From: a virus
DNA: 64,000 nucleotides
Strand: one strand, 5' to 3'
IMG/VR virus record: IMGVR_UViG_3300048672_000386
Location: 1-64,000 of that record
A program made the position numbers and the translations under genes. The notes under the pieces were generated by a model. It saw only the letters and a program-made list of their open reading frames with translations. It was not told the origin of the DNA and did not search any database. This document shows, piece after piece, positions 1 through 64,000 of the stretch; the stretch's first letter is position 1; every line of letters begins with the position of its first letter.

Positions 1-49
1 GGTTTTTGGGAGGCTAGCCAAGGGGGCTTGGCTAGGGGGAGGGGGTTTT
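1..49. repeat. Left copy of 49-bp perfect inverted repeat
   Basis: This stretch is the exact reverse complement of 28812-28860 (position 1 pairs with 28860, 49 with 28812; base 50 is the first mismatch). It starts directly at the stop codon of the leftmost tail gene. It contains a 9-bp hairpin (CTAGCCAAG / CTTGGCTAG around a 4-nt loop) and four G-runs on the plus strand, so it could fold as a hairpin or G-quadruplex. Because the window begins at base 1 of the repeat, its true outer edge is not visible. It could be a terminator, recombination site or packaging-related site. Confidence 0.9.
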
Positions 50-1403
50 AGGGGAGTTTTGTTATGCTGAGGTTATCCATATAACCAGTAAAAAGTAAAG
101 GTGTAACATTTAACAAAGACTTTCCAAGATAAGGAGAACCAGAAGTGGTGTTAATATTACCAGTATAGCTAGTTGTTGCTACGGTACTACCATCAATTTG
201 CAAAGTTACCTGTTTCGTAGTTGTATTTACAGTAAAGCCAACAGTATATTTAGTTTCCAAGTTAAAGTTTTGGTCATAAAAGAGATAATAAGCAGTATTC
301 CCTACATAAAAAAACAAATTCAAACGTGTAAAAGAAGTCGAAGTTCCGCTTAGTTCAAACCTATAGCTCTTACCAGTGTTATTACTACTTCCAGCAGTTT
401 GTTTAGATATAATAGCAGAAACATAGTAACCACCAGAGTTTGCTGCATAATCTGTTATGTAAATATCTGTTGTAAAAATATAAGTGTTTGTTACATTTAA
501 CTTATCAAGAGTATCATTGATTAACATAGCATCACTGGTACTTCTACTGAATTTTAATGCCCCAGTACCAGAAGAAGACCAATCAGTAGTTCTGCCAGCA
601 GAACCTTCCATTACTATAGGTATATTAAACCCAGAAGTATCAACTATAGGTGAACTTTCACCAAGTAATTCCAACATTATTGTATTATTTAACAATGTTA
701 TGACTGCACTTGTTGTAAGTACATCCCCAAGTAGGTTTCTTAGCTCTATTTGGAACGTCTCAGAACTTTCAACTAGGTAATCTCTTGGAAAAGTTAAAGT
801 AAAAGTACCTGAATTACTCATTAGTATGATAGTACCATTAGCAGGTAGGGCTTCTCCTGCGGTAGTATCTATATTGATAATATGGTAGGTAACTGGAGTT
901 TCATCTGGTACATTGGTTGTTGTTATTGTAACTACTAAACTGCCACCTTCTGTAACAGTTAAAAAAGCAGGTGTTAATTCAAAGGTTTGAACAGGAGGTA
1001 CTATTGGTGGTATTCTAGCAATACCTGTCAAACATTGTCCTTCCAATAAATCAAAGCTTAAGTCAAAGACTCTAACTTTGCTAATTCCATTCTCTATTTT
1101 AAAATACCAATCCTTAGTCCATGTAGTAGGTTTTCTAAAAACATTATCTACTAAGTCTAAAGGGGATTTAAACTTAATAACATCACCTATATATTGAATA
1201 CTAAATAAAGTTTCAATAGCTAAAAGTTCTGCCTCTGTTAGTCCAATATACTTTAAGGAATAAGAGATACTTTTATTGTCCAAGCCAACCCCTATCTTTC
1301 TAAGATACTGGTTATTAGCTTTACAGAGTTGTGTAGTAAAGCTAACTTGCTTGGTGTAGTTTCCAGAAAGTTTCTCTACATAAGGTAAAATACTTACCGT
1401 CAT
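48..1403 (-). CDS. gpM-like minor tail protein fused to Calx-beta-like and lectin-like domains
   Basis: The 451-residue product has three parts. Residues 1 to about 120 resemble lambda minor tail protein M (the pattern around 'LTEAELLAIETLF' followed by a beta-rich part with W and F). Residues about 140-235 look like a Calx-beta-type beta sandwich ('VTEGGSLVVTI...SSETFQIEL'). Residues about 260-451 look like a LamG/concanavalin-type sandwich ('YTVGFTVNTTTKQVTLQIDG'). It follows the tape measure and another gpM-like gene, overlapping the latter by ATGA with an AGGAG ribosome site. Lambda gpM is only about 110 residues, so the C-terminal 330 are an addition, probably surface-exposed glycan binding. 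Domain names are from pattern only. Confidence 0.75.
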   Translation of the reverse strand: MTVSILPYVEKLSGNYTKQVSFTTQLCKANNQYLRKIGVGLDNKSISYSLKYIGLTEAELLAIETLFSIQYIGDVIKFKSPLDLVDNVFRKPTTWTKDWYFKIENGISKVRVFDLSFDLLEGQCLTGIARIPPIVPPVQTFELTPAFLTVTEGGSLVVTITTTNVPDETPVTYHIINIDTTAGEALPANGTIILMSNSGTFTLTFPRDYLVESSETFQIELRNLLGDVLTTSAVITLLNNTIMLELLGESSPIVDTSGFNIPIVMEGSAGRTTDWSSSGTGALKFSRSTSDAMLINDTLDKLNVTNTYIFTTDIYITDYAANSGGYYVSAIISKQTAGSSNNTGKSYRFELSGTSTSFTRLNLFFYVGNTAYYLFYDQNFNLETKYTVGFTVNTTTKQVTLQIDGSTVATTSYTGNINTTSGSPYLGKSLLNVTPLLFTGYMDNLSITKLP

Positions 1404-1714
1404 TGTATTCTCCTAAAAGAAGCTTTGATAATAGGCTTGTTTGCTTGAACTTCTACTGTGTAACCGTCCTCAAGACTATAAACACCTAGTAAATAGCTAA
1501 ATCTCTCAGTACCTTTTGAACTTAGTAAGCTTGTTTCGATAGTTTGAACATCTACATAACTAAGATTACCCCAAGTAAACTGACAAATCTCACCAATACT
1601 GTGTGGATTGATACTAGAAACATCTTTAGCTATATTTCCAAAAGTAATAACATCAACTGTTACAGAGGAACTTAGGTTTGTTAGAATCTTACAAGGTAAA
1701 GGCATGGCAATCAT
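1400..1714 (-). CDS. gpM-like minor tail protein (short)
   Basis: A 104-residue beta-rich protein between the tape measure and the gpM-lectin fusion. Its C-terminal half ('FTWGNLSYVDVQTIETSLL...ERFSYLL') has the same layout as the gpM family, so it is probably a second gpM-type tail-tip protein. The start has a GGGAG ribosome site, the tape-measure stop lies just upstream, and its own stop overlaps the next start. The gpM assignment is inferred from position and pattern. Confidence 0.6.
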   Translation of the reverse strand: MIAMPLPCKILTNLSSSVTVDVITFGNIAKDVSSINPHSIGEICQFTWGNLSYVDVQTIETSLLSSKGTERFSYLLGVYSLEDGYTVEVQANKPIIKASFRRIQ

Positions 1715-1716
1715 AG

Positions 1717-4700
1717 TTATCTCCCACCTGTTTTGTGTTTGTTATACATATTAACTTGTTTCTTGGCTTCTTCTCTGGCTATAGCTTTAACAATCTCAAC
1801 ACTAACATCTTGTCCGAATTGCTTTGGGTTCTTTGTACCTTCTGGAACAGTTATGTTTATGTTAGTTATGTTAGAGGTCTTTGAACCTTTCGCACTACTA
1901 GCACTAGAAGAACTTCCTCCAACTAAACCTCCAGTTGCATAGTTCTGTTTATTCATTGTATCAAGGTTGTCAAGACCAAGTTGTGCTACTTGTTCAGGTG
2001 ATATAACAACTTCCCCATGACTTAGGTTGATTAAGCGGTTCTTCTTAGCCTTAGTAGAAGCTTTAGCATTAAGGACATAGCTTCCAATAGGTACAACTTT
2101 TGGAATACTATCAGAAGTTCCAGTGCCAGTACCACGGATTTCACCTCCACTAGCAAAGTTTGTAATACTACCACCTTTAGCAAAGAGAGGTGAACCACCA
2201 CCACCTCCTACATCAATAGCGGAAGTAGCGGCACTTCCAAAACCACCTCCAAAACTTCCTGTTATCATACTCATAATACCTTTGACCATCTGAACCTTAA
2301 GTTCATTCATAAGTATTTCTTGTACCATCTTAGCAAAGTCGATAGCAATTCCTTTGAAAGCCTGTTTAACAGTTTCAGCTCCTTGAGTCCATTGTATAAA
2401 GTGGTCACTAATTGAGTTAATAGTATCCGCAGTAGCTTGATTAATTACAGCATCTTTAGCCATAGCTAAATCATTCATTGCAGTAGTAGTTTGTTCTATC
2501 TGTGTTTGAAGCTTATACCACTCGTTAGTACCTTCTTGTCCTAACTGTTGTTTCTTGTAAGCTTCAATTTGTGATAAGAAGTTAGCTTGTTTAACGCCAT
2601 AATTGTTTCTTGCAGTTTCCTCAGTAGCCATAGTTCCTATGAAGTTACCACTAATACCCATTCTTGAAGCTTGATTAGCCATAAGATTAGCACTAGCAGC
2701 ATCAGAATAACCTTGATAAGTAGAAGTTGTTTCTTCTATCTTTGCAGTTTTGGCTTTCATTAGCTCAATTTGATTAAGTTGAGCAAGTTGTTTCTCTGTT
2801 AAAGCTATGAGTTTGGTCTTTTCAGCTACTTCTTCCTTAGAAAGTCCACTGCTATTGGCTTCTAACTTAAGTTTCTCAGTAGCAAGTAACTTAAGTGTTT
2901 CCTCTTGGCTAAGCTGTTGTTTGGTAGCGAGCGTTTTCTCATTAAGAATACCAAGACTATCTTCTAAAGAACTTTGAATCTCAAATTGTTTTCTAGCAAG
3001 TGCATCTTGTAATGGTATAACATTGTTAATAGCAATAGCTGTCTTATCTTTAAGAGTCTCAGCACTTATGCTTGCACGTTCTTTCTCTAAGTTAAGAATT
3101 TCTGTTTGTAAGCTAGACTTAGTAGCTTGGTTTGCTGTTCTAAGGATAGTCTCTTTTGCATTAGCAACAAGTTGGTCTATCTGTGAAACAAGTTCTGGGT
3201 TAATAGTAGCATTAACCTCAGCAGTCTTAGCTAATCGTTCTTTGTCAGAAAGTGGGAAAGTAAGGTTGTCTAATTTAGCTAGTTCAGTTTCTTTTTGCGT
3301 TTTAAGAAGTTCAAAAGTTCCTGTTAGTTTAGCCTTTGAGTCCTCCAAAGATTTTATTAACTCATCGGACGCTGTAGCTATATCGGTATTTTTCTGGTTA
3401 ATAGCGTCTTCTTGTATCTTAGCCTTTTTAACTGCAATTTCTTCCAGTGTCTTAGCGGTAGCGTCTTCTGTTTTATATTCACCAGATTTAATAGAAGATG
3501 CAGAAGGACTATATAAAGCATGAACCTTATTAACATAGTCTTTAGTTTCTGCATAAGGAGGGACTTGATAATTATGTCTTTTAACTGCATTAGCTCCAGC
3601 ATTATAGCCTGCTGCTATTAAGTCAACATCTCCATTAAACTGTTTAGAGAGTTGTCCTAGTAGTTTTATACCGCCTTCTATATTCTGTGCAACATTATTA
3701 ACATCTTTTACACCCATAGCCTGTGCTGTAGTAGGAATAAGCTGCATAAGTCCACCAGCACCAGCAGAACTTACTAGACCATTAACTCCATGAGACTCTA
3801 TAGCCATTATAGTCTTAGCTAAGTTAGGGTCTACTTTATATTGAGCAGAAAACAGTCTTATTAAGTTATCATACTTAGCTGTATTCTCATATCCTTTAGC
3901 TAAACTAGCTTCAACTTTAGCACTTAAAGCAGAAGATACAAACGTAGATTGTACTGGTATCTTTTGTTCAAACTTAAGTCCAGCTAAATCAATTGGAGTT
4001 TGTCTAGTCATTACAGAAGAAGTATCGACAGGCTTAGGCATTCTAGCTAACATTTCTTCAAAGATTCTTTTCTCTTCTATAGCTAGGTCATTAGTTTTAA
4101 TAACTCCATCTGATACTTGATTTATAGCAGCAGTATGTGCATCCATCTTAGCTTCATATAACTTCCAAGTATCTACTGTTCGTTTAGTTGCTTCTGTAAT
4201 AGCTTTCTCAGAAACATCTTCAATCTTCTTAAATCCGTGGTCTAAATGAGTTGCATTATACTGTTCTCTAGCTGTATTAATAATATTAGGGTCTAAAGTA
4301 CCAGACTCTAAGGCTTTACTAGCTTCCGCAGTAGTCTTAAAAGCCTTAGAGTCTACTAAAGCTTGTGGCATTTCTTGTTTAAATTTTTGCAAAGTTCCTA
4401 GTTTTAAATAAGCATCATTATAAGCATTAGCTTCCTTAGAGTTAGCCACTAACCGCTCACTAAGTGCTTCTTCTTTCTTAGCTTTTTCTTCTAGTGCTTG
4501 TAGTTCTTTCTTAGCGGTCTCTTCTTTTAATCGACTAATCTTACGTTGAACCTCATGTTGTTGTTTCATAGATTCAAGAGCAGTAATACTTCCAAGTTTC
4601 TCTCTTGCTTGTATCTTAGCTATTTCCGTGTTTTGATTGGCAGTATCTATATCAAGTTGGCTTTGAAGTTTTTGATTAAATCTACTGAATTCAGCTTCAA

Positions 4701-7700
4701 TCCTTCCTAGTGCAGTTGTAATACTTTTATTCATTCCAGCCATAGTTTCATCAACTACTCCAGAAGTTCCAGCTAATAAGGCTTCTTTAACTCTTTCATT
4801 TAGAGCTTCTGTTTGACGGACGGCTTCTTCTTCTGCGGATTTAACAATTATTCTTCTAGCCTCTTCTTGTTTACTAGCATCGTATAAACCTTGAATATTT
4901 CTAGCTTGTGCTGGAAACAAGGCTTCAACTTGAGTAAGCATAGCATTTTCCCAAAAAGGTGTGTTACCTTCTTTTGGTTTGTTTCCTAAACCCGTTATAA
5001 AGTTCTTAGAAGATTCATCTGGTTTTAATTTCGGTATTAAGTCTTTAAGTTTTTCTAATTTAGCTATTAATAAATCCCAACCAGCTAGAACTGTACCACC
5101 AAGAGTAATACTTTTTTTAACATCTATTGCAGTTCCGTTTAATTGATTTAAGGAAGATTTAACTGTAACAGTACCGACTTCTAAGTCTTTCAGAACCATT
5201 ACAGCAGTTCCAAGTATAGCAACTAACTTAACCCAAGGGGGTAGCAAAGTTATTGTACTTGTAGCAAATATTTTCATATTAGACCAGATACTTAGTCCAG
5301 CTAGACTAGCACTAGCAGCTTCTAAAGTAACCATACCAGCAGAAGCCATCATAGCCGCATTTCTAGCCACTAATAAGGCTTTAGTTGCCACACTTAGTTG
5401 AGTTACTAAAGCTATGCCAAGTGCAGAACCTAGTATAGTAGTAGTATTAACTAATAGTGTCATGTTTTCTTTCAAGAATATTAAAGCATTGGTAGCTATA
5501 TCTAAACCACCTTTGATTCCACCTTTAGACTCCTCATATATTTTGTTTGCAAAGTTAGTCCAAGCAGTTGATAATCTTTGAATATGGGCATTAACACCTT
5601 GACTTGCATATTCCAAACTAGCAGGGTCAGCAAACATAGCAGCATAAGTTCTTGAGAAGTTAAGAAGAGTCTCCTTTGGAACTACTAAACCTTTCTTCAT
5701 ATCATCCATTAACTGTCTAGTAGTCTTACCCATACTAAGTGCAAAGATATTAACAGCAGCAGGTAACTGATTACCTAATTGACGTTTAAGTTCTTCCATC
5801 ATAACTTGATTCTTTGCATACATTTGGTTCAATGCAGTAAAGGCACTTTTCATCTTATCGGCTGGAAGATGCAATACCATACCAGCCTTTGAAATATTAG
5901 CAAAGATTTCTTGAATGTTCTCTACTTTCTCTCCTGAGAACTTAGCACTTGCGGCAAAGTCTACGAAACTTGAACGGAGTGTGTCGATACTTATACCAGC
6001 CGATTGGGCTAAGTCGTCTAGGAACTTTAATTCTTGATTAACCTTAGTAGTTACACTGAATACTGCTTTTAATGTTGCATAGGTAGTTTCAAATTGTAAA
6101 CCCGCCTCTGGAACACTACGCATTGCGTTTGTGAAAGTATTAACAGCGGCGTTGATAAGTTTATAACCAACAACTAGGTCAAAGATACGTTCTAGGAAAG
6201 GTTTGTGAACTTGGTCTAGTTGGTGAACTCCTTTAGTTAGCTTTTCTATCTCTCCTAGGGCTTTTTGTGCGGCATCACGTTGTTTAAGTAGTGCAGCCTC
6301 TCCTATTAAGAAACCAGCCCGCATCCTAGCTAAACCTGCTTGGTCTAGTTTAGGGTCAAGCAGTTTATTCTGAAACTTTTGAACTAACTTATCATAAGCC
6401 TTCCCAATATCCTCTAGTTGGAAACGAATCTTCTGTCCTTGCACGGCATCCGTAGAAGCTCCAGAAGCTTTCATTTGGTTAAGAGTTCCTGTGCGTTCAA
6501 AACCGACTTGTTTACCAACTACATAACTAGAACCTTTAGCTTGTAATCTTTCCAAAGCTTTAAGTTGTGCTTCGTAAGTTCTAACAGCCGCGTTACCTTG
6601 TGTAACTGCTGCTTGCATAGCCGCTTGTACTTGTGTTTGATAAGCTAACCAAGCAGAAGTAAGTCTTTGAACATAGTTAATGCCAGCTTGGGTTGTAGGA
6701 GCAGAATCTCTTTGAGCTACATACTTGGCATAACCTTCTGTAAGGAGTCTATTAAGGTTAAGTTCCTTCTGTCTTTCAGCCGCCGCTTGTTTAAGTGCAG
6801 GACTTAAATCATTATAAGCTTTTCGTAAACGGTTTCTTTCTTCAAGTTCTGCTTTAATAGCATTAACATTATTAAGAGTATCAAATTGTGCTTGCGTAAC
6901 ACCTCTTCTATAGTCTTGTATAGCTATAAGAAGGTTTTGATAACCTTGCCAAGCTAATGTTGTTGCTTGCTGTAATGTATTAAAGATATTAATAATACCA
7001 GCAATACCCATACTAGCAGTTTGTAACTGTCCAAGATTAACAGTTAAAGTATGTGTAGCATTATTCAATAAGTTAATAGCATTAGCAGAAGCAGCTAAGG
7101 CAGTTGGGGATAAGACACCAGCAGGTATCGCAACTAACTGGGTAATCAAACCATGTAAAGCATTTTGCATAGCTGTTAGTTGTGCAGTTGCATTAACTGT
7201 TTGTGTTCCTAAACTATTAATAAAGTTAGTTGGGTTAGCTACTACTTGGCTTATTGGTGTTGTTGCACCTACGTTCGGGGCTTGTATATTCTTTGGAACT
7301 GTAGCAAGAGCAGTCTTACTAGCTTGTGTAATTTGTTGGCTTGAAAGTTTAGCTTGGGCAACAGCTTGTTGCGTAGCTTGTCTAGCCGCCGCCGCAGCTT
7401 GTTGGTTTGCTAGTTTATTAGCAGCCGCTTGGGCATTTATGTTAGCTTGTAACTGCGCTAGGATAGCTTTACTATTAGCTTGTGCTTGTTTAATTTGATT
7501 AGCAGAAGCTTGTGCTTGTTGAGTAGCTTGTTGTTTATGAAAGTTAGCACTTTGGGTATTTATATTAGCTTGGAGTTTAGCAATAATACTTGCGCTAGTT
7601 TGAGAAGCTTTCATCTGGGCTTTAACTTGAGCAGCTTTATTAGCATCCCAAACTTTATTTAAGGCATTAGCTTGGATATGCAAAGCTTCTATATCCTTTT

Positions 7701-8328
7701 TAATTCTTTGTACATTAGTTTCAAGAATCTTAACTTCACTTGCAGTAAGAATATCAGAAGCTTTCCAAGTTTTAGGCTTAGTACCTGATATTAAATAAGA
7801 AGGATGTACTAGATTATACCCAGAAGAAGGTTCATTAGCTTTTTGTTTGTATCTGATTGCGTCATTTATTGTTTCTATTCTATAGAAAATCTTTTCCATG
7901 CTATCAGCTAAACCTTTATACTTAGCTATTTGCTTATCTAGTACGGATAAGCCCTCACCTATCTGTAGAGAACCTTTAGCAGAACCTTGTAAAATGGCAG
8001 ATTTGCGTAAAGATTCTAAGGCTGTTCTTTCAGCCTCTAGTTTTTTAACTAGCCCAGAGGATAGTGAAGCTCTAGTTGCATAATCACTTAAAGTAGTTTC
8101 TTTCAAAGTTTGCATAGCGTTAGCTAATTCTAAGACTTTCTGGTTAGCACTAGCAGTACCACCAAAAGCTTTATTAAGCCAAGAACTTTCCCCAATCTTT
8201 CCTAAGTCAGTTGCTAGAACGTGTAGATTCTTATTAAGTACAGCTTCAACTTCTTGTACCTTTTTAAAACCTTCTGTTACTTTGGTAACATCCAAAGCTA
8301 GTACATAGGTTATTTTAGACTCAGCCAT
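1717..8328 (-). CDS. Tail tape measure protein with lytic transglycosylase domain
   Basis: A 2203-residue protein counted from the ATG (MAESKIT...), which has a TTGGAG ribosome site; a TTG 15 nt upstream is less likely. The N-terminal 450 residues are Ala/Gln-rich coiled coil ('AQAKLSSQQITQA'). A tape-measure core domain with membrane-like segments follows at about 730-1080. A soluble lytic transglycosylase domain sits at about 1490-1600, with likely catalytic Glu1511 in 'IMAIESHG', then 'GLMQLIPTTAQAMG' and 'GYNAG'. Long coiled coils and a Gly-rich tail end the protein. It would set tail length and open peptidoglycan during DNA entry. It is far longer than lambda gpH (853 aa), predicting an unusually long tail. 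Confidence 0.93.
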   Translation of the reverse strand: MAESKITYVLALDVTKVTEGFKKVQEVEAVLNKNLHVLATDLGKIGESSWLNKAFGGTASANQKVLELANAMQTLKETTLSDYATRASLSSGLVKKLEAERTALESLRKSAILQGSAKGSLQIGEGLSVLDKQIAKYKGLADSMEKIFYRIETINDAIRYKQKANEPSSGYNLVHPSYLISGTKPKTWKASDILTASEVKILETNVQRIKKDIEALHIQANALNKVWDANKAAQVKAQMKASQTSASIIAKLQANINTQSANFHKQQATQQAQASANQIKQAQANSKAILAQLQANINAQAAANKLANQQAAAAARQATQQAVAQAKLSSQQITQASKTALATVPKNIQAPNVGATTPISQVVANPTNFINSLGTQTVNATAQLTAMQNALHGLITQLVAIPAGVLSPTALAASANAINLLNNATHTLTVNLGQLQTASMGIAGIINIFNTLQQATTLAWQGYQNLLIAIQDYRRGVTQAQFDTLNNVNAIKAELEERNRLRKAYNDLSPALKQAAAERQKELNLNRLLTEGYAKYVAQRDSAPTTQAGINYVQRLTSAWLAYQTQVQAAMQAAVTQGNAAVRTYEAQLKALERLQAKGSSYVVGKQVGFERTGTLNQMKASGASTDAVQGQKIRFQLEDIGKAYDKLVQKFQNKLLDPKLDQAGLARMRAGFLIGEAALLKQRDAAQKALGEIEKLTKGVHQLDQVHKPFLERIFDLVVGYKLINAAVNTFTNAMRSVPEAGLQFETTYATLKAVFSVTTKVNQELKFLDDLAQSAGISIDTLRSSFVDFAASAKFSGEKVENIQEIFANISKAGMVLHLPADKMKSAFTALNQMYAKNQVMMEELKRQLGNQLPAAVNIFALSMGKTTRQLMDDMKKGLVVPKETLLNFSRTYAAMFADPASLEYASQGVNAHIQRLSTAWTNFANKIYEESKGGIKGGLDIATNALIFLKENMTLLVNTTTILGSALGIALVTQLSVATKALLVARNAAMMASAGMVTLEAASASLAGLSIWSNMKIFATSTITLLPPWVKLVAILGTAVMVLKDLEVGTVTVKSSLNQLNGTAIDVKKSITLGGTVLAGWDLLIAKLEKLKDLIPKLKPDESSKNFITGLGNKPKEGNTPFWENAMLTQVEALFPAQARNIQGLYDASKQEEARRIIVKSAEEEAVRQTEALNERVKEALLAGTSGVVDETMAGMNKSITTALGRIEAEFSRFNQKLQSQLDIDTANQNTEIAKIQAREKLGSITALESMKQQHEVQRKISRLKEETAKKELQALEEKAKKEEALSERLVANSKEANAYNDAYLKLGTLQKFKQEMPQALVDSKAFKTTAEASKALESGTLDPNIINTAREQYNATHLDHGFKKIEDVSEKAITEATKRTVDTWKLYEAKMDAHTAAINQVSDGVIKTNDLAIEEKRIFEEMLARMPKPVDTSSVMTRQTPIDLAGLKFEQKIPVQSTFVSSALSAKVEASLAKGYENTAKYDNLIRLFSAQYKVDPNLAKTIMAIESHGVNGLVSSAGAGGLMQLIPTTAQAMGVKDVNNVAQNIEGGIKLLGQLSKQFNGDVDLIAAGYNAGANAVKRHNYQVPPYAETKDYVNKVHALYSPSASSIKSGEYKTEDATAKTLEEIAVKKAKIQEDAINQKNTDIATASDELIKSLEDSKAKLTGTFELLKTQKETELAKLDNLTFPLSDKERLAKTAEVNATINPELVSQIDQLVANAKETILRTANQATKSSLQTEILNLEKERASISAETLKDKTAIAINNVIPLQDALARKQFEIQSSLEDSLGILNEKTLATKQQLSQEETLKLLATEKLKLEANSSGLSKEEVAEKTKLIALTEKQLAQLNQIELMKAKTAKIEETTSTYQGYSDAASANLMANQASRMGISGNFIGTMATEETARNNYGVKQANFLSQIEAYKKQQLGQEGTNEWYKLQTQIEQTTTAMNDLAMAKDAVINQATADTINSISDHFIQWTQGAETVKQAFKGIAIDFAKMVQEILMNELKVQMVKGIMSMITGSFGGGFGSAATSAIDVGGGGGSPLFAKGGSITNFASGGEIRGTGTGTSDSIPKVVPIGSYVLNAKASTKAKKNRLINLSHGEVVISPEQVAQLGLDNLDTMNKQNYATGGLVGGSSSSASSAKGSKTSNITNINITVPEGTKNPKQFGQDVSVEIVKAIAREEAKKQVNMYNKHKTGGR

Positions 8329-8357
8329 AATAAAGAACTCCAAAAGGTTTTAAAAAG

Positions 8358-8377
8358 AGGGGTAGTTTCCTACCCCT
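8358..8377 (-). terminator. Intrinsic terminator before the tape measure gene
   Basis: On the minus strand an 8-bp stem (AGGGGTAG / CTACCCCT, loop GAAA) is followed by CTTTTTAAAA. It lies between the tail-chaperone-like gene and the tape measure, so it would reduce tape-measure expression relative to upstream capsid and tube genes. Confidence 0.8.
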
Positions 8378-8397
8378 TAGTGCATCATGCAAGGAAA

Positions 8398-8841
8398 CTA
8401 GGAATTACTAGCTGTGTTCTGTATAGCTTGTAAGCAAGCGGTACGCAGACTATCTCGATAAGGAAAGCTACTCCATAGCATATCAAAGTATAAATCCAAG
8501 TCACCGTTAGCCCGAACAGAGGGAACTTTGATAGTTTTACCTGAATCATCTTGACCTTTGACATTCTTAAAGTCAACGATATGTTCTTTCACGAAAGCTT
8601 TAACGTCTTCGGCAGAGTTTACTACATCAGATTCCCAGATACTAGAACTACCATCTTTAGTAGCTTCAAGAGTTTGTTGATTAGCCTCTGCAATCTTATC
8701 AAACTTGGCAAGATGCTTGTTGGCTTCTTGGATAGGATAACGCTTAAATTCAATTTGTAGTTGGTCAGTTTTACCAGCCGCATCTTTAACTACGGCATTA
8801 ATAAGGACTGTGGCAGTTTGTAAAGCAAGTTCGTATTTCAT
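8398..8841 (-). CDS. Putative tail assembly chaperone (gpG/T position)
   Basis: A 147-residue protein immediately upstream of the tape measure, the position of lambda G/T. The N-terminus (MKYELALQTATVLINAVVK) gives a beta strand followed by acidic helices, common in tail chaperones. The ATG has a good GGAG ribosome site. No -1 frameshift site joining it to another frame was found, unlike lambda G-T. Assignment is mainly by position. Confidence 0.55.
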   Translation of the reverse strand: MKYELALQTATVLINAVVKDAAGKTDQLQIEFKRYPIQEANKHLAKFDKIAEANQQTLEATKDGSSSIWESDVVNSAEDVKAFVKEHIVDFKNVKGQDDSGKTIKVPSVRANGDLDLYFDMLWSSFPYRDSLRTACLQAIQNTASNS

Positions 8842-8859
8842 TTTGGTATCTCCAAAGGT

Positions 8860-9588
8860 TTATTTTTCAGATTTCATTGATTCATATCCAGCAAACAGCA
8901 AAGATATGAAACTTAAGGTATCACTAATTTTAAGTTTAGCTTCTTTAGCAAGTTCTATGATAACAACTGGATTTATTATTCCCCATTCATTTCTATATAA
9001 CTTTGCAATATTAAACAACTCAAGATAAGGAATATTAGACTTCCAAGCTAAGTCAGGTAAGGTAGAAACAGTTAGTTTTTCTTTAACTACTTCCAAAAGC
9101 TGTTTAACGTCTTCTTCATCAGAAAAGTTCATAAACTCACCAAGTCCTTCTTGTAACATTTTTGTATCTTCCTTTATCTTAGTTTCTAAATCCTGCTTGC
9201 CATAGTCTAGCTCATATTGAAACTTTCCAATTTCAAACAAGTTTTGTTCTTGCAAACTTCTCTTTTGTATATGCCCCATACTTTGAAGAATGACAACATA
9301 GTTAGCTAGAATACTTTTAAAGTAAGGTAAACTACTTAAAAGAGACTTCATGATAGCAGTTTCAAAGCTATTTGTCAAACTCCCTGAACCAAGAGCAACT
9401 TTATCTACATAAACAATGTTACTTAAAAGTATAGAAACTTGTGTTTCATAACTAGACGCAAGTAGTTTTTTAACCATTAGTCTAGCCATAGGTGCATTTA
9501 GTAACTTAAAAGCTACAACAAAGTCAATCTTCCAATTAGCATCTTGTGCGATAAGCGTAACTTCAATAAAATCTGGTACAATTTTCAT
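8860..9588 (-). CDS. Tail-module protein of unknown function, possible chaperone
   Basis: A 242-residue, largely helical protein between the tail tube and the second chaperone-like gene. I do not recognise the family. The start is placed at MKIVPDF because GGGAG lies 6 nt upstream; a longer start (MGDR) has no better site. Its place after the tube gene suggests a tail assembly role, either chaperone 1 or a structural accessory protein. Confidence 0.5.
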   Translation of the reverse strand: MKIVPDFIEVTLIAQDANWKIDFVVAFKLLNAPMARLMVKKLLASSYETQVSILLSNIVYVDKVALGSGSLTNSFETAIMKSLLSSLPYFKSILANYVVILQSMGHIQKRSLQEQNLFEIGKFQYELDYGKQDLETKIKEDTKMLQEGLGEFMNFSDEEDVKQLLEVVKEKLTVSTLPDLAWKSNIPYLELFNIAKLYRNEWGIINPVVIIELAKEAKLKISDTLSFISLLFAGYESMKSEK

Positions 9589-9604
9589 TCTATCTCCCAA
9601 TAAA

Positions 9605-9634
9605 AAGCAGGATAAGCTACCACCTACCCTGCTT
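9605..9634 (-). terminator. Probable terminator downstream of tail tube gene
   Basis: A minus-strand 7-bp stem (AAGCAGG / CCTGCTT) with a 16-nt loop is followed by TTTATT, lying between the tail tube gene and the following tail gene. It would make expression drop after the abundant tube protein. Confidence 0.6.
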
Positions 9635-9653
9635 ATTGTACCACAAAACTAAC

Positions 9654-11612
9654 TTACTTCAAGCTAATCTTTGTAAATCCACTGTAAGTAAAGTCTAAGT
9701 CGAAAGCAGCACGGTTATTAACAGTTGTCTGCTTATAACCTTTAAGAATCAACTTTGTAACTTCTAATTCAACAGTATTACCGCTTGTGCCGTCTTGCTT
9801 AAAGTTAAACCAAAACTCCTTACCTAGACTATCTTCTGTATTGAATTGAGTTTCAATAGCTGTATTAGCTTCTGGTTCTAGGATAGTAAGGGTTAAAGTA
9901 CCAGCTTTAGCACTTGTGTCCCAAGTGTCTTCACAACCTGTCATAACACGTTGATGTTCAAAACCATCAGCATTGGTAAAGCTAAGTTTGCTAAAACAAA
10001 TGTTATTCAAGATAAGACCTGAACCTGTTTCCTGCAAACTAGCATTACGAACATTCTCAGCCTTAGTTACAAAAGCTGCATCGGCTTTCTGAGTTGTAAT
10101 TGGATAACTAAGCTCCGCAATATTAACAATATCATAGATATTACCATGATAGTTAAAGGCAACTTTAGGACGTTGACCAATTTCAATTGTTAAGTCAACT
10201 GTAGCCACTGCATCTGTTACGATGATAGTTTTTTGCAAGCCAACAAGCTTATCCGAAGACTTACGAACGTGTAGTGTTAAGGTATCAGAAGATGGATATT
10301 CATTAGTAAACAATAGTTCCTTGATTACAGGAACTAAACTAGCAGTTGTAATAGGTGTTTGAACAATGGTATTTGCAGAAGTAGCATAAGTAACAGCCGC
10401 ATAAGTACCTGTAGTAACTAAAGCTGGTAATAAAGCTTGCTTAGCTTCTGCTTGTAGGTAAAAGTCTCTTACTTTATCTTTCAAAGTAATGAACTCAGCT
10501 TCCACAGCTACATTTGAGTTTACCAAAGCATCTATATAAGTTCCAGAAGCTAAAGTAGTTCCCAAGGTAGCTACATCAATTAAATCCACTGCTACTTTAA
10601 CAGCCGCATCTGTAGTGAGTAAGTCAGCTACTAGAGCAGCTCCAGAAGGGTCTACGATGAGATTAACTCCCATAGTATGCCAAAGTAGTTTTATTGCATC
10701 AACAGTAGTAGTTATTCTTGTTAAGATGTCTGCGGTTTCTACTCTTGCTGCTGCTAAGTTTACTAACAAGTCATCTACTGCTGTATTACCAGTAACACCA
10801 AGGTCTAATAAGTTTAACTTATTAGCAACTCTTTCAGCATTAAGTAAATTACTTTCTGCCCAGCTATTCTCAGTCTTAGCTTTCTGTAACTGTGTTTCTG
10901 CCTTAACATATAAATCATTAAGAGCTTCTGTGATAGACAGACTAGCATCAGCAACTACATGAAACTTTCCAGCCTCCATAAAAGGAATAATGGGGATAGT
11001 AGCTAAAGCACCTGTAGCTTGGTCATTAACATTTAAAGTAGCTTTAGCCGCTTGAGTACCAGCTAAGGTTAAGCTTGTTACGTTAGTATTAGCTGTTAAA
11101 GCAATTGCTAGGATAATAGAACTGTCATTAGCATTAAGTGCATAGCTAAAGTTAGCATTAGGAGTTCCAGTTAATGTTGAGTGTATTTGTGTAGCACTCC
11201 CGCCGTTTAAGTATGCTAATAATTCTTCTGCTAATTCAATAGGTGTAGCAGAAGAACCAACGGTCATAGTTGCACCAGCAAATATAATAGTCCCGCTAGA
11301 GATACTATCAACAAATTGCAAAACAGCAGTTTCGTACCCATAAACAGGTCTGCCAAACAAACTACCTAATTTTGGCAACACTGTCTCTGCTTTAACATCG
11401 GCAAAACGGTCAGTAATAGCAACACTAGCTTCACGTTGTTGAACATTACCTAAGTAAGCTTCTTCATTGGAAGTAATATTATCATCAAAAGATAAAGTCA
11501 TTGCGGCTAAGGCATGGCTAGAAGACAAAGTTTCAGGGACTCCTGAACCACCTGTTTGTTTAGCCCCATATAAGGCAACTGCTTTTTCTGTAAAACTTAC
11601 TGGACTAGCCAT
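9654..11612 (-). CDS. Major tail tube protein (gpV-like) with large internal insertions
   Basis: A 652-residue protein in the gpV position. The N-terminal ~90 residues and C-terminal ~200 residues look like a phage tube protein split by insertions; the C-terminus ends in a beta-rich part ('AAFDLDFTYSGFTKISL'). The first insertion (about 95-195) is a Thr/Ala-rich beta domain ('IIFAGATMTVGSSATPIELAEELL') resembling one in the capsid decoration protein. The second (about 215-410) is helical coiled coil. Lambda gpV has 246 residues, so the insertions are likely displayed on the tail surface. Its ATG overlaps the preceding stop (TAATG). Confidence 0.75.
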   Translation of the reverse strand: MASPVSFTEKAVALYGAKQTGGSGVPETLSSSHALAAMTLSFDDNITSNEEAYLGNVQQREASVAITDRFADVKAETVLPKLGSLFGRPVYGYETAVLQFVDSISSGTIIFAGATMTVGSSATPIELAEELLAYLNGGSATQIHSTLTGTPNANFSYALNANDSSIILAIALTANTNVTSLTLAGTQAAKATLNVNDQATGALATIPIIPFMEAGKFHVVADASLSITEALNDLYVKAETQLQKAKTENSWAESNLLNAERVANKLNLLDLGVTGNTAVDDLLVNLAAARVETADILTRITTTVDAIKLLWHTMGVNLIVDPSGAALVADLLTTDAAVKVAVDLIDVATLGTTLASGTYIDALVNSNVAVEAEFITLKDKVRDFYLQAEAKQALLPALVTTGTYAAVTYATSANTIVQTPITTASLVPVIKELLFTNEYPSSDTLTLHVRKSSDKLVGLQKTIIVTDAVATVDLTIEIGQRPKVAFNYHGNIYDIVNIAELSYPITTQKADAAFVTKAENVRNASLQETGSGLILNNICFSKLSFTNADGFEHQRVMTGCEDTWDTSAKAGTLTLTILEPEANTAIETQFNTEDSLGKEFWFNFKQDGTSGNTVELEVTKLILKGYKQTTVNNRAAFDLDFTYSGFTKISLK

Positions 11613-11764
11613 TAGTTAGACTCCTTAATAAGGTCTTCTGGTTTAATAGATTTTTCAGAAGAAGCATTAACAGCCTTAACAGCAACTAATTTTTCTTCTT
11701 GTTTAAGTTCTCTAGGAACTAAAGTTTCTTCCTTTTGTTTAGGAAGATTCACTGTGATTGCCAT
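11612..11764 (-). CDS. Small charged tail-module protein
   Basis: A 50-residue Lys/Glu-rich protein between the gpU-like gene and the tail tube. The start MAITVNL is supported by AGGAG 7 nt upstream; a longer upstream start is unlikely. Its stop overlaps the tube start. Function unknown, perhaps a tail accessory protein. Confidence 0.6.
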   Translation of the reverse strand: MAITVNLPKQKEETLVPRELKQEEKLVAVKAVNASSEKSIKPEDLIKESN

Positions 11765-11774
11765 TAGGTTCTCC

Positions 11775-12218
11775 TTATGGGTTGAAGTTAAGTAAATTAT
11801 CGAAAGTAAAGCCAAAGATAAGTTTAGTCATTATTCTTCCATTATCTGTGATAAAGTCTCCAGCTATTGCTGTGAAACTTCTAAAGTTCTGGTCGGTTGA
11901 GACAAACTGACTTGGTTTATACGCATGAAGATAGTACCAAAGTTTCTGTAAAGCTTCATGATAAGTGAAAACATTGTTTGTAAACATCTTTGCAACATAA
12001 ACAACATCAACAAACATAACACATTGGTTGTCTATTTCACTAGCAGAACTTAATAAGATTTCGTTCTCTTTTGCTGGAACAAGTCTTGAGTAACAAACTT
12101 CAATCAAATCTGCTTCTTCTTCATAAGATTGTCCTTGTTGAAAAAGTCTATTAGCAATACCAACTTGTACACCCATTGAAGTTTCTAAATAGTTTGCTAA
12201 ATGTGATAAGTCTATCAT
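11775..12218 (-). CDS. Tail terminator protein (gpU-like)
   Basis: A 147-residue protein at the position of lambda gpU, after Z- and FII-like genes and before the tube. Its alternating beta/helix pattern and length fit a tail terminator, which caps the tube and joins it to the head. Start overlaps the previous stop (ATGA). The family call rests on gene order plus size; sequence identity to gpU is not evident by eye. Confidence 0.6.
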   Translation of the reverse strand: MIDLSHLANYLETSMGVQVGIANRLFQQGQSYEEEADLIEVCYSRLVPAKENEILLSSASEIDNQCVMFVDVVYVAKMFTNNVFTYHEALQKLWYYLHAYKPSQFVSTDQNFRSFTAIAGDFITDNGRIMTKLIFGFTFDNLLNFNP

Positions 12219-12532
12219 ACTATATCCACCAAGTTTGCCGTTACTTTAACCCAACCATAAGGGTCAACAAAAGGTTTTTGTGTAAGTCTCCAACTAAAGG
12301 TCTTACTACCAACAGAAGTTGTGAAAGTATCATCTTTCTCAATTGCAAAGTTATTCCAATCTTCTTGAGTTATTTGCCAGTAGTAGATAATAGCCCGATG
12401 ACTAAGTGTATCAACTTCAAAGTTAATGTTACTAAAGTCTTCCCCGTTAATTCCTTTGATGGTAAAGGTTGGGAAAGTTAGTGGAACTCCAAAGTAACTT
12501 AGTAAAGTTGTTTTATCTTCTAGCGTTTCCAT
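12215..12532 (-). CDS. Putative head-tail joining protein (gpFII-like)
   Basis: A 105-residue beta-rich protein ending in a pattern close to the end of gpFII-type proteins (a W, then 'P..DPYGWVKVTA'). In lambda FII precedes Z, whereas here it follows the Z-like gene. It overlaps both neighbours by a few bases. It would sit at the connector face that receives the tail. Tentative. Confidence 0.45.
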   Translation of the reverse strand: METLEDKTTLLSYFGVPLTFPTFTIKGINGEDFSNINFEVDTLSHRAIIYYWQITQEDWNNFAIEKDDTFTTSVGSKTFSWRLTQKPFVDPYGWVKVTANLVDIV

Positions 12533-13188
12533 AAGTCTTTAAGTCTTTGGTCAAATTTAAAAGCATCTTTGGTTCTTCGGCTATTTAGTAGATAGGCATT
12601 AGGAATACCATACATTTGAGCTATCTCGGTACGTTTACCACCCACCCAAGTATGTTCATGAAGTCTGATAAAGATTTTACCTTTAGTTCCTTTAGGTATG
12701 AACCCTTTAATACGTCCTTTAGCTCTAGGAGTAATCCCATCCCTAGCGGTAGCATATATTGGGTCTCTACTCTTTCTACTTATAACAGCTACTTGTTTAC
12801 GTTGTCCTTTTAGAACTGCCGCCCTGACTATTCTATAGTTTCCACCAGATACACTATCAAGATGTGTGTCATATTCAAAACTAGCTAATTTATTATGTTC
12901 AACTTTCAAAGTTATATTAGCTAAAGTTCTTACAATATTTCCTTCCAAAATACTTTTAGCAGTTCCTTTAGTCAACGTACTCATAGTAACATACTTTGCA
13001 AACTCTTTAGGACTTCTTTTAGTATATAAACTTGCCGCAGTCTTACACCAATCATTTTTAAAAACAACTAAGTTCTGATTAAACCTTTCTATTTTTAAAG
13101 ATGACTCGAGATTTTGAGTCAACCATTTAGTCAGTTCACCTTTGTTAGACCTTCCAGAAGGTGTAATTGGGATTACTAAGTTTGACAT
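12520..13188 (-). CDS. Tail completion protein (gpZ-like minor tail protein)
   Basis: A 222-residue basic protein directly downstream of the major capsid gene, near the lambda Z position (192 aa). It has many Lys/Arg, a Gly-rich segment ('IKGFIPKGTKGKIF') and a C-terminal 'LLNSRRTKDAFKFDQRLKDLWKR'-like end, consistent with the prophage minor tail Z group that sits at the head-proximal tail end. Start has AAGGAG. Confidence 0.6.
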   Translation of the reverse strand: MSNLVIPITPSGRSNKGELTKWLTQNLESSLKIERFNQNLVVFKNDWCKTAASLYTKRSPKEFAKYVTMSTLTKGTAKSILEGNIVRTLANITLKVEHNKLASFEYDTHLDSVSGGNYRIVRAAVLKGQRKQVAVISRKSRDPIYATARDGITPRAKGRIKGFIPKGTKGKIFIRLHEHTWVGGKRTEIAQMYGIPNAYLLNSRRTKDAFKFDQRLKDLWKR

Positions 13189-13205
13189 AACAACTCCTTA
13201 AAGGT

Positions 13206-13241
13206 GTGGACGAACTTAGGGAGATAAGCTAAGCCGTCCAC
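13206..13241. terminator. Hairpin downstream of major capsid gene
   Basis: A 7-bp inverted repeat (GTGGACG / CGTCCAC) with a 22-nt loop lies between the capsid and Z-like genes. There is no U-run, so it may be a processing or stability element for the capsid mRNA and not a true terminator. Confidence 0.35.
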
Positions 13242-13266
13242 TAATCACAGTCTTACAACTGTAACT

Positions 13267-14532
13267 TTACAGGGTAGCTGCTGGAGCAGTGGAACATACT
13301 TTCCAACTAACTACAGTGTTAATATCGGTATGACCTAACAAGAAACTAGAGTGAAGTTCCCACTCAGTATAGCCTGTTTTAGTATTACCCCATTGATTAA
13401 CCCAACGTTTAGCAGGAAGCCAAGCTGCTTTAGGGTGCATGATACGACCATAGATTTTCTTACCGTAACTTCTACTTGGTAGGGCTACCACATAACCATC
13501 TGGGAAGTATTTAGTTCTAACCGCAGTATCAATATTGTCATAAGTACCACTATAACCAAAGATAGGAACAGTCATACCTACATCGTCTAACATATAACCA
13601 CGCAAGAACCAACCTTGGAAGTTATGAATCATATCCATGATAGGGTTAGTTATTCTTGGAGTCGCATTCTTAGTTAAGTCCCACAAGTCTTTATACTTAT
13701 CAGCTTTAAGTGCAGCTTTATACCAAGCCCAAGCATCATCACTCATAACAAAAGCTTCTGTAGAACCAGCACGGTAAGCACAGATTCTATCCATTCTACG
13801 AAGTTGTTCAACTGGGTCAACAACAGAAACAGGTGTTACAGTTGCGGGAGTTCCAGAAGTATTATCTTTAGCATCCCAAGACAAACCACCACCAACGTTA
13901 GTTGAGGTATTAGCTTTTAACGTAGTTAAGTCAACTTCTGGAATCCAATCGTTGTAGATAGCACTTACGTTAGAATCGCGGCTTGCTTGCGTAGTTGCAG
14001 TAGAGTTCTCTAACTTAGTTCTGCCCCAATCGAAAGTAACCAAAGGATGCTGTGCATTATTACCAGAGATAGCAGTTGTATAACTACCATAGACTAATAA
14101 ATGGGTAGCGCAAAGCTCTTCTAAATTTTCAATACTTTTATCAGCTCTATCCATATCTTTTGCAAGGATACGGTCATAATTAGCTTGAAAGTTTTGCTCC
14201 ACTCCGAACTCTTGACTAAAACCACGTTGAGAAATCTCAGTTAAGTCAGGGCTTTCAACAGCCGCTTTCGCATAACCAAAAGTCATTTCCTTTGTACCAA
14301 AGTTAGGATGTGCAAACTTAGCCGCATCAATAGTTGGGGCTACAAAACGTGCAATTAAGTTAGTTGCACCAAACTCATAGTCAATGTTGACTCTATCTTT
14401 AGTAGTTGTACTTTCTTGCCCAAACCACTGAGACATAGCTAAAGGTCTTGGTAAAGGGTTTGCTGTAATTGCACCATCTAAAGTAGGTAAACCACTTCGA
14501 TAAGGTGTCATTAAGATTAAATCACCACTCAT
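13267..14532 (-). CDS. Major capsid protein (lambda gpE family)
   Basis: A 421-residue protein fitting the Phage_cap_E family: 'LPRPLAMSQWFGQESTTTKDR' region near the N-terminus, 'GFSQEFGVEQNF', then 'FVMSDDAWAWYKAALKADKY' and a beta-rich end. Lambda gpE has 341 residues; a Thr/Ser/Gly-rich loop around residues 180-225 accounts for much of the extra length. It would assemble HK97-fold hexamers and pentamers. It follows protease and decoration genes and overlaps the latter by TAATG. Confidence 0.92.
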   Translation of the reverse strand: MSGDLILMTPYRSGLPTLDGAITANPLPRPLAMSQWFGQESTTTKDRVNIDYEFGATNLIARFVAPTIDAAKFAHPNFGTKEMTFGYAKAAVESPDLTEISQRGFSQEFGVEQNFQANYDRILAKDMDRADKSIENLEELCATHLLVYGSYTTAISGNNAQHPLVTFDWGRTKLENSTATTQASRDSNVSAIYNDWIPEVDLTTLKANTSTNVGGGLSWDAKDNTSGTPATVTPVSVVDPVEQLRRMDRICAYRAGSTEAFVMSDDAWAWYKAALKADKYKDLWDLTKNATPRITNPIMDMIHNFQGWFLRGYMLDDVGMTVPIFGYSGTYDNIDTAVRTKYFPDGYVVALPSRSYGKKIYGRIMHPKAAWLPAKRWVNQWGNTKTGYTEWELHSSFLLGHTDINTVVSWKVCSTAPAATL

Positions 14533-15317
14533 TATACTAACTCCTCACCCGCTGTAGGTGTTACGATTTCAAACTCAGTATTCTCTACATACATCTTACG
14601 AAGTAAAGGAGTTACTGCTCCAGTGTTATAAGCTGAACAAGCTACTGTAGTTCCGTCTGCTTTAGTGATAGTATCCACTGCACCATCTACACCCCAGATA
14701 ATTTCACTTTCGTAGGCATAAACCTCAGTATACATAGTTGTAACTATATCTCCAGAAGTTGCGTCTACATCCATAGCTAAAATACCAGAAGGTTTCTGGA
14801 AGGTAGTAGAACCAGCAACAGTTGTAACTGTCTCGGTTAAAGAAGTGTTAGTACCTGTAACTGCAAAGTCTGTTACGTTAGTAATACCAGTTGTAGCATA
14901 AGCCCAAAGAGTAGTAGTGCTTGAAGGGTCAGCTACTAATGTCCAACCTGTTAAAGTACCAGTTACGACTGCATAACCTACATCAGCTTGTGTTAGTAAA
15001 GCAGTAATAACTTGAGCTGCTGTTACTATGCCACCCGTTGCTGTTACTGTAATACCACCTGCAATAGCTGTATCTGTGTCTGCTAAAGTTCCACTAAGAA
15101 CAAGTTTAGCATATTCAGAGATGTTACCACCAGCAATCATCTTGCCAGCGGAGTTACTCTTAACAAAGCTTCTTGCTTTTAAGACTTGTCCAGACGCAAC
15201 TGTAATAGTTTGAGACTTTTCAGGGACAAAAGGACGATTGGTAGTTCTTTCAGGGTAGTTTTTGAAGCCCGCATCTTGTTGATGCTCCCAATAACCCATT
15301 GTATGTGGACTTTCCAT
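14532..15317 (-). CDS. Capsid decoration protein (gpD-like) with inserted domain
   Basis: A 261-residue protein in the lambda D position (110 aa). N-terminal 'FVPEKSQTITVASGQVLKARSF' and C-terminal 'EVYAYESEIIWG...LLRKMYVENTEFEI' fit a head decoration domain; residues about 75-170 are a Thr/Ala/Gly-rich insertion ('GGITVTATGGIVTAAQVITALL') very like the insertion in the tail tube protein. Decoration proteins bind the threefold sites of expanded capsids. Start has AAGGAG; its own stop overlaps the capsid start. Confidence 0.75.
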   Translation of the reverse strand: MESPHTMGYWEHQQDAGFKNYPERTTNRPFVPEKSQTITVASGQVLKARSFVKSNSAGKMIAGGNISEYAKLVLSGTLADTDTAIAGGITVTATGGIVTAAQVITALLTQADVGYAVVTGTLTGWTLVADPSSTTTLWAYATTGITNVTDFAVTGTNTSLTETVTTVAGSTTFQKPSGILAMDVDATSGDIVTTMYTEVYAYESEIIWGVDGAVDTITKADGTTVACSAYNTGAVTPLLRKMYVENTEFEIVTPTAGEELV

Positions 15318-16450
15318 TATTTAGCTCCTTGTTGTTTTAAGAAAGCAGGTAGATAGTGTTCAGAAACTCCAGTTGCTTTTTCAGAAGTTTTACCGAAAGG
15401 AACTACAGAAGTGTCAATTGTCTGCGAGGCATCTTTCTCAGCTCTAATAGTTGTAAAGAAGTCTACAACATCTTCAACATCCCATTTAGCTTTACCTATG
15501 GCTTTAATAACAGTTTCATAGTCAAGATTAAAAGTTTTTGCAGCTTCTAAGATACCTACGGTACGTTCTTTTTCTGCTTTAGTAGCTAAAGCAGAAGCTT
15601 GTTTCACCTCAGTTTCTAAATCTGAGATTTTTTTCAATGCCTCATCTAAAGTCATTGTGTTTTCTCCTTGCTCGCTAAGAGCAGATAGGGTTGGTAAATC
15701 ATCGTTAGGAATTTCTAAGGACTTTCCTAATAATTCTAAAGTTGGGGTAAGTTCATTAGCCCCAAAGAGAACAGCACTGTTTTCAAGTACATCTACTTTG
15801 GTAACTGCCCAGAACATTCCATATTTATCAGCTTGTTCTTTATTGATAATATCTGGATAGTATTTATCCCATATTTCTTTGTAGCTAATATCTTCTGGAG
15901 CAGTAGAATCTAATGCCAGTCTAAGTTCTTGATACTTTAAACCAATACTATGCTGGTTAATCTTACCATTAGAATAGAACTTAAAGACATCTTCATTATA
16001 GTCTTTACGTATTAATGTTTCAAAAATAAGGGCAGTGGTACTTCCTTCTTGGGAAAGCCCTAAGTCTTTAAGATTTATTTGTTCAGTATAGACTTTTTGA
16101 ACATCTCCGACAAAGGAAGTAACACTATGCTTGTGGTCGAGAATATGCGGGATAGAAGTTCCACGCTTAAAGATACTTTCTTTATAAGCCTCCGCAGTAA
16201 GTACGTCATCCTGAGAGTCCATCCAATTAGCTGTATTGGCAACAACCTTTACAAGTATTGTGTCAGGTTCAATAACTGGTTCTTCACTGGAATCACCTAA
16301 AGCTTTAGTAGTATTTTCTTTAGCTACTACACGCTGAATAATCTGTGGTGAAACTGCACAACTATCAGCAAACTTAACTTTCAGAGTTTTTTCCTGAATA
16401 AGTTGTTTTTCATTAGCTTTAAGTTGGGTAAATAATTCTTTGCGATTCAT
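15317..16450 (-). CDS. Prohead protease with C-terminal scaffold domain
   Basis: A 377-residue protein upstream of decoration and capsid genes. The N-terminal ~240 residues look like an S78/herpes-type prohead protease, with His in 'ILDHKHSV' (about 102-109) and Ser in 'INQHSIGL' (about 167-174) as candidate catalytic residues. Residues about 265-310 form a coiled coil ('ALKKISDLETEVKQAS') typical of the scaffold that fills the prohead, as in lambda C/Nu3. It would self-cleave during capsid maturation. Start has AAAGGAG; a promoter-like site lies just upstream. Confidence 0.8.
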   Translation of the reverse strand: MNRKELFTQLKANEKQLIQEKTLKVKFADSCAVSPQIIQRVVAKENTTKALGDSSEEPVIEPDTILVKVVANTANWMDSQDDVLTAEAYKESIFKRGTSIPHILDHKHSVTSFVGDVQKVYTEQINLKDLGLSQEGSTTALIFETLIRKDYNEDVFKFYSNGKINQHSIGLKYQELRLALDSTAPEDISYKEIWDKYYPDIINKEQADKYGMFWAVTKVDVLENSAVLFGANELTPTLELLGKSLEIPNDDLPTLSALSEQGENTMTLDEALKKISDLETEVKQASALATKAEKERTVGILEAAKTFNLDYETVIKAIGKAKWDVEDVVDFFTTIRAEKDASQTIDTSVVPFGKTSEKATGVSEHYLPAFLKQQGAK

Positions 16451-16470
16451 TAGTAGTCTCCTTTTGCGTT

Positions 16471-16480
16471 ATTATAGCAT
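16471..16480 (-). promoter_or_regulatory. Extended -10 promoter for the capsid operon
   Basis: The minus strand reads TATGCTATAAT, an extended -10 (TGnTATAAT) identical to that at 40268-40277, 20 nt upstream of the prohead protease start region. A weak TTTACT lies 15 nt further upstream. It could boost head gene expression. Confidence 0.5.
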
Positions 16481-16506
16481 AATGTACAGAAAGTAAAGAA
16501 GTTTTT

Positions 16507-16671
16507 TTACTCCGTATTGGTTGGAGCTAGAAAAGTTCTGTACCAGCTATGTTTGTAATCTTGCTTATTAGCTGTAAGTATTTTTATACCAGCTATAAAA
16601 AATAAACTTGCTAAAAAGCTTAAACCTAATACTAAGCAACCTTGTAGTAGATATAGTAAAAGCAATAGCAT
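16507..16671 (-). CDS. Small membrane protein
   Basis: A 54-residue protein between portal and protease genes. Residues 1-32 are almost wholly hydrophobic (Leu-rich, then 'FLASLFFIAGI'), enough for one long or two short membrane spans, followed by a polar tail. The ATG directly follows the portal stop, with GGAAG upstream. It could be a holin or membrane-linked assembly factor, but only the hydrophobicity and position support that. Confidence 0.55.
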   Translation of the reverse strand: MLLLLLYLLQGCLVLGLSFLASLFFIAGIKILTANKQDYKHSWYRTFLAPTNTE

Positions 16672-18120
16672 TTAACTTCCCGTTGTAGCTGTAGTAGCTG
16701 CACCATTATTCTGCGCAGGACTTTGTTGCGGTTGCATTAATAACTCGAATAGTCCCATAGCTTTCATAGTTTGAATACTTGCTTCTATCTGTTCACGAGT
16801 ATAACCTCTCTCTGCCCATACTTGTTCAATAGGAGTAAAACCACTAGCTACTTCAAGTAAATCAGCCTGACAATCTTTTAAGTCATCGACACCATACCAT
16901 CTTGGTAGGATAAAATTAGGCTTAGCATTTGCAACTTTATACTTTAGTTTTGCATAAGCTTGGAAACGAGTAACTAAAGGTTTCATTTGAGTAGGAATAG
17001 TTATAAAGTTATAGATAAACTCTATTCTATTTCTCCATTGAATTAGTATAGCTCTTATACTTGAGAAGTCCATACCAGAAGTATCACCTTTAAGTTCAAA
17101 GTAAGGCATATTAAGTGCAGCCGCTATTAATTCAAGCTCACTCTTTATCATTGGAACTAAGTTATTACCAATGTCTGTACTTTGTACTTGTTGAAGTTTC
17201 TCTCCTGTTGCTAGATAATGTACGCCCCCAGCCGCAGTTCTAAAGATAGTTTTCTTATTAGGGTCATCAGTCGCAGAGTTACCAACTGTGTGTACACTAC
17301 CTACTGGAGTTCTTAGCAAGGTATTCCCTTCACTTGCAACTATCCAACTAACGCCAGAGGCATTTGTTTGTTGTTTAACTGTTGCATCACACAAGTCTTC
17401 CAGTGCATAAACAGTTAATAAACAGCTTGTTAGTAATGGAACTCCTATCCACTGATTAGCGTTCTTTCTTTCAAAGCAATTAATGATGTCATTTGCGTCA
17501 ATAGCTTCTCTTTTCCAAAGATCTTTTATTGGTAAAGGTTTAATGCTAAAGTATCCTTCTTTAAAGAAGTGATAGGCTAAAGGTTTAGTATTTTGGAAGG
17601 TAATACCGTACTTAGTTACTAAACCATTGTCGTTAAGACTTGGATTATCCATTCCAGTATAGTTAATATCCCAATACTCTGCGGGAATACCTTGGAGTTT
17701 TAAAGGAATAGGATGGTCACTAACTACAGTATGGAGTCTTGTAAGTGCTTTACCGCTTGCAAATCTTTCATGATTACAAGCAACTTGCCAAGTATCAAGA
17801 TTACCAAAACCGTCTAGCATTGGGTTTTCTGCCCAACTATCCCATAGGTCTTGCATTATGTTATGCTTACTACCGTCTGGAGAGTTCCAAGTTACTTTAA
17901 TACTTCCTAGCTTAGTTGCATACTTGTCTTGTGCAGAAGAGGAAACTGCATTGTTTCTGCACATATAGCGACTACGAGAGATAAGAAAGTTTATCTCAGC
18001 TACACCAAGAGTGTCAGCATCCCCCATACTAGCTTGTCGATGTGCAAGGGAGTATTCTGTACTAGCTGCGGCGTAGTTGGTTCTGTATAAGTCTTGGACT
18101 ATAAGGGTTGTTTCAGTCAT
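16672..18120 (-). CDS. Portal protein (lambda gpB family)
   Basis: A 482-residue portal protein; family features include 'YAAASTEYSLAHRQASMGDADT' near the N-terminus, 'ISRSRYMCRNN', and 'LNMPYFELKGDTSGMDFSSIRA' toward the C-terminal half, a hallmark of lambda-type portals. It forms the dodecameric ring for packaging and tail attachment. C-terminal Gln/Ala/Thr-rich tail. The start overlaps the gpW stop by TAATG. Confidence 0.93.
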   Translation of the reverse strand: MTETTLIVQDLYRTNYAAASTEYSLAHRQASMGDADTLGVAEINFLISRSRYMCRNNAVSSSAQDKYATKLGSIKVTWNSPDGSKHNIMQDLWDSWAENPMLDGFGNLDTWQVACNHERFASGKALTRLHTVVSDHPIPLKLQGIPAEYWDINYTGMDNPSLNDNGLVTKYGITFQNTKPLAYHFFKEGYFSIKPLPIKDLWKREAIDANDIINCFERKNANQWIGVPLLTSCLLTVYALEDLCDATVKQQTNASGVSWIVASEGNTLLRTPVGSVHTVGNSATDDPNKKTIFRTAAGGVHYLATGEKLQQVQSTDIGNNLVPMIKSELELIAAALNMPYFELKGDTSGMDFSSIRAILIQWRNRIEFIYNFITIPTQMKPLVTRFQAYAKLKYKVANAKPNFILPRWYGVDDLKDCQADLLEVASGFTPIEQVWAERGYTREQIEASIQTMKAMGLFELLMQPQQSPAQNNGAATTATTGS

Positions 18121-18398
18121 TACAAACCTCTACTAACAATAAGTGGGATAGTTGAACCTGAGCGGTAGGCAACCTGCGAAACCTCTTCCAAGGCATCTAT
18201 CCATTCAAGAAGTTCTCTACGAAGCTCTTTTAAATCCGCAAGGGAAACTTTATTATTATCATAAACTCTTCTAAACTCCATTGAGCCAATTTCTACTCTT
18301 TGTAATAGTTTACCTTGAATCAGTAGGTCAATCGAAGCATTGACTTTAGCTAGGTCTGCATAAGCTATTGTTAGTTTTTCTTGTCTAGTTAGTGCCAT
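18120..18398 (-). CDS. Head-to-tail joining protein gpW-like
   Basis: A 92-residue helical protein between large terminase and portal, the lambda W position. It carries the expected layout of a helical N-terminus ('LTIAYADLAKVNASIDLLIQG'), a beta hairpin ('VEIGSMEFRRVYDN'), and a helix ('LADLKELRRELLEWI'). gpW binds the portal bottom and stops DNA leakage. Slightly longer than lambda gpW (68 aa). Start has GGAG. Confidence 0.85.
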   Translation of the reverse strand: MALTRQEKLTIAYADLAKVNASIDLLIQGKLLQRVEIGSMEFRRVYDNNKVSLADLKELRRELLEWIDALEEVSQVAYRSGSTIPLIVSRGL

Positions 18399-18410
18399 TA
18401 ATTATCTCCG

Positions 18411-18569
18411 TTAGTTAGGCAAAGACCAAAGATTGATAGGAGGAAGCCTAAAGTCCGACCAACTTAAAATTATTTGTTCAATTTTACCACACTTCTTACA
18501 AACTATCTTATTATTTTCTTTAATAAAGATATGACAAACATGGAAGCCTTTTGAATCCATCGAACTCAT
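18411..18569 (-). CDS. Small zinc-finger-like protein
   Basis: A 52-residue protein in the gap between terminase and gpW genes. It contains 'VCHIF...IVCKKCGK', giving Cys/His then CxxC, which could bind one zinc. The ATG has GGAG 9 nt upstream. Function unknown; position suggests a packaging or DNA-binding helper. Confidence 0.55.
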   Translation of the reverse strand: MSSMDSKGFHVCHIFIKENNKIVCKKCGKIEQIILSWSDFRLPPINLWSLPN

Positions 18570-18582
18570 CTTACAAGTTCTC

Positions 18583-20547
18583 CTAGTTATACAGGTAGTT
18601 TTCTATTTGTTTCCAATGTTCAGAAGTATAGGAGGGTATTCCAATAGCATAGGCACACCAAATCACATTCTTCTCAGCATCCATAGCTTCCTTCCTTTTA
18701 CCACTTACTAATTTGTAAACTTCTCTTTGTGTTCCACTTCTTACATCAATAAGCTTTCTACAGGACACCATCTGTTCTTCATACTGTCCATAACTTTGTT
18801 CATTAAAGAAGTACCTATCTTGGTTACAACCATCTATAAGGTTAAGTCCCACCCTTCTAAGTATTTCATTATGAGCTTTATGCGCACCAATATTATAAAT
18901 CTTTACACCCATTGTTTCTGCAAGACTTCTACGGGCTGATTTGTATGTTAAGGTATCCATTTCAGCAGGTTCGTTATAAATCTCATCATGACTAAATCTT
19001 AGTTCATCACTTCCTTTAGTTGCAAAGACGTGTTCATACCCTTGTATCTGGTTCATCTCAAGAACAAACCTATAAACAAGTTCAGTATTCCAACCACTAT
19101 CAATCCCACACCCAGAAATCTTTAAACTCTTACCACCAGTATGAGGATAATCTGCTGTGATAACATTCTTTAGTTCTTCCCAAACAGTGTCTTGATAGTT
19201 TTGCGTATTACCGAATATCTCTCTCCAAGTTACTAGATAGGAGTTACCATTTCTTCCCCATGCTCTTATAACATAAGCAAACCTGTTAATCTGAACGTCA
19301 ACTCCCATAGTTAGGATAAGCCCGTCACTAGGTACGATACCTTCTGGGTAGTTGCTACGCAGTTTCCTCATTTCTTCAACACTTAAAGCACTAACTCCAC
19401 TGGCATACGGAACTCCCATACAAGTATTATAAAAAGCCTTTAGTAAACCTTCCTTGCCTTTAGCATTGTCTACTTCTGCTAAGATTCTTTTCTTTGAAAG
19501 TTCAACAAAGTTCCCACCATCGAAAGGACTTAATAACTCTGAGAAGATAAACCCGAAAGTATCTGTAACTTCTGGCTTCTTAGCGTGCCAACCTTTAGAG
19601 AATCTACCTGTATGGTCAGTGAAACCATGTTTCTTTCCAGCACGGATATTTAAGTTCTTTTGCTCAAAAGTCCATTCAGTTGAACAACAGGGGCAAAAGA
19701 ACTTAGCACTGAAAGGGTCTTGTCTTCCATATTTCTCATCTATTCGTCTTTCACCAAACTCTGCAACTTGTATGGCGGCAAAGCTTGTACTGTCCATAGC
19801 TATAAGTTCCCCACATTCATGACACTCAGCTTTAAAAACAAGTTGATTAGAATATTTAATAGCTCTTTCGACTTGACAGAAGTCCATATTAGTTGGTGTA
19901 CTACCGCCTACAAACTTTCGCATGACTAAAGGAACAAGTTTCTGACGGTCAAGAAGTGCCGCTACAGTATCGCCTTGATTATTTACGTTATCAGGCGTAT
20001 CTGCAAACTCTTCAACTATGATAGTAGGTACATTATCTGATTTAACTAACGTACCAAGAGTTCTTAATCGTAACCAAGCTCCTTTGAGGTTATAATCAAA
20101 AATACTTTTCTTATTCTCAGATAGTCCTACATCAATAGCTTCCTGTAAGATTGGAGTATTCTCTATTAAAGGTTGTAATTTTCCTTTTCCATATTCCTTA
20201 GCTTTATCCTTAGTAGGAAAGCCTATCAGTGTATTTCTAGGATTAGTATGTATATTTTTTCCTAGCCAATTGTTAATTGTTTCTGTCCAAGCTATACGAG
20301 AAGATTTCTGTCCTATAATGACTGGGATATAAGGGTTATCCAAGCAGTCATATAGGTATTCCATGTAAGGAGTATAGTCAGGGTCAAACTTACCAATACC
20401 AAAGGAAGTCTCTGTGCTAGTTATACTTCTGTATTTCATTGCCCATTCCATAGAAGATAATCGAAGTATTGGGCGAAAGACCGCTTTAAGACAACTAGAT
20501 AAGAGTAATCTTTCTGATATATTATCTAAGGTTCTTTCAATATACAT
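18583..20547 (-). CDS. Large terminase subunit (GpA family)
   Basis: A 654-residue packaging motor and nuclease. N-terminal ATPase half includes a deviant Walker A ('IIGQKSSRIAWTE', about residue 79-91) and 'IIVEEFADTPDNVNNQGD' as the acidic motif region. A pair of zinc-knuckle-like CxxC motifs ('CHECG' about 242, 'CPCC' about 286) is typical of GpA. The nuclease half begins at 'LTMGVDVQINRF' (about 412), with Asp as a likely metal ligand. GpA-type terminases usually cut cos sites. The start follows the small terminase stop directly. Confidence 0.93.
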   Translation of the reverse strand: MYIERTLDNISERLLLSSCLKAVFRPILRLSSMEWAMKYRSITSTETSFGIGKFDPDYTPYMEYLYDCLDNPYIPVIIGQKSSRIAWTETINNWLGKNIHTNPRNTLIGFPTKDKAKEYGKGKLQPLIENTPILQEAIDVGLSENKKSIFDYNLKGAWLRLRTLGTLVKSDNVPTIIVEEFADTPDNVNNQGDTVAALLDRQKLVPLVMRKFVGGSTPTNMDFCQVERAIKYSNQLVFKAECHECGELIAMDSTSFAAIQVAEFGERRIDEKYGRQDPFSAKFFCPCCSTEWTFEQKNLNIRAGKKHGFTDHTGRFSKGWHAKKPEVTDTFGFIFSELLSPFDGGNFVELSKKRILAEVDNAKGKEGLLKAFYNTCMGVPYASGVSALSVEEMRKLRSNYPEGIVPSDGLILTMGVDVQINRFAYVIRAWGRNGNSYLVTWREIFGNTQNYQDTVWEELKNVITADYPHTGGKSLKISGCGIDSGWNTELVYRFVLEMNQIQGYEHVFATKGSDELRFSHDEIYNEPAEMDTLTYKSARRSLAETMGVKIYNIGAHKAHNEILRRVGLNLIDGCNQDRYFFNEQSYGQYEEQMVSCRKLIDVRSGTQREVYKLVSGKRKEAMDAEKNVIWCAYAIGIPSYTSEHWKQIENYLYN

Positions 20548-21165
20548 TTAAGAATCTTCCCTAGTGAAGTCAAAGGTATTTGTAATCTCTTCTATAGAAA
20601 ATTCAGTCTTTAACTTAGTTGTTACATAGTTTTGCTTATCTAAGATAGCATCTTCTTCTAGTTGAAGGGCTAGGTCATAGATTTCTTTAATACACTTATC
20701 AATAACTTCCTGTACTTCTGGATTTTCCTCAGCCGTGTGGCGAAGCATATTACAAATGTTAGTAAAAGAAGAAAGAAGTAGAGATTCTATATTGTTTTTA
20801 GCAACATATTCTAACCTAGAAGCTAAGACTTTTATTAATAATTCTTCTTGTCTAGTCTTATCAAGGTTAATCTTTTGTATTTTCTCAGCTATAGTAACTT
20901 GGTCTAATTGGTCGCGGAGTTCTGTATTTTTGAATCTTGGTTTAGCTTCTGCTTCAACAAGTTTAGCTTTAGCCGCTAACTCCTTAATTTCCTTATTATA
21001 CCTATAGTGATTAACTAAGGTAGTAAAATAATCTTGATAGGTAACACAATCTCTAAAAGTACCTGCGTCAGTAAGGTCTTTCCATGTCTTACCATTAAGT
21101 CCGCAAAGTCCATAAACCCTACTAAGAACTGCTGTATCTGTTGAATTTTCTATATAACTAGCCAT
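20548..21165 (-). CDS. Putative small terminase subunit (Nu1-like)
   Basis: A 205-residue protein directly upstream of the large terminase. The N-terminus ('LSRVYGLCGLNGKTWKDLTDAG') could be a DNA-binding helix-turn-helix, residues 55-110 are charged coiled coil, and the rest is helical, as in Nu1/DUF1441-type small terminases. It would recognise the packaging site. Family assigned by position and layout. Confidence 0.65.
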   Translation of the reverse strand: MASYIENSTDTAVLSRVYGLCGLNGKTWKDLTDAGTFRDCVTYQDYFTTLVNHYRYNKEIKELAAKAKLVEAEAKPRFKNTELRDQLDQVTIAEKIQKINLDKTRQEELLIKVLASRLEYVAKNNIESLLLSSFTNICNMLRHTAEENPEVQEVIDKCIKEIYDLALQLEEDAILDKQNYVTTKLKTEFSIEEITNTFDFTREDS

Positions 21166-21174
21166 AAACTTACT

Positions 21175-21459
21175 CTATTTAGTATTATGAATGTAACCTT
21201 CTAAGGCATAATAGGCTAAGATAAGTCCCATTATATACTTTACAGCTCTGCCTAAGAATGTTGAAATCTTTATAGCTTGTTGTGCTGTTTCATAAGCATC
21301 TACTATCGCTTGTGTGGAGGTTGTTAGTTCATCTAGTTTATGACTAAGTGAATTTAAGGAAGCTGTAGTTTGCTGCTTGTAAATTTCTTCTGCAACTATA
21401 TGGTCTTCTAAAAGCTTTCTATAATCTATCTCCATTGTATTGCTTATTTTATCATTCAT
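21175..21459 (-). CDS. Coiled-coil protein with C-terminal membrane segment, holin-like
   Basis: A 94-residue protein, first gene of the leftward virion operon. A coiled coil (about 15-60) precedes one hydrophobic segment ('YIMGLILAYYALEGYI', about 74-89). The single span and size could fit a holin or a spanin-like protein, but neither is established. Its start lies downstream of a strong promoter (21501-21530), with AAGGTACTT as a weak ribosome site. Confidence 0.6.
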   Translation of the reverse strand: MNDKISNTMEIDYRKLLEDHIVAEEIYKQQTTASLNSLSHKLDELTTSTQAIVDAYETAQQAIKISTFLGRAVKYIMGLILAYYALEGYIHNTK

Positions 21460-21486
21460 ATAAGTACCTTATTTAATGGTGTAACT

Positions 21487-21515
21487 TTTAATTTTATGGT
21501 ACTATAGCGTATATT
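21487..21515 (+). promoter_or_regulatory. Weak rightward promoter candidate for the L-K-I-J operon
   Basis: TTTAAT (21487-21492) and TATATT (21510-21515) are 17 nt apart on the plus strand, overlapping the leftward promoter. Transcription would start within about 20 nt of the first ATG at 21537, which has no visible Shine-Dalgarno, so the mRNA may have a very short leader. Confidence 0.35.
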
Positions 21516-21530
21516 TTATAAACCTGTCAA
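21501..21530 (-). promoter_or_regulatory. Leftward sigma-70 promoter for packaging/head operon
   Basis: Minus strand TTGACA (21525-21530), an 18-nt spacer and TATAGT (21501-21506). This is close to the sigma-70 consensus and sits in the 77-bp spacer between the divergent virion operons. Confidence 0.75.
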
Positions 21531-21536
21531 GCCATT

Positions 21537-22061
21537 ATGCCAGACGAAAACTTACAACTTATCCAACAGCTAGAGTTACCTAACCTTGTAGAACTATTTG
21601 AAGTAGTTTACAATGGTGTTACTTATAGACTAACTAATGGAATAAGAAGTGGCAGTATTTGGTGGAATGGAGAAGCGTTCTCTGCTTTTCCAGTGGTTAT
21701 AACTGATGTTACTTTTAATGAGACTAATAGTAATGATACTCCAAAGTTATCTGTCGCTAAAAGGGATGCTTATTGGTTATCAGCGGTTTATAAATTGCCT
21801 AATCTTAAAGGTGCAAAAGTTACTTATATACAAACTACTGAAAATTATGTTGGGGTAGATAGTTTAAGTAGTACACCATTATATTTAATGAAGCGACACT
21901 TTACAATTGACCAAATGCTGAGTAAGCAAGCAGGGCAATTAGTTTATGGTTTGGGAACTTATACTAATTTTAAGCAAATGAAGTACCCAAGACGACAAAT
22001 GCTTAGGGATGGTTTACCTAAGTTAAGATTTGCTGGGCTTGGCTATACCAAGACTTCCTAA
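21537..22061 (+). CDS. Minor tail protein gpL-like
   Basis: A 174-residue protein that opens the rightward tail operon, followed by K, I and J homologues in lambda order. It has 'PNLVELFEVVYNGVTYRLTNG' near the N-terminus, resembling the gpL family start. The cysteines that bind the Fe-S cluster in lambda gpL are absent: there is no Cys here, and the protein is shorter than lambda gpL (232 aa). No clear ribosome site precedes the ATG. Confidence 0.7.
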   Translation: MPDENLQLIQQLELPNLVELFEVVYNGVTYRLTNGIRSGSIWWNGEAFSAFPVVITDVTFNETNSNDTPKLSVAKRDAYWLSAVYKLPNLKGAKVTYIQTTENYVGVDSLSSTPLYLMKRHFTIDQMLSKQAGQLVYGLGTYTNFKQMKYPRRQMLRDGLPKLRFAGLGYTKTS

Positions 22062-22090
22062 ATCAACTAACAAACATAATGGAGATAATT

Positions 22091-22873
22091 ATGATACTTT
22101 CAGATAAAACTCTTACACAAATAGAACTAGCAACTCGTAGAGCTTACCCAAATGAAATGGCTGGTTTCATCCTTATTGATGGAACTTTTGAAGAACAAGT
22201 TAATATCTCTACTAATGACAAAACAAGTTCTTTTGAGATAGACCCGCTCAAGTTCCTAGAAGAAAAGGATAGTATCTTTGCAATCATCCATTCGCATACA
22301 AAGCAAAGTCACTTACATCCACAAACCCCAAGTCTTGCTGATTTAGTTCTAGCAAACACTTACAAACGTACCTTATATATAACATCTTTTGTAAACGGTG
22401 TTTATAACCAACCTTTAAAAGTACCGCCTGACCCTTCAAATACTTATATTAATCGTCCTTACATCTTTGGAGTCTCTGATTGTGGCATACTTATACGAGA
22501 TTACTACCATTTTGAGTTTGATATTAGTATTGAACTTACCCTCGAATCTCATTTAACGGTTAAGAAAGACTGGGAAGGATTAGTTAAGAAGACTATTGAA
22601 GATAATCAATTAAAGGATATTGGTTATTTTGAAGAAGACAGGGTTGCGTCTTCTATTATTAGTAATGGTTTACTGGATATTACACAAGTTGGGAAGTTAC
22701 AGAAAGGTGATTTGTTAATAACTTCTATCTTAGGCTATTTTAACAACCATGCTATGATTTACATCGGTGATGGGCTACTTCTTAATCAAGCAGAGATTTC
22801 AAAAATAGAACCTTTGGAACTTTATATGAATAAGATAACAAAGGTTTATCGTCACCCAGCTTTGGTGAAATAA
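22091..22873 (+). CDS. Tail assembly protein gpK-like (JAB/MPN peptidase plus NlpC/P60)
   Basis: A 260-residue two-domain protein. The N-terminal half has the JAMM metalloprotease layout: Glu in 'PNEMAGFIL' and 'IHSHTKQSHLHPQTPSLAD' (HxH, S, D). The C-terminal half is NlpC/P60-like, with Cys in 'VSDCGILIRDYY' and His in 'NNHAMIYIGDG'. In lambda gpK the same fusion works at the tail tip, probably processing tail protein or peptidoglycan. The start is at ATG 22091, after GGAG; an ATG 12 nt upstream includes that GGAG. Confidence 0.9.
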   Translation: MILSDKTLTQIELATRRAYPNEMAGFILIDGTFEEQVNISTNDKTSSFEIDPLKFLEEKDSIFAIIHSHTKQSHLHPQTPSLADLVLANTYKRTLYITSFVNGVYNQPLKVPPDPSNTYINRPYIFGVSDCGILIRDYYHFEFDISIELTLESHLTVKKDWEGLVKKTIEDNQLKDIGYFEEDRVASSIISNGLLDITQVGKLQKGDLLITSILGYFNNHAMIYIGDGLLLNQAEISKIEPLELYMNKITKVYRHPALVK

Positions 22874-22874
22874 G

Positions 22875-23513
22875 ATGCACATTATTTTCTTTAATGGACA
22901 AGATGTTGAAAGGTTTAACTTAGAAGTTAAGAATCTTATTCAGTTATATGATTATTTAAAAGTTAATCAACCAAGAATCTTTAAAGAAGTTTCTACAAAA
23001 GAACTTTCTTATACTATTTATTTAGAAGGAAGAGAAAAAGCTTATCCTTTGTTAGCAACCATGCTGGATTATGACTTTAGTGGTTATGATGTTTTAGTTA
23101 TTTGTCCGAAGATTAGCGGGGAAGTTTTATTTACTTCTATAGCGGCTGCTGTAACTGCTAGTGTTGCAGCTAGTATTGGTGCTGGTTTAGCGGCAACTGC
23201 TGCTGGTTATGTTGTAGCTACTGTAGTTACAGTAGGTATTATCATTGCCCTAGGTATGTTAGTTCGCGCCCTTTCTCCTCAAAATAAACTAGACTCCCAA
23301 GACCCTTCCCAAGTATCTAAACTCTTTAATGGTGTTCCAAACATAACAGAACAAGGTGGAAGTGTTCCTGTAGTTTTTGGTTATTGTTTGTACGGTGGGG
23401 TACGAATAGGTTTAAAACTAGAGGTTGCTAAAACTAGCTATCATGATGTTACAATGGTTGCTGACTTTAATGCTGCTACAGGTCTTCCTTCAAAATGGTT
23501 GAAACTATCATGA
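22875..23513 (+). CDS. Tail assembly protein gpI-like
   Basis: A 212-residue protein between K and J. A ubiquitin-like beta-grasp N-terminus is followed by an Ala/Gly/Val hydrophobic stretch (about 87-127) and a C-terminal 'LFNGVPNITEQGGSVPVVFG' segment that is characteristic of gpI family proteins. Lambda gpI is required for tip assembly but is absent from virions. Its stop overlaps a candidate J start (ATGA at 23510). Confidence 0.85.
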   Translation: MHIIFFNGQDVERFNLEVKNLIQLYDYLKVNQPRIFKEVSTKELSYTIYLEGREKAYPLLATMLDYDFSGYDVLVICPKISGEVLFTSIAAAVTASVAASIGAGLAATAAGYVVATVVTVGIIIALGMLVRALSPQNKLDSQDPSQVSKLFNGVPNITEQGGSVPVVFGYCLYGGVRIGLKLEVAKTSYHDVTMVADFNAATGLPSKWLKLS

Positions 23514-25897
23514 ATACCTTACCTGCTATATATGGTGAAATGGGAGGCGCACCCTCTGCACCTATAAACATGGCGGCAAACTTACGTTCTGACCAATCTT
23601 TATTAATGTTATTTGTAGTTAGTGAGGGGGAAGTTACTTCTCTCGAAGACATCTACTTTAATGATGTTAGTATTAGTGAATTTAAAGCTAGTTTTTCCTT
23701 TACCTATGGTGAAGTAACTCAAGGAATGATTCCTTACTTAAATGCTTCTGCTGTTACTGAAAGTATTGGAACTCCAATTCCTTATAATGATAGTGCTGGA
23801 GCTACCAGACCTATTTCTGGAGACTTTGATTACATAGATGTTTATATAAACTTTAGTAACATAGTGCATACTGAGGGTAATAATAAAGTTTATGCAGATG
23901 TTAGTTTTAATATCTATAGTGCGGATAGTTCAATTTCTCCAACCTACATTCTGGCTTATCTTACTTCTTTTGCAGGTAAGAGTGATGGAGCTTATCAAGT
24001 TTCTTACAGGATTAATCGTCCTATTGCTAATAACGGAGACCACGAGTGGTCTATCAAGATAGCACATACTAACCTTAGTGGATATACGCTAGATGAATCT
24101 TGTATTATAACTATCCAAACTATCTCATATTATAACTCTAGTATCGTTAGTAACTATGCAGGTTCAGCACTTGTAGCTATAAGAATAGAAGATGCTTCTG
24201 AAATAGGTGGTGGTATTCCACAAGTTTCCTTTAAAGGTAAAGGTGTTAAGTTAATGCTACCAAGTTCTAGTTACTACAATCCAGTGACAGGTCTTTATAG
24301 GAACATTGCAGATACAGCATGGGTAAGTCCAACAGATATAACTAGAGCTACTTGGACTGGTGCTTTTCACACGGTTACAAGTATTCCAAACTATCAATAC
24401 TCAAACAACCTAAGTTGGGTTATTTATAACTTTCTAAGTGATTGGTTATTTTTTGAAGTAGATGGAATACGTTATCCCAGAGGTTGCGAGATTCCAAAGG
24501 AGCATATTGCTCATTTTACCTTTGAAGAGTTTGGAAGATACTGCGATGAGCTATTAAGTTATCAAGCTTATGAAGGCGCACCAGTTATTACAGAAAGACG
24601 TTACACAGTTAATAGACAATTCTTTGAAAGAAAGGACGCAAAGACTGCTAGGGATGATTTACTTACACTTGGTAATGCTGAACTTATTGAATATGATGGG
24701 TTAGTTTCTATTGTTTGGGATAGAAGATTTTCTCAAGATGAGATTGACCAAAGTTTAGTCTTTACTAATCAAAATGTACAAGATGGTATCTTTGAATATG
24801 CTAGTACAGATATTACCGATAACAATACACAGATAAATGTAACTATCCAAGAGATTGATAACAGAAATAAAACAAGAACATTACTTGTTATGGCTAGTGA
24901 ACTGGAAGATTTCTTAGGACTAACCGCAGGATACTTTAATTCCTTATATGGATATACAAGTTCAGACTACCTAATGCTTGGTTGTGCTAGTGTAGCAACA
25001 GGACTTAGAAAAGGTAGAAATCTTCTCTGGGATTCCTTAATGATTGACTTAGATGGGGATGGTATTGTACAATTTCGTTGTCTTATTGAAGCAGTTATGT
25101 TACATAAAGGAAGTTTAATAAGAATCCATGATAGTAATATGTTTGATACTATAGAGACTGGAAGGGTAGTTAGCTATGCCTCTAGCCCAGTAGGTATAAG
25201 TCTTGTACTTGATAGAGCTATTACTTTACATGGTATAACTACTTTAATGGTGTATGATAGTCTTGGTGGTTTAGTTGAATTATTATTGGAAGAAACCTCT
25301 GGAACATTAAATGAAGTATCAGCAACGTATGCTGGAACACTAGAGTTAATACCACAAAGTATCTTTATTCAAAAGTCTGAACGAACAACTTTGTATAAAG
25401 TCTCTAATATTACTAAGGAAGATAATAATTATCTAGTTGAAGCAATTAAATATGATGCTAGAAAGTATGATTTCATTGAACAAGTAGTTACCTTACCAAG
25501 TACAGAAAACTTTGTAGAAGTAATTGCAGGTAAAGTACCAAAAGTTAGTAATATTCAACTAGAGGATAAGACTTCTTTAGATGACATTACCAGTAAGTTC
25601 TTTACCTTAACATGGGAACATAGTGGTTTACCTGATAGGGCATATAAATATCAAGTTGATTGGGCAACTTCTTTAGGAGATACAGGGTCTTTTATTACAC
25701 ACTCCAAAAGTAGTAACTTTACACAAACAATAACACAAAATAATCTTATCTATTTTTTTACAATAACTGCATTAAGTAACTTGGACTTACCAAGTAAAGC
25801 AGTTACTTTTGCCTATGCAGAAGTTAGATATGATACAGGATTACATTATGATAGCCCTTCACTTTATTATGATGGTCTTTCAGCATTACAATTTTAG
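23495..25897 (+). CDS. Tail tip / host specificity protein gpJ-like
   Basis: An 800-residue tip protein after gpI. The N-terminus ('LLMLFVVSEGEVTSLEDIYFND') has the gpJ-type 'SEG' motif, the middle is beta-rich with 'FTFEEFGRYCDELLSYQAY', and the C-terminus has a fibronectin-III-like domain ('SKFFTLTWEHSGLPDRAYKY'). Lambda gpJ has 1132 residues, so the C-terminal receptor part is shorter and may be moved to the fibre genes that follow. The true start may be 23510 (ATGA overlap). Confidence 0.88.
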   Translation: MVETIMNTLPAIYGEMGGAPSAPINMAANLRSDQSLLMLFVVSEGEVTSLEDIYFNDVSISEFKASFSFTYGEVTQGMIPYLNASAVTESIGTPIPYNDSAGATRPISGDFDYIDVYINFSNIVHTEGNNKVYADVSFNIYSADSSISPTYILAYLTSFAGKSDGAYQVSYRINRPIANNGDHEWSIKIAHTNLSGYTLDESCIITIQTISYYNSSIVSNYAGSALVAIRIEDASEIGGGIPQVSFKGKGVKLMLPSSSYYNPVTGLYRNIADTAWVSPTDITRATWTGAFHTVTSIPNYQYSNNLSWVIYNFLSDWLFFEVDGIRYPRGCEIPKEHIAHFTFEEFGRYCDELLSYQAYEGAPVITERRYTVNRQFFERKDAKTARDDLLTLGNAELIEYDGLVSIVWDRRFSQDEIDQSLVFTNQNVQDGIFEYASTDITDNNTQINVTIQEIDNRNKTRTLLVMASELEDFLGLTAGYFNSLYGYTSSDYLMLGCASVATGLRKGRNLLWDSLMIDLDGDGIVQFRCLIEAVMLHKGSLIRIHDSNMFDTIETGRVVSYASSPVGISLVLDRAITLHGITTLMVYDSLGGLVELLLEETSGTLNEVSATYAGTLELIPQSIFIQKSERTTLYKVSNITKEDNNYLVEAIKYDARKYDFIEQVVTLPSTENFVEVIAGKVPKVSNIQLEDKTSLDDITSKFFTLTWEHSGLPDRAYKYQVDWATSLGDTGSFITHSKSSNFTQTITQNNLIYFFTITALSNLDLPSKAVTFAYAEVRYDTGLHYDSPSLYYDGLSALQF

Positions 25898-25906
25898 GAG
25901 ATAAAG

Positions 25907-26353
25907 ATGGCGAGTACAATTGATAAGACAAAACCAGTAGACAATAGCTTAGTAACTGCGGCAGAGTTACGGGCTAACTTTGTTGCTGCTAGTACGGATA
26001 TTGAAACTTTGCAAGCTAATCAAGGAGCTACCGCAGGATTGCTTAGTAAATCGTTAGACTATACTACAATACTAACCGATGCTAACAAACAAATACTACA
26101 TCCTAGTAGTGATACTTCTGCTAGAATTTTCACAATAGCGGCTAATAGTAGCGTAGCTTACCCTCTTGGAACTACATTAACTTTCTTAAATCAAGATAGT
26201 GCTGGAAGTCTAACAATTGCAATAGCTTCTGACACTATGAGACTAGCAGGAGCTGGGACTACAGGAAGTAGAACCCTTGCTCATAATGGAATAGCTATAG
26301 CTATAAAACTTGCAACAACTGAATGGTTAATCTATGGTTTTGGCTTAACTTAG
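25907..26353 (+). CDS. Tail fibre-associated protein with beta-rich C-terminal domain
   Basis: A 148-residue protein right after gpJ. It starts with a helical piece ('LVTAAELRANFVAASTDIETLQANQGAT') common in phage fibre attachment modules and ends in a beta-rich domain ('PLGTTLTFLNQDSAGSLTIAI'). Start has AGGAG. It is probably part of the fibre; receptor unknown. Confidence 0.6.
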   Translation: MASTIDKTKPVDNSLVTAAELRANFVAASTDIETLQANQGATAGLLSKSLDYTTILTDANKQILHPSSDTSARIFTIAANSSVAYPLGTTLTFLNQDSAGSLTIAIASDTMRLAGAGTTGSRTLAHNGIAIAIKLATTEWLIYGFGLT

Positions 26354-26382
26354 GCTTTTTATAACTTTACAGGAATAAGACA

Positions 26383-26673
26383 ATGACAGATGCAGTAATT
26401 TTAAAACAAGGTACGCTTAGTAACGATGGAACTGAGCAAGTTACTTTACCAGTTAGATACTATGATAACGGAGACGGAACTTATAGTGAGCAAATAACAG
26501 TAGGAGCTAGTGGAACTACCTCAAACTTACCTAAACATGATGAGATAATTATAACTAATAATGAAGCGGGAAGTCCTACACTTATAGTTTACAAACTAGC
26601 TTCTGTAACTGTACTAACTATCACAAATACTTATGATGGTAGTAATTTCTTAACACATTCAGTTCGGAGCTAA
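26383..26673 (+). CDS. Small beta-rich tail fibre module protein
   Basis: A 96-residue protein with alternating Thr/Ser beta strands ('DGTYSEQITVGASGTTSN') and no signal peptide. It sits between fibre genes and is likely a virion accessory protein. Family not recognised. Confidence 0.5.
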   Translation: MTDAVILKQGTLSNDGTEQVTLPVRYYDNGDGTYSEQITVGASGTTSNLPKHDEIIITNNEAGSPTLIVYKLASVTVLTITNTYDGSNFLTHSVRS

Positions 26674-26675
26674 TT

Positions 26676-28100
26676 ATGTTGACTAAACTCGACCCTTTCA
26701 CAGGACTTCCAGTTCTTGTACCTGATAAAACTGATATTGGACTTCCATCTGTCCCTAATGTTGACTGTACTAATGCTAGTAATATAACTTTTGGAGTGTT
26801 ACCACTAGCACAACATAACCCAGCAGCTCTGGAAAGACTTTATAAATACACTGGAGCGCAACTAACTCCTGAACTTATGGGTTTGACAACTACAGATGTT
26901 CAAAATGGTGATACTATTCAAATCTATAACATTGCTAATGCTAATCATCTAAGAATGTGGATAGTTAATACAGATACTGCATTAAATGTAGCTAGTAGTT
27001 TTACAGAATATACTGCTGGAACTGCTTCGGCAGTTGCTTGGGGTGGAATTACTGGAGTTCCAAGTCCTGTAAGTTCACTTTCTGGAACAAATACAGGTGA
27101 TAATGCTGTTAATAGTAATTATAGTAGTTTAGTATCTAATGCTACACACACAGGAGATGCTACAGGAGCTACTGCTTTAACTGTAGTTGCAATTAATAAT
27201 ACTAACTTAGCTAGTTTAGCTACTGGAATTTTAAAGAATACAACAAGTACAGGAGTTCCTAGTATAGCAGTAGCCGCAGACTTTCCTATGTTAAACCAGA
27301 ATACTACAGGTAATGCGGCTACTGTTACTACTAATGCTAATCTTTCAGGTCATGTAACTTCGGTAGGTAATACTACTTCACTAGGTAGTTTTACCCTAGG
27401 ACAGTTAGATACTGCTATAAGCGATGCTAGTCTTAGACAAATATCCCGTGATGGGATTGATAGTGTAGGTTTGGCAAAAATACTTGACCCTATAACTAGC
27501 AAACGAATACAAGCTTGCTATATAGATAACATAGCTTATATAAGATTGCCAACTTTCGCGGAGTTAGCCACAGCCTATGGAAGTCAGATTCTAGCTTCTG
27601 GTTGGTCTATTACTATTACTAACTACTCTAATACAGAAATCCCCCTTCAAGATGGCAATGCCTCTTTAATAGGTTACTTAAGTTCAGGGGTTACAGCTAT
27701 CTTTACCTATATATATCTTGGCGATACTACTGATTATTGGGACTTTACTATACCAACTAGCTCAAACAAGCAGAACTATTTTACTTATCCCCCCACTTTT
27801 AAAGGCGTTATAGAAACACATTACCAAATAACTGATACTGCTGGTTTTGCTATAGACCCAAATAATGGAACTGTGCAGTATGTTACTTTAGGAGCTAATA
27901 GAACTCCTGTAGCTGCTAATTGGGCTATCGGACAATCCGTAACTTTAATGGTTGATGATGGGACTGCTTATGCAATAACGTGGTCTGGGTTAGGGGTTAC
28001 TTGGTTGTCAGGGTTAGCTGCACCAACACTTGCAACTACGGGATATACAGCTATTACCTTGTTTAAAGGTTTAGGCGGTGTTATTTATGGGAGTTATTGA
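26676..28100 (+). CDS. Tail fibre protein
   Basis: A 474-residue Ser/Thr/Asn/Gly-rich protein. The middle has fibre-like repeats ('LSGTNTGDNAVNSN', 'THTGDATGATALTVVAINN', 'NQNTTGNAATVTTNANLSG'), typical of trimeric phage fibre shafts. Residues about 300-474 form a separate beta-rich tip that is likely to bind the receptor. Its stop overlaps the next gene's start. Confidence 0.8.
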   Translation: MLTKLDPFTGLPVLVPDKTDIGLPSVPNVDCTNASNITFGVLPLAQHNPAALERLYKYTGAQLTPELMGLTTTDVQNGDTIQIYNIANANHLRMWIVNTDTALNVASSFTEYTAGTASAVAWGGITGVPSPVSSLSGTNTGDNAVNSNYSSLVSNATHTGDATGATALTVVAINNTNLASLATGILKNTTSTGVPSIAVAADFPMLNQNTTGNAATVTTNANLSGHVTSVGNTTSLGSFTLGQLDTAISDASLRQISRDGIDSVGLAKILDPITSKRIQACYIDNIAYIRLPTFAELATAYGSQILASGWSITITNYSNTEIPLQDGNASLIGYLSSGVTAIFTYIYLGDTTDYWDFTIPTSSNKQNYFTYPPTFKGVIETHYQITDTAGFAIDPNNGTVQYVTLGANRTPVAANWAIGQSVTLMVDDGTAYAITWSGLGVTWLSGLAAPTLATTGYTAITLFKGLGGVIYGSY

Positions 28101-28789
28101 TGTTTACGTTAGCTAGAAAATTACTTAGCTGTAGCTCAGTAAAAAGAACAAACACAGCTATAAACTCGTTATTGTTACATTTTACAGACACAACAGATAG
28201 CAGTCCTAACCCCAAGATATTAACTGCCAGTGGAGGGGCTATAGTAGCAACCCCGTACGTTTTTGCTCCAACATCTGGTAAATTTACTAATGCAACTGAT
28301 TGTTATTTTTCCACACCAGAAGTCCCTGATTTTGATTTCAGAAACAAAGACTTAACAATTAGATTTAGAATTAGACCAACTGCTAACAATGCGCAGTCAC
28401 AACATATCTTTAATAATGGTTATGGTATTCAGATATTTGTAGCTAGCTATGGTTCTTTGATAGTTGGATTATCATCTAACGGGACATCCAACTATCTTAC
28501 AACATCTACTTCACTTTGTGCTATACCTACAGGCGCATGGACTGCTATCTCTGTAGAGATAAAAAATAATGTATTACATATATATAAAAATGGGGTAGAC
28601 ATTGGTGAAACCTACAACGTAACCGCACCTATATATTATCAAGGAACTGGGAGACTTATGTATATTGGGGGTTTTGCAGGTACAATTGGGAGTATAAGAG
28701 GTAACTTGGATGAATTTCTTGTTAGAGTCGGTGAAGCTATGGCTGGAGGAGCTAGTTCTTATGTAGTCGAAACAAGCCCTTATTCTTAA
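28100..28789 (+). CDS. Lectin-like (LamG/concanavalin-type) tail protein
   Basis: A 229-residue protein, last in the rightward operon. The core ('KDLTIRFRIRPTANNAQSQHIF', then 'ISVEIKNNVLHIYKNGVDIG') has the LamG/concanavalin A-like layout also seen at the end of the leftward operon (48-1403). Probably a glycan-binding fibre tip. The ATG at 28100 has GGGAG upstream; a TTG just before it is less likely. Confidence 0.75.
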   Translation: MFTLARKLLSCSSVKRTNTAINSLLLHFTDTTDSSPNPKILTASGGAIVATPYVFAPTSGKFTNATDCYFSTPEVPDFDFRNKDLTIRFRIRPTANNAQSQHIFNNGYGIQIFVASYGSLIVGLSSNGTSNYLTTSTSLCAIPTGAWTAISVEIKNNVLHIYKNGVDIGETYNVTAPIYYQGTGRLMYIGGFAGTIGSIRGNLDEFLVRVGEAMAGGASSYVVETSPYS

Positions 28790-28811
28790 AAAGTAAATAC
28801 ATCAAATAACA

Positions 28812-28860
28812 AAAACCCCCTCCCCCTAGCCAAGCCCCCTTGGCTAGCCTCCCAAAAACC
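28812..28860. repeat. Right copy of 49-bp perfect inverted repeat
   Basis: Exact reverse complement of 1-49, starting 22 nt past the lectin-like gene stop. In both copies the element has the same orientation relative to the operon running into it: C-rich tract, 9-bp hairpin, then CCTCCCAAAAACC. Read the other way it has a G-rich tract ending in TTTTT, which might stop transcripts from the adjacent rep gene. Confidence 0.9.
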
Positions 28861-28897
28861 TACCCTACTTTCTTTCCTAGCTTGCTTAACTAGCTTG

Positions 28898-29683
28898 CTA
28901 ACTTTCTTTTATCTCCTTCAACCCCTTCTCAAACACCAAGCTAACTACTTTTCTACCACTTTTAACTTCCTTAACCTTCAAACTAATAACATTCTTGTCC
29001 TCAAGTTCCTTTAATACTGGTTTAAGTATCCTTTCATTGAATTTAAAGAACTCTCTCCTAGAATCTGGTACTTCCATCATTCTATATAACTCTTCAAGTG
29101 TAAACTCTACTACTATATAGGTATTCTCCCCTTGTCTCATCTTAAAAAGTTCATAAAATCTCCAACTGTAGACACTTTGGAGTTCAATTACCTTGCTTAA
29201 TCTAATCTTAGTAAAGTGTCTTTGCAAACTATGCAAATATGGCAATACCTCTTCTGTAAATCTAATACTAGCCGAACCAGTTTCTTTATCGAATACAGCG
29301 CAACTAACCCATTGAAAGAAGCCAAGTTTCTTACTTGTCTCAACTTTAATCTTTCTATCTAGTAATTTCATAACAGCAGACTGTAACTCAACCCTTGCAT
29401 TACTATTATTCAACTTGAATAGCTCCGCATAGTTGGCAACTGTTATGGTGAAAGTATCATCTCTAGTTACAACATCACCTGTCAACTTCTGCCAATACAT
29501 TTCCTTTAACTGTTCAACTGTGAACCTTTCCTGAATCTCCTTACTTGGATACTTATTATAACCTTGTTTAATACTGCTAAGTGCCATAGCTAGTAACCTT
29601 CTCTCTGCTAGACTAAAACTAACAGGTTGTCTTAATAACTCATTATCTATAGCTACGAAGTGGTTCGACTTTACTAAACTCAT
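28898..29683 (-). CDS. Plasmid replication initiator, Rep_3 family (copy 1)
   Basis: A 261-residue protein with the two winged-helix layout of Rep_3/RepB initiators. It contains 'ELLRQPVSFSLAERRLLAMALSSI' early, 'FFQWVSCAVFDKETGSASIRFTEEVLPYL' in the middle and 'LQSVYSWRFYELFKMR' then 'LEELYRMMEVPDSRREFFKFNERIL' at the end, typical of the family. It binds iterons and opens the origin; iterons lie at 29747-29808. Its ribosome site (AAGGGGA) falls in a partial inverted iteron copy, allowing self-repression. Only about 20% like the second Rep by eye, so not a recent duplicate. Confidence 0.92.
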   Translation of the reverse strand: MSLVKSNHFVAIDNELLRQPVSFSLAERRLLAMALSSIKQGYNKYPSKEIQERFTVEQLKEMYWQKLTGDVVTRDDTFTITVANYAELFKLNNSNARVELQSAVMKLLDRKIKVETSKKLGFFQWVSCAVFDKETGSASIRFTEEVLPYLHSLQRHFTKIRLSKVIELQSVYSWRFYELFKMRQGENTYIVVEFTLEELYRMMEVPDSRREFFKFNERILKPVLKELEDKNVISLKVKEVKSGRKVVSLVFEKGLKEIKES

Positions 29684-29700
29684 TTAATTATCCCCTTATT
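29684..29700 (-). promoter_or_regulatory. Inverted half-iteron overlapping rep 1 ribosome site
   Basis: Read on the minus strand this 17-mer closely matches the core of the plus-strand iterons (AGGGGATAAT), and includes the ribosome site of rep 1. Rep_3 proteins commonly bind such half sites as dimers to repress themselves. The role is inferred. Confidence 0.5.
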
Positions 29701-29714
29701 GATAGTGAAAAGGG

Positions 29715-29744
29715 ATATTACCATAGTAAACCCTATAATGTCAA
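29715..29744 (-). promoter_or_regulatory. Promoter of rep 1
   Basis: Minus strand TTGACA (29739-29744), an 18-nt spacer and TAATAT (29715-29720), located between the iterons and the rep 1 start. Confidence 0.65.
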
Positions 29745-29746
29745 AT

Positions 29747-29808
29747 GATAAATTAGGGGATAATAAGAATAAATTAGGGGGTGCTAGTGAATAAATTAGG
29801 GGGTGCTA
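29747..29808 (+). repeat. Origin iterons of Rep_3 system 1
   Basis: Three direct repeats with core TAAATTAGGGG: a shortened first unit (29747-29760) and two identical 20-bp units at 29767-29786 and 29789-29808, 22 bp apart. They lie just upstream of rep 1 and its promoter, as in iteron-regulated plasmids. The GC-richer segment that follows (29809-30041, 233 bp) has no gene and may belong to the origin. Confidence 0.8.
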
Positions 29809-30041
29809 ACAGCGTTCAGCCCGCGCCGTTCGTGGCTTGCGGGGGTGTCTAAATAGTAAATAGGAGGATAAACATACCTACCCGCCATTACGAAGTGGGG
29901 AAAATTTGCTAGATGAATGCTGGTCGCCTGCTACGCATACGCACCCAGTGAAACCTTCACGGAGTACCTTAGCACCCGTGATTTGTCAAGCTTTAATTCA
30001 ACCCTACATCCTTGTAAGGTTATGATATTACCTTGCCCGTA

Positions 30042-30287
30042 CTACTTCAACGGTTCAAACGTGTCAGTGAAAATGAGATAATATGGCGTTCCTTCGAGGT
30101 CACTATAGCCGACTAAGTTGAATCCTTTGTTAGTTAGCCATTGCGCAGCCTGTTCGATTGTACTCCCTTCATAGCTATATGGGAGAGTAACACTTTGGTT
30201 AAAACGCCATGATTTAAGAGTTATACGGCTGCCACGGGTGTTTGTTGCGCCGTGATAAGTTACGCGGATATTGTGATAGTGTTGCAT
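30042..30287 (-). CDS. Small protein of unknown function
   Basis: An 81-residue protein with good AGGATAA ribosome site. It has beta-rich N-terminal half ('HYHNIRVTYHGATNTRGSRI') and 'TIEQAAQWLTNKGFNLVGYSD' C-terminal part. The base composition is richer in GC than the surrounding phage genes. No function assigned; probably plasmid cargo or backbone. Confidence 0.55.
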   Translation of the reverse strand: MQHYHNIRVTYHGATNTRGSRITLKSWRFNQSVTLPYSYEGSTIEQAAQWLTNKGFNLVGYSDLEGTPYYLIFTDTFEPLK

Positions 30288-30309
30288 GATGTTATCCTTT
30301 GTTGGTTAT

Positions 30310-30510
30310 TTAAAGATTGGCTTTCATTGCTTTAGTTATAGCTATCTTTGCCGCATTATGTGACTTCACTGCCCCATGCGCGATAATTCCGTTTGGTACG
30401 TGGGCAAGTTGCCATGTTACCGAAGTTAAACCAGTTCCCCATAAAGAGTAATGGATGTATCCTGTTAATGCGCGAGTGTTGTCTTTCTTATAGACTGTGG
30501 TGTTAAACAT
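30310..30510 (-). CDS. Small protein of unknown function
   Basis: A 66-residue basic protein in the same small-gene cassette, with AAGGATA upstream of its ATG. It has no recognised domain. A strong hairpin just upstream (30537-30564) separates it from the 292-residue gene. Confidence 0.5.
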   Translation of the reverse strand: MFNTTVYKKDNTRALTGYIHYSLWGTGLTSVTWQLAHVPNGIIAHGAVKSHNAAKIAITKAMKANL

Positions 30511-30536
30511 TAGGGTATCCTTTATTAGTTAGTGAT

Positions 30537-30564
30537 AGCAGGCAAGGATTTAACCTTGCCTGCT
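30537..30564. terminator. Intrinsic terminator hairpin
   Basis: A perfect 11-bp stem (AGCAGGCAAGG / CCTTGCCTGCT) with a 6-nt loop lies downstream of the 292-residue gene. Only a short T tract follows on either strand, so termination may be partial. Confidence 0.7.
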
Positions 30565-30574
30565 TTATTGGTTA

Positions 30575-31453
30575 CTATGCGATTAGTTTACTAACTTGCA
30601 TGGTGTTGTTAAGCATTACCAGTTCTTTAGCAAGCTCCCCGACTTTCACAAAGTCCTTTGCCGTCATAGCATTAGCCATTGCAGTTGATAAGGTACTGTT
30701 ATCTTTTGCATTAACGGCGTAACCGTTAAAACGTAGGTCGTTTTTGTGGTCATCGGTTAAGCCTACAACATCACAGGCTAGACTATCGTTGATAACGCGG
30801 GGATTAACAGGCTTTAAGCCTGTAAGCTTTGCCACGTCATCGACTAGCAGGGCTAAGCCTGCGCTATGCTGCTCGCTTGTGATTAGGGCTTTGATGCGTT
30901 CAACGGGCAAGTCCAAAGGTTGCATGAATCTTGGCAAGTCATCGGCTTTAACCCCTACTGTTTGGACTTTGCCATAGTTCCACACTTTGCCTAGTTGGAT
31001 GTAATCGGCGTTGAACTGTGCAGGATTAGCTAAGGCATCCTGCCAAACAGTCTTTAGAAAGTCATGATAGCTCTTAACTTGATCATGTATTGCATTTTCG
31101 ATTGCCACACGGGTTACGTCTTCACTTGTTGCGGGTTTTGTGACTTCTAGAGTCACGGAGGGGGCATCTTTGCAAAGTTCAGTGACTACGATACCTTGTT
31201 TTGTAGTGCCAGTGGTTTGTAACTTGTTGTGGGACAGCTTAGCAAGTTTAAGCATCCCATCGAGTTGAGTATCTAAGCTTGTCGCAAGTTCTACGACTGT
31301 GTTGAACGTGTACCCATTGAAGTCGAAGGATTCAGGCAGGTTTTGCGAAACTAATAAACTTGTTATTTCATTCAATCTGTTAGCACGTTGTACATTACCT
31401 GCGGCACTTTTGCTAGAAGCTGGTAAAACGTTTTTGAATGTGATTGTTTTCAT
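30575..31453 (-). CDS. Protein of unknown function
   Basis: A 292-residue, mainly helical, Ala/Val/Lys-rich protein; no catalytic motif or membrane segment seen. It is the largest gene of the accessory cassette (30.0-32.4 kb), whose GC content and codon choice differ from the phage genes on both sides, suggesting plasmid origin. It is flanked by two strong hairpins, so it is probably its own transcription unit. Confidence 0.6.
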   Translation of the reverse strand: MKTITFKNVLPASSKSAAGNVQRANRLNEITSLLVSQNLPESFDFNGYTFNTVVELATSLDTQLDGMLKLAKLSHNKLQTTGTTKQGIVVTELCKDAPSVTLEVTKPATSEDVTRVAIENAIHDQVKSYHDFLKTVWQDALANPAQFNADYIQLGKVWNYGKVQTVGVKADDLPRFMQPLDLPVERIKALITSEQHSAGLALLVDDVAKLTGLKPVNPRVINDSLACDVVGLTDDHKNDLRFNGYAVNAKDNSTLSTAMANAMTAKDFVKVGELAKELVMLNNTMQVSKLIA

Positions 31454-31521
31454 GGTTTTATACCTTTTAATGATAAGAAAAATTAAAACATCCTTGTTAG
31501 TTGGGTAAAATCCTTTTAAAG

Positions 31522-31547
31522 AGTAGCTTACTTTGTAGTAAGCTACT
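31522..31547. terminator. Intrinsic terminator hairpin
   Basis: A perfect 11-bp stem (AGTAGCTTACT / AGTAAGCTACT, loop TTGT) followed on the minus strand by CTTTAAAA, just downstream of the 78-residue gene. Confidence 0.75.
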
Positions 31548-31558
31548 GATTAAAAAGA

Positions 31559-31795
31559 CTATTTTAATTCTACGCCATTTTTAAAATACCTTATCTGTTG
31601 TGCTAACTCAGGTGTACAGTTACGCAAAAGACTATTATGGTATTGTAAATCCCCTGCATCATCTAAGTCTAAAACAATAAAATTTGTAAAAACATAAGTA
31701 AAGCAAAGAGTTCTTTGAGGGTTAAACTTAACAATATTTGTTACTTGTAAGTTATCGAAATCCCTTGTTGTGTCATAGTCGCCTATCTTTAACAT
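31559..31795 (-). CDS. Small protein of unknown function
   Basis: A 78-residue protein with AAGGTGA ahead of its ATG. It is beta-rich ('NIVKFNPQRTLCFTYVFTNFIVLDLD') with no recognised motif. Part of the accessory small-gene cassette. Confidence 0.5.
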   Translation of the reverse strand: MLKIGDYDTTRDFDNLQVTNIVKFNPQRTLCFTYVFTNFIVLDLDDAGDLQYHNSLLRNCTPELAQQIRYFKNGVELK

Positions 31796-31835
31796 GAGTC
31801 ACCTTTTGATAAAAGTTATTGGCAAAATTGCCAGT

Positions 31836-31852
31836 CTTAACAAGATGTTAAG
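31836..31852. terminator. Short hairpin between small genes
   Basis: A 7-bp stem (CTTAACA / TGTTAAG, loop AGA) lies between two accessory genes. A second short inverted repeat (GGCAA / TTGCC) is 10 nt to the left. There is no clear U-run. Confidence 0.4.
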
Positions 31853-31900
31853 GCATAGCAAGCTAGTTTATGGCTAATTTGCTATAACTTTAGTCTTTCT

Positions 31901-32134
31901 TTACTTTTCCAAGTCTAAAATGGTTTGTAAAAAATGTGTTGTACACAAGAAACCATTATTACTTGTAATCGTTAATGCAAAATCATTTATCGTTACGATA
32001 GTAGCAGTAGGATAGTTCTGTAATATCGTCATAACTTCACGCATAGTGTCTTCACTATAGTGATTTGACAAGTGCAACAGTTGGGCATTAATAGGACTAC
32101 GATAATAAGGTGTGACAAAAATAGACTCCCTCAT
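31901..32134 (-). CDS. Small protein of unknown function
   Basis: A 77-residue protein. The start MRESIF is preferred because AAGGGGA lies 5 nt upstream; a longer frame exists. Predicted mixed beta/helix ('ATIVTINDFALTITSNNGFLC'). No family recognised. Confidence 0.5.
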   Translation of the reverse strand: MRESIFVTPYYRSPINAQLLHLSNHYSEDTMREVMTILQNYPTATIVTINDFALTITSNNGFLCTTHFLQTILDLEK

Positions 32135-32147
32135 GAGATTCCCCTTC

Positions 32148-32387
32148 TTAAAGTAGATATTCAAGATTAAAAAGCACTTGCCAAGCGGTCATTAATTGCT
32201 TAGCTTTATCTTTCAAGCCTAGAACGTGCAGGGAATTTGCCGCTCTAACCATAGCATGACGGATTTTGAAGTTCTCAGAGCTGGATTTAAGTGCTTTGTA
32301 AGCTGCAAGTAGTGCTAATCTAAAAGAGCTGTACGCTTGTTTAATCTCATGAGCGAGAGATAATGCGCGTTTGTTGATGTTTTTCAT
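32148..32387 (-). CDS. Small helical protein of accessory cassette
   Basis: A 79-residue basic helical protein, first gene of the leftward accessory cassette. Its N-terminal half ('RALSLAHEIKQAYSSFRLALLAAYKALK') resembles a short helical motif found in small phage and plasmid proteins of unknown function. The start is at MKNINK, preceded by AAGGTGA. Confidence 0.55.
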   Translation of the reverse strand: MKNINKRALSLAHEIKQAYSSFRLALLAAYKALKSSSENFKIRHAMVRAANSLHVLGLKDKAKQLMTAWQVLFNLEYLL

Positions 32388-32425
32388 AGTGTTCACCTTT
32401 TTGGTTAGTTGTTTAAGTTATGTCT

Positions 32426-32454
32426 ATTGTTTCATAGTTAGATAAACTTGTCAA
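32426..32454 (-). promoter_or_regulatory. Candidate promoter of accessory cassette
   Basis: Minus strand perfect TTGACA (32449-32454) followed 17 nt later by a poor -10 (AACAAT). It is well placed for the small-gene cassette, but the -10 is weak. Confidence 0.35.
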
Positions 32455-33062
32455 TCTTTTTTTTATCTAGCTAATTAATCCGTTCTTTGTTACTAGTCTC
32501 TTTCTGAAACCGTGGACATAGTATTTCATAGTTTTTTGATAATGTCTAACTCTTTTTAACTAAGTTAGTAAGAGTCTGACCTTCTTTACCTACATAAAGT
32601 ATAGAACCTAGGTAAATCAAGACTTCCAAGCCATCCTGCTTTATCTAGCTGGGTAAAAATAATTGCAAATCAAGCGCAACAAGTGCGGATAAATATGCCC
32701 TTTTTTGCAAAATTAAAGCGGGTATGGCTTAGCCAGTGCCTAGCCTACTCCTTATATAAGCAAATTGGAAAATGGAATTTTTAATAAAATCAATAGGTTA
32801 TGTACAGGGCATTTTGCTAGCTAAAAACTGGCAAAAACCGACATTGTCAGGAAGGGGGCAAATTTGCGATTCTAAGCGTTTTAAATATTACCCGCTAGGG
32901 TTGGGTTGGGTAAATTGGAGAAATGACAATATGTAGGATTAACAAAGCTAGAATGGGCAAGTCTAAAAGTTTAACTAAGTAACTTTGCAAGGTTACAAAC
33001 TTAACAAGACGTTGCAGGGCAGACTTACTAGGCAAGTTGCTACTCAATGCGAAAGAAAAGTT

Positions 33063-33119
33063 ATTGTAAGGTTATGCGCTGGAATGACTTGGCAACTTGG
33101 CAGCGCATAACCTTACAAT
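33063..33119. repeat. Perfect 19-bp inverted repeat with 19-nt loop
   Basis: The arm at 33063-33081 is the exact reverse complement of 33101-33119, with 19 nt between. No T-run follows, and no gene is adjacent, so a terminator is unlikely. It could be a single-strand origin, transfer origin, recombinase site or replication-termination hairpin. Confidence 0.85.
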
Positions 33120-33230
33120 TTTGTAAGGGAATGACTACGCCAAAAAGAAACACATTGCCCGTACCAACAGACTAAGGAACTTTAGTTCCGTGTCGGCAGG
33201 TACACACAGCGTAGCGAAAGGTAAGGGAAC

Positions 33231-33320
33231 AAGTTGGGAAGTTAGTAACTTTGACAAGTTGGGAAGTAGCCAAGCCTAGTAACTTTGCTTACGCATACAT
33301 AAATGAACCAAGTTGGGAAG
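33231..33320 (+). repeat. Three direct copies of AAGTTGGGAAG
   Basis: Copies start at 33231, 33256 and 33310 (unequal spacing). They are embedded in the gene-free region next to origin 2, and could be protein-binding sites. Confidence 0.65.
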
Positions 33321-33327
33321 TTCACTT

Positions 33328-33616
33328 GTTAATGAGGCTAAGTCGCCAGATTTTTTCAACTAACTGCGTAAGCAACTAGCAAAGTTCATTATTAACATGG
33401 TAGGTCGCTAGAATTTCTTAACTTTCAAAGGTTGGCTAGGTAGCTGAGGTTGGCTAACGCCGCCCACGCTACTATGTTAATGAACCTAAGTCGCCAGAAT
33501 TTGCTAAGGCAAGTTGTCAACTGCGTAAGCAAATAACTTGAGAAGTAGTAGGTTTGCCAAGTAACAAAGTATTAACTTTGCTAGCGCATTAATGTAAGAA
33601 GTCGCAAGGTTTTGCC
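33328..33616 (+). repeat. Degenerate direct repeats, possible partition site
   Basis: Four related copies with core TTAATGA-CTAAGTCGCCAGA: 33328-33354, 33391-33416, 33476-33502 and, most diverged, 33588-33616. Plasmid centromeres often have such spaced repeats, but no parA or parB gene is in this window. Confidence 0.5.
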
Positions 33617-33750
33617 AAGGGTTGCGCGTGGTGTACCGTGGCTTGGTTCGGCGTTGCCTCACACGCCACAGGCAATTGTCGCTGGTAACATTAACAGCAT
33701 TAATACATTACCGCTTTTTACGTTATTTTTCAATCGGTTACAGGACTTAA

Positions 33751-33810
33751 TATGTCAAATTGTCGGCTAATCTGTCAAATTGTCGCTAAATATGTGAAAT
33801 TATCCGCCCT
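33751..33810 (+). repeat. Origin iterons of Rep_3 system 2
   Basis: Three consecutive 20-bp direct repeats (33751, 33771, 33791) with core TNTGTCAAATTGTCG; the third copy is diverged. The array lies about 90 bp upstream of rep 2, the usual position for Rep_3 origins, and the sequence is unlike the iterons of system 1. Confidence 0.85.
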
Positions 33811-33831
33811 TATAAATTATATGGTTATTAG

Positions 33832-33871
33832 ACATAATATTATGTATTTTCTACATAATTCATGCTAGAAT
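33832..33871 (+). promoter_or_regulatory. Palindromic operator and extended -10 promoter of rep 2
   Basis: A perfect 14-bp palindrome (ACATAATATTATGT, 33832-33845) precedes an extended -10 TGCTAGAAT (33863-33871). Binding at the palindrome would block the promoter, so it is probably autoregulatory. Confidence 0.6.
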
Positions 33872-33898
33872 ATGCACTCATTAATAAAGGAGTTACCG

Positions 33899-34606
33899 AT
33901 GGAACAAAGAACGTTACAAAGTTTAATAGTTACTAAAGCTAATGAGTTAGCACAGGCTGGAAGTAATCTTACCTTAGTTGAAGCTAAAGTCCTAGAGTAT
34001 TGTATAAGTACAATCTTTAAGGGACAAGTAGTCACTGCTGAGGATATTTTTGAAGTAGATGTTAATCATCTTAGTAATCTATTTGACATGGATAAGAGTC
34101 AGGCAAAGAGAGAGTTAGCGCAGTTACTAAATAACTTATTAACCAAAGTAGTTAAGATTGACTTAGTTGGGCAAAAGATAGCATTTCAATGGCTTAGTGC
34201 TGTTAGGTCGAATGACTTAGGAAGTGGGCTGCATATACAGTTTAATCCTGTCATTTGTAACTATCTTAACCCAACTAGACTTAACCAAGGTAAGTTTACA
34301 GCTTATCCATTGGAGCATATTGCACATTTTAAATATAACTTTAGCTTATCTTTATATAATCTTATTAAAAGTAATAACTATAAAGGTGCGGGATTTAGTT
34401 CTAAACTTTCTTTAGAAGAATTAAGAGAGTTTCTTTTCTTAAAAGAAAATGAATATAAACTATGGGGAGATTTAAAGAGACAAATTACAAAGTGTTTGAA
34501 AGAAATTGAAACAAAAACAAGTTTGAAAGTAAAACTTGTTGAAAGAAAAAAGGGGAGACTTGTTAAGCAAGTTGTATTTGTTGTTGAACAAACTATTGGA
34601 GAATAA
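33899..34606 (+). CDS. Plasmid replication initiator, Rep_3 family (copy 2)
   Basis: A 235-residue Rep_3 protein on the opposite strand to copy 1. Features are 'SNLTLVEAKVLEYCISTIFKG', 'IAFQWLSAVRSNDLGSGLHIQFNP', and 'YNFSLSLYNLIKSNNYKG' followed by 'LSLEELREFLFLKENEYKLWGDL', a full two winged-helix layout. It should bind the 20-bp iterons at 33751-33810. The ATG at 33899 has an AAAGGAG site; an upstream ATG lacks one. A broken GIY-YIG gene follows directly. Confidence 0.9.
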   Translation: MEQRTLQSLIVTKANELAQAGSNLTLVEAKVLEYCISTIFKGQVVTAEDIFEVDVNHLSNLFDMDKSQAKRELAQLLNNLLTKVVKIDLVGQKIAFQWLSAVRSNDLGSGLHIQFNPVICNYLNPTRLNQGKFTAYPLEHIAHFKYNFSLSLYNLIKSNNYKGAGFSSKLSLEELREFLFLKENEYKLWGDLKRQITKCLKEIETKTSLKVKLVERKKGRLVKQVVFVVEQTIGE

Positions 34607-34607
34607 A

Positions 34608-34807
34608 ATGGAACAATTATATAGACACTTTGATAAAGACGGTATTCTCCTCTAACAAGTAAGGTATCTGTAGGAGACAGTGCTAGAGCTATACTAATAC
34701 AAGCCCGTACTATGGGGGATATTTGGGTGGAAAAGGCTTATGAAGTAGGTGGTAAAAATTATATAGCTAGTTGGTATGTTGATGGAAAAGATATTGGAGG
34801 GGGTTAG
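34608..34807 (+). pseudogene. Broken GIY-YIG-type gene remnant
   Basis: It starts at an ATG placed 1 nt after the rep 2 stop, with GGAG. The first 15 codons (MEQLYRHFDKDGILL) match the start of the intact GIY-YIG-RepL protein at 41024-41632 (MTQLYRHFDSSGTLL), then a TAA ends it. The -1 frame stays open for 50 more codons, with no GIY-YIG or RepL motifs I could recognise. It is most likely a frameshifted and truncated relic; a programmed -1 slip cannot be excluded, although no slippery heptamer is seen. Confidence 0.6.
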
Positions 34808-34846
34808 GGGACATCCTTGTCTGGGGTTGGGTTGGGGTTTTATTTA

Positions 34847-35071
34847 TTATTCTACTAAATATTGAGTACCTTTCAAATTCCTTAACTTATGAAACTTACT
34901 AATTGCAACCTCCACATCACAAGTTTGACTAATGCTACAATTAATATTATTAAAATCAAAACAAACAAAAGCAACATTCCAAAGTATTGCCTTCTCTTTA
35001 GCTTCAATAATGGCTTTATCAATATCAGTACCAGCCAAAAATGTAACTGTAATACATATATTACTTTTCAT
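34847..35071 (-). CDS. Small protein of unknown function
   Basis: A 74-residue protein at the end of the leftward early region, with an alternating beta/helix pattern. Its start overlaps the previous stop by ATGA, so it is probably co-translated. No family recognised. Confidence 0.5.
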   Translation of the reverse strand: MKSNICITVTFLAGTDIDKAIIEAKEKAILWNVAFVCFDFNNINCSISQTCDVEVAISKFHKLRNLKGTQYLVE

Positions 35072-35256
35072 ACTTTAATCTCCTCAAAGTTATTCATAAA
35101 ATCTTCCTTAGTTCTACTAAAGAAAACACCAGTTTCATCACCAGTATAAAAGATATGTTCCACCCATTCTCTAGTTACTTCATCTTTATGATTAATAATA
35201 CCCAAACAAGTGTAGACATTTCCAGACTTTTTGTCTTTGAATAGTTTATTTTTCAT
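35068..35256 (-). CDS. Small beta-rich protein of unknown function
   Basis: A 62-residue protein ('SGNVYTCLGIINHKDEVTREWVEHIFYTGDETGVFFSRTKEDF') with the look of a small SH3-like DUF1653-type phage protein. No catalytic residues seen; overlaps the next gene by 4 nt. Confidence 0.5.
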   Translation of the reverse strand: MKNKLFKDKKSGNVYTCLGIINHKDEVTREWVEHIFYTGDETGVFFSRTKEDFMNNFEEIKV

Positions 35257-35289
35257 TTTTTAGACTACAAAGGTAGTTAATAACAAGTG

Positions 35290-35349
35290 CTACAGTGTGC
35301 ATACTAGCATAGCAAGTATAAATACTCCTATGTTTAAGATAGCTTTCAT
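35290..35349 (-). CDS. Tiny hydrophobic peptide
   Basis: A 19-residue frame (MKAILNIGVFILAMLVCTL) starting in an ATGA overlap with the previous gene. It is essentially one membrane helix. Such short peptides can regulate membrane proteins or lysis; existence is suggested only by the overlap. Confidence 0.35.
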   Translation of the reverse strand: MKAILNIGVFILAMLVCTL

Positions 35350-35816
35350 ACTTTCTCCGATTTAATAGCTTCAATCCAAGCTTCTATAGTAGCTATAGCT
35401 TCTTGAAGGTCTTTAACTTGGTCTTTAGTACCACGTTTACCTGTTGCAACTAGCTTTTTAACAGCATGGTGTTGATAACTGTTAAGTCCGAACATCTCTG
35501 ATACCATATAGATGTCCAAATGTGTGAAGTTTGGAACTTTAGCAAAGTAATGTGGAAACTTTGTTAGGTTTTTTGGAATGTTTCTTTCAAAAGTTTCAAC
35601 TGGTTTTTCAACTGGAATCTTTTTAAGTTCTTCAATAAATTCAAGTTGTTCTCTAAGTTCCTTAGCCACAGAAGATTCTTCTTTAAAAGTTTCCCAAGCT
35701 TGTTTGTAACTTTCACGTTCTCCCTTTGTTGAACTTAGCTGGTCTTCATCCTCCTCTTCTAGCAAAGTTTCTCCAAACTCTTTTAAACATTTTCTTATTT
35801 TAGTAAACAATTTCAT
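35346..35816 (-). CDS. DUF3310-like (SaV-like) phage protein
   Basis: A 156-residue protein: the N-terminal 75 residues are charged coiled coil, and the C-terminal half ('FPHYFAKVP...HLDIYMVSEMFGLNSYQHHAVKKL...DQVKDLQEAIATIEAWI') follows the DUF3310/SaV-like pattern common in phage nucleotide metabolism regions. The molecular role of that family is not firmly known. Confidence 0.6.
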   Translation of the reverse strand: MKLFTKIRKCLKEFGETLLEEEDEDQLSSTKGERESYKQAWETFKEESSVAKELREQLEFIEELKKIPVEKPVETFERNIPKNLTKFPHYFAKVPNFTHLDIYMVSEMFGLNSYQHHAVKKLVATGKRGTKDQVKDLQEAIATIEAWIEAIKSEKV

Positions 35817-35864
35817 TTCCTATCTCCAAACTTTATTAAAAACCATCCTTGTTTGATTAGTCCT

Positions 35865-36191
35865 TTACTTATTCCATAGAATTGTCAGACACAGTTCCTC
35901 AAGTTCTATGAACAAGCTTACTTTAAAATTATATGGTTCAGCCTGTAGTGTATCCGCTAGTTTACCAAGTATAAGGTCATACTGTTCAATTGTTTGTAGA
36001 TACTTTCCTAGAAAGTCTGGAACTTTAGAGGCTTTTAAAGTGTATTCAAAGTTACCTCGTAAAGCTATTTTGTGTAAATAGTTAAGTAAGTTGGGTAGCA
36101 GTGTTTCTACTTGGGATATATACAAGTCTTGTTCTTCTTGCCTCTTTGCAATTGCTAAGTTTCGTAGACTATTTACATTTATTTCTGTCAT
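35865..36191 (-). CDS. Small helical protein of unknown function
   Basis: A 108-residue helical protein between the RlpA-like gene and the DUF3310-like gene. No motif, membrane segment or family recognised. Start preceded by GGAGAT. Confidence 0.5.
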   Translation of the reverse strand: MTEINVNSLRNLAIAKRQEEQDLYISQVETLLPNLLNYLHKIALRGNFEYTLKASKVPDFLGKYLQTIEQYDLILGKLADTLQAEPYNFKVSLFIELEELCLTILWNK

Positions 36192-36223
36192 TTCTTATCT
36201 CCGATTGCTGTTATAAAGTAATA

Positions 36224-36616
36224 TTAAACTAAAGCCCAAGCCTTAGCACAGCTTATTCTCTTCTTCGGTTTGTAAATCACCTTACTTTTCAAACTAACTA
36301 CCCCTTTCTTAGTAAACTTTAGTTTCTTAGCAACTATCTTACTAACATCAAGGTCTCTCCCATATTTACCAAAAGACCCTTTGTCATTAATACACACTTT
36401 GGTAGTCTTACCATTGTAAGATAATTGCAAAATAGTACCAAACTTATACTTATTACTAGCAGCAGTATTCTTAAATGGACTGAAAACTTCACCACTAGCA
36501 GTCTTCTTCCCTGTAAAACCTTGATGGTAAAAGGAAGTCTTTACTGTTGTTGCTTCTGAAAGTGAAGTTACACTCATAACCAAGATAGCTACACCAATAC
36601 TTTGTAAGATTTTCAT
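36224..36616 (-). CDS. RlpA-like lytic transglycosylase, endolysin candidate
   Basis: A 130-residue protein with an N-terminal signal or signal-arrest segment (residues 4-22, 'LQSIGVAILVMSVTSLSEA') and a double-psi beta-barrel. Motifs are 'TSFYHQGFTGKKTASGE', 'NTAASNKYKFGTILQL' and 'NDKGSFGKYGRDLDVS', which match the RlpA core including the catalytic Asp. It would cut glycan strands in the periplasm. No holin or spanin is adjacent, so host Sec export or a signal-arrest-release mode is likely. Lysis is an inference; it could instead help DNA entry or conjugation. Confidence 0.8.
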   Translation of the reverse strand: MKILQSIGVAILVMSVTSLSEATTVKTSFYHQGFTGKKTASGEVFSPFKNTAASNKYKFGTILQLSYNGKTTKVCINDKGSFGKYGRDLDVSKIVAKKLKFTKKGVVSLKSKVIYKPKKRISCAKAWALV

Positions 36617-36634
36617 GTTATGTTCCTAATTAAT

Positions 36635-36664
36635 AAGAAAAGTACAGGTTACTATACTTTTCTT
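36635..36664. terminator. Intrinsic terminator hairpin
   Basis: A perfect 10-bp stem (AAGAAAAGTA / TACTTTTCTT) with a 10-nt loop between the RlpA-like gene and the upstream HTH-like gene, ending in a T-rich arm. Confidence 0.5.
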
Positions 36665-36678
36665 AAGTTCAGCTTAAT

Positions 36679-36912
36679 TCATAAGTTTGTAATATCAGTC
36701 ATAGGTCTTCCACCTTTAGGTCTATTAAACCACCATTCTTCAAACCAACTAAGTTCCCAAGCTTCTGCATTTGGATGCTTCTTATCTATAAACTTTGTAC
36801 CATCTGGTTCAGGAAACTTATAATGTTTAGCTTTACGGTGATTTTTCCAATATCTCCAAAGGTCTATTGGTATGTTAAGTTCTTTACGAAGTTCTTTGGC
36901 TGTTAGTAGCAT
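36679..36912 (-). CDS. Small helix-turn-helix-like protein
   Basis: A 77-residue basic, Trp-rich protein. The N-terminus ('LLTAKELRKELNIPIDLWRYWKNHRK') resembles AlpA/excisionase-type winged helix proteins, so it may bind DNA or help packaging (Nu1-like head). It directly follows the TSCPD-like gene. Assignment low. Confidence 0.5.
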   Translation of the reverse strand: MLLTAKELRKELNIPIDLWRYWKNHRKAKHYKFPEPDGTKFIDKKHPNAEAWELSWFEEWWFNRPKGGRPMTDITNL

Positions 36913-36914
36913 AA

Positions 36915-37808
36915 CTAACTACACTTGCTGTAGCCACAGCTAGTACAGGTAGGGCAGCCATCCATGATGATAAGTTGGTCTCCACAGTCGGGGCAAGGAT
37001 TAGTTATAACATGAGGAAACTCTATAGAAGCAGACTTCATAGCTATTATAGTATGTAAGTCCTCTAAAGGTTTTGAAACATAATCTAACCAAGCACTAGC
37101 ATTTTCCTCTTCTGTAGCTGGTCTTTCGTGACTACTTTGTGAAAGTGGTATAGAGTTTTCAGGGTGTTCTTGTTTATAAGCCTCCATTCTTTTGTCAATA
37201 TCATTATGTATGCACTGGTTTTCTTCCCATCTTAGACACTCCTTATTAAACACTTCAATAACTAATCCAATCTCGGCAACTAGCCCATTAACAAACCTAG
37301 GCTTATCAGGGACTTTGGATAAGTATGGACTTTCAGTATCACAACTTTCTTTAAAGTTGTCTATTAAAGATTGTAATGAAGTTCCTGTTTCTATAGCAGT
37401 ACGAAATGCTGTACTAATAGTTACAGTTAAAGCATTTAGCCACTTAATATCTTTAACATCTTTAGTATTAAAGAAGATTTCATAAGGAAACTTTTTTCCT
37501 TCATACTCGATAGCATTAAGCCGCACATATAAAGCATGATTAGCATAAGGAGGTTTTAGTCTCCACTCGTTGTCTAGACGAAGTGGTCGTTTTAGCTCTG
37601 GTTTAATTATTAATCTTGTAGCTTCTGCTGATTTTGCATCTATAACTTTAGAAGCTTCAAAGTCTTCCAGTTCTTCTAACTGTTGAATTAAAGTATCCGT
37701 AGGATTAATATAAGTAACACCTTGTTCATCAGGAGTTTTATGGACTCCTTCCTCTGTAACTACTTTGTAACTTATAATTTTCTTTGTAACCTTTACTGGT
37801 TCGTTCAT
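36915..37808 (-). CDS. TSCPD domain protein, like class II ribonucleotide reductase C-terminus
   Basis: A 297-residue protein. Residues about 80-170 ('ALYVRLNAIEYEGKKFPYEIFFNTKD' and 'AFRTAIETGTSLQSLIDNFKE') match the TSCPD domain at the end of NrdJ, and the last 25 residues form the NrdJ-type zinc ribbon (CPDCG, GCPTC, SCGYSKC). Catalytic barrel and radical-site motifs are missing, so it cannot reduce nucleotides alone. It may work with a separate NrdJa-like protein or a host enzyme. Confidence 0.7.
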   Translation of the reverse strand: MNEPVKVTKKIISYKVVTEEGVHKTPDEQGVTYINPTDTLIQQLEELEDFEASKVIDAKSAEATRLIIKPELKRPLRLDNEWRLKPPYANHALYVRLNAIEYEGKKFPYEIFFNTKDVKDIKWLNALTVTISTAFRTAIETGTSLQSLIDNFKESCDTESPYLSKVPDKPRFVNGLVAEIGLVIEVFNKECLRWEENQCIHNDIDKRMEAYKQEHPENSIPLSQSSHERPATEEENASAWLDYVSKPLEDLHTIIAMKSASIEFPHVITNPCPDCGDQLIIMDGCPTCTSCGYSKCS

Positions 37809-37818
37809 CTTCTTTTCC

Positions 37819-38067
37819 TTATCTTTGATATTGTATTAATGGTTTCTGGTTTTCTTCTAATTTCCAAGGTATAAGTTCTTGGCAAGAAGTACATTGTTTA
37901 TAATTAAGGCTAGAAAAACTAGCAAGTTTACTGCTATTACACTTAGGACATCGTTTCTTTTCCTCTTCTGGTTGGATTATTATGTGATAAAGTTCAAGAA
38001 GTTTCTCTTCGGAAAGAGAACTGAACTTTGTGTTACTTATGAGTTTGACTAGAACACTTTTGTTCAT
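37819..38067 (-). CDS. Small zinc-ribbon protein
   Basis: An 82-residue protein. The C-terminal half has a zinc ribbon with two CxxC pairs ('CPKCNSSK' and 'CTSCQEL'), and the N-terminus is helical. The start MNKSVL is fixed by a TAATG overlap with the preceding gene's stop. Could bind nucleic acid. Confidence 0.6.
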   Translation of the reverse strand: MNKSVLVKLISNTKFSSLSEEKLLELYHIIIQPEEEKKRCPKCNSSKLASFSSLNYKQCTSCQELIPWKLEENQKPLIQYQR

Positions 38068-38234
38068 TAAGTATCCCATTCATAGTCAAAACCTTCTTTA
38101 GAACAGGTTAGTGTTACATATTTACCTTTTCTATCATCATAGATTTTGATAGTAAATTCGTTGACAATTTCATCTCCTAAACATTGGTCGTAAATATCTT
38201 GTAAAACTTCCATTAAACCTTTTACCGAGTTCAT
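38067..38234 (-). CDS. Small acidic protein of unknown function
   Basis: A 55-residue protein (starts MNSVKGLMEVLQDIYDQ) with a helix followed by a beta hairpin. It is translationally coupled to the zinc-ribbon gene by a TAATG overlap. Function unknown. Confidence 0.5.
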   Translation of the reverse strand: MNSVKGLMEVLQDIYDQCLGDEIVNEFTIKIYDDRKGKYVTLTCSKEGFDYEWDT

Positions 38235-38245
38235 TTTTTAATCTC

Positions 38246-39070
38246 CTACTTATTATTTTTCATAAATTGTTTAACAAAATCCTTCAAGTCTTGTGGCATA
38301 TTACTTTTCTCAACTATCCAAACAAGGTAATTTTTATCTGTCTTAATTAAAGTTTCTAAGGAAACCAGAGTGTACTTACCAAAGGTTAGCTTATGCTCCT
38401 TAGTGTAGCTATCTTGTTGTATTAAACGTGGTAACTTAACACCATGTTTACTACCACATGGTTGTGTACATTGCTCTATTAGTTTCTCAAAAGAGTCAAG
38501 CTCAGGTGCAACTTCCAAGATTTTCAGTAGGATTAAGTAACAGAGTTTGCAGTCCTGTAAAGCACTATGTGCATTAGTAATAAGTTCCTTTGCTTCTTCT
38601 GGGTAGTATCTTTCAATTAAACCTGTTAGGGTATTTACACCTTTAGTACCTGCTCCGCTTTGTTTTGTTAGATACTTGATTGCTAGTTCTTTTGTACAGA
38701 TAAGTTTCACATCTGGTTTTGTTACCATTTGCCAATCAAACATAATGTTATGACCTATTAGGTAGGTAACATCAGTTGGGAACTTAAAGGTACTTATACA
38801 AGGAGAACCTTTTAAGTTTTCTTTAGTGAAACCATTAACTTCGGAAGCCTTTGGGCTAAAGTCACCTTTTGGCATAAAGGTTTGGTGGAAAGCCAAAGCA
38901 CCATACTCCATATCTTGTATAGTTAAAGCAGAATACTTCTTAGCATCTACTTTGTATCTTGCTTGTTCTAAGCTTCTTTTAAAATCAATTTCAAAGAAGG
39001 CAATCTCACACGCTTCACCTAGAGGTGGTAAGCCGCTAGTCTCAGTATCAAGTATAATAGCTTTAGTCAT
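38246..39070 (-). CDS. DnaQ-like 3'-5' exonuclease
   Basis: A 274-residue DEDD exonuclease. Motif I is 'AIILDTETSGLP', motif II is 'IGHNIMFDWQMV' and motif III is 'NAHSALQDCKL', giving the H-x4-D end of the DEDDh type. It probably proofreads or trims 3' ends in phage replication. The start is set at MTKAI, because the TAATGATG overlap with the upstream gene and GGAG support it. C-terminal 80 residues are not recognised. Confidence 0.85.
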   Translation of the reverse strand: MTKAIILDTETSGLPPLGEACEIAFFEIDFKRSLEQARYKVDAKKYSALTIQDMEYGALAFHQTFMPKGDFSPKASEVNGFTKENLKGSPCISTFKFPTDVTYLIGHNIMFDWQMVTKPDVKLICTKELAIKYLTKQSGAGTKGVNTLTGLIERYYPEEAKELITNAHSALQDCKLCYLILLKILEVAPELDSFEKLIEQCTQPCGSKHGVKLPRLIQQDSYTKEHKLTFGKYTLVSLETLIKTDKNYLVWIVEKSNMPQDLKDFVKQFMKNNK

Positions 39071-39671
39071 CATTAATCTCCATAGTGGTAAAAGAAAGAA
39101 GTGCTTTAGCATGAAGTTCTGCGGCTTCTTTGTTTAGATGAAGAAGCCCTCTTTGTAAAAAGAACTCATTAGCTACTATTTGTCTTGAGTAACTATAGCA
39201 CGCTACTTTAGAACTTGTGGAAATACCTAAGTCAACTAAATAGACTTTTGCACCTTCTTCTGGGGCAATTCTCAAAGGTTCAGGAACATCATAGTTACCA
39301 ATTCTTATTGTTTTTTGTTTTCTTCGATAACTTACTTCTTTAAACCAAGCAGGATTTGTATAACAAGTCTCAAAGACTTTATATGTTCTTTCTTTAAACT
39401 CCCAGCGTTCCCAAGGTTTATCAGTCTCCATAGCATCTTGAGCATATAAGAGCATAAGTTCTGCATGGGGGTGTTTATTGGAACTATACTGGTTAATCTC
39501 TTTTACAGCTAGTAACTGTTGTGGGCTATACCATTTAAGTATAGGAGCTATTGCAATGTTTTTAGCTTTAATAACTGTAACACCTACTAAATTTCTACAA
39601 TCCACTTCATGCTCCACTACACCTTCTTTATTACAAAAAGGTATTCTTACAGGTTGACCTTTCTTAAACAT
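39063..39671 (-). CDS. Phage protein of unknown function
   Basis: A 202-residue protein resembling common phage early proteins with the segment 'ELMLLYAQDAMETDKPWERWEF' and 'KQKTIRIGNYDVPEPLR'. The N-terminal 60 residues are an SH3-like beta part. No enzyme motif. It overlaps both neighbours by a few bases. Confidence 0.6.
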   Translation of the reverse strand: MFKKGQPVRIPFCNKEGVVEHEVDCRNLVGVTVIKAKNIAIAPILKWYSPQQLLAVKEINQYSSNKHPHAELMLLYAQDAMETDKPWERWEFKERTYKVFETCYTNPAWFKEVSYRRKQKTIRIGNYDVPEPLRIAPEEGAKVYLVDLGISTSSKVACYSYSRQIVANEFFLQRGLLHLNKEAAELHAKALLSFTTMEINDD

Positions 39672-39933
39672 AATCTTCCCCTTTTAATATATTAAAATAA
39701 TCTTTCTCAAGTTCTTTTAGCAAAGAATCTTCAATTAACCAGTTATACGGATACCCCATAAGATTTATTACTCCAACAATTTCATTTGGTACTATACGGA
39801 TAGTTGCAACCTCAAAACTTTGTTTAACTTCTGGACTTTCAAGAGTTCCTTTTTCAAACTGTTGATGATAGCCAGTTACTTCTGCTTCATATTCTTTACC
39901 ATTTAGATAGATGGTTGTTGTGAACCTTGCCAT
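39664..39933 (-). CDS. Small beta-rich protein of unknown function
   Basis: An 89-residue protein. The start at MARFTTT overlaps the stop of the preceding membrane protein by TAATG, so the longer upstream frame is unlikely. No family recognised. Confidence 0.55.
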   Translation of the reverse strand: MARFTTTIYLNGKEYEAEVTGYHQQFEKGTLESPEVKQSFEVATIRIVPNEIVGVINLMGYPYNWLIEDSLLKELEKDYFNILKGEDYV

Positions 39934-40223
39934 TATATTGCTCCAAGGATTAGGAAAGTTACAAGACCTGCGGCTAAGCCTAATGAAACCATTTTCCAAG
40001 TTTTAATAGACTTAATAAGATGATACTGTTTACTATGGGAAGCTTGGTAGTCTTTATAGACTTTATCAAGTGTTTCTTTTGTTTTACTATGCTCAAGTTG
40101 CGAAGTTCTTAACAGTCTTCGGCTTGTTGTTAGTTCTGTTAATAAGTTTGGAACTAACTTTGCATAGAAGTCTACTTCATTATCTTCTAAGGATGCTATT
40201 AGGTCTACTGTTTTGTTTGTCAT
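39933..40223 (-). CDS. Coiled-coil protein with C-terminal membrane anchor
   Basis: A 96-residue protein: charged coiled coil (about 10-70) and a C-terminal hydrophobic helix ('MVSLGLAAGLVTFLILGAI'). This layout fits a tail-anchored inner-membrane protein; a spanin or phage exclusion role is possible but unproven. First gene after the operator-promoter at 40261-40297. Confidence 0.6.
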   Translation of the reverse strand: MTNKTVDLIASLEDNEVDFYAKLVPNLLTELTTSRRLLRTSQLEHSKTKETLDKVYKDYQASHSKQYHLIKSIKTWKMVSLGLAAGLVTFLILGAI

Positions 40224-40260
40224 GGGGGTTTCCTTTTTTGGTTGGTTAATTGGATTAAGG

Positions 40261-40297
40261 AATGGGTATTATAGCATAGGGAATACCCATTTGTCAA
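40261..40297 (-). promoter_or_regulatory. Near-consensus promoter overlapped by inverted-repeat operator
   Basis: Minus strand TTGACA (40292-40297), 18-nt spacer, and extended -10 TGCTATAAT with its TATAAT at 40268-40273. A perfect 10-bp inverted repeat (AATGGGTATT at 40261-40270, AATACCCATT at 40282-40291) covers the -10 and spacer, ideal for a dimeric repressor. It would drive the 40223-to-34847 leftward genes. No regulator for it is identified. Confidence 0.75.
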
Positions 40298-40307
40298 ATT
40301 TATTTAG

Positions 40308-41027
40308 TTAATGGTTTTCTATTCTGTTCTTTGCAATGTTAAAGTAACTAAGGTCTTTCTCTATACCTATGAAGTTACGGTTAAGGTTCTTGCAAGCCAC
40401 TCCAACTGTGCCACTTCCCATTGTATTATCTAAGATAGTTTCACCTTCATTTGTGTAAGTCTTGATAAGGTATTCCATTAAGGCTACTGGTTTCTGGGTT
40501 GGGTGTAACCCACGTTCTCTAGGTATTCTCTGCACACTAGAAGGACACCTTAACTCTGGAACTTGTAGAATACCTATACCTTCTTGTGTTCCATATACAG
40601 AATCTTTCCTACCACTATCTATTGTAGTTGTTATCTTTCCTTTTCGACTTCCAATCCTTTCTTGTTTTTGTTGATTATAGGTTAATTTACCTAAGCCGAA
40701 TACTAAGACATTTTCATGCTCCTTCATAGGTTGGTACTTAACTGTTGCAAAGTTAGAGCCTCCGTCTTTCTGCCAAATCCACTCATACTTAAACCACTGT
40801 AAGTTACTTGCTACTAAGATACTTGTAAAAGGCTGACTAGCAGTTAGAACTATCGCCCCATTATCCTTAATAACCCTCTTATACTGCTCCCACAAAGGTT
40901 CAAAAGGTATAACTGTGTCCCACTTACAAGCTGTAGTTCCATAAGGCAAATCACAAAGTATCATGTCGATACTACCAGTTGGGATGTTTTTCATTTCTTC
41001 TAGGCAATCGCCGTGTATTAGTTTCAT
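40308..41027 (-). CDS. DNA methyltransferase (N4-C or N6-A type)
   Basis: A 239-residue methyltransferase. It has the catalytic motif 'CDLPYGTTACKWD' (D/N-P-P-Y type, here DLPY, about residues 25-37), a C-terminal SAM-binding motif 'DNTMGSGTVGVAC', and 'HPTQKPVALMEYLI' of the N6_N4_Mtase family. No target-recognition domain of usual size is visible and no restriction partner is nearby, so it probably methylates phage DNA to evade host restriction. Confidence 0.9.
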   Translation of the reverse strand: MKLIHGDCLEEMKNIPTGSIDMILCDLPYGTTACKWDTVIPFEPLWEQYKRVIKDNGAIVLTASQPFTSILVASNLQWFKYEWIWQKDGGSNFATVKYQPMKEHENVLVFGLGKLTYNQQKQERIGSRKGKITTTIDSGRKDSVYGTQEGIGILQVPELRCPSSVQRIPRERGLHPTQKPVALMEYLIKTYTNEGETILDNTMGSGTVGVACKNLNRNFIGIEKDLSYFNIAKNRIENH

Positions 41028-41632
41028 TGTTTTTCCTTTGTTGGGAGGTGGATTATATTTTGTTTAACAAGTTCTTCTACATAGTCTTGCCAAAGTTTTA
41101 AGTTACCATTCCAAGCATAGAGTGGATTGATAGTTATTTGCTTACGTTTCTTTAGGTCTAATACTAACCCTACTTTCTTTAAATCTGAGATAGCCTTAGT
41201 AACACCAGAAGCATCTATTCCAAGGGAACTAGCTATTAGCTTATGTTCCATAAATATAGTACAACTGTTTCTGCTTGATTCTAAGACTGCTAAGTAGTGT
41301 AACAATTCATTCCATACCTTTAAAGCTACTAAAGATGTTAATTGTCTAGTTGCATAGTTAGTGCCACTGAATAAATAGATACCCTCCACTTCCGTCTCTA
41401 TTTTGATGTTGTTATGAACTTTGTTATAAATAGGATACTCCGTCTGAATAGCCAGCTTTTCAGCTCTTAAAGCATCTTCTTTACTTTGGAAGTTTTCTAC
41501 CGAAATTCTAGCAACTAATTCAAACCATTCAGCAGTTCTGCTATGTTGAGAAAGTCTAACTAAGGCAGAGGAGCTTATCCCGACATATAGTAAAGTTCCG
41601 CTACTGTCGAAGTGCCTATATAACTGTGTCAT
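41024..41632 (-). CDS. GIY-YIG nuclease domain fused to RepL-like winged helix
   Basis: A 202-residue protein. Residues 1-75 are a GIY-YIG domain ('LYRHFDSSGTLLYVGIS', then Arg in 'RLSQH', Glu in 'RAEKLAI' and Asn in 'IYNKVHN'). Residues about 95-180 match RepL-type winged helix proteins ('MEHKLIASSLGIDASGVTKAI' and 'ITINPLYAWNGNLKLW'). RepL proteins start plasmid replication, and the nuclease domain could provide nicking. The ATG at 41632 follows TTTGGAG. Starts overlap the methyltransferase by ATGA. Confidence 0.75.
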   Translation of the reverse strand: MTQLYRHFDSSGTLLYVGISSSALVRLSQHSRTAEWFELVARISVENFQSKEDALRAEKLAIQTEYPIYNKVHNNIKIETEVEGIYLFSGTNYATRQLTSLVALKVWNELLHYLAVLESSRNSCTIFMEHKLIASSLGIDASGVTKAISDLKKVGLVLDLKKRKQITINPLYAWNGNLKLWQDYVEELVKQNIIHLPTKEKQ

Positions 41633-41633
41633 T

Positions 41634-42074
41634 TTAAGCTCCAAAATCTAGCTTAGTACAAGCTTCTTGCCATAGTTTAAGCTTCCCATTCCAAGCACAT
41701 TTAGGATTTATAGTAATTAACCCCCTTTTATGTTCAAGAACTATCCCAACTTCTGTCAGCTCTTTAATAGCCTTGCAAACTTCTGGTGTTACACAACCAA
41801 TAGCTTTAGCGAGTTTAGCTTGTGTGCTATAGACTGTACTTCCATTTCTATTAGTCGGTTCAATCGACAGTAAGTATAGTAATTGTTGATAAACTCTGTG
41901 TGCCGTGATAGTCTTTAGTTCTCTAAGTAAAGCATTAGCATAAGAGAACTGGAAGATGAAACTATCTTTATAACCTGTAGGGTCTAAAGACATAACAGCC
42001 TTTAGCCTTGTTCCGCTTGGTATCTTCATATTGTTATTCCCGTCAAAATATGGTAAACTATCTTTCGTTGACAT
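41634..42074 (-). CDS. RepL-like winged helix protein
   Basis: A 146-residue protein sharing the C-terminal winged-helix block with its downstream neighbour ('ITINPKCAWNGKLKLWQ'), plus 'STQAKLAKAIGCVTPEVCKAI'. It is about the size of plasmid RepL/firmicute replication proteins. It is the first gene behind the promoter at 42111-42138. The two genes are tandem paralogues, one with and one without a GIY-YIG head. Confidence 0.75.
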   Translation of the reverse strand: MSTKDSLPYFDGNNNMKIPSGTRLKAVMSLDPTGYKDSFIFQFSYANALLRELKTITAHRVYQQLLYLLSIEPTNRNGSTVYSTQAKLAKAIGCVTPEVCKAIKELTEVGIVLEHKRGLITINPKCAWNGKLKLWQEACTKLDFGA

Positions 42075-42110
42075 CTTTTCTATCCTTTTAGGTTTGTTTG
42101 GTTACGACCT

Positions 42111-42138
42111 ATTATACTAGCACAGAAAAGTATGTCAA
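42111..42138 (-). promoter_or_regulatory. Sigma-70 promoter of the RepL-like operon
   Basis: Minus strand TTGACA (42133-42138), 16-nt spacer and TATAAT (42111-42116), both perfect, upstream of the RepL-like gene. Confidence 0.75.
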
Positions 42139-42214
42139 CACCTATTTTCAAAGTTTGTAAGTACCTGTTTTCTAAGAACTTTTTAACACTCCCCTCTATA
42201 GAACTTTTAAAGCC

Positions 42215-42376
42215 CTAAAAACTCCAATCCAAAACCATCCACCACCCAATCGCATCCAGCACTCCCGATACAACTATCAAAACAATCGCATCTTTTATCT
42301 TATCTTTATTCAGTATCATACTGAATGTTTGGTTAGTTGCAATTAAGCAAAGTAATAAACAAGCTAGTTGAATCAT
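42215..42376 (-). CDS. Small membrane protein, two hydrophobic segments
   Basis: A 53-residue protein starting in an ATGA overlap. It has two hydrophobic segments ('LACLLLCLIAT' and 'AIVLIVVSGVLDAIGWWMVL') separated by a charged turn, as in small holins or anti-defence membrane peptides. Function unknown. Confidence 0.5.
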   Translation of the reverse strand: MIQLACLLLCLIATNQTFSMILNKDKIKDAIVLIVVSGVLDAIGWWMVLDWSF

Positions 42377-42573
42377 TTTGTTTCTCCAAGTTTAAGTTTC
42401 AGGTTTCTGTTTTGTCTTTTTAGTCTTTTCTTTTCTGCTTTGTTAAGTCTTTTAGCTATTGTTTCCTTGTTAGGGGGAAGTTCTGCTAGAGATTTTCTAT
42501 CTTTTTGTTTCTTAATATGCTTTCTTGGTAATGTCGCTAATAAGTAAGCAGCTAGTAATGAACTATGTTTCAT
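42373..42573 (-). CDS. Small basic protein
   Basis: A 66-residue protein, with Lys/Arg-rich C-terminus ('KAEKKRLKRQNRNLKLKL'). The start MKHSSLL is preferred, as GGAG lies 7 nt upstream. Perhaps nucleic-acid binding. Confidence 0.5.
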   Translation of the reverse strand: MKHSSLLAAYLLATLPRKHIKKQKDRKSLAELPPNKETIAKRLNKAEKKRLKRQNRNLKLKLGETK

Positions 42574-42618
42574 AGGGTTCTCCAATTGTTAAAGACATCC
42601 TTGTCTGTTAAGTCCTAG

Positions 42619-43521
42619 TTAAACTTTCAAACCTTGTCGTTTTGCTAACTTTACAAGTAAAGCTTGTTCTTCTTCTGAAAACTCTGGCGAACCTACGTTA
42701 GCTATATCTAACAATAGTTCTTTCTCTTTTGTAGTTAGTTTCCTCCGATAAGTATCAAACCACTCCATACTCTTCGGCAAATGCTCTTTAAGTAATTCAT
42801 AAATAGCCTTCGCATACTGTCTAACTTCCCATTGTGCGTGTTCATCAAGCCGTAAGGCTAGGAAGTGCATTAGGTTATGTAAGTCTTGTTTCCATACAAA
42901 CTGAGTGTAATGGTTAAGATGTAGAAACATACGAGCTTGCTCTGGGCAGATACCAGTTTCTAAAGCTTCCAGATATTCTTGATAGTCTGTCTTACAAGCT
43001 TCCTCTAAATGATTTTTAAACTTCCACTGAGTTTCTCTGTCTAAGTTATCCTCACTACCTTGTTTATTCCCCCCACTGTGTTTCCCCCTTACAACTTCTG
43101 GAATGTACCAATCTTTTGGAAGAGTAACATATCTTCCAGATACTTCATTAACAGTAGGTTCATTACCTGTATTATTATCTGCTAAGTTACCTGTTCTATG
43201 TCTAATAACTTGTCTTGCACAGAAGATAGGCATCTTGAACTCAAGGTAAACTGTTGTAAACTCTAGTGGCGTTGTGTGTTCGTTACGAACTAGATACTCA
43301 ACAAGCCCTTCATCAATTACTTTACTAGATTCCAACATACCTTTTGCAAAGCTAGTACGGGCTACTAAAGCTGGGTCGGTATCTTGGGCATCAAAGATAT
43401 GCTCTTCCTCTACAATAAGCAGGTCATCTATACCAGCTCTAACAGCATCTTGTCTTCTAATAACACCACTAATGTTAAGTAACTTAACAAACCCTTTATC
43501 TAATACTTGTTTTTCAAACAT
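42619..43521 (-). CDS. thyX: Flavin-dependent thymidylate synthase ThyX
   Basis: A 300-residue protein that makes dTMP from dUMP with FAD and methylene-tetrahydrofolate. It has the ThyX signature RHR...S.RY: 'RQVIRHRTGN' (about 106) and 'VNEVSGRY' (about 126). The two halves are separated by an insertion of around 10 residues compared with the usual spacing. Next to dUTPase, together they would route dUTP to dTMP. Starts with GGAG. Folate-binding and dUMP-binding Arg/His are present in the motif. Confidence 0.92.
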   Translation of the reverse strand: MFEKQVLDKGFVKLLNISGVIRRQDAVRAGIDDLLIVEEEHIFDAQDTDPALVARTSFAKGMLESSKVIDEGLVEYLVRNEHTTPLEFTTVYLEFKMPIFCARQVIRHRTGNLADNNTGNEPTVNEVSGRYVTLPKDWYIPEVVRGKHSGGNKQGSEDNLDRETQWKFKNHLEEACKTDYQEYLEALETGICPEQARMFLHLNHYTQFVWKQDLHNLMHFLALRLDEHAQWEVRQYAKAIYELLKEHLPKSMEWFDTYRRKLTTKEKELLLDIANVGSPEFSEEEQALLVKLAKRQGLKV

Positions 43522-43533
43522 TTTCTTCTCCAG

Positions 43534-43680
43534 TTATTTTAAACTAATTGTTAATTGCCATGCTGCGAAAGCTAGACATATATTAAGTTTATTTTCTTGT
43601 ATATCTGTACATAAGGTGGGTAGTAAGAAAATAATACCACTTGTATTACCAATTTCCCAGTCTATATAATTTCTAAGCAT
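43534..43680 (-). CDS. Small protein of unknown function
   Basis: A 48-residue frame between ThyX and the next small gene, with ATG overlapping the preceding stop and GGAG just upstream. Sequence is hydrophobic in the middle ('SGIIFLLPTLC'). Function unknown; existence moderately supported by packing. Confidence 0.4.
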   Translation of the reverse strand: MLRNYIDWEIGNTSGIIFLLPTLCTDIQENKLNICLAFAAWQLTISLK

Positions 43681-43843
43681 TTTCTTCTCCAGTTAAATCA
43701 ATCCCAAGTTTTCTAAACAACTTACTGTAAACATCCTCACAAAGTTTTCCACTTTCTGAATAACTTAAATAAGCTTTCAAGTCTTCATCGAACATGAATT
43801 GCAATGCTTCTTGTTCTTCTTCTGTTAGTTCAATTATTTTCAT
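43673..43843 (-). CDS. Small acidic helical protein
   Basis: A 56-residue protein that begins with MKIIELTEEEQEALQFMF. Its ATG follows the dUTPase stop by 1 nt. The pattern resembles short phage helical regulators, but no family is recognised. Confidence 0.5.
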   Translation of the reverse strand: MKIIELTEEEQEALQFMFDEDLKAYLSYSESGKLCEDVYSKLFRKLGIDLTGEENA

Positions 43844-43844
43844 C

Positions 43845-44387
43845 TTAACCCCCGTATGTTTTACCGTCATTAGGTAGTTGTAGTTTATGACCTGTAATCT
43901 TAGCACTATCTGTGCTACCAAACCCACCAAATCTATCACTACTTTCTGTAAACTCTTCAACATGGTAAAATATTGGATGTACTATAGGTGTAAAGACTAC
44001 TTGTGCTAGTCGTTGTGCAGGATAAATAGTTCTAACACATTCATGTGTGTTCTTAATAGCTAACATCCATTCGTCTTGGTAATCTGAATCTATTACCCCA
44101 ACTGAGTTAGCCAGTGTAAGCCCTAGTTTCGTACCAATACTACTTCTTATGTATAGTAAGCCAACAATATTAGGGTCTTTAATATGTAGGTGAAACCCAC
44201 AAGGAACAAGTAAAGTTTCACCGAAGGGTATTTCCTTTGGTTCATCTATGCAAGCGCGTAGGTCAAACCCTGCACTAGCTGGAGTTCCTTGAAATGGTAC
44301 GAAACTTGCGTACTGTTCAGGGTTAGCTGGGTCTTTAATCCCATTAGCCATAAGTTCTTTTGCTAGATTTGTTAGCTTAATTTGCAT
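43845..44387 (-). CDS. dut: dUTPase (deoxyuridine triphosphatase)
   Basis: A 180-residue trimeric-type dUTPase. Motif 1 'SAGFDLRA', motif 2 'RSSIGTKLG', motif 3 'GVIDSDYQDEW', and motif 5 'DRFGGFGST' are seen. It hydrolyses dUTP to dUMP, which feeds ThyX. The start at MQIKLTN is fixed by GGAG and the overlap with the upstream stop. A C-terminal extension after motif 5 (~20 residues) is unusual. Confidence 0.92.
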   Translation of the reverse strand: MQIKLTNLAKELMANGIKDPANPEQYASFVPFQGTPASAGFDLRACIDEPKEIPFGETLLVPCGFHLHIKDPNIVGLLYIRSSIGTKLGLTLANSVGVIDSDYQDEWMLAIKNTHECVRTIYPAQRLAQVVFTPIVHPIFYHVEEFTESSDRFGGFGSTDSAKITGHKLQLPNDGKTYGG

Positions 44388-44616
44388 CTTGTTCTCCAAT
44401 TGATTTAATAAAGTTAATAAATTTATCTGTCAGGCAATGTTTAGTTACCATTTCTGCCATATCATAAACAAAGTCTTTTGTAAATTCCTCTGTGTAACCT
44501 ACAGCTATTAAGACATCTTCTAAAGACTTCTGATAAGCAATCTTACTTTCATACTTCTCACAAGCTATCTCTTTCTCAAAGATAGTTCCATCTTCTGCTT
44601 GGAATACTTGTTTCAT
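44377..44616 (-). CDS. Small protein of unknown function
   Basis: A 79-residue protein starting 'MKQVFQAEDGTIFEKEIACEKYE', a beginning common to many phage early proteins that predict a beta hairpin then helix. The function is unknown. It overlaps both neighbours slightly, within the dUTPase operon. Confidence 0.55.
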   Translation of the reverse strand: MKQVFQAEDGTIFEKEIACEKYESKIAYQKSLEDVLIAVGYTEEFTKDFVYDMAEMVTKHCLTDKFINFIKSIGEQDAN

Positions 44617-44852
44617 AACTCACCCCCTCTTGTTAATGTTACTATCGTTTCCAATAGTTCTTCTTCTGTTTCAACTTTCTTAATAGCTACGCTATCCCAA
44701 GTTGTACAATGTAATTTACCAGACTTTACAAAAAAGAATACTTTGTCATAAACTGGACTCTTTGTGTAGATTTCTAATTTACTTTTGGTAAGTTGTCGGT
44801 AGTTAATGTTGTTGTTATCTAGGAAAGTTAGTAGCTTTGTTAGGTTTTTCAT
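44613..44852 (-). CDS. Small protein of unknown function
   Basis: A 79-residue protein following the DNA polymerase with a 4-nt overlap. Mixed beta/helix, no cysteine motif. It could be a polymerase accessory protein, judged only by position. Confidence 0.5.
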   Translation of the reverse strand: MKNLTKLLTFLDNNNINYRQLTKSKLEIYTKSPVYDKVFFFVKSGKLHCTTWDSVAIKKVETEEELLETIVTLTRGGEL

Positions 44853-47755
44853 AATTTACTTCTCCAATCTGGATTCTCTTCAATATACTTATCAGCCTTA
44901 GCTAATAGTTCTTTTGCAACGGCTTTGCCACAAGTACCATAACTAACATAGCTACATTTAATGTCTGCTGGGATAGTCATAATATCCTCATAAGCTATTG
45001 GAATTACAAAGTATTCCAAGATTCTTCTAATAGCTGTAATATCATCCTTTCTAAACAAGATAACTGCTGAGTCGTGGACTTGTAAGATAGTTTTTATTCT
45101 ACCTTTCTCAGCTTCTTCTAGTCTACATATAGCCTTATTAACTAATATCGCGGCAGACGCTTGTGGTTGCCAAGCTACCATCTTGTTACGCCACATAGGG
45201 TCTTGTTTATCAACTACCCAGCTACGCGCTCCAAAGACGTTAGTTATGTAACCAAGTTTATTCGCCTGACTTTCTAGTCGTAAATGCCATTGTTTAATCT
45301 CAGGACACTTACTAAAGTAGAACTCCTGTACTCTTTTAACGGCTGGTACTGACAAACCTGCTGCTGCTGCAATAGTTGTAGGCATACCAAGATAGTTTGT
45401 AGCATGGCATACGGCTTTAAAAACTTGTCTAGCCTCGCTATCTTTAGTAACAGGATAACCATAGTATTGTTCAGCTAGTACAGAGTAAACGTCCCCGCCA
45501 GACTTTATAATATCCTTAAGATACCTACAGTCAGCTTCCCAAACTACAAAGTGTAAGTCAATTGCACTATAATCAACATCACCAATTACCCATTCACTAT
45601 TATCAGGACTAAAAATATCTTTAACCCTTCCAAAGTTAGCTTGTAAATCAATGACACTTTTAAAGTCTTCTTCATCAATACCGTCTTCTACTAAGTCTTC
45701 GAGAGAGTCTTCACTTTCTTCATTACGGTAATCTTGTAGACATTGTTCAAGTTTAAAACCACCTCTAGTACCACTTGGTAAGTTTGCTAAGTTTAATCCC
45801 CCTCCATCAATGTTCTTTCTACTAGCTAACCGATATGTCTTTGTACCTGCAACATTGTAAGAACACCGCATCTTACCATCTTCTGATAACTTAGCACTAA
45901 GAAAGGTTCTAACAAACACACCAAGACGTTTGTATTCAAGATAAAGATGCAGTAGCGTTTTCCACTCTGGATAATCCTCAAGATAAACAATCATAGCCTT
46001 AGCTCCGAAAGTCTCACTCTTTGTTTTCTTATCAATGATTGGTTTAATATCACAAAGGTCTTTGAAAAGTAGTTTAACTTGTGCAACACTATCTGGGTTA
46101 AACTCACTATCGCAAACAAGCCATTGCAGGAGTTCCCTTGCGTGTTGTTGGAGTTTAGTGTATTCTTCTTTTAATGTTTCTTTTAGGTTGTTATCTACCG
46201 ATACTCCTCTATTCATCAATGTAGTTATATGTTTGCAAACTTGACTTTGCTGGAAGACATAGAACTGTTGTAAACTTGGGTCTTCGCAAGCTAAGATTTC
46301 CGTAAGAACTTTATCAACTGCTAATGTATAAACTACATCCTTGGAATTGTAAAACCATCTAGTTTGATTATCACCATGTATTTCACCTTTCCACATTGTA
46401 TAGCTGTCAACATACATACTAGCAAGTAAAGCTAAATCTTTTTGCATATAGTTATAAAGTACATGATGCTTGATTAAAGTATCTTCTGTAGCAACTATGT
46501 TAAGCCCCCACTCTCTATAGTACATCTGACAATCATACATATAATTTTGACCAACATGAAGACAATTAGGATGTAGCATAACTTCATGCAACAAGTGCAA
46601 AATACTTGCCTCTTCTTCTAAACTCCAATAGTTCTTATCTATTGTAATCTCATTACCTGCTGGTATAGTTTCAAGTATCCATTGTTTCTTTTTATCAACT
46701 GTCTTTTCAATCCAAGCTTGTTCCTCAACTTCGTTAATTCTTGTTTCAAGGTAGGTAAATGGTATCGTGTAACCTTTATCACTTTTGTAAGCAAAACCAA
46801 TACAATCAATTGTGCCATTTCTAGTTTCAACATCGAAACATACCTTAATTGGAGCATCTTTTATTATTATGTACAGTTTATTTAAAACACTTTTAAGTTT
46901 TTCTAAGTCTGTTAAGATAACAAGTTTTTGCTTTTGCCCCAATAAACTCTCAACACTTTCCCCATCCTTTAATCTTCTATAAACACTAGCAACTCTTTCA
47001 TAATCCTTCTTAATAATAAACTCTTTATCAGGAATAGCCCAATGAAAAGCAGGATTAAGTATTGGAACAACTACACACTCTGGAAGTTGTAAGCAATCAA
47101 ATGGTTTAAGTAAACTAGCCCGATATTTGTTAAGCTCCCCAAAGAATATCTTACGTTTAAAGGTTGTCTTTGTTCTTGCAATAGTTGTTAGTTGACTTTC
47201 ACTACCATCTAGCAAGGTTGCTAAGAAGAATAAAGCCCATTTACCACCGATAACAATAAGTTTTGGTTGAACTTGTCGTATTTGTTCAAGACAATCTTGC
47301 AATTCTTTCCAAACAGTTTCACTAACCCAAGTATCTTTAAGCCATTCACATTGAAAGTAACTACCTTCTTCCCCTGTTGGAATACTTTTCTTATTAACAA
47401 CACTCTTTGTCCAATCACTATCACCTTCCTTTGGTCTTTGCAAACTTAAATAGGTATAACAAACATGGTCAACTCCTAGTTTTGCAGTGTTAGGAAGTAT
47501 CTTACCTTTGAAGTCTTCATTATATCTTTCAATGAACTTAGTTTTAGGTAAGTGTTTTAAAGGTTCTGCATCTTTACCATATAGCATTTGTAAAGCTGCA
47601 AAACGGTTAATGAAAGAACTAGCTTCATCTAAGTGTCTTTGTAGTTGCTTATGGCTAAAGGTGCTAAAAGGTTGTTTGCTTGCTGACTCTTCGGCAAGGG
47701 GAAAGTCTGTTAGGTATAAAATATCACGTTGTTGGTTATCACGAGTTAGTAACAT
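44849..47755 (-). CDS. Family A DNA polymerase with N-terminal uracil-DNA-glycosylase-like domain
   Basis: A 968-residue fusion. The N-terminal ~260 residues look like a uracil-DNA-glycosylase fold ('KLIVIGGKWALFFLATL' and 'PECVVVPILNPAFHW'). A DEDD 3'-5' exonuclease follows from about 300 ('VCFDVETRNG', 'HVGQNYMYDCQ', 'NSKDVVYTL'). The palm has motif A 'DVDYSAIDLH' (about 728, canonical DYSQIELR), motif B 'RQVFKAVCHATNYLG' and motif C 'QVHDSAV'. It is the likely replicative polymerase. The motif A change E-to-D and R-to-H may affect fidelity or sugar choice. Confidence 0.9.
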   Translation of the reverse strand: MLLTRDNQQRDILYLTDFPLAEESASKQPFSTFSHKQLQRHLDEASSFINRFAALQMLYGKDAEPLKHLPKTKFIERYNEDFKGKILPNTAKLGVDHVCYTYLSLQRPKEGDSDWTKSVVNKKSIPTGEEGSYFQCEWLKDTWVSETVWKELQDCLEQIRQVQPKLIVIGGKWALFFLATLLDGSESQLTTIARTKTTFKRKIFFGELNKYRASLLKPFDCLQLPECVVVPILNPAFHWAIPDKEFIIKKDYERVASVYRRLKDGESVESLLGQKQKLVILTDLEKLKSVLNKLYIIIKDAPIKVCFDVETRNGTIDCIGFAYKSDKGYTIPFTYLETRINEVEEQAWIEKTVDKKKQWILETIPAGNEITIDKNYWSLEEEASILHLLHEVMLHPNCLHVGQNYMYDCQMYYREWGLNIVATEDTLIKHHVLYNYMQKDLALLASMYVDSYTMWKGEIHGDNQTRWFYNSKDVVYTLAVDKVLTEILACEDPSLQQFYVFQQSQVCKHITTLMNRGVSVDNNLKETLKEEYTKLQQHARELLQWLVCDSEFNPDSVAQVKLLFKDLCDIKPIIDKKTKSETFGAKAMIVYLEDYPEWKTLLHLYLEYKRLGVFVRTFLSAKLSEDGKMRCSYNVAGTKTYRLASRKNIDGGGLNLANLPSGTRGGFKLEQCLQDYRNEESEDSLEDLVEDGIDEEDFKSVIDLQANFGRVKDIFSPDNSEWVIGDVDYSAIDLHFVVWEADCRYLKDIIKSGGDVYSVLAEQYYGYPVTKDSEARQVFKAVCHATNYLGMPTTIAAAAGLSVPAVKRVQEFYFSKCPEIKQWHLRLESQANKLGYITNVFGARSWVVDKQDPMWRNKMVAWQPQASAAILVNKAICRLEEAEKGRIKTILQVHDSAVILFRKDDITAIRRILEYFVIPIAYEDIMTIPADIKCSYVSYGTCGKAVAKELLAKADKYIEENPDWRSKL

Positions 47756-47892
47756 GGTTTCCCCTTTCCTACAAGTCTAATACAGTCTTTCAAACTTTCT
47801 ATAGCTGTATCTAAATAGTATATAGAATATACAAAGTAACAAAGAGAACATATTAAAAGAAGTAGTAAAACTACAGGAATAAGCTTATTCAT
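47746..47892 (-). CDS. Small membrane protein
   Basis: A 48-residue protein just upstream of the polymerase, with one Leu-rich membrane segment (residues 5-25, 'IPVVLLLLLICSLCYFVYSIYYL') and a Cys/Lys-rich tail. The ATG overlaps the previous stop (ATGA) and its end overlaps the polymerase start. Function unknown. Confidence 0.5.
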   Translation of the reverse strand: MNKLIPVVLLLLLICSLCYFVYSIYYLDTAIESLKDCIRLVGKGKPCY

Positions 47893-48113
47893 AAGTTTTT
47901 CCTTGTCTTTCCACACTTACTACATTTATAAATGTTTCGTCTTGTTTTGTAGCTATAGTATTTTGAAAAAGCCCGTTCACTCCAAGATTCCCAGTCATGC
48001 CCTACAACTTTACAAGACTTAAGGTACATTAAAGTAGTGTCATTTGGAAACTTGGTAAGTAACCAGTCAATTAATTTAATAAATAGTGTTCTGCGGTCCT
48101 CTGTTTTAACCAT
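47889..48113 (-). CDS. Small zinc-ribbon protein
   Basis: A 74-residue basic protein. A C-terminal zinc site is formed by 'SCKVVGHDW' and 'YKCSKCGKTRK'. This is a common phage and plasmid pattern for nucleic-acid binding. The target is unknown. Confidence 0.55.
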   Translation of the reverse strand: MVKTEDRRTLFIKLIDWLLTKFPNDTTLMYLKSCKVVGHDWESWSERAFSKYYSYKTRRNIYKCSKCGKTRKNL

Positions 48114-48345
48114 TTTGTACCTCCAAACTATTAATAAACTCTACAAAACTACTTGTAGTTTCAACCTCCTTAAACTCAGTCATCCAAGTCCCATCTACTA
48201 TGTAGATTAACATAGGAAACTTAAACAAACCTTCTAATCTGCTACTATCAATGCCTTGTCCTTCCAACCATTCCATTATATAAGCTTTCTCAGCATTGTT
48301 GGTTATTTCAACTGCGTGGTAGAGTGAATTAGTGTCTTTTTTCAT
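48106..48345 (-). CDS. Small protein of unknown function
   Basis: A 79-residue protein. The ATG at 48345 follows the upstream stop (TAAAATG) and has AAGGTG. Contains 'SSRLEGLFKFPMLIYIVDGTWM'. No family recognised. Confidence 0.5.
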   Translation of the reverse strand: MKKDTNSLYHAVEITNNAEKAYIMEWLEGQGIDSSRLEGLFKFPMLIYIVDGTWMTEFKEVETTSSFVEFINSLEVQNG

Positions 48346-48346
48346 T

Positions 48347-48532
48347 TTACACCTTTTCAATATAAGCTATCACAGCTTCAAGCATTTCTTTTCTACCTAA
48401 ACAGACTAAGGCATACTCGGACATTGCATCAAAGCGTGTATTCTCTAGGTAGTTAGAAAGCTCATCAATCAAGGCTTCTTTAAATTCCTCTTTAGAACGG
48501 TCTGGTAAGTTTATATCACAAGTTTCTAACAT
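48347..48532 (-). CDS. Small acidic protein of unknown function
   Basis: A 61-residue helical protein. It follows the terminator at 48549-48576, so it is expressed either by read-through or from an unidentified promoter. No function assigned. Confidence 0.45.
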   Translation of the reverse strand: MLETCDINLPDRSKEEFKEALIDELSNYLENTRFDAMSEYALVCLGRKEMLEAVIAYIEKV

Positions 48533-48548
48533 TTCAATTCTCTAAAAG

Positions 48549-48576
48549 AAACCCTAGGTCTTTATACCTAGGGTTT
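48549..48576 (-). terminator. Intrinsic terminator
   Basis: A perfect 11-bp stem (AAACCCTAGGT / ACCTAGGGTTT) with a 6-nt loop; the minus strand continues with CTTTT. It ends the unit containing the 292-residue gene and splits the early region. Confidence 0.8.
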
Positions 48577-48608
48577 ATTACTAACTTACTTGATTATTAC
48601 AAGACCTT

Positions 48609-49487
48609 TTAAGCTACAGCTACTTCCAATAACTTTGCACCTTCCTCAGTAGCACTATGCCCCAAGTCTTTCACAAAGTTACGTTGTTTGTTTTTATCTT
48701 CTGGAACAGACTCTCTACCGATAATACCACCGAAGGTTCTGAACTCAACATCACGTTGCATGAGCATATCATTAAGGTTTTGAAGTTGCTTTTGTGCAAT
48801 GAAGTAAGTTACCAAACTTGGATGATTTAACTTCTCATCTTCTGAAATATCTTCCCCATTAGCAAGTTTCTCAAGCAGAGCTGCCTTAAGCACAGCTACC
48901 CCATTGTTAAGTTCTTCAAAGAAGTCTGTACTAAAGACGTAACTAACCCCGTCACCTTGTAAAGTTGCCATACCGAAAGGAGCAACTAAGCTACCTACGA
49001 ACTTTAACAAACGTCTACCTTGCAAATCTAAGCCAAAACCAGACTTAATAACTTTACCATCACGGTTTTTAATCGGATAGATGTCAAAGTCAATACTACG
49101 TCCGAGGCGTAAGGTGTCAGAGTTGTCCTTTTTATTAACCATACTGGAAACTCTATAGAAAGCATTGTCTCTTGCTAAAGCTTCCAAAGGTTCTTTACTC
49201 AGTAGTTCAAACTGCATAGTAATACCAGACCAAAAGAAACTATCAGGATACTGACTTGTCCAATTAATAGGATCAGCTAAGTATGCTTTACTTAAGCCAA
49301 AGGTTAAACCAATGGCAGGTGTTTTTTCCGTACTTGCTAAAGCAAACTTAACAGTTGTTTCTGGGATAGTTTTAACTTCTGTACTAACTCCTGTTTGTGT
49401 CATCGCAACTTCATCAAGTTGTGCTTGAGCGTCTGCATCGTTCATCATGTCTAAAACTGCTTGTCTTGCTGCGTCTAAGTTACTCAT
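48609..49487 (-). CDS. Phage early protein, possible single-strand DNA-binding protein
   Basis: A 292-residue protein located before a terminator and after the Sak4-like ATPase. It has a central beta-rich part ('RLGRSIDFDIYPIKNRDGKV') and 'MQFELLSKEP', with a helical C-terminus. The strong terminator suggests high-level expression. Position among recombination genes would suit an ssDNA-binding protein, but no OB-fold motif is clear. Function unassigned. Confidence 0.55.
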   Translation of the reverse strand: MSNLDAARQAVLDMMNDADAQAQLDEVAMTQTGVSTEVKTIPETTVKFALASTEKTPAIGLTFGLSKAYLADPINWTSQYPDSFFWSGITMQFELLSKEPLEALARDNAFYRVSSMVNKKDNSDTLRLGRSIDFDIYPIKNRDGKVIKSGFGLDLQGRRLLKFVGSLVAPFGMATLQGDGVSYVFSTDFFEELNNGVAVLKAALLEKLANGEDISEDEKLNHPSLVTYFIAQKQLQNLNDMLMQRDVEFRTFGGIIGRESVPEDKNKQRNFVKDLGHSATEEGAKLLEVAVA

Positions 49488-49569
49488 GGTATTTTTCTCT
49501 TTTGTTTAAGTTTAAGTATTTGCGGTTAGTTTGGTAGTAAGATACCAGCTATTATGTTGCTTGTCTTAT

Positions 49570-49809
49570 TTAAGCTTCTTCATTAATTTCCTCCTTATCC
49601 TCTTCATTATCTATGAGTGATGCTTCTGCTTCGTTCAAAATTCCATGAAAGATATTACCTTCTACAATTTGTTCTAGGAACTCTCCTTCTTCTATCTTGT
49701 CGAACAAGTCATCTTGTTCCAAGGCAACTTTGATTGCTTCTTCTTCTGACTCTGCTTCTACTTCTACATAAGCGTAGCCACAGTAAGGTACTGATACTGC
49801 ATATAGCAT
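49570..49809 (-). CDS. Small very acidic protein
   Basis: A 79-residue protein with Glu/Asp-rich sequence. It has a 'AYVEVEAESEEEAIKVAL' motif, a known phage/bacterial pattern of unknown role, and an acidic tail that could mimic DNA. It directly follows the Sak4-like gene. No function assigned. Confidence 0.55.
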   Translation of the reverse strand: MLYAVSVPYCGYAYVEVEAESEEEAIKVALEQDDLFDKIEEGEFLEQIVEGNIFHGILNEAEASLIDNEEDKEEINEEA

Positions 49810-49812
49810 AAT

Positions 49813-50748
49813 TTATTCTCCTTTTAAGAATGGATAGATTGGGTGTGTTAAGTCACTAGGTAATCTTTTCAAACTAACGTGTTCTAGTAGATTAACCTTT
49901 GGTTTATTTATCACAGGGTCAAAGTTCACCTCCGTACAAGCTTTGTCAAAAATAACTTCATTGAAACTTGTCTTGGTAAAGTAATCAGGGTCAAAACCTA
50001 CTAAGAATCTGTCAGGCTTACCAAGTCCACTTAATGTTTTTCTAGCAACAAGTACCCAATTAAAGTCTTTAGTAAACTCCGCTACCATAGACTTAACAAT
50101 AAGATTAGGAAAGTTCTTTTTAAGACCGTAAGGCGTTAGTACAGCATCTGCGGAACTTGCTGACACATTATGTGCTGTTATGGCAACATGACAACCTGCT
50201 CCATTTATAAGCCCAAGTAGCTTAAGTAATAGTTTCTTATGGTCGTTGTAAACTCCATCATATTGTGTTTTTTTCTGCCCTGCCATTCTTACAGCATAGT
50301 CACTTTCCCCTTTAAAAAGAATAGGAGTGTTATAAGAAGATAAGCCATCTATAACTATCAAAGTATCTTCTCCATACTCAGAAGGCTTTTTTAGTTTTAC
50401 AGGACTACCATCAAAAGCATCGTAAGCTGGGTAGTCACCTAATAAGGGTTTATGAACGGCAAGATATACGGCAGAATCTTTAGTTCCTTCTAAAGAATCT
50501 ACAGCTACTCTAGGTACTTCTGCTATAAGAAGTTGTCCTTTAGTAAGAGTTACACCCCATATATCATCTACAAAGTCAAGACTACCCTGTGTTGTTGCGT
50601 CTGCTGCTATCCAAATGACTTTAAGCTTCGGGTTCTTTAGGAAACTTGCTAAGGAAGTTGTTTTACCCTCACTACCATCTCCGTATATCATCATACGAAG
50701 TAGGAAGGGTTTGTCAGCTTGTGCTGGTGGTCGTTTAATTAGTGCCAT
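49813..50748 (-). CDS. Sak4-like RecA-fold ATPase
   Basis: A 311-residue ATPase. Walker A is 'YGDGSEGKTTSLASFL' (about 22-37) and Walker B 'DTLIVIDGLSSYN' (about 128). 'CHVAITAHNV' is a sensor-like strand. This pattern fits AAA_24/Sak4-type phage recombinases, which anneal or exchange single strands, usually with a phage SSB and a nuclease. Here a PD-(D/E)XK nuclease is two genes upstream. Confidence 0.82.
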   Translation of the reverse strand: MALIKRPPAQADKPFLLRMMIYGDGSEGKTTSLASFLKNPKLKVIWIAADATTQGSLDFVDDIWGVTLTKGQLLIAEVPRVAVDSLEGTKDSAVYLAVHKPLLGDYPAYDAFDGSPVKLKKPSEYGEDTLIVIDGLSSYNTPILFKGESDYAVRMAGQKKTQYDGVYNDHKKLLLKLLGLINGAGCHVAITAHNVSASSADAVLTPYGLKKNFPNLIVKSMVAEFTKDFNWVLVARKTLSGLGKPDRFLVGFDPDYFTKTSFNEVIFDKACTEVNFDPVINKPKVNLLEHVSLKRLPSDLTHPIYPFLKGE

Positions 50749-51303
50749 TTATTTAACTCCAAATGCTAGACAACCTTGTCTAATATCGTTGTTACACTCG
50801 CCTAAAGTAGTCTTAGTACCTGATATACTAATAACCTCTAAGTCAGTTGGTAGTATATGCTTTAACCATATTGGTATTAAATAAAGTACCTCTTTTGTAG
50901 CCAACTCCCAAGTTTTAAAGCCTAATGAAAGTAGCTCTTCTTCTGTCAGATTGTCTAAGACTATAGCTTTACCAGTTAAAAAACTTGGAGTTTCTTTTAG
51001 ATATATAAGAGCAAACTCCATAGTCCAGTTATCATATTGTATTACTTCACCAAGTCTACTTAATAAAAAGCGTTCAACACTTTTTAGTAGTTTAAATGTA
51101 TCGTTGTTAGGTTCTTTACTTTTGTTCACAATACCGCCTTCTTTGATTTGTTGTTCAATTTCTTCTATTGTTTCTTTGACTTCCCAAGACTGTTTAAGGT
51201 TTATACTTACTGTAGTTGTATTATTTACTTTATATACTGCTAAACTAGCCGTGCTAAGTAGTATTGGTTTATTATTAAAAAGAAGTGTAAGCTTAAGTAT
51301 CAT
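50749..51303 (-). CDS. Protein of unknown function between Sak4-like and nuclease genes
   Basis: A 184-residue protein: N-terminal beta-rich ('LTLLFNNKPILLSTASLAVY') and a helical rest. No catalytic motif. Placed between recombination ATPase and nuclease genes, overlapping the latter by ATGA, which suggests it works with them. Confidence 0.5.
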   Translation of the reverse strand: MILKLTLLFNNKPILLSTASLAVYKVNNTTTVSINLKQSWEVKETIEEIEQQIKEGGIVNKSKEPNNDTFKLLKSVERFLLSRLGEVIQYDNWTMEFALIYLKETPSFLTGKAIVLDNLTEEELLSLGFKTWELATKEVLYLIPIWLKHILPTDLEVISISGTKTTLGECNNDIRQGCLAFGVK

Positions 51304-52376
51304 AATCCTAACTCCTTTCTCTTATCTTCCAAACTTATAACAATATCATTATCCTTGTCATAAACCGCTTGAACCATCCCATACCGACTTTCAATATTAC
51401 TCCAACTTGCATCAGTACAATGTTTATGAAAGTCACAAGGTCTGTACCCATACCTTTCAATGTTAATAGAAAGACAGTGTCCGAAAGACTTTCTAAATAC
51501 ATGAACATCACCAGTTCTTTGGTACTCTTTGTACTTCTCAAGCATTGTTCCAATAAGGTCAATAATACTTATTAAGAACTCTTCTTGGTGATAATCACTT
51601 ATGCTAAAGTGTAGCTTTTCAACAAAAGGTTGTTTCTTTGGAATCTCTTTACCTTTAGCTCCTGCGGCTTTCTGAGTAGTTAAAACAAGTCTAACTTCCC
51701 CATGATTAACCTTTCTACCATAGTGCAACGCTGGATTAGCGTTAGTAACTACTGCATACAAAGGAAACTGTGTTCCAAGAGAATACTTTAGTGTTGTAGT
51801 TTCTATCTTCTCAGAAGTATCCCCCGCACTATAGCCACTTGTTTTATCATCGGTAATAACTAAAATGTCAGAAGGTTGTTCAATAACCAACATATCATAT
51901 TTAGCACTAACGTATAAAGGTAAGCCAGTTTCAGGATGCTTGAAAGGGAGTTCTAGTAACAAACGCTTCTCAATACTCATATCATAGTCAAGAAGTTGGA
52001 AAGGTACAGCGTTTCCTTCCTCCAATGGACACTCTTCAAAATACCGTTTAAGCATTTCAACTGCTTTAGTTGGATTCTTAACTGGTTCATCCATGTTTGC
52101 ATCTTGGTATAGTTGCATGAAGGTAGTTTCAAGATAGTTTACACCTTCTTGTAAAGCTTCCTTCCCACTCTTTGCTTCTTTGTAGAAGGCTAGTACCACT
52201 GTTTCTTTTGCCTTTGCAAAGTGTATGCCAAAGTCAAGATGGTTATTGTAAGGTCTATCTGGCAAGTACCAATACATGATATATTTTAAGAAAGCCAAGT
52301 ATTCACATCTTGACGCATTATCTATAAACTCAGTTGAACTGAAAACGTGTGGGAATAAAGTTAGTTTGCTTGCCAT
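51300..52376 (-). CDS. PD-(D/E)XK nuclease (RecB/Cas4-like)
   Basis: A 358-residue nuclease. The active site is D in 'AKYDMLVIE', then D and K in 'LVITDDKTSGY' (about 160-185). An N-terminal Cys ('SRCEYLAF') and three C-terminal Cys ('HCLSINIERYGYRPCDFHKHC' spacing) could hold an Fe-S cluster, as in Cas4 and AddB. It likely resects DNA ends for the Sak4-like protein. Confidence 0.82.
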   Translation of the reverse strand: MASKLTLFPHVFSSTEFIDNASRCEYLAFLKYIMYWYLPDRPYNNHLDFGIHFAKAKETVVLAFYKEAKSGKEALQEGVNYLETTFMQLYQDANMDEPVKNPTKAVEMLKRYFEECPLEEGNAVPFQLLDYDMSIEKRLLLELPFKHPETGLPLYVSAKYDMLVIEQPSDILVITDDKTSGYSAGDTSEKIETTTLKYSLGTQFPLYAVVTNANPALHYGRKVNHGEVRLVLTTQKAAGAKGKEIPKKQPFVEKLHFSISDYHQEEFLISIIDLIGTMLEKYKEYQRTGDVHVFRKSFGHCLSINIERYGYRPCDFHKHCTDASWSNIESRYGMVQAVYDKDNDIVISLEDKRKELGL

Positions 52377-52567
52377 AAAATTTCCTCTGTAGTTAATAGT
52401 ATAGTTTCACCAGCATTAAAGAACATTTGTAAATCGTTAGATACGGATATACAATCTACGAGCATAAACTCTCCAGCAAATTCACAACAGTGTAACATAG
52501 CTTCTGCAAGCTCAGGTCTTTCTTTTAGAATTTTACCTGTAAGTTCGTTGAGTTCTTGTAGTGTCAT
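52361..52567 (-). CDS. Small protein of unknown function
   Basis: A 68-residue acidic protein with a Cys-Cys pair ('LHCCEFAGEF'). It has GGAGGAT in front and overlaps the nuclease start. No family recognised. Confidence 0.5.
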   Translation of the reverse strand: MTLQELNELTGKILKERPELAEAMLHCCEFAGEFMLVDCISVSNDLQMFFNAGETILLTTEEILWQAN

Positions 52568-52571
52568 GTTG

Positions 52572-52733
52572 TTATCCTCCGAAGTAGTATTGTACTAAAT
52601 ATGCCAAAGCTATAAGTCTAACCGCCCTATCAAACACAGGAAGCTCAAACGTAAAGTTTAGACCACTTTCATTAAGCCCTCTTAATTCCTTACCTGTATT
52701 CCAACAAACTAAAAAAATTGCAAAATAAATCAT
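52572..52733 (-). CDS. Small protein of unknown function
   Basis: A 53-residue protein starting in an ATGA overlap with its upstream neighbour. Its first 10 residues are hydrophobic (MIYFAIFLVCW), possibly a membrane anchor. It ends in the ribosome site (GGAGGATAA) of the next gene, consistent with translational coupling. Confidence 0.45.
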   Translation of the reverse strand: MIYFAIFLVCWNTGKELRGLNESGLNFTFELPVFDRAVRLIALAYLVQYYFGG

Positions 52734-53245
52734 TTTGTTACCTCTATTGTCATTGCTGTTAAAAACTCTTGTTCACTTTCAGTTAAGGGAACTATTGTTT
52801 CTAAATCTTCTATAGAGTATCTAGTTTCATTAAGTTCCTTAATCTTCTTCTTAATGTTGGTTTTAGTAAGTTTCATAAGTTCTTTGTTTCCATTGACCAA
52901 AGTAAACAACCAATACTCTTTGTCTTTTCCAACAAGTTCTTCAATTACCAACCTATGCTTATCAGTCAACTCTTCTTCTTTCAAAGTAATACTTTCTTCA
53001 AGCAGTTCAATCTTCTGAGCTTTAGTTAAAGGTTTCTCTTTTAGTATCTTCTCAACAAATGGCTTAAACTTAACTTCTCGTTGATTTCTTTGGTAAACAA
53101 GCATACACCATGTGTCTTCGAGAGTCCTACTTTCTCCTTGTTCTAGTTTTTGTGCTAAGATAGCTTGACCTTTGGAAAGGATAGCTTGTTGTTCACTTTC
53201 TGTGTAGTCGGTAAAGGGTTTCTTTGGGGTTATTACTAAAGTCAT
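52730..53245 (-). CDS. Helical charged protein of unknown function
   Basis: A 171-residue Lys/Glu-rich helical protein ('KPLTKAQKIELLEESITLKEEEL') with likely coiled coils. No catalytic motif. Co-transcribed with recombination genes. Confidence 0.5.
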   Translation of the reverse strand: MTLVITPKKPFTDYTESEQQAILSKGQAILAQKLEQGESRTLEDTWCMLVYQRNQREVKFKPFVEKILKEKPLTKAQKIELLEESITLKEEELTDKHRLVIEELVGKDKEYWLFTLVNGNKELMKLTKTNIKKKIKELNETRYSIEDLETIVPLTESEQEFLTAMTIEVTK

Positions 53246-53254
53246 CTTGTTGTC

Positions 53255-53512
53255 CTAAGGTCTTGGAAAACACGCATCTACAAATTCAGAAGCTTTATAA
53301 CGTATATTCCGCATAGCATCTGTTTTATCTACTAAAAACTTCTCAACTTTTTGGCAAGCTTCTATAACTGCTGGGGCTATTTGAGTAGCTGTCAAAGTTA
53401 CTTCGCTTAAGTTAAGTTCTCTACAATGAAAGATAAATTCACCTTTATGATAGGTATGTTCATCTGTTACATATAAGGTAAGACATTGTACTTTAAGTTC
53501 TTTTGTTGCCAT
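53255..53512 (-). CDS. Small protein of unknown function
   Basis: An 85-residue protein with beta-rich N-terminus. Its ATG has AGGTATAAC upstream. Role unknown. Confidence 0.5.
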   Translation of the reverse strand: MATKELKVQCLTLYVTDEHTYHKGEFIFHCRELNLSEVTLTATQIAPAVIEACQKVEKFLVDKTDAMRNIRYKASEFVDACFPRP

Positions 53513-53516
53513 TTTG

Positions 53517-53735
53517 TTATACCTCTAGGTTAATTAATAACTTCATACCTATGTTTAGCGCATGAACTACTTTATAAGCTTCTTCCATAAGTAAAGGATT
53601 TATTTCAGTATCCTCTTCAAGTTCAATAACAATACGAAAATAAGCTACGTGCTTAACTCTTCCAACTTCCGTTATTACATCAACTGCAACACCTTCTTCT
53701 GTTATATCGTTTGGGTTTATTCTATACTTTGTCAT
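53517..53735 (-). CDS. Small protein of unknown function
   Basis: A 72-residue beta-rich protein; GAGGAAAG is in front of its ATG. It is spaced 4 nt from the next gene. No motif recognised. Confidence 0.5.
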   Translation of the reverse strand: MTKYRINPNDITEEGVAVDVITEVGRVKHVAYFRIVIELEEDTEINPLLMEEAYKVVHALNIGMKLLINLEV

Positions 53736-53759
53736 AGTTCTTTCCTCTGTTAAGTTAAA

Positions 53760-54170
53760 TTAATCTAGCAAGCTTTCTCTAACTTCCATAAGTAGCTTAC
53801 CAAGCATATTATCTCCGATACCATTACATCTACCCCAAAAAGTATCTCCCCAAGTATTGTCTTCAACAATCTCTTCCTGCAAAGCAAGAAGTCTTTTCGC
53901 AAGAGGACTTCCTTTAGCAAACTTAAGCTCAAGGAGTTCTTTCATGATAGGAACTTTAACTTGTTCCCAATCTTTTCTTATGTTAGTGAACTTTCTTCCT
54001 AACTTCTTAGCTTGAAAGCCGTTTAAAGCTGTAAAACTTTTATCAAAAGGTATTATTTTGTTAGCTTGATAAGCACTTTCAGTACAGCTAAAGATTGCAC
54101 CTTCCTTTGTAACAATAGTACAAGGGTACATATTGCTAAGAAACTCATAACCTTGTTCTTTGAAAAACAT
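53760..54170 (-). CDS. NADAR family protein (YbiA-like)
   Basis: A 136-residue NADAR-domain protein. It has 'YEFLSNMYPCTI' near the N-terminus, 'TESAYQANKI', and 'DNTWGDTFWGRCNGIGDNMLGKLLMEVR' spread over the C-terminal part, the family hallmark. NADAR proteins act on ADP-ribosyl or riboflavin-pathway N-glycosides; some reverse guanine ADP-ribosylation of DNA. In this phage it could counter a host DNA-ADP-ribosylation defence, or be part of NAD metabolism. Confidence 0.85.
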   Translation of the reverse strand: MFFKEQGYEFLSNMYPCTIVTKEGAIFSCTESAYQANKIIPFDKSFTALNGFQAKKLGRKFTNIRKDWEQVKVPIMKELLELKFAKGSPLAKRLLALQEEIVEDNTWGDTFWGRCNGIGDNMLGKLLMEVRESLLD

Positions 54171-54210
54171 AATAACCTACTATATTAATCTAGCAAGATA
54201 CCTAGAAGTC

Positions 54211-54978
54211 CTAGTGTCTTGCAAATTCGCCGTGTAGTTCTTCTCTTAACCCTGCTAGAAAAGCTCTAGCTTCTTCAAGTGTCTTAAAAGTATCTTGATA
54301 AAGTACACCTTCTTTCATTATCTGTGCATGAAACTTTCCATGAGCATTTAAAGTAACTCCTTTAATACCAGCATTGTTTCTTTTGCTTATGATATTACAA
54401 CTGTTCTGACTTGCTGTAGCTTCTCGTAAATTACAAAATCTATTGTCTGATTTGTTATGATTAATATGGTCTATTTGATTAATTGGAAGTTCCCCAGTTT
54501 CATATAACCAAGCAAGCCTATGTGCATAATGTCTATTCTTTCCTACTGCTATAATAATATACCCTGCTTTAGTAACACCTCCCGCTATACTACCTCTTTT
54601 AGCTACTTTGGAAGTAGTCTTTAGTCTTGTAAATAATCCTGTTTCTTTATCATAAGAAAAGAACTCTTTTAGAAGTTCTTGAGTTGTCACTCCTTCTGGT
54701 ACTTCTCTTACTACATCTAAGTTAGTCCATCTATTATCTAGCTTGTTACCATTTATATGTTCTACCGAAGATGGATAATCTCCAGTCATATAAAGCCAAG
54801 CTAGTTTATGAGCTTGGTAGTGTGTATTGTTTAGTGTCATACTCCAAAAACCTGTAGAAGATACTCCACCAACTATGTCACCCACTATCACTCTTGCGTT
54901 TTTATGTGGTAAACGCCATAAAAATACCCCCGTTTCTGGATTGTAATCTAACATTTCTTTTAGGCTTTGTTGATTCAT
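54211..54978 (-). CDS. HNH homing endonuclease with duplicated HNH_3 unit
   Basis: A 255-residue free-standing HNH protein. It has two related halves: 'AHKLAWLYMTGDYP...VEHINGNKLDNRWTNL' (about 57-88) and 'AHRLAWLYETGELP...IDHINHNKSDNRFCNLR' (about 148-180), each HNH-like, followed by an AP2-like C-terminal DNA-binding part ('GIKGVTLNAHGKFHAQI'). Only the second half keeps the DHI form; the first has EHI. It is preceded by its own strong promoter. Confidence 0.85.
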   Translation of the reverse strand: MNQQSLKEMLDYNPETGVFLWRLPHKNARVIVGDIVGGVSSTGFWSMTLNNTHYQAHKLAWLYMTGDYPSSVEHINGNKLDNRWTNLDVVREVPEGVTTQELLKEFFSYDKETGLFTRLKTTSKVAKRGSIAGGVTKAGYIIIAVGKNRHYAHRLAWLYETGELPINQIDHINHNKSDNRFCNLREATASQNSCNIISKRNNAGIKGVTLNAHGKFHAQIMKEGVLYQDTFKTLEEARAFLAGLREELHGEFARH

Positions 54979-55006
54979 TACTTGTACTCTTTAAATACAA
55001 AATGAC

Positions 55007-55036
55007 ATTATAACAAAAAGAATTTGCACTTGTCAA
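55007..55036 (-). promoter_or_regulatory. Near-consensus promoter before HNH gene
   Basis: Minus strand TTGACA (55031-55036), 18-nt spacer and TATAAT (55007-55012), both exact. It would drive the HNH gene and the leftward genes behind it. Confidence 0.75.
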
Positions 55037-55044
55037 TGCTACAT

Positions 55045-56442
55045 TTACACTAACCTAAATAACTGACTTGAAGCACGGGAAAATGCCGTGTATTGAATCT
55101 TTAGTCTAAGGTGTTTATTCTTTATACTGTTTATGTTAGCTTCATCGGTAAAGACATCCTTTATAGTTGAACCTTGTGCATTGTTGCAAGTGCAGCTATA
55201 CCCATGCTTTGTATCTCTTCTAGTATCTTCCTCTTTAAAAGGATTTATCCCAACATTAAAGATACTACAAAACAATCTACACTTTTCAAACATTTTCTTT
55301 CTTTCGGTATCTCCTTTAGTAAAGGTTGCTTGTTGCCTCATCTTGGTAAACTTCTCAATAGCTTCACTCCGTTCCAAAGGTATATAGATAAATCCATCTT
55401 GCAAACCTTTAACAAAGTGGTTACTGTGAACATTAAGTTCAACAACGGTAATACCTAATAAGGTTTTATAACATACTTTCTTAACAACTGCTTTTGTATT
55501 GGTTGTAAAGATAGTTCCTTTTTGTTTCATTAGCTCTTCAAAAGAATAGGTATCATCTTTAACAGGTTTATCAAAACACTTTGTTGGTTGTCGGAATATA
55601 AGTCTATCACTTACCAAAAAAGGGTCTTCACTTTCTTTACCAAAGAGTTCCTTTCTAACAAGTTGATTAAGCTCTGCAACTCTTGTATTTGTATATGCTA
55701 AAACTACTGCGTCACCATTAAGAAAAGCAGCTTGACCTTCAAGTGTTTGAAGATACTTTTTAAGTGTGCTGAAAGGTGTCATATACTTATCAGGAACAAA
55801 GCCAGTCTTACCTTCTTCTTGTAAACTTCCAACCTTTGTACAGAACTCGTAATGTTCGTTTGAACTTCTTTTGTTCTCTGTTAAACGAAACCAAACAGGC
55901 ACTTGGAAGCCATTGTTAATATACCATTGTTCTTGAAAGGCTACACTATCACAACGAGAGTTCCAACTTGTTTCATCTTCTGGACTTGGCAGTTGCTTTC
56001 TATCTCCGATAAGTAGAACATAGATACCATAGGACTTACAAAGTTCAAGTATCATCTTTAGTCTTGTACTTGAAAGCATAGAAGCTTCGTCAATTACTAA
56101 CAAGGTTATACCTTCAAACTCTGGTTCTCTATGCTGTAACAAACCTTCCACACCTTCTTCATTAACACTATGTACAAGGTTAAAAGCTGAACATACTGTC
56201 TTAATATGTTCATAACCTGTTCCTAGCTTTTCCATAAGTACAAAGACTGCTTCATTAGTCTCTGCTAAGATAAGTGCTTTACTTTTAAACTTGAAGTGTG
56301 GTTGTTTTTCTAAGGCGTGTTTAAGTACAAAAGTCTTTCCACTTCCACCGTCCGCTTCAAGTATTGCAATTGTATTACCTCCTGTAAACCATTGAGGGAA
56401 GGATAGTACGAAAAGGTTTTGACTAGGAGTTAGTTTTATCAA
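55045..56442 (-). CDS. SF1 DNA helicase (RecD/Dda-like)
   Basis: A 465-residue SF1B helicase. Motif I 'EADGGSGKTFVLKH' (about 29-42), motif II 'LLVIDEASML', motif III 'VLLIGDRKQLPSP', and motif VI 'QYTAFSRASSQLFRL' at the end. It translocates 5'-3' in family members, used in phage replication or recombination. It starts at a TTG codon preceded by AAAAGGAG, inside the end of the upstream gene; no ATG is as well placed. Confidence 0.88.
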   Translation of the reverse strand: MIKLTPSQNLFVLSFPQWFTGGNTIAILEADGGSGKTFVLKHALEKQPHFKFKSKALILAETNEAVFVLMEKLGTGYEHIKTVCSAFNLVHSVNEEGVEGLLQHREPEFEGITLLVIDEASMLSSTRLKMILELCKSYGIYVLLIGDRKQLPSPEDETSWNSRCDSVAFQEQWYINNGFQVPVWFRLTENKRSSNEHYEFCTKVGSLQEEGKTGFVPDKYMTPFSTLKKYLQTLEGQAAFLNGDAVVLAYTNTRVAELNQLVRKELFGKESEDPFLVSDRLIFRQPTKCFDKPVKDDTYSFEELMKQKGTIFTTNTKAVVKKVCYKTLLGITVVELNVHSNHFVKGLQDGFIYIPLERSEAIEKFTKMRQQATFTKGDTERKKMFEKCRLFCSIFNVGINPFKEEDTRRDTKHGYSCTCNNAQGSTIKDVFTDEANINSIKNKHLRLKIQYTAFSRASSQLFRLV

Positions 56443-56608
56443 GAGCTAACTCCTTTTCTTTTTCTAATATAGCAAATAATCGTTTAAGAATCTTAGTATC
56501 TAAAGAGATAGTTGAACCACATTGTAATCTGATAAAAGCATCTACCTCACAACAGTCTAAGCCAGCTACTTCATCATTTTTAATTATTAAAGATAAAGTT
56601 GTTTTCAT
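56423..56608 (-). CDS. Small protein of unknown function
   Basis: A 61-residue protein overlapping the helicase start by about 20 nt. It contains paired Cys ('LDCCEVDAF') and a helical charged end whose DNA also encodes the helicase ribosome site. Probably coupled translation. Function unknown. Confidence 0.5.
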   Translation of the reverse strand: MKTTLSLIIKNDEVAGLDCCEVDAFIRLQCGSTISLDTKILKRLFAILEKEKELALDKTNS

Positions 56609-56670
56609 AGTTTACCTTCTAAAAAGTGTTAAAAGAATCCTAGTTTTAACCAGACTAGGAACTGTTTTAC

Positions 56671-56802
56671 TTAAGAACTTTGCTTAGCTTGCCCAGAAGG
56701 TTTCTTTCTTCTTGCAGCAAAGCTGTTACATTCTTCGCGTGGAACTAATACTCCGTATGTGTTCATCCAGAATTTCTTACCATGTAAAGGTGCTTGTTTC
56801 AT
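56671..56802 (-). CDS. Small basic protein of unknown function
   Basis: A 43-residue protein (starts MKQAPLHGKKFWMNTYG) with a GGAG ribosome site 9 nt upstream and a Lys/Arg-rich end. It borders the structured gene-free region. Function unknown. Confidence 0.5.
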   Translation of the reverse strand: MKQAPLHGKKFWMNTYGVLVPREECNSFAARRKKPSGQAKQSS

Positions 56803-56852
56803 GTTGTTACTCCAAAAAGTTATGTTAAAATTTACTATATTCTTTACAGCTT

Positions 56853-57445
56853 TAAAAGGTCTGTAACCTTAAAGGATTAACCTTTAAAGAACACTTAGCC
56901 AATAAATAGTAAGTTAGACTTACTTAGTACCTTTAAACTACGACATTGGTTGCTATCTAAGTGTTCTTTAAAAGTCTCTGTCTGTTCCAGAGCGTCAACA
57001 CCCGCCTACTACTTCATAAAGAAGTTAAGGTATGTATCGGAATGTAGCAAGGATTAGACTATGAAAAGATACTATCTTAGCCCCATGTCAGAACTTACGG
57101 TATCATAACTTATCGTAGTAGAACGTAAGTTTATCTGGCTCTTCCTTTCTAAGAAACTGCGATTACTAAATGTCCGCTATCATTAGAAAGTCAACACCAA
57201 CTATAAAAGTTGTGTAATCTATTAAACAATTCCCTGACTACCTAGGGACAAATAATTGTCTATTTGTGTATCTTGCATACCAGCAATTATACTTTGCCAA
57301 AGTCACACCAACCAGCGATGGTTGTTTAAAAGAAAGAAGTTTACTAGCATAGTATTTACTATTTTTTAGTGGCTTACGGTAACGCGCCCTTTCTAAGTAA
57401 CTTCTTTCTTTTAAACCCAACTTCTTTTGCATATAGGCAAGTTGG
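56853..57445. ncRNA. Candidate large structured non-coding RNA
   Basis: About 590 nt without a convincing gene, built of nested inverted repeats. Two long stems dominate: 16 bp at 56883-56898/56957-56972 and 18 bp at 57324-57341/57399-57416. Shorter perfect stems are at 56976-56992, 57011-57025, 57092-57131 (8 bp), 57145-57190 (8 bp), 57198-57212, 57231-57248, 57309-57324 (6 bp with GCGA loop on the plus strand) and 57417-57445 (7 bp). On the minus strand it ends in tandem hairpins with TTTT (56853-56887), arguing for leftward transcription; the GNRA loop favours rightward. Size and style recall phage ornate RNAs such as ROOL or GOLLD, but no homology is shown. Confidence 0.5.
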
Positions 57446-57465
57446 CAACCTACTTTCGTTCCTAC

Positions 57466-57684
57466 TTATATTGGAAACAAATCAATTTCAACTTTAAAAA
57501 GATTCTCTGAACCTTGTCCAGTTACTAAGTCTGTTACTACTGCTAGTAACTCAAAGTTTTCGCAAGATACTTTAAAAGTCTTTATGTTAAGAGCTTCTAT
57601 GCTTTTGATGGTATTTTCAGCCTTAGTTTTAGTGATAGCTTCTTTACGAGAAGAAGCTTTAATGAAGTAGGATGTTACGCTCAT
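57466..57684 (-). CDS. Small protein of unknown function
   Basis: A 72-residue protein (starts MSVTSYFIKASSRKEAITKTK) of mixed beta/helix. A weak AAGGGTAAACTT site precedes ATG. It sits upstream of the structured RNA region. No family recognised. Confidence 0.5.
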   Translation of the reverse strand: MSVTSYFIKASSRKEAITKTKAENTIKSIEALNIKTFKVSCENFELLAVVTDLVTGQGSENLFKVEIDLFPI

Positions 57685-57748
57685 AAGTTTACCCTTTTTG
57701 TTAAGTTAAAAGAAGTTCCAACTTTTAAGGTAAGTTGGTAACCCTAAA

Positions 57749-57922
57749 CTAATCTAGTGTTGCATCGATAACACACACCGTTACAACACTATGATACTCT
57801 TTATAAGTTTTAGCAATGTACTTTTGTACATCTTCTAACGCCCAAGCTTTGATATAGAGGATTAATTCTTCCTCTAGGTTTGGATTATTATATTGTGTTA
57901 GTATAGCTTTATAAGTATTCAT
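57749..57922 (-). CDS. Small protein of unknown function, first leftward early gene
   Basis: A 57-residue protein (starts MNTYKAILTQYNNPNLEEEL) with GGTAAC-type ribosome site. It is the first gene behind the leftward promoter at 58036-58063. Early-region first genes often modify the host, but no function is visible. Confidence 0.5.
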   Translation of the reverse strand: MNTYKAILTQYNNPNLEEELILYIKAWALEDVQKYIAKTYKEYHSVVTVCVIDATLD

Positions 57923-58035
57923 AATGTTACCTTCTATTTTTCTAAGTTAATAATCTTTCTTTATCAAACTACAATGATAAAGCCTTTATCTAATCCAGAT
58001 AGGCTATTTTAACGCCTTTCCCGATTCGATGGCTT

Positions 58036-58063
58036 ATTATACCGAACTGATTTTATTATACAA
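58036..58063 (-). promoter_or_regulatory. Leftward early promoter
   Basis: Minus strand TTGTAT (58058-58063), 16-nt spacer, and TATAAT (58036-58041). It lies in the 438-bp AT-rich divergent spacer (57923-58360). Other TATAAT-like boxes are close by, so more than one start is possible. Confidence 0.6.
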
Positions 58064-58247
58064 GCATTATTTTTGTTTATTTTACCGAATAACAAAAATA
58101 AATACAGGTTAATAAATTATAGCCTAAAATCGCCGATAAACTCGTTTTTTGGCATACTATATGCTTATAATTTTACTCCTTATATATATAGGCAAATAAG
58201 GTTATAAAATTAAATCTGTAAATAAATGATTTATTTTATTATAGCTA

Positions 58248-58276
58248 TTGAAAAACAGTCTACATGGTGATAAAAT
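58248..58276 (+). promoter_or_regulatory. Rightward early promoter
   Basis: TTGAAA (58248-58253), 17-nt spacer and TAAAAT (58271-58276), each 5 of 6 to consensus. Transcription would begin about 75 nt before the 454-residue protein gene. Confidence 0.65.
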
Positions 58277-58311
58277 GAACACGTTTTAAACGAAAGGCAA
58301 AATTATTAATT

Positions 58312-58335
58312 GAACTAAGCAGATTTGCTTAGTTC
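58312..58335 (+). promoter_or_regulatory. Hairpin in the 5' leader of the 454-residue gene
   Basis: A perfect 10-bp stem (GAACTAAGCA / TGCTTAGTTC, loop GATT), 26 nt before the ATG. A second CTTAAC/CTAAG tract follows and could pair in competition. It may control translation or act as an attenuator. Confidence 0.55.
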
Positions 58336-58360
58336 TTAACTAAGTTTTAAAGGTAACACT

Positions 58361-59725
58361 ATGGCTAACTTACACACTAAAGTATTAGAAGCCTTACCAG
58401 CTAATTTATCAGTAGAAATAGCTAATACTTCAATAGATAAAGACAACTTGCTTGTATCTTACTATGATGTAGATAAAGCAAAGAGTATTCAAATTAAACT
58501 AGGACGTTTACTAACTAAGCAAACTTCCTTAACAGAGTTAGAAATAAAGAATCTTGTTGAGTTCCAACGCCGTAACCTAAAAGGTGAAGTTCTTATGGAA
58601 CTTACACAAGATGCGGAGGACATCGTTGACTATTATACTATCCATGTTGCTCCTGACGGTGGTAGCTATTCCTGTATGCACAACGAAGACTGTGTAAGAG
58701 TTTACTCTTATGATAGTAATTTGTTCTTAGCAACTTTTTATGATGGTGCTGATACTTCTTTAGATAACTATGTTGGACGTTGTTTAGTTCGTACTGATAC
58801 TATGGAATTTATCCGTATCTACTCCACAGAACAAAAGTATCAAGATAATATCTTACTAACTTTGGAAAATTCAGGATATTCCAAAGGTAACTTAGTAGGA
58901 ATTGAACTTGCTAAGGAAGAAACTAACGGTGGATATACCATGCCCTACTTAGATTGGAATGGTATGTATTTGGAAGATAAAGGAAGTTACTTTGAAGTTG
59001 TTTCTTATGAAACAAGTTTTAAAGCAGATAGTACAAACGGAGTTATGAAATATGGTTGTACTTGCGGATGTTGTGGGGAGCATATAAATGAAGACGATGC
59101 AAGATACACAGAACAAGAAGGTGATGTTTGTACAGATTGTTTTAACAATAACTATGTTTACTTTGGTGATGACATGGATGTATATAGTCTCTCGGATTGT
59201 ACAAGAGTTACAGGAGGTGAGTATGATGGTAACTATGTACCAGACAATTTACTTTCTGAGAATGACTACTACGAACCAGTTGATAGTTTTGGGTACTATC
59301 ATCTTGATGAACTCACCAGCTACAATGGTGACTATTATCTTAAGGAGAACTGCGTTAAACTAGCAGAAGAAACAGATGAAGGTAAAAGATCTGCCCCAGA
59401 ACAAGAATGTACTGAACTTACAGACTCCGAAGCTTTCGGAGACTACAATGCGGGTTGGTATATTGATGAAAGATACAATGAAATCATAAAAGAAAGAGAT
59501 ACTAACTATGTTTTAACTCCAGATGGTTGGGAATTGGAATCTGATTGTAAAGAGTTGGTTGAAAGTTATAATAGTTATAGCTGGGCGCATGAAGATGTTG
59601 CTTACTACTATGATAAACCAACTAATCATCTTGAAGGTTGGTACTATGAAACAAGATATAACGACCTTATGGAAGAGTTTGAAACACAAAGTAACTTATT
59701 TACTTCTTTTAACATTGCTGCTTAA
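58361..59725 (+). CDS. Acidic protein with central Cys cluster, function unknown
   Basis: A 454-residue, Asp/Glu/Tyr-rich protein. It has an N-terminal ~100-residue helical part, a central zinc-type cluster ('GCTCGCCGEHINEDD' then 'VCTDCF', about 228-262), and Tyr/Asp-rich repeats with units such as 'YSLSDCTRV', 'YYLKENCVKL' and 'WELESDCKEL', each ending in a Cys plus strand. Highly acidic proteins of phages may mimic DNA. It is the first rightward early gene with its own promoter and leader hairpin, so it is probably well expressed. I do not know the family. Confidence 0.65.
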   Translation: MANLHTKVLEALPANLSVEIANTSIDKDNLLVSYYDVDKAKSIQIKLGRLLTKQTSLTELEIKNLVEFQRRNLKGEVLMELTQDAEDIVDYYTIHVAPDGGSYSCMHNEDCVRVYSYDSNLFLATFYDGADTSLDNYVGRCLVRTDTMEFIRIYSTEQKYQDNILLTLENSGYSKGNLVGIELAKEETNGGYTMPYLDWNGMYLEDKGSYFEVVSYETSFKADSTNGVMKYGCTCGCCGEHINEDDARYTEQEGDVCTDCFNNNYVYFGDDMDVYSLSDCTRVTGGEYDGNYVPDNLLSENDYYEPVDSFGYYHLDELTSYNGDYYLKENCVKLAEETDEGKRSAPEQECTELTDSEAFGDYNAGWYIDERYNEIIKERDTNYVLTPDGWELESDCKELVESYNSYSWAHEDVAYYYDKPTNHLEGWYYETRYNDLMEEFETQSNLFTSFNIAA

Positions 59726-59736
59726 CAGGAACTATT

Positions 59737-60600
59737 ATGAACACAGATAAACTTTTCTACCTTTTACAAAAGGTACGTTTCCAAGGTACAGAGGAAAGTA
59801 CCTTTCTTGAACTTGGCTTTACACCAGAGCAAGCTTACTATAATAATACCATAGCTAAGCAAGGTAAGTTCATGTTTGGTTATGTTTCAATCGGTGATAG
59901 CAAGACAATGTTCACTTGCCATCTTGATACAGTTGAAACACACAGAATTGGTTTAACTAAGAAAGTCTTCTTAGACCCAATTACTAATCAAATCTTTGCA
60001 AATAACCAAGTTCTAGGGGCGGATGATGGTGCTGGTGTTGCATTACTTTGTCACATGATTAGCAAGCAAGTCGCAGGACATTACTTCTTCTTTGCAGGTG
60101 AGGAAGTTGGGGGGTTTGGAAGTGGCTATCTTGCGGATAACTTTGACACTTTGTTTCCAACTTTGAAACTAGACAGGGCGATTGCCTTTGATAGGAAAGG
60201 AACTTCTGATGTAGTAATCAGTCAGTTCTGCGGAGAGTGCTGTTCAGATAGTTTCGCAGATGCACTTTGTAAAGAACTTGGTACAGGGTATAAACCTGCT
60301 AATGGAAGTTTCACTGATACGGCTAACTTTATTGACTTTATTCCTGAATGTACTAATGTTAGTGTTGGATATTACAATGAACATAGTAAGAATGAGTATC
60401 TTGATTTGACATATCTTCAAAAGCTTGCAAAGAAAGTTTGTGAGATTGACTGGGAAAGATTACCAACAAGGAGGGTTTGTCCTACTTTCAAAGATTACAG
60501 AGGTATGTTTGAAGACGATTTGATGGAAGAGACTTACTTTGGAAGTGCTGAACCAGAGTATCTTACTAGAGAAGAAGAATACTTAGAACAATTCTTTTAA
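59737..60600 (+). CDS. Di-metal peptidase of M20/M28/M42 type
   Basis: A 287-residue protein with the co-catalytic metal peptidase layout. H62 and D64 are in 'FTCHLDTVETH', D96-D97 in 'LGADDGAGVALL', E122-E123 in 'FAGEEVGGFGS', then D in 'IAFDRKG' and H in 'YNEHSKNEYL'. All ligands and the catalytic Glu appear present. It would cleave small peptides or deacylate a conjugated amino acid in the cytoplasm. The substrate is not indicated. Start is preceded by AGGAAC. C-terminal ~50 residues are acidic. Confidence 0.75.
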   Translation: MNTDKLFYLLQKVRFQGTEESTFLELGFTPEQAYYNNTIAKQGKFMFGYVSIGDSKTMFTCHLDTVETHRIGLTKKVFLDPITNQIFANNQVLGADDGAGVALLCHMISKQVAGHYFFFAGEEVGGFGSGYLADNFDTLFPTLKLDRAIAFDRKGTSDVVISQFCGECCSDSFADALCKELGTGYKPANGSFTDTANFIDFIPECTNVSVGYYNEHSKNEYLDLTYLQKLAKKVCEIDWERLPTRRVCPTFKDYRGMFEDDLMEETYFGSAEPEYLTREEEYLEQFF

Positions 60601-60692
60601 CCTGTTAAGCCATTGGAAACAGTGGCTAACTTTCTTAGCTTGATAAGAGTTAAGTAAGTTAATTTTAACAAACAACAAAGAGGAAGGTACTT

Positions 60693-60866
60693 ATGATACA
60701 GAACAAATCAACGCAGTTTATGACACATAAGATAGCTGGAAAGTTATCTGGAACAATCCAACCTTACACCGAGGAAAACATTAAACGTATTGTTGACTTT
60801 CACAAGTTGAGAGATAGACACTATGGTCGTGTTGCTAACACTAAGATTGAAATAATCAAACTATAA
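60693..60866 (+). CDS. Small basic protein
   Basis: A 57-residue protein (starts MIQNKSTQFMTHKIAGK) with strong AGAGGAAGG ribosome site, just upstream of the UvrD-like helicase. It may be a helicase accessory or DNA-binding protein, judged by position only. Confidence 0.55.
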   Translation: MIQNKSTQFMTHKIAGKLSGTIQPYTEENIKRIVDFHKLRDRHYGRVANTKIEIIKL

Positions 60867-60879
60867 TAAAGGAAAACCA

Positions 60880-63486
60880 ATGAAACCAACTAACGAACAA
60901 CAACAAATCTGTGAACTTACAGCTACAGGTAACAACCTTCTAGTAAATGCCTTAGCTGGCACGGGCAAAACACAGTCTGGTAAGTTTATTGCTAAGCATC
61001 TTCCTAATAAAACCTGCCTTAGCATCTTCTTTAACAAAAAGAACGCCGACGAAGGTATGGCACAAGCTGACCGTCCAGCTAATATGTTCTACTCAACTAT
61101 TCATAGCTTGTGTTATAAACAAGTTATGAACGCTGGGTTTAAAAGTAAGCTTAATAAGTTTCTGTTATTTGAGGATATTGATACAAGTTTGCTTGTTAAA
61201 CTGTTAGATAATGAAGAAGCGTATGCTAAAGGTGAGTACCAAAAGGAACTTAGTAAGTTACAAAGAATTGTCCTTGATTGTATGAAACTTTGGCAACAAA
61301 GTGATGAATTTGACTGTTATACTTTTGTTAGTACACTGTACCCTTCTGCACTAGGCTTTAAGACAGGTAACTTTAAAACTTCTAGTGTGGAAGATTTAGA
61401 CCTTGTACTTATAACAGATGAGCTGGAAGAAAGTAAGAGAAGAAACCTTATTGGAAAGACTTGTTCTGAACTTTGGCAAAGGATGACTAACCCTTCAGAT
61501 AAAGCAAAAATAACCCATGATACTTATGTTAAGTTGTTCCAACTACAAGGACTTACTTTCAGAGAAGTTTGGGATGTTAGTAACAAGATGTACTTGAGTA
61601 TTGACCTAGTAATACTTGATGAATGTCTCACTGCTACACAAGCTGTTAAAACAGAACAAGGTTTAATTAGAATAAAAAGGCTTTGTGATACTTTTAATAG
61701 AGGACTACCTGTTCCTAAGATACTTAGTTACAACATTGAACAAGGCATCTACGAATATAAGGAGATGTTATCTTGTTTAACTTCAAAAGATAGAGAAGTG
61801 TTGCTTATTAAAACAGAAGGCTTGAATAAAGTTGAATGTACTCCTAACCATAGATTACTAACACAACGTGGTTATATTAGAGCAGATGAACTTGTTATTG
61901 GGGAAGACTATCTCTTATTAGATACTCCAGATAATCAAAAATCAAAGTATGTATTAGGTGAAGAGCAGTTACAGATTATGCTTGGTTCTTTCTTGGGTGA
62001 CGGTTGTTTAGCTAAACAAAGTAAGTTTCCTACTTATAGACTACAGTTCACTCAGGGAGTTGCTCAAGAACGGTACTTAAGAAGTAAGGCTAAGGCTTTT
62101 AACTGCCCTGAACCTAGAAAGAACATAAGTGGTTATACTGGTAAAGAGTCTATTTTTCAAACATCTTCTAAAATTTTTGTATTGGATAAAGAGCCTTTTG
62201 AACTACTAGACTTGCTTGATGCTAGGGGTCTCGCTGTTTGGTATATGGATGATGGGTCATTAGGTAAGTGCAACAGTATCTGTATTAACTCTAATAACTT
62301 TAATTATGCAGAACACATTATATTACAACAGCTTCTTTTTAAGAACTTCGGACTTCAAGCTAGTATTAAGAACTACAATGGATTTTATGACTTAAGATTT
62401 AATGTTATTGAAAGTCAAAAACTACTCTTAATGGTAGCCCCTTTCATGCACGAAGACTTAAGATACAAGAACCCTTTTATGAAAGAGTCTTACGACTGGA
62501 AGTGTGACTTTAAACCTTATGGAGCTAACTTTGTCTCAACTATAGAAGACGCAGGTATTCAAGATGTGTATGATATTGAAGTAGCTGATAATCATAACTT
62601 TTGTACAAGTAGAAGCCTAAATAACACTAGAGCTGGTACAGGTGTAATAGTTCATAACTGCCAAGACAGCAACAGCGTAACACTTGCAATCTTCAATAAC
62701 CAAACACACTTACAACGTATAGCTTGTGGTGATAAGAATCAGAACTTGTACGCTTGGAGAGGTGCAAAGAATGACTTTAGTAGCTTTGCTAGTTGGAACA
62801 AAGCTACATTGACGGAAAGTTTCCGTTTTGGACAAGGCATTGCTGATATTGCTAACAAAGTCTTATCTTTACCAGCTATGGAAACAAGTCTTAGACTTAT
62901 TGGGCGTGGAACTGACAAAGGTACTGGACAAACAGCCATACTTTGTCGAACTAATGCGACTGTTTTACAAATAGTCTTTACCAAGTTACTACTTGGAGAG
63001 AAAGTAGCTTGCGTAAGCAAATTCAACGAGATGGAAAGTATGATGTATCATGTTTTTGCAGTTCTTAATGAACAAGAACCAAAGTTCCCAGTGGCAAGTT
63101 TAAAAAGTTTCGATACGAAAGAGAAAATGTGGCAAGCAATTGAAAGTAATCAGGAACTTGGGCAGATTTATAAACTTGCAAAGATGATAAGTGATGCAAA
63201 GGGTGGTTTATTTACTGGACTTAAGTATCTTGAAGAGAACTTGGTTAGTCAGGAAAAGGCTGACTTTATTGTGTCAACAATTCATGCGTCCAAAGGACTA
63301 GGTTTTACTAATGTAGTTATTGCTGATGACTTCCTTGTTCCAATAGTTATTGAAGGTATGCCTTATTACGAAGATGCAATAGAAGACTTGTTAGTTGATA
63401 GAGTTAAACTAGCAATGTGTTACGTTGCAATAACTAGAGCTGTGAAAACAGTTACACTTCCTTGGTATCTTGAGGGAGTTCTATAA
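60880..63486 (+). CDS. UvrD/Rep-type helicase interrupted by an intein
   Basis: An 868-residue precursor. Extein motifs: Q/I 'TNEQQQICEL' and 'NALAGTGKTQSGK' (about 23-35), Ia 'STIHSLCYK', II 'LVILDE|CQDSN' split by the intein, III 'RIACGDKNQNLYAWRGA', IV-VI 'LTESFRFG' and 'FIVSTIHASKGLGFTNVVIAD', 'LAMCYVAITRAVKTV'. After splicing the helicase has about 523 residues. The last residues follow motif VI at once. It likely helps replication restart or recombination. The intein is listed apart. Confidence 0.92.
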   Translation: MKPTNEQQQICELTATGNNLLVNALAGTGKTQSGKFIAKHLPNKTCLSIFFNKKNADEGMAQADRPANMFYSTIHSLCYKQVMNAGFKSKLNKFLLFEDIDTSLLVKLLDNEEAYAKGEYQKELSKLQRIVLDCMKLWQQSDEFDCYTFVSTLYPSALGFKTGNFKTSSVEDLDLVLITDELEESKRRNLIGKTCSELWQRMTNPSDKAKITHDTYVKLFQLQGLTFREVWDVSNKMYLSIDLVILDECLTATQAVKTEQGLIRIKRLCDTFNRGLPVPKILSYNIEQGIYEYKEMLSCLTSKDREVLLIKTEGLNKVECTPNHRLLTQRGYIRADELVIGEDYLLLDTPDNQKSKYVLGEEQLQIMLGSFLGDGCLAKQSKFPTYRLQFTQGVAQERYLRSKAKAFNCPEPRKNISGYTGKESIFQTSSKIFVLDKEPFELLDLLDARGLAVWYMDDGSLGKCNSICINSNNFNYAEHIILQQLLFKNFGLQASIKNYNGFYDLRFNVIESQKLLLMVAPFMHEDLRYKNPFMKESYDWKCDFKPYGANFVSTIEDAGIQDVYDIEVADNHNFCTSRSLNNTRAGTGVIVHNCQDSNSVTLAIFNNQTHLQRIACGDKNQNLYAWRGAKNDFSSFASWNKATLTESFRFGQGIADIANKVLSLPAMETSLRLIGRGTDKGTGQTAILCRTNATVLQIVFTKLLLGEKVACVSKFNEMESMMYHVFAVLNEQEPKFPVASLKSFDTKEKMWQAIESNQELGQIYKLAKMISDAKGGLFTGLKYLEENLVSQEKADFIVSTIHASKGLGFTNVVIADDFLVPIVIEGMPYYEDAIEDLLVDRVKLAMCYVAITRAVKTVTLPWYLEGVL
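61624..62658 (+). other. LAGLIDADG intein inserted in helicase motif II
   Basis: Residues 249-593 of the precursor (345 aa). It begins with Cys ('CLTATQAVKTEQG'), has block B 'VECTPNHRLLTQRGY', two LAGLIDADG motifs ('MLGSFLGDGCL' about 367 and 'LAVWYMDDGSL' about 450), block F 'DVYDIEVADNHNF' and ends with 'VIVHN' before Cys+1 of the extein. All splicing residues are present, so it should be active as protein intron and probably as homing nuclease. It lies exactly between the DE and QD positions of the Walker B motif; the extein Cys replaces the usual Ala. Confidence 0.93.
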
Positions 63487-63505
63487 AGTAAATGAACTTT
63501 ACTTT
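63485..63505 (+). terminator. Possible terminator after helicase gene
   Basis: An 8-bp AT-rich stem (AAAGTAAA / TTTACTTT) with a 5-nt loop, followed by T and A. It overlaps the helicase stop. The low GC makes it weak. Confidence 0.45.
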
Positions 63506-63640
63506 TAAAGTAAGAGAAACCCCAATACTTTCAATGAGTTACGTTTTTAGCTTTATTAGTTATACAGAGTTTTAGCCAAGTGGTTGATACTTAACAGGTT
63601 TTAGAAAATAAAGTAAATCTCTTTTACTTTTAACTTTTGC

Positions 63641-63669
63641 TTGTTAAGTTGTCAATTCTTTAGTATAAT
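63641..63669 (+). promoter_or_regulatory. Rightward promoter before the last gene
   Basis: TTGTTA (63641-63646), 17-nt spacer, and perfect TATAAT (63664-63669), 31 nt upstream of the ATG at 63700. Confidence 0.65.
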
Positions 63670-63699
63670 TTAACTTTCAAACCTAACGGAGTTAAACAA

Positions 63700-64000
63700 A
63701 TGAACCCACTAAAAGTTTGGTACAAGAAACCAAGAACAGTACATAAAGAGGTATCTATCGTGACTACAGAGAATATCCACCGAACCGTAACTATTGTGAC
63801 AGAAGATAAATTACTTGATGAAAACTTAAAAATACCTTGTTGTGCTTATGTGCATCCCGCAGGGTTACAAGAGATTATCAAGAGGTGTCACAAGTCTAGT
63901 ATCACTATTGCTACATTGTTAATATCTGGTTTGCACACTAAAGAGCAAAATAATGAGATTGTTATTAGTATAGCTGAACTGTGCGAGCTTTCAGGATTAA
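63700..64000 (+). CDS. Partial gene, possible winged-helix replication or regulatory protein
   Basis: The first 100 codons of a gene that continues beyond the window. The ATG is preceded by CGGAG. The last visible part ('IIKRCHKSSITIATLLISG', then 'NNEIVISIAELCELSG') has the look of the start of a winged helix in RepL-type proteins, where 'lyi...' precedes 'sq.elae.lg'. This would fit with the other plasmid-type genes, but is only tentative because the C-terminal part is missing. Confidence 0.55.
   Translation, partial: MNPLKVWYKKPRTVHKEVSIVTTENIHRTVTIVTEDKLLDENLKIPCCAYVHPAGLQEIIKRCHKSSITIATLLISGLHTKEQNNEIVISIAELCELSGL

Follow-up and report, generated by a model that had tools for sequence, protein, structure and literature searches.

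The window analysed here, a 64,000-nt stretch comprising most of a 66.3-kb IMG/VR virus record (IMGVR_UViG_3300048672_000386), carries recognizable phage genes for terminase, portal, major head protein, DNA polymerase and thymidylate synthase, together with those for a tape-measure-like tail protein and a J-like tail protein. Its nearest cultured relatives are remote, with the terminase being 31% identical to that of Marinobacter phage PS3. Gene strands diverge at approximately 58 kb (minus to the left, plus to the right), and the gap of interest is flanked by minus-strand genes at 57466-57684 and 56671-56802 and adjoined by a helicase gene (55045-56442). Two small genes, of 57 and 72 aa, separate it from the divergent promoter region. 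The window has neither tRNA nor tmRNA genes. The original prediction, made from the letters of the window, was that this gap holds a large structured RNA.

The two long stems with loops of about 57 nt that were noted there are real. The first pairs 57324-57341 with 57399-57416 over 18 bp at 100% complementarity around a 57-nt loop (93 nt overall), and the second has 19-nt arms at 56880-56898 and 56957-56975 that are 95% complementary with 58 nt between them; read as minus-strand RNA, all 19 of its positions are paired, one as U-G. The claim of about ten further perfect hairpins, more than expected of spacer DNA, also holds, as 56853-57445 contains 10 non-overlapping perfect hairpins (stem of at least 5, loop of 3-9) whereas 200 dinucleotide shuffles gave 4.7 on average (sd 1.8) and never more than 9. 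Perfect stems reach 18 in the gap and no more than 10 in 60 shuffles. When both strands of 56803-57465 are folded, as had been proposed as a check, the energies fall far below those of shuffled sequence (z = -5.1 for the minus strand and -4.5 for the plus strand), and a second run alongside control stretches gave a z of -5.6 for the element, compared to -2.6 to +3.1 for ten 650-nt stretches of the same operon. Terminator-like stems are also present inside the RNA.

The sole homologue found lies in a 58.5-kb IMG/VR contig (IMGVR_UViG_3300020045_004302, hereafter L002), reached via the gap-adjacent helicase, which is 87-88% identical in the two phages. Positions 4935-5581 of L002 match 57456-56800 of the window in three conserved blocks of 91%, 84% and 74% identity, between which lie stretches of differing length whose letters are unrelated. 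Homology extends slightly beyond the predicted limits of 56853-57445, from 57456 to about 56800, at the start of the downstream gene. The RNA itself would begin near 57456 and end near 56840, with a conserved tail that continues as far as the ribosome site of the gene behind it. Unpaired core sequence hardly varies between the two genomes; a 39-nt block (AAACTTACGTTCTACTACGATAAGTTATGATACCGTAAG) is identical in both, and the stretch around GCTACATTCCGATACATACCTTAACTT ... GTAGGCGGGTGTTGAC is almost identical.

L002 has different letters in the peripheral arms and retains their helices. For the arm designated P2, GUUUAAAAGAAAGAAGUU/AACUUCUUUCUUUUAAAC in the window corresponds to GUUUAAAAUGUUAAAUCU/GGGUUUAACCUUUUAAAC in L002, where 17 of 18 positions pair in register vs. 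3-11 when the arms are slid by up to 8 bases; for the arm designated P12, ACUUUUAAAGAACACUUAG/CUAAGUGUUCUUUAAAGGU corresponds to ACCUUUAUAAAGUAGUCUA/UAGACUGCUUUAUAAAGGU, with 19/19 paired in register vs. 2-10 when slid over the same range. Comparing 14 helices by hand, we find 27 pairs that differ between the genomes, 26 of which still pair, 23 of them by way of changes on both sides (with a random-pair chance of 0.39, a binomial p of approximately 5e-10, for hand-chosen helices). Since these helices were picked by eye, a structure-blind alignment test was added: RNAalifold applied to a plain MAFFT alignment gives -80.5 kcal/mol, compared to -47.6 +/- 6.0 for column shuffles (z = -5.5), and 14 double changes, compared to 6.6 +/- 2.6 (maximum 13) in 60 column shuffles. 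Covariation among homologues, which had been set beforehand as the test of the prediction, is seen in this one homologue, and as it rests on two sequences it is good evidence rather than a formal many-sequence covariation test.

Read in the minus-strand direction, the element opens with P1 (57417-57445), a conserved 5' hairpin of CCAACUU and AAGUUGG that is invariant in both genomes, so that covariation says nothing on it; alternatively, CUUGCCUA (57441-57434) could pair with UAGGCGGG (57008-57001). P2 (57324-57416) is the long peripheral arm formed by the 18-bp stem, in which six pairs are changed on both sides, one is changed on one side and one is broken. P3 (57309-57324) is an invariant CAACC/GGUUG hairpin, and the GCGA loop that had been pointed out in the gap is located here when read on the minus strand. 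P4 (GUGU/ACAC, 57266-57308) encloses P5 (57297-57294 / 57286-57283), where two double changes turn the GCAA/UUGC of the window into GUCA/UGAC. Directly after a first GUGUUGA motif (57197-57191) comes P6 (57145-57190), extended in the window and short in L002, with two double changes that convert CUUUC/GAAAG to GGUUC/GAACC. P7 (57094-57132), a CUUACG/CGUAAG hairpin whose loop is fully conserved, spans the 39-nt identical block, and an inverted-repeat scan shows its loop to be complementary to 56808-56827. P8 (AGUUC/GGGCU, 57079-57095) has three double changes relative to AGGAAAG/CUUUCCU in L002, and P9 (AAGAU/AUCUU, 57066-57078) is invariant.

A conserved block (57054-57026) precedes P10 (ACUUC/GAAGU, 57011-57025), which has one double change. 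The second GUGUUGA motif (57001-56995) and P11 (CUCUG/CAGAG, 56992-56976) together occupy 56976-57007, with two double changes giving CUAGG/CCUAG in L002. P12 (56880-56975) is the second long peripheral arm, with a 19-bp stem and a 58-nt loop; seven of its pairs are changed on both sides, two on one side, and none is broken. The conserved 3' hairpins P13 (AAAGG/CCUUU) and P14 (UUACAG/CUGUAA) form a nearly invariant block at 56844-56879, and a 43-aa ORF (56671-56802, minus strand) lies directly downstream. The C-terminal part of the product of this ORF is basic. In both genomes each copy of GUGUUGA stands immediately 5' of a covarying hairpin.

We favor reading the element from the minus strand, from 57456 to about 56800, because the two long stems contain four U-G pairs in the minus-strand sense, each of which would read A.C on the opposite strand, and no pair of the reverse kind, and because the alifold energy is lower for the minus strand than for the plus strand (-64.3 kcal/mol). 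The flanking genes also run on the minus strand. Transcription would be leftward, with the RNA heading the early operon. L002 has a 12/12 sigma-70 promoter (TTGACA-16-TATAAT, 4872-4899) approximately 35 nt upstream of the first conserved base at 4935; a scan of the window found weak promoter-like sites and no clear promoter directly before the RNA. The small upstream genes differ between the two phages, and the RNA is retained in place. The only ORF inside the element, of 64 aa (57238-57432, minus strand), which had been noted to lack a ribosome site, is not retained in L002, which has ATA for its ATG and then TAA. No other frame is conserved either: the two copies have no reading frame in common, and their longest open stretches do not correspond.

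Searches for known families returned no Rfam family in the window at the gathering score, and permissive Rfam scans of both copies returned chance-level matches to unrelated families only. The gap had been suggested to hold either one of the large phage RNAs ROOL and GOLLD or a new class. A strongly diverged ROOL or GOLLD RNA would be in keeping with the similar length, the ornate layout of variable arms around a conserved core, and the phage location. However, the covariance models for ROOL (RF03087) and GOLLD (RF02032) give nothing at E <= 10 in either genome (the ROOL search being run without a positive control), the permissive scans likewise show neither, and the window lacks a tRNA gene, which makes this identity highly improbable. 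With both families unmatched, the new class is the branch that remains.

Further members were sought widely. BLAST against 50,697 phage records gave nothing meaningful, as did blastn against plasmids, and exact-pattern scans of 2.9 million IMG/VR viral contigs recovered, besides the L002 contig, isolated matches of 16-18 nt without the remaining RNA. In the two short-match contigs most closely inspected (L004 and L008), the matches fall within protein-coding genes or next to them. Scans with proteins led only to the same contig and to a single distant helicase, from a Chitinophaga MAG. The distant relative MW202489 has the same gene order (helicase - nuclease - AAA - polymerase), with no comparable gap before the helicase and two 400-nt gaps that fold unremarkably. 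The family may nonetheless exceed two members, as very near records can be missing from the searched collections.

It is also important to consider whether the inverted repeats act in the DNA, as a replication origin, a packaging site or what is left of a mobile element. Phage origins often carry long inverted repeats, and the cumulative GC-skew minimum of the window falls near 56-60 kb. The skew change, however, falls at the divergent gene switch near 58 kb, the element sits inside an operon, and its U-G pairs favor one strand. Besides its stems it also has hairpins specific to one strand and unpaired blocks that do not vary. No second copy was found in either phage, although one is expected of a repeated element, and a repeated or mobile element is rejected because the element is single-copy. 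Overall, a function in the DNA seems improbable.

A far stronger contender, if one to which we give somewhat less than even chances, is that the element forms the 5' leader of the early operon, a very large one that acts in cis. Such a leader would control translation of the 43-aa gene, for example through base pairing between the P7 loop (57101-57120) and its ribosome site (56808-56827), or alternatively read-through into the helicase operon. The RNA does precede the operon, and in both genomes a scan for terminators between it and the 43-aa gene comes up empty. An unbroken 8-bp core of complementarity links the P7 loop to the ribosome site in both genomes, with duplex energies of -13.7 and -10.8 kcal/mol that are equalled by 0.25% and 2% of shuffled loops. 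The 43-aa gene is also DNA-invariant at its ribosome site and over its first 12 codons, with 0 differences compared to 22 in the next 25 codons. However, because loop and ribosome site are both invariant, covariation cannot prove their pairing, and partners of equal quality for the loop occur elsewhere in the operon. Nested thermodynamic folds show no extra burial of the start region relative to shuffled upstream sequence (fractions of 0.33 and 0.93), and two variable arms and a size of 650 nt are unusual in a leader.

Taken together, the comparison of the two genomes establishes a conserved minus-strand structure without conserved coding and without an Rfam match. The prediction of a large structured RNA is supported by the covariation and by the absence of conserved coding, with a single homologue behind it and the proviso that the RNA may be a cis-acting leader. 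On this basis, the element is very probably a genuine structured RNA that belongs to no Rfam family, and the two copies make up a candidate family, with two members, of phage RNAs as large as approximately 650 nt. We infer that it is transcribed, where it begins and ends, and that it functions independently; the last of these, as opposed to a role in cis, we consider about an even call, and we lean slightly toward this reading over that of a leader.

If the RNA acts in its own right, a minus-strand transcript of approximately 650 nt would be made leftward at the head of the early operon and would fold into a conserved core with two long arms (P2 and P12) whose sequence is free to vary as long as they remain paired, and it would act as RNA and not as message. 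The invariant core, comprising the P7 loop, the AUUCCGAUACAUACC stretch and the two GUGUUGA-plus-hairpin motifs, would be the likely contact surface, with the arms serving to brace or space it. Such an RNA would most likely work early in infection, as is thought for ornate phage RNAs. More tentatively, it may represent a new class of large, free-standing phage RNA that has no sequence relationship to ROOL or GOLLD and is produced as soon as infection begins. Its invariant core would then touch some machine of the host or the phage, and its arms would form a particle of defined three-dimensional shape, possibly a multimeric one; we regard this fuller picture as possible, at rather less than even chances.

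Among known systems, ROOL RNA assembles into an RNA-only nanocage. It is approximately 600 nt long, phage-borne and highly structured (PMC12286853), and the extensive covarying structure of about 600 nt seen here, in two sequences, resembles it in this respect. ROOL differs in that it is often near tRNA islands in phages, whereas the RNA here heads an early operon, has an ORF behind it with no intervening terminator, and does not match the ROOL covariance model. GOLLD, also a large phage RNA, has one conserved part and one variable part (PMC12286853), being conserved toward the 3' end and less so toward the 5' end, whereas conserved and variable blocks alternate here, with no tRNA nearby. Phage ICP1 makes an ORF-less noncoding transcript of approximately 800 nt that its authors likened to ROOL and GOLLD and that is not near tRNAs (PMC7567579). 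The ICP1 transcript lies beside the lysis cluster, unlike the RNA here at the head of early genes, and blastn of either copy against the phage records showed no ICP1-like similarity, the presence of ICP1 among those records being unconfirmed. The put RNA of phage HK022 is a structured RNA of approximately 70 nt near the start of the early transcript and is capable of acting in cis; the likeness lies in its position, and the difference in the size of approximately 650 nt here.

The list of large structured RNAs from phages is short, comprising ROOL, GOLLD and some unclassified transcripts, none with an established function. The element described here, if borne out, would add a further unrelated family, at the head of an early operon and in a window without tRNA genes, and the phenomenon would be broader than this list suggests. 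Early timing and the neighboring small gene would then provide a testable handle on function.

Several other features of the region were observed. The 868-aa helicase (60880-63486) contains an apparent in-frame intein of approximately 345 aa (CLTATQ ... VIVHNC), absent from its 523-aa homologue in L002 (1712-3283). The NADAR-domain gene (53760-54170) and the HNH_3 endonuclease gene (54211-54978) are without counterparts at the corresponding place in L002, and a perfect 12/12 sigma-70 promoter (TTGACA-18-TATAAT with TG) lies directly behind the gap-adjacent helicase gene at 55007-55036 on the minus strand. Two related replication-initiation-like genes (phrog_4402 / phrog_2172) are found on opposite strands at 28898-29683 and 33872-34606.
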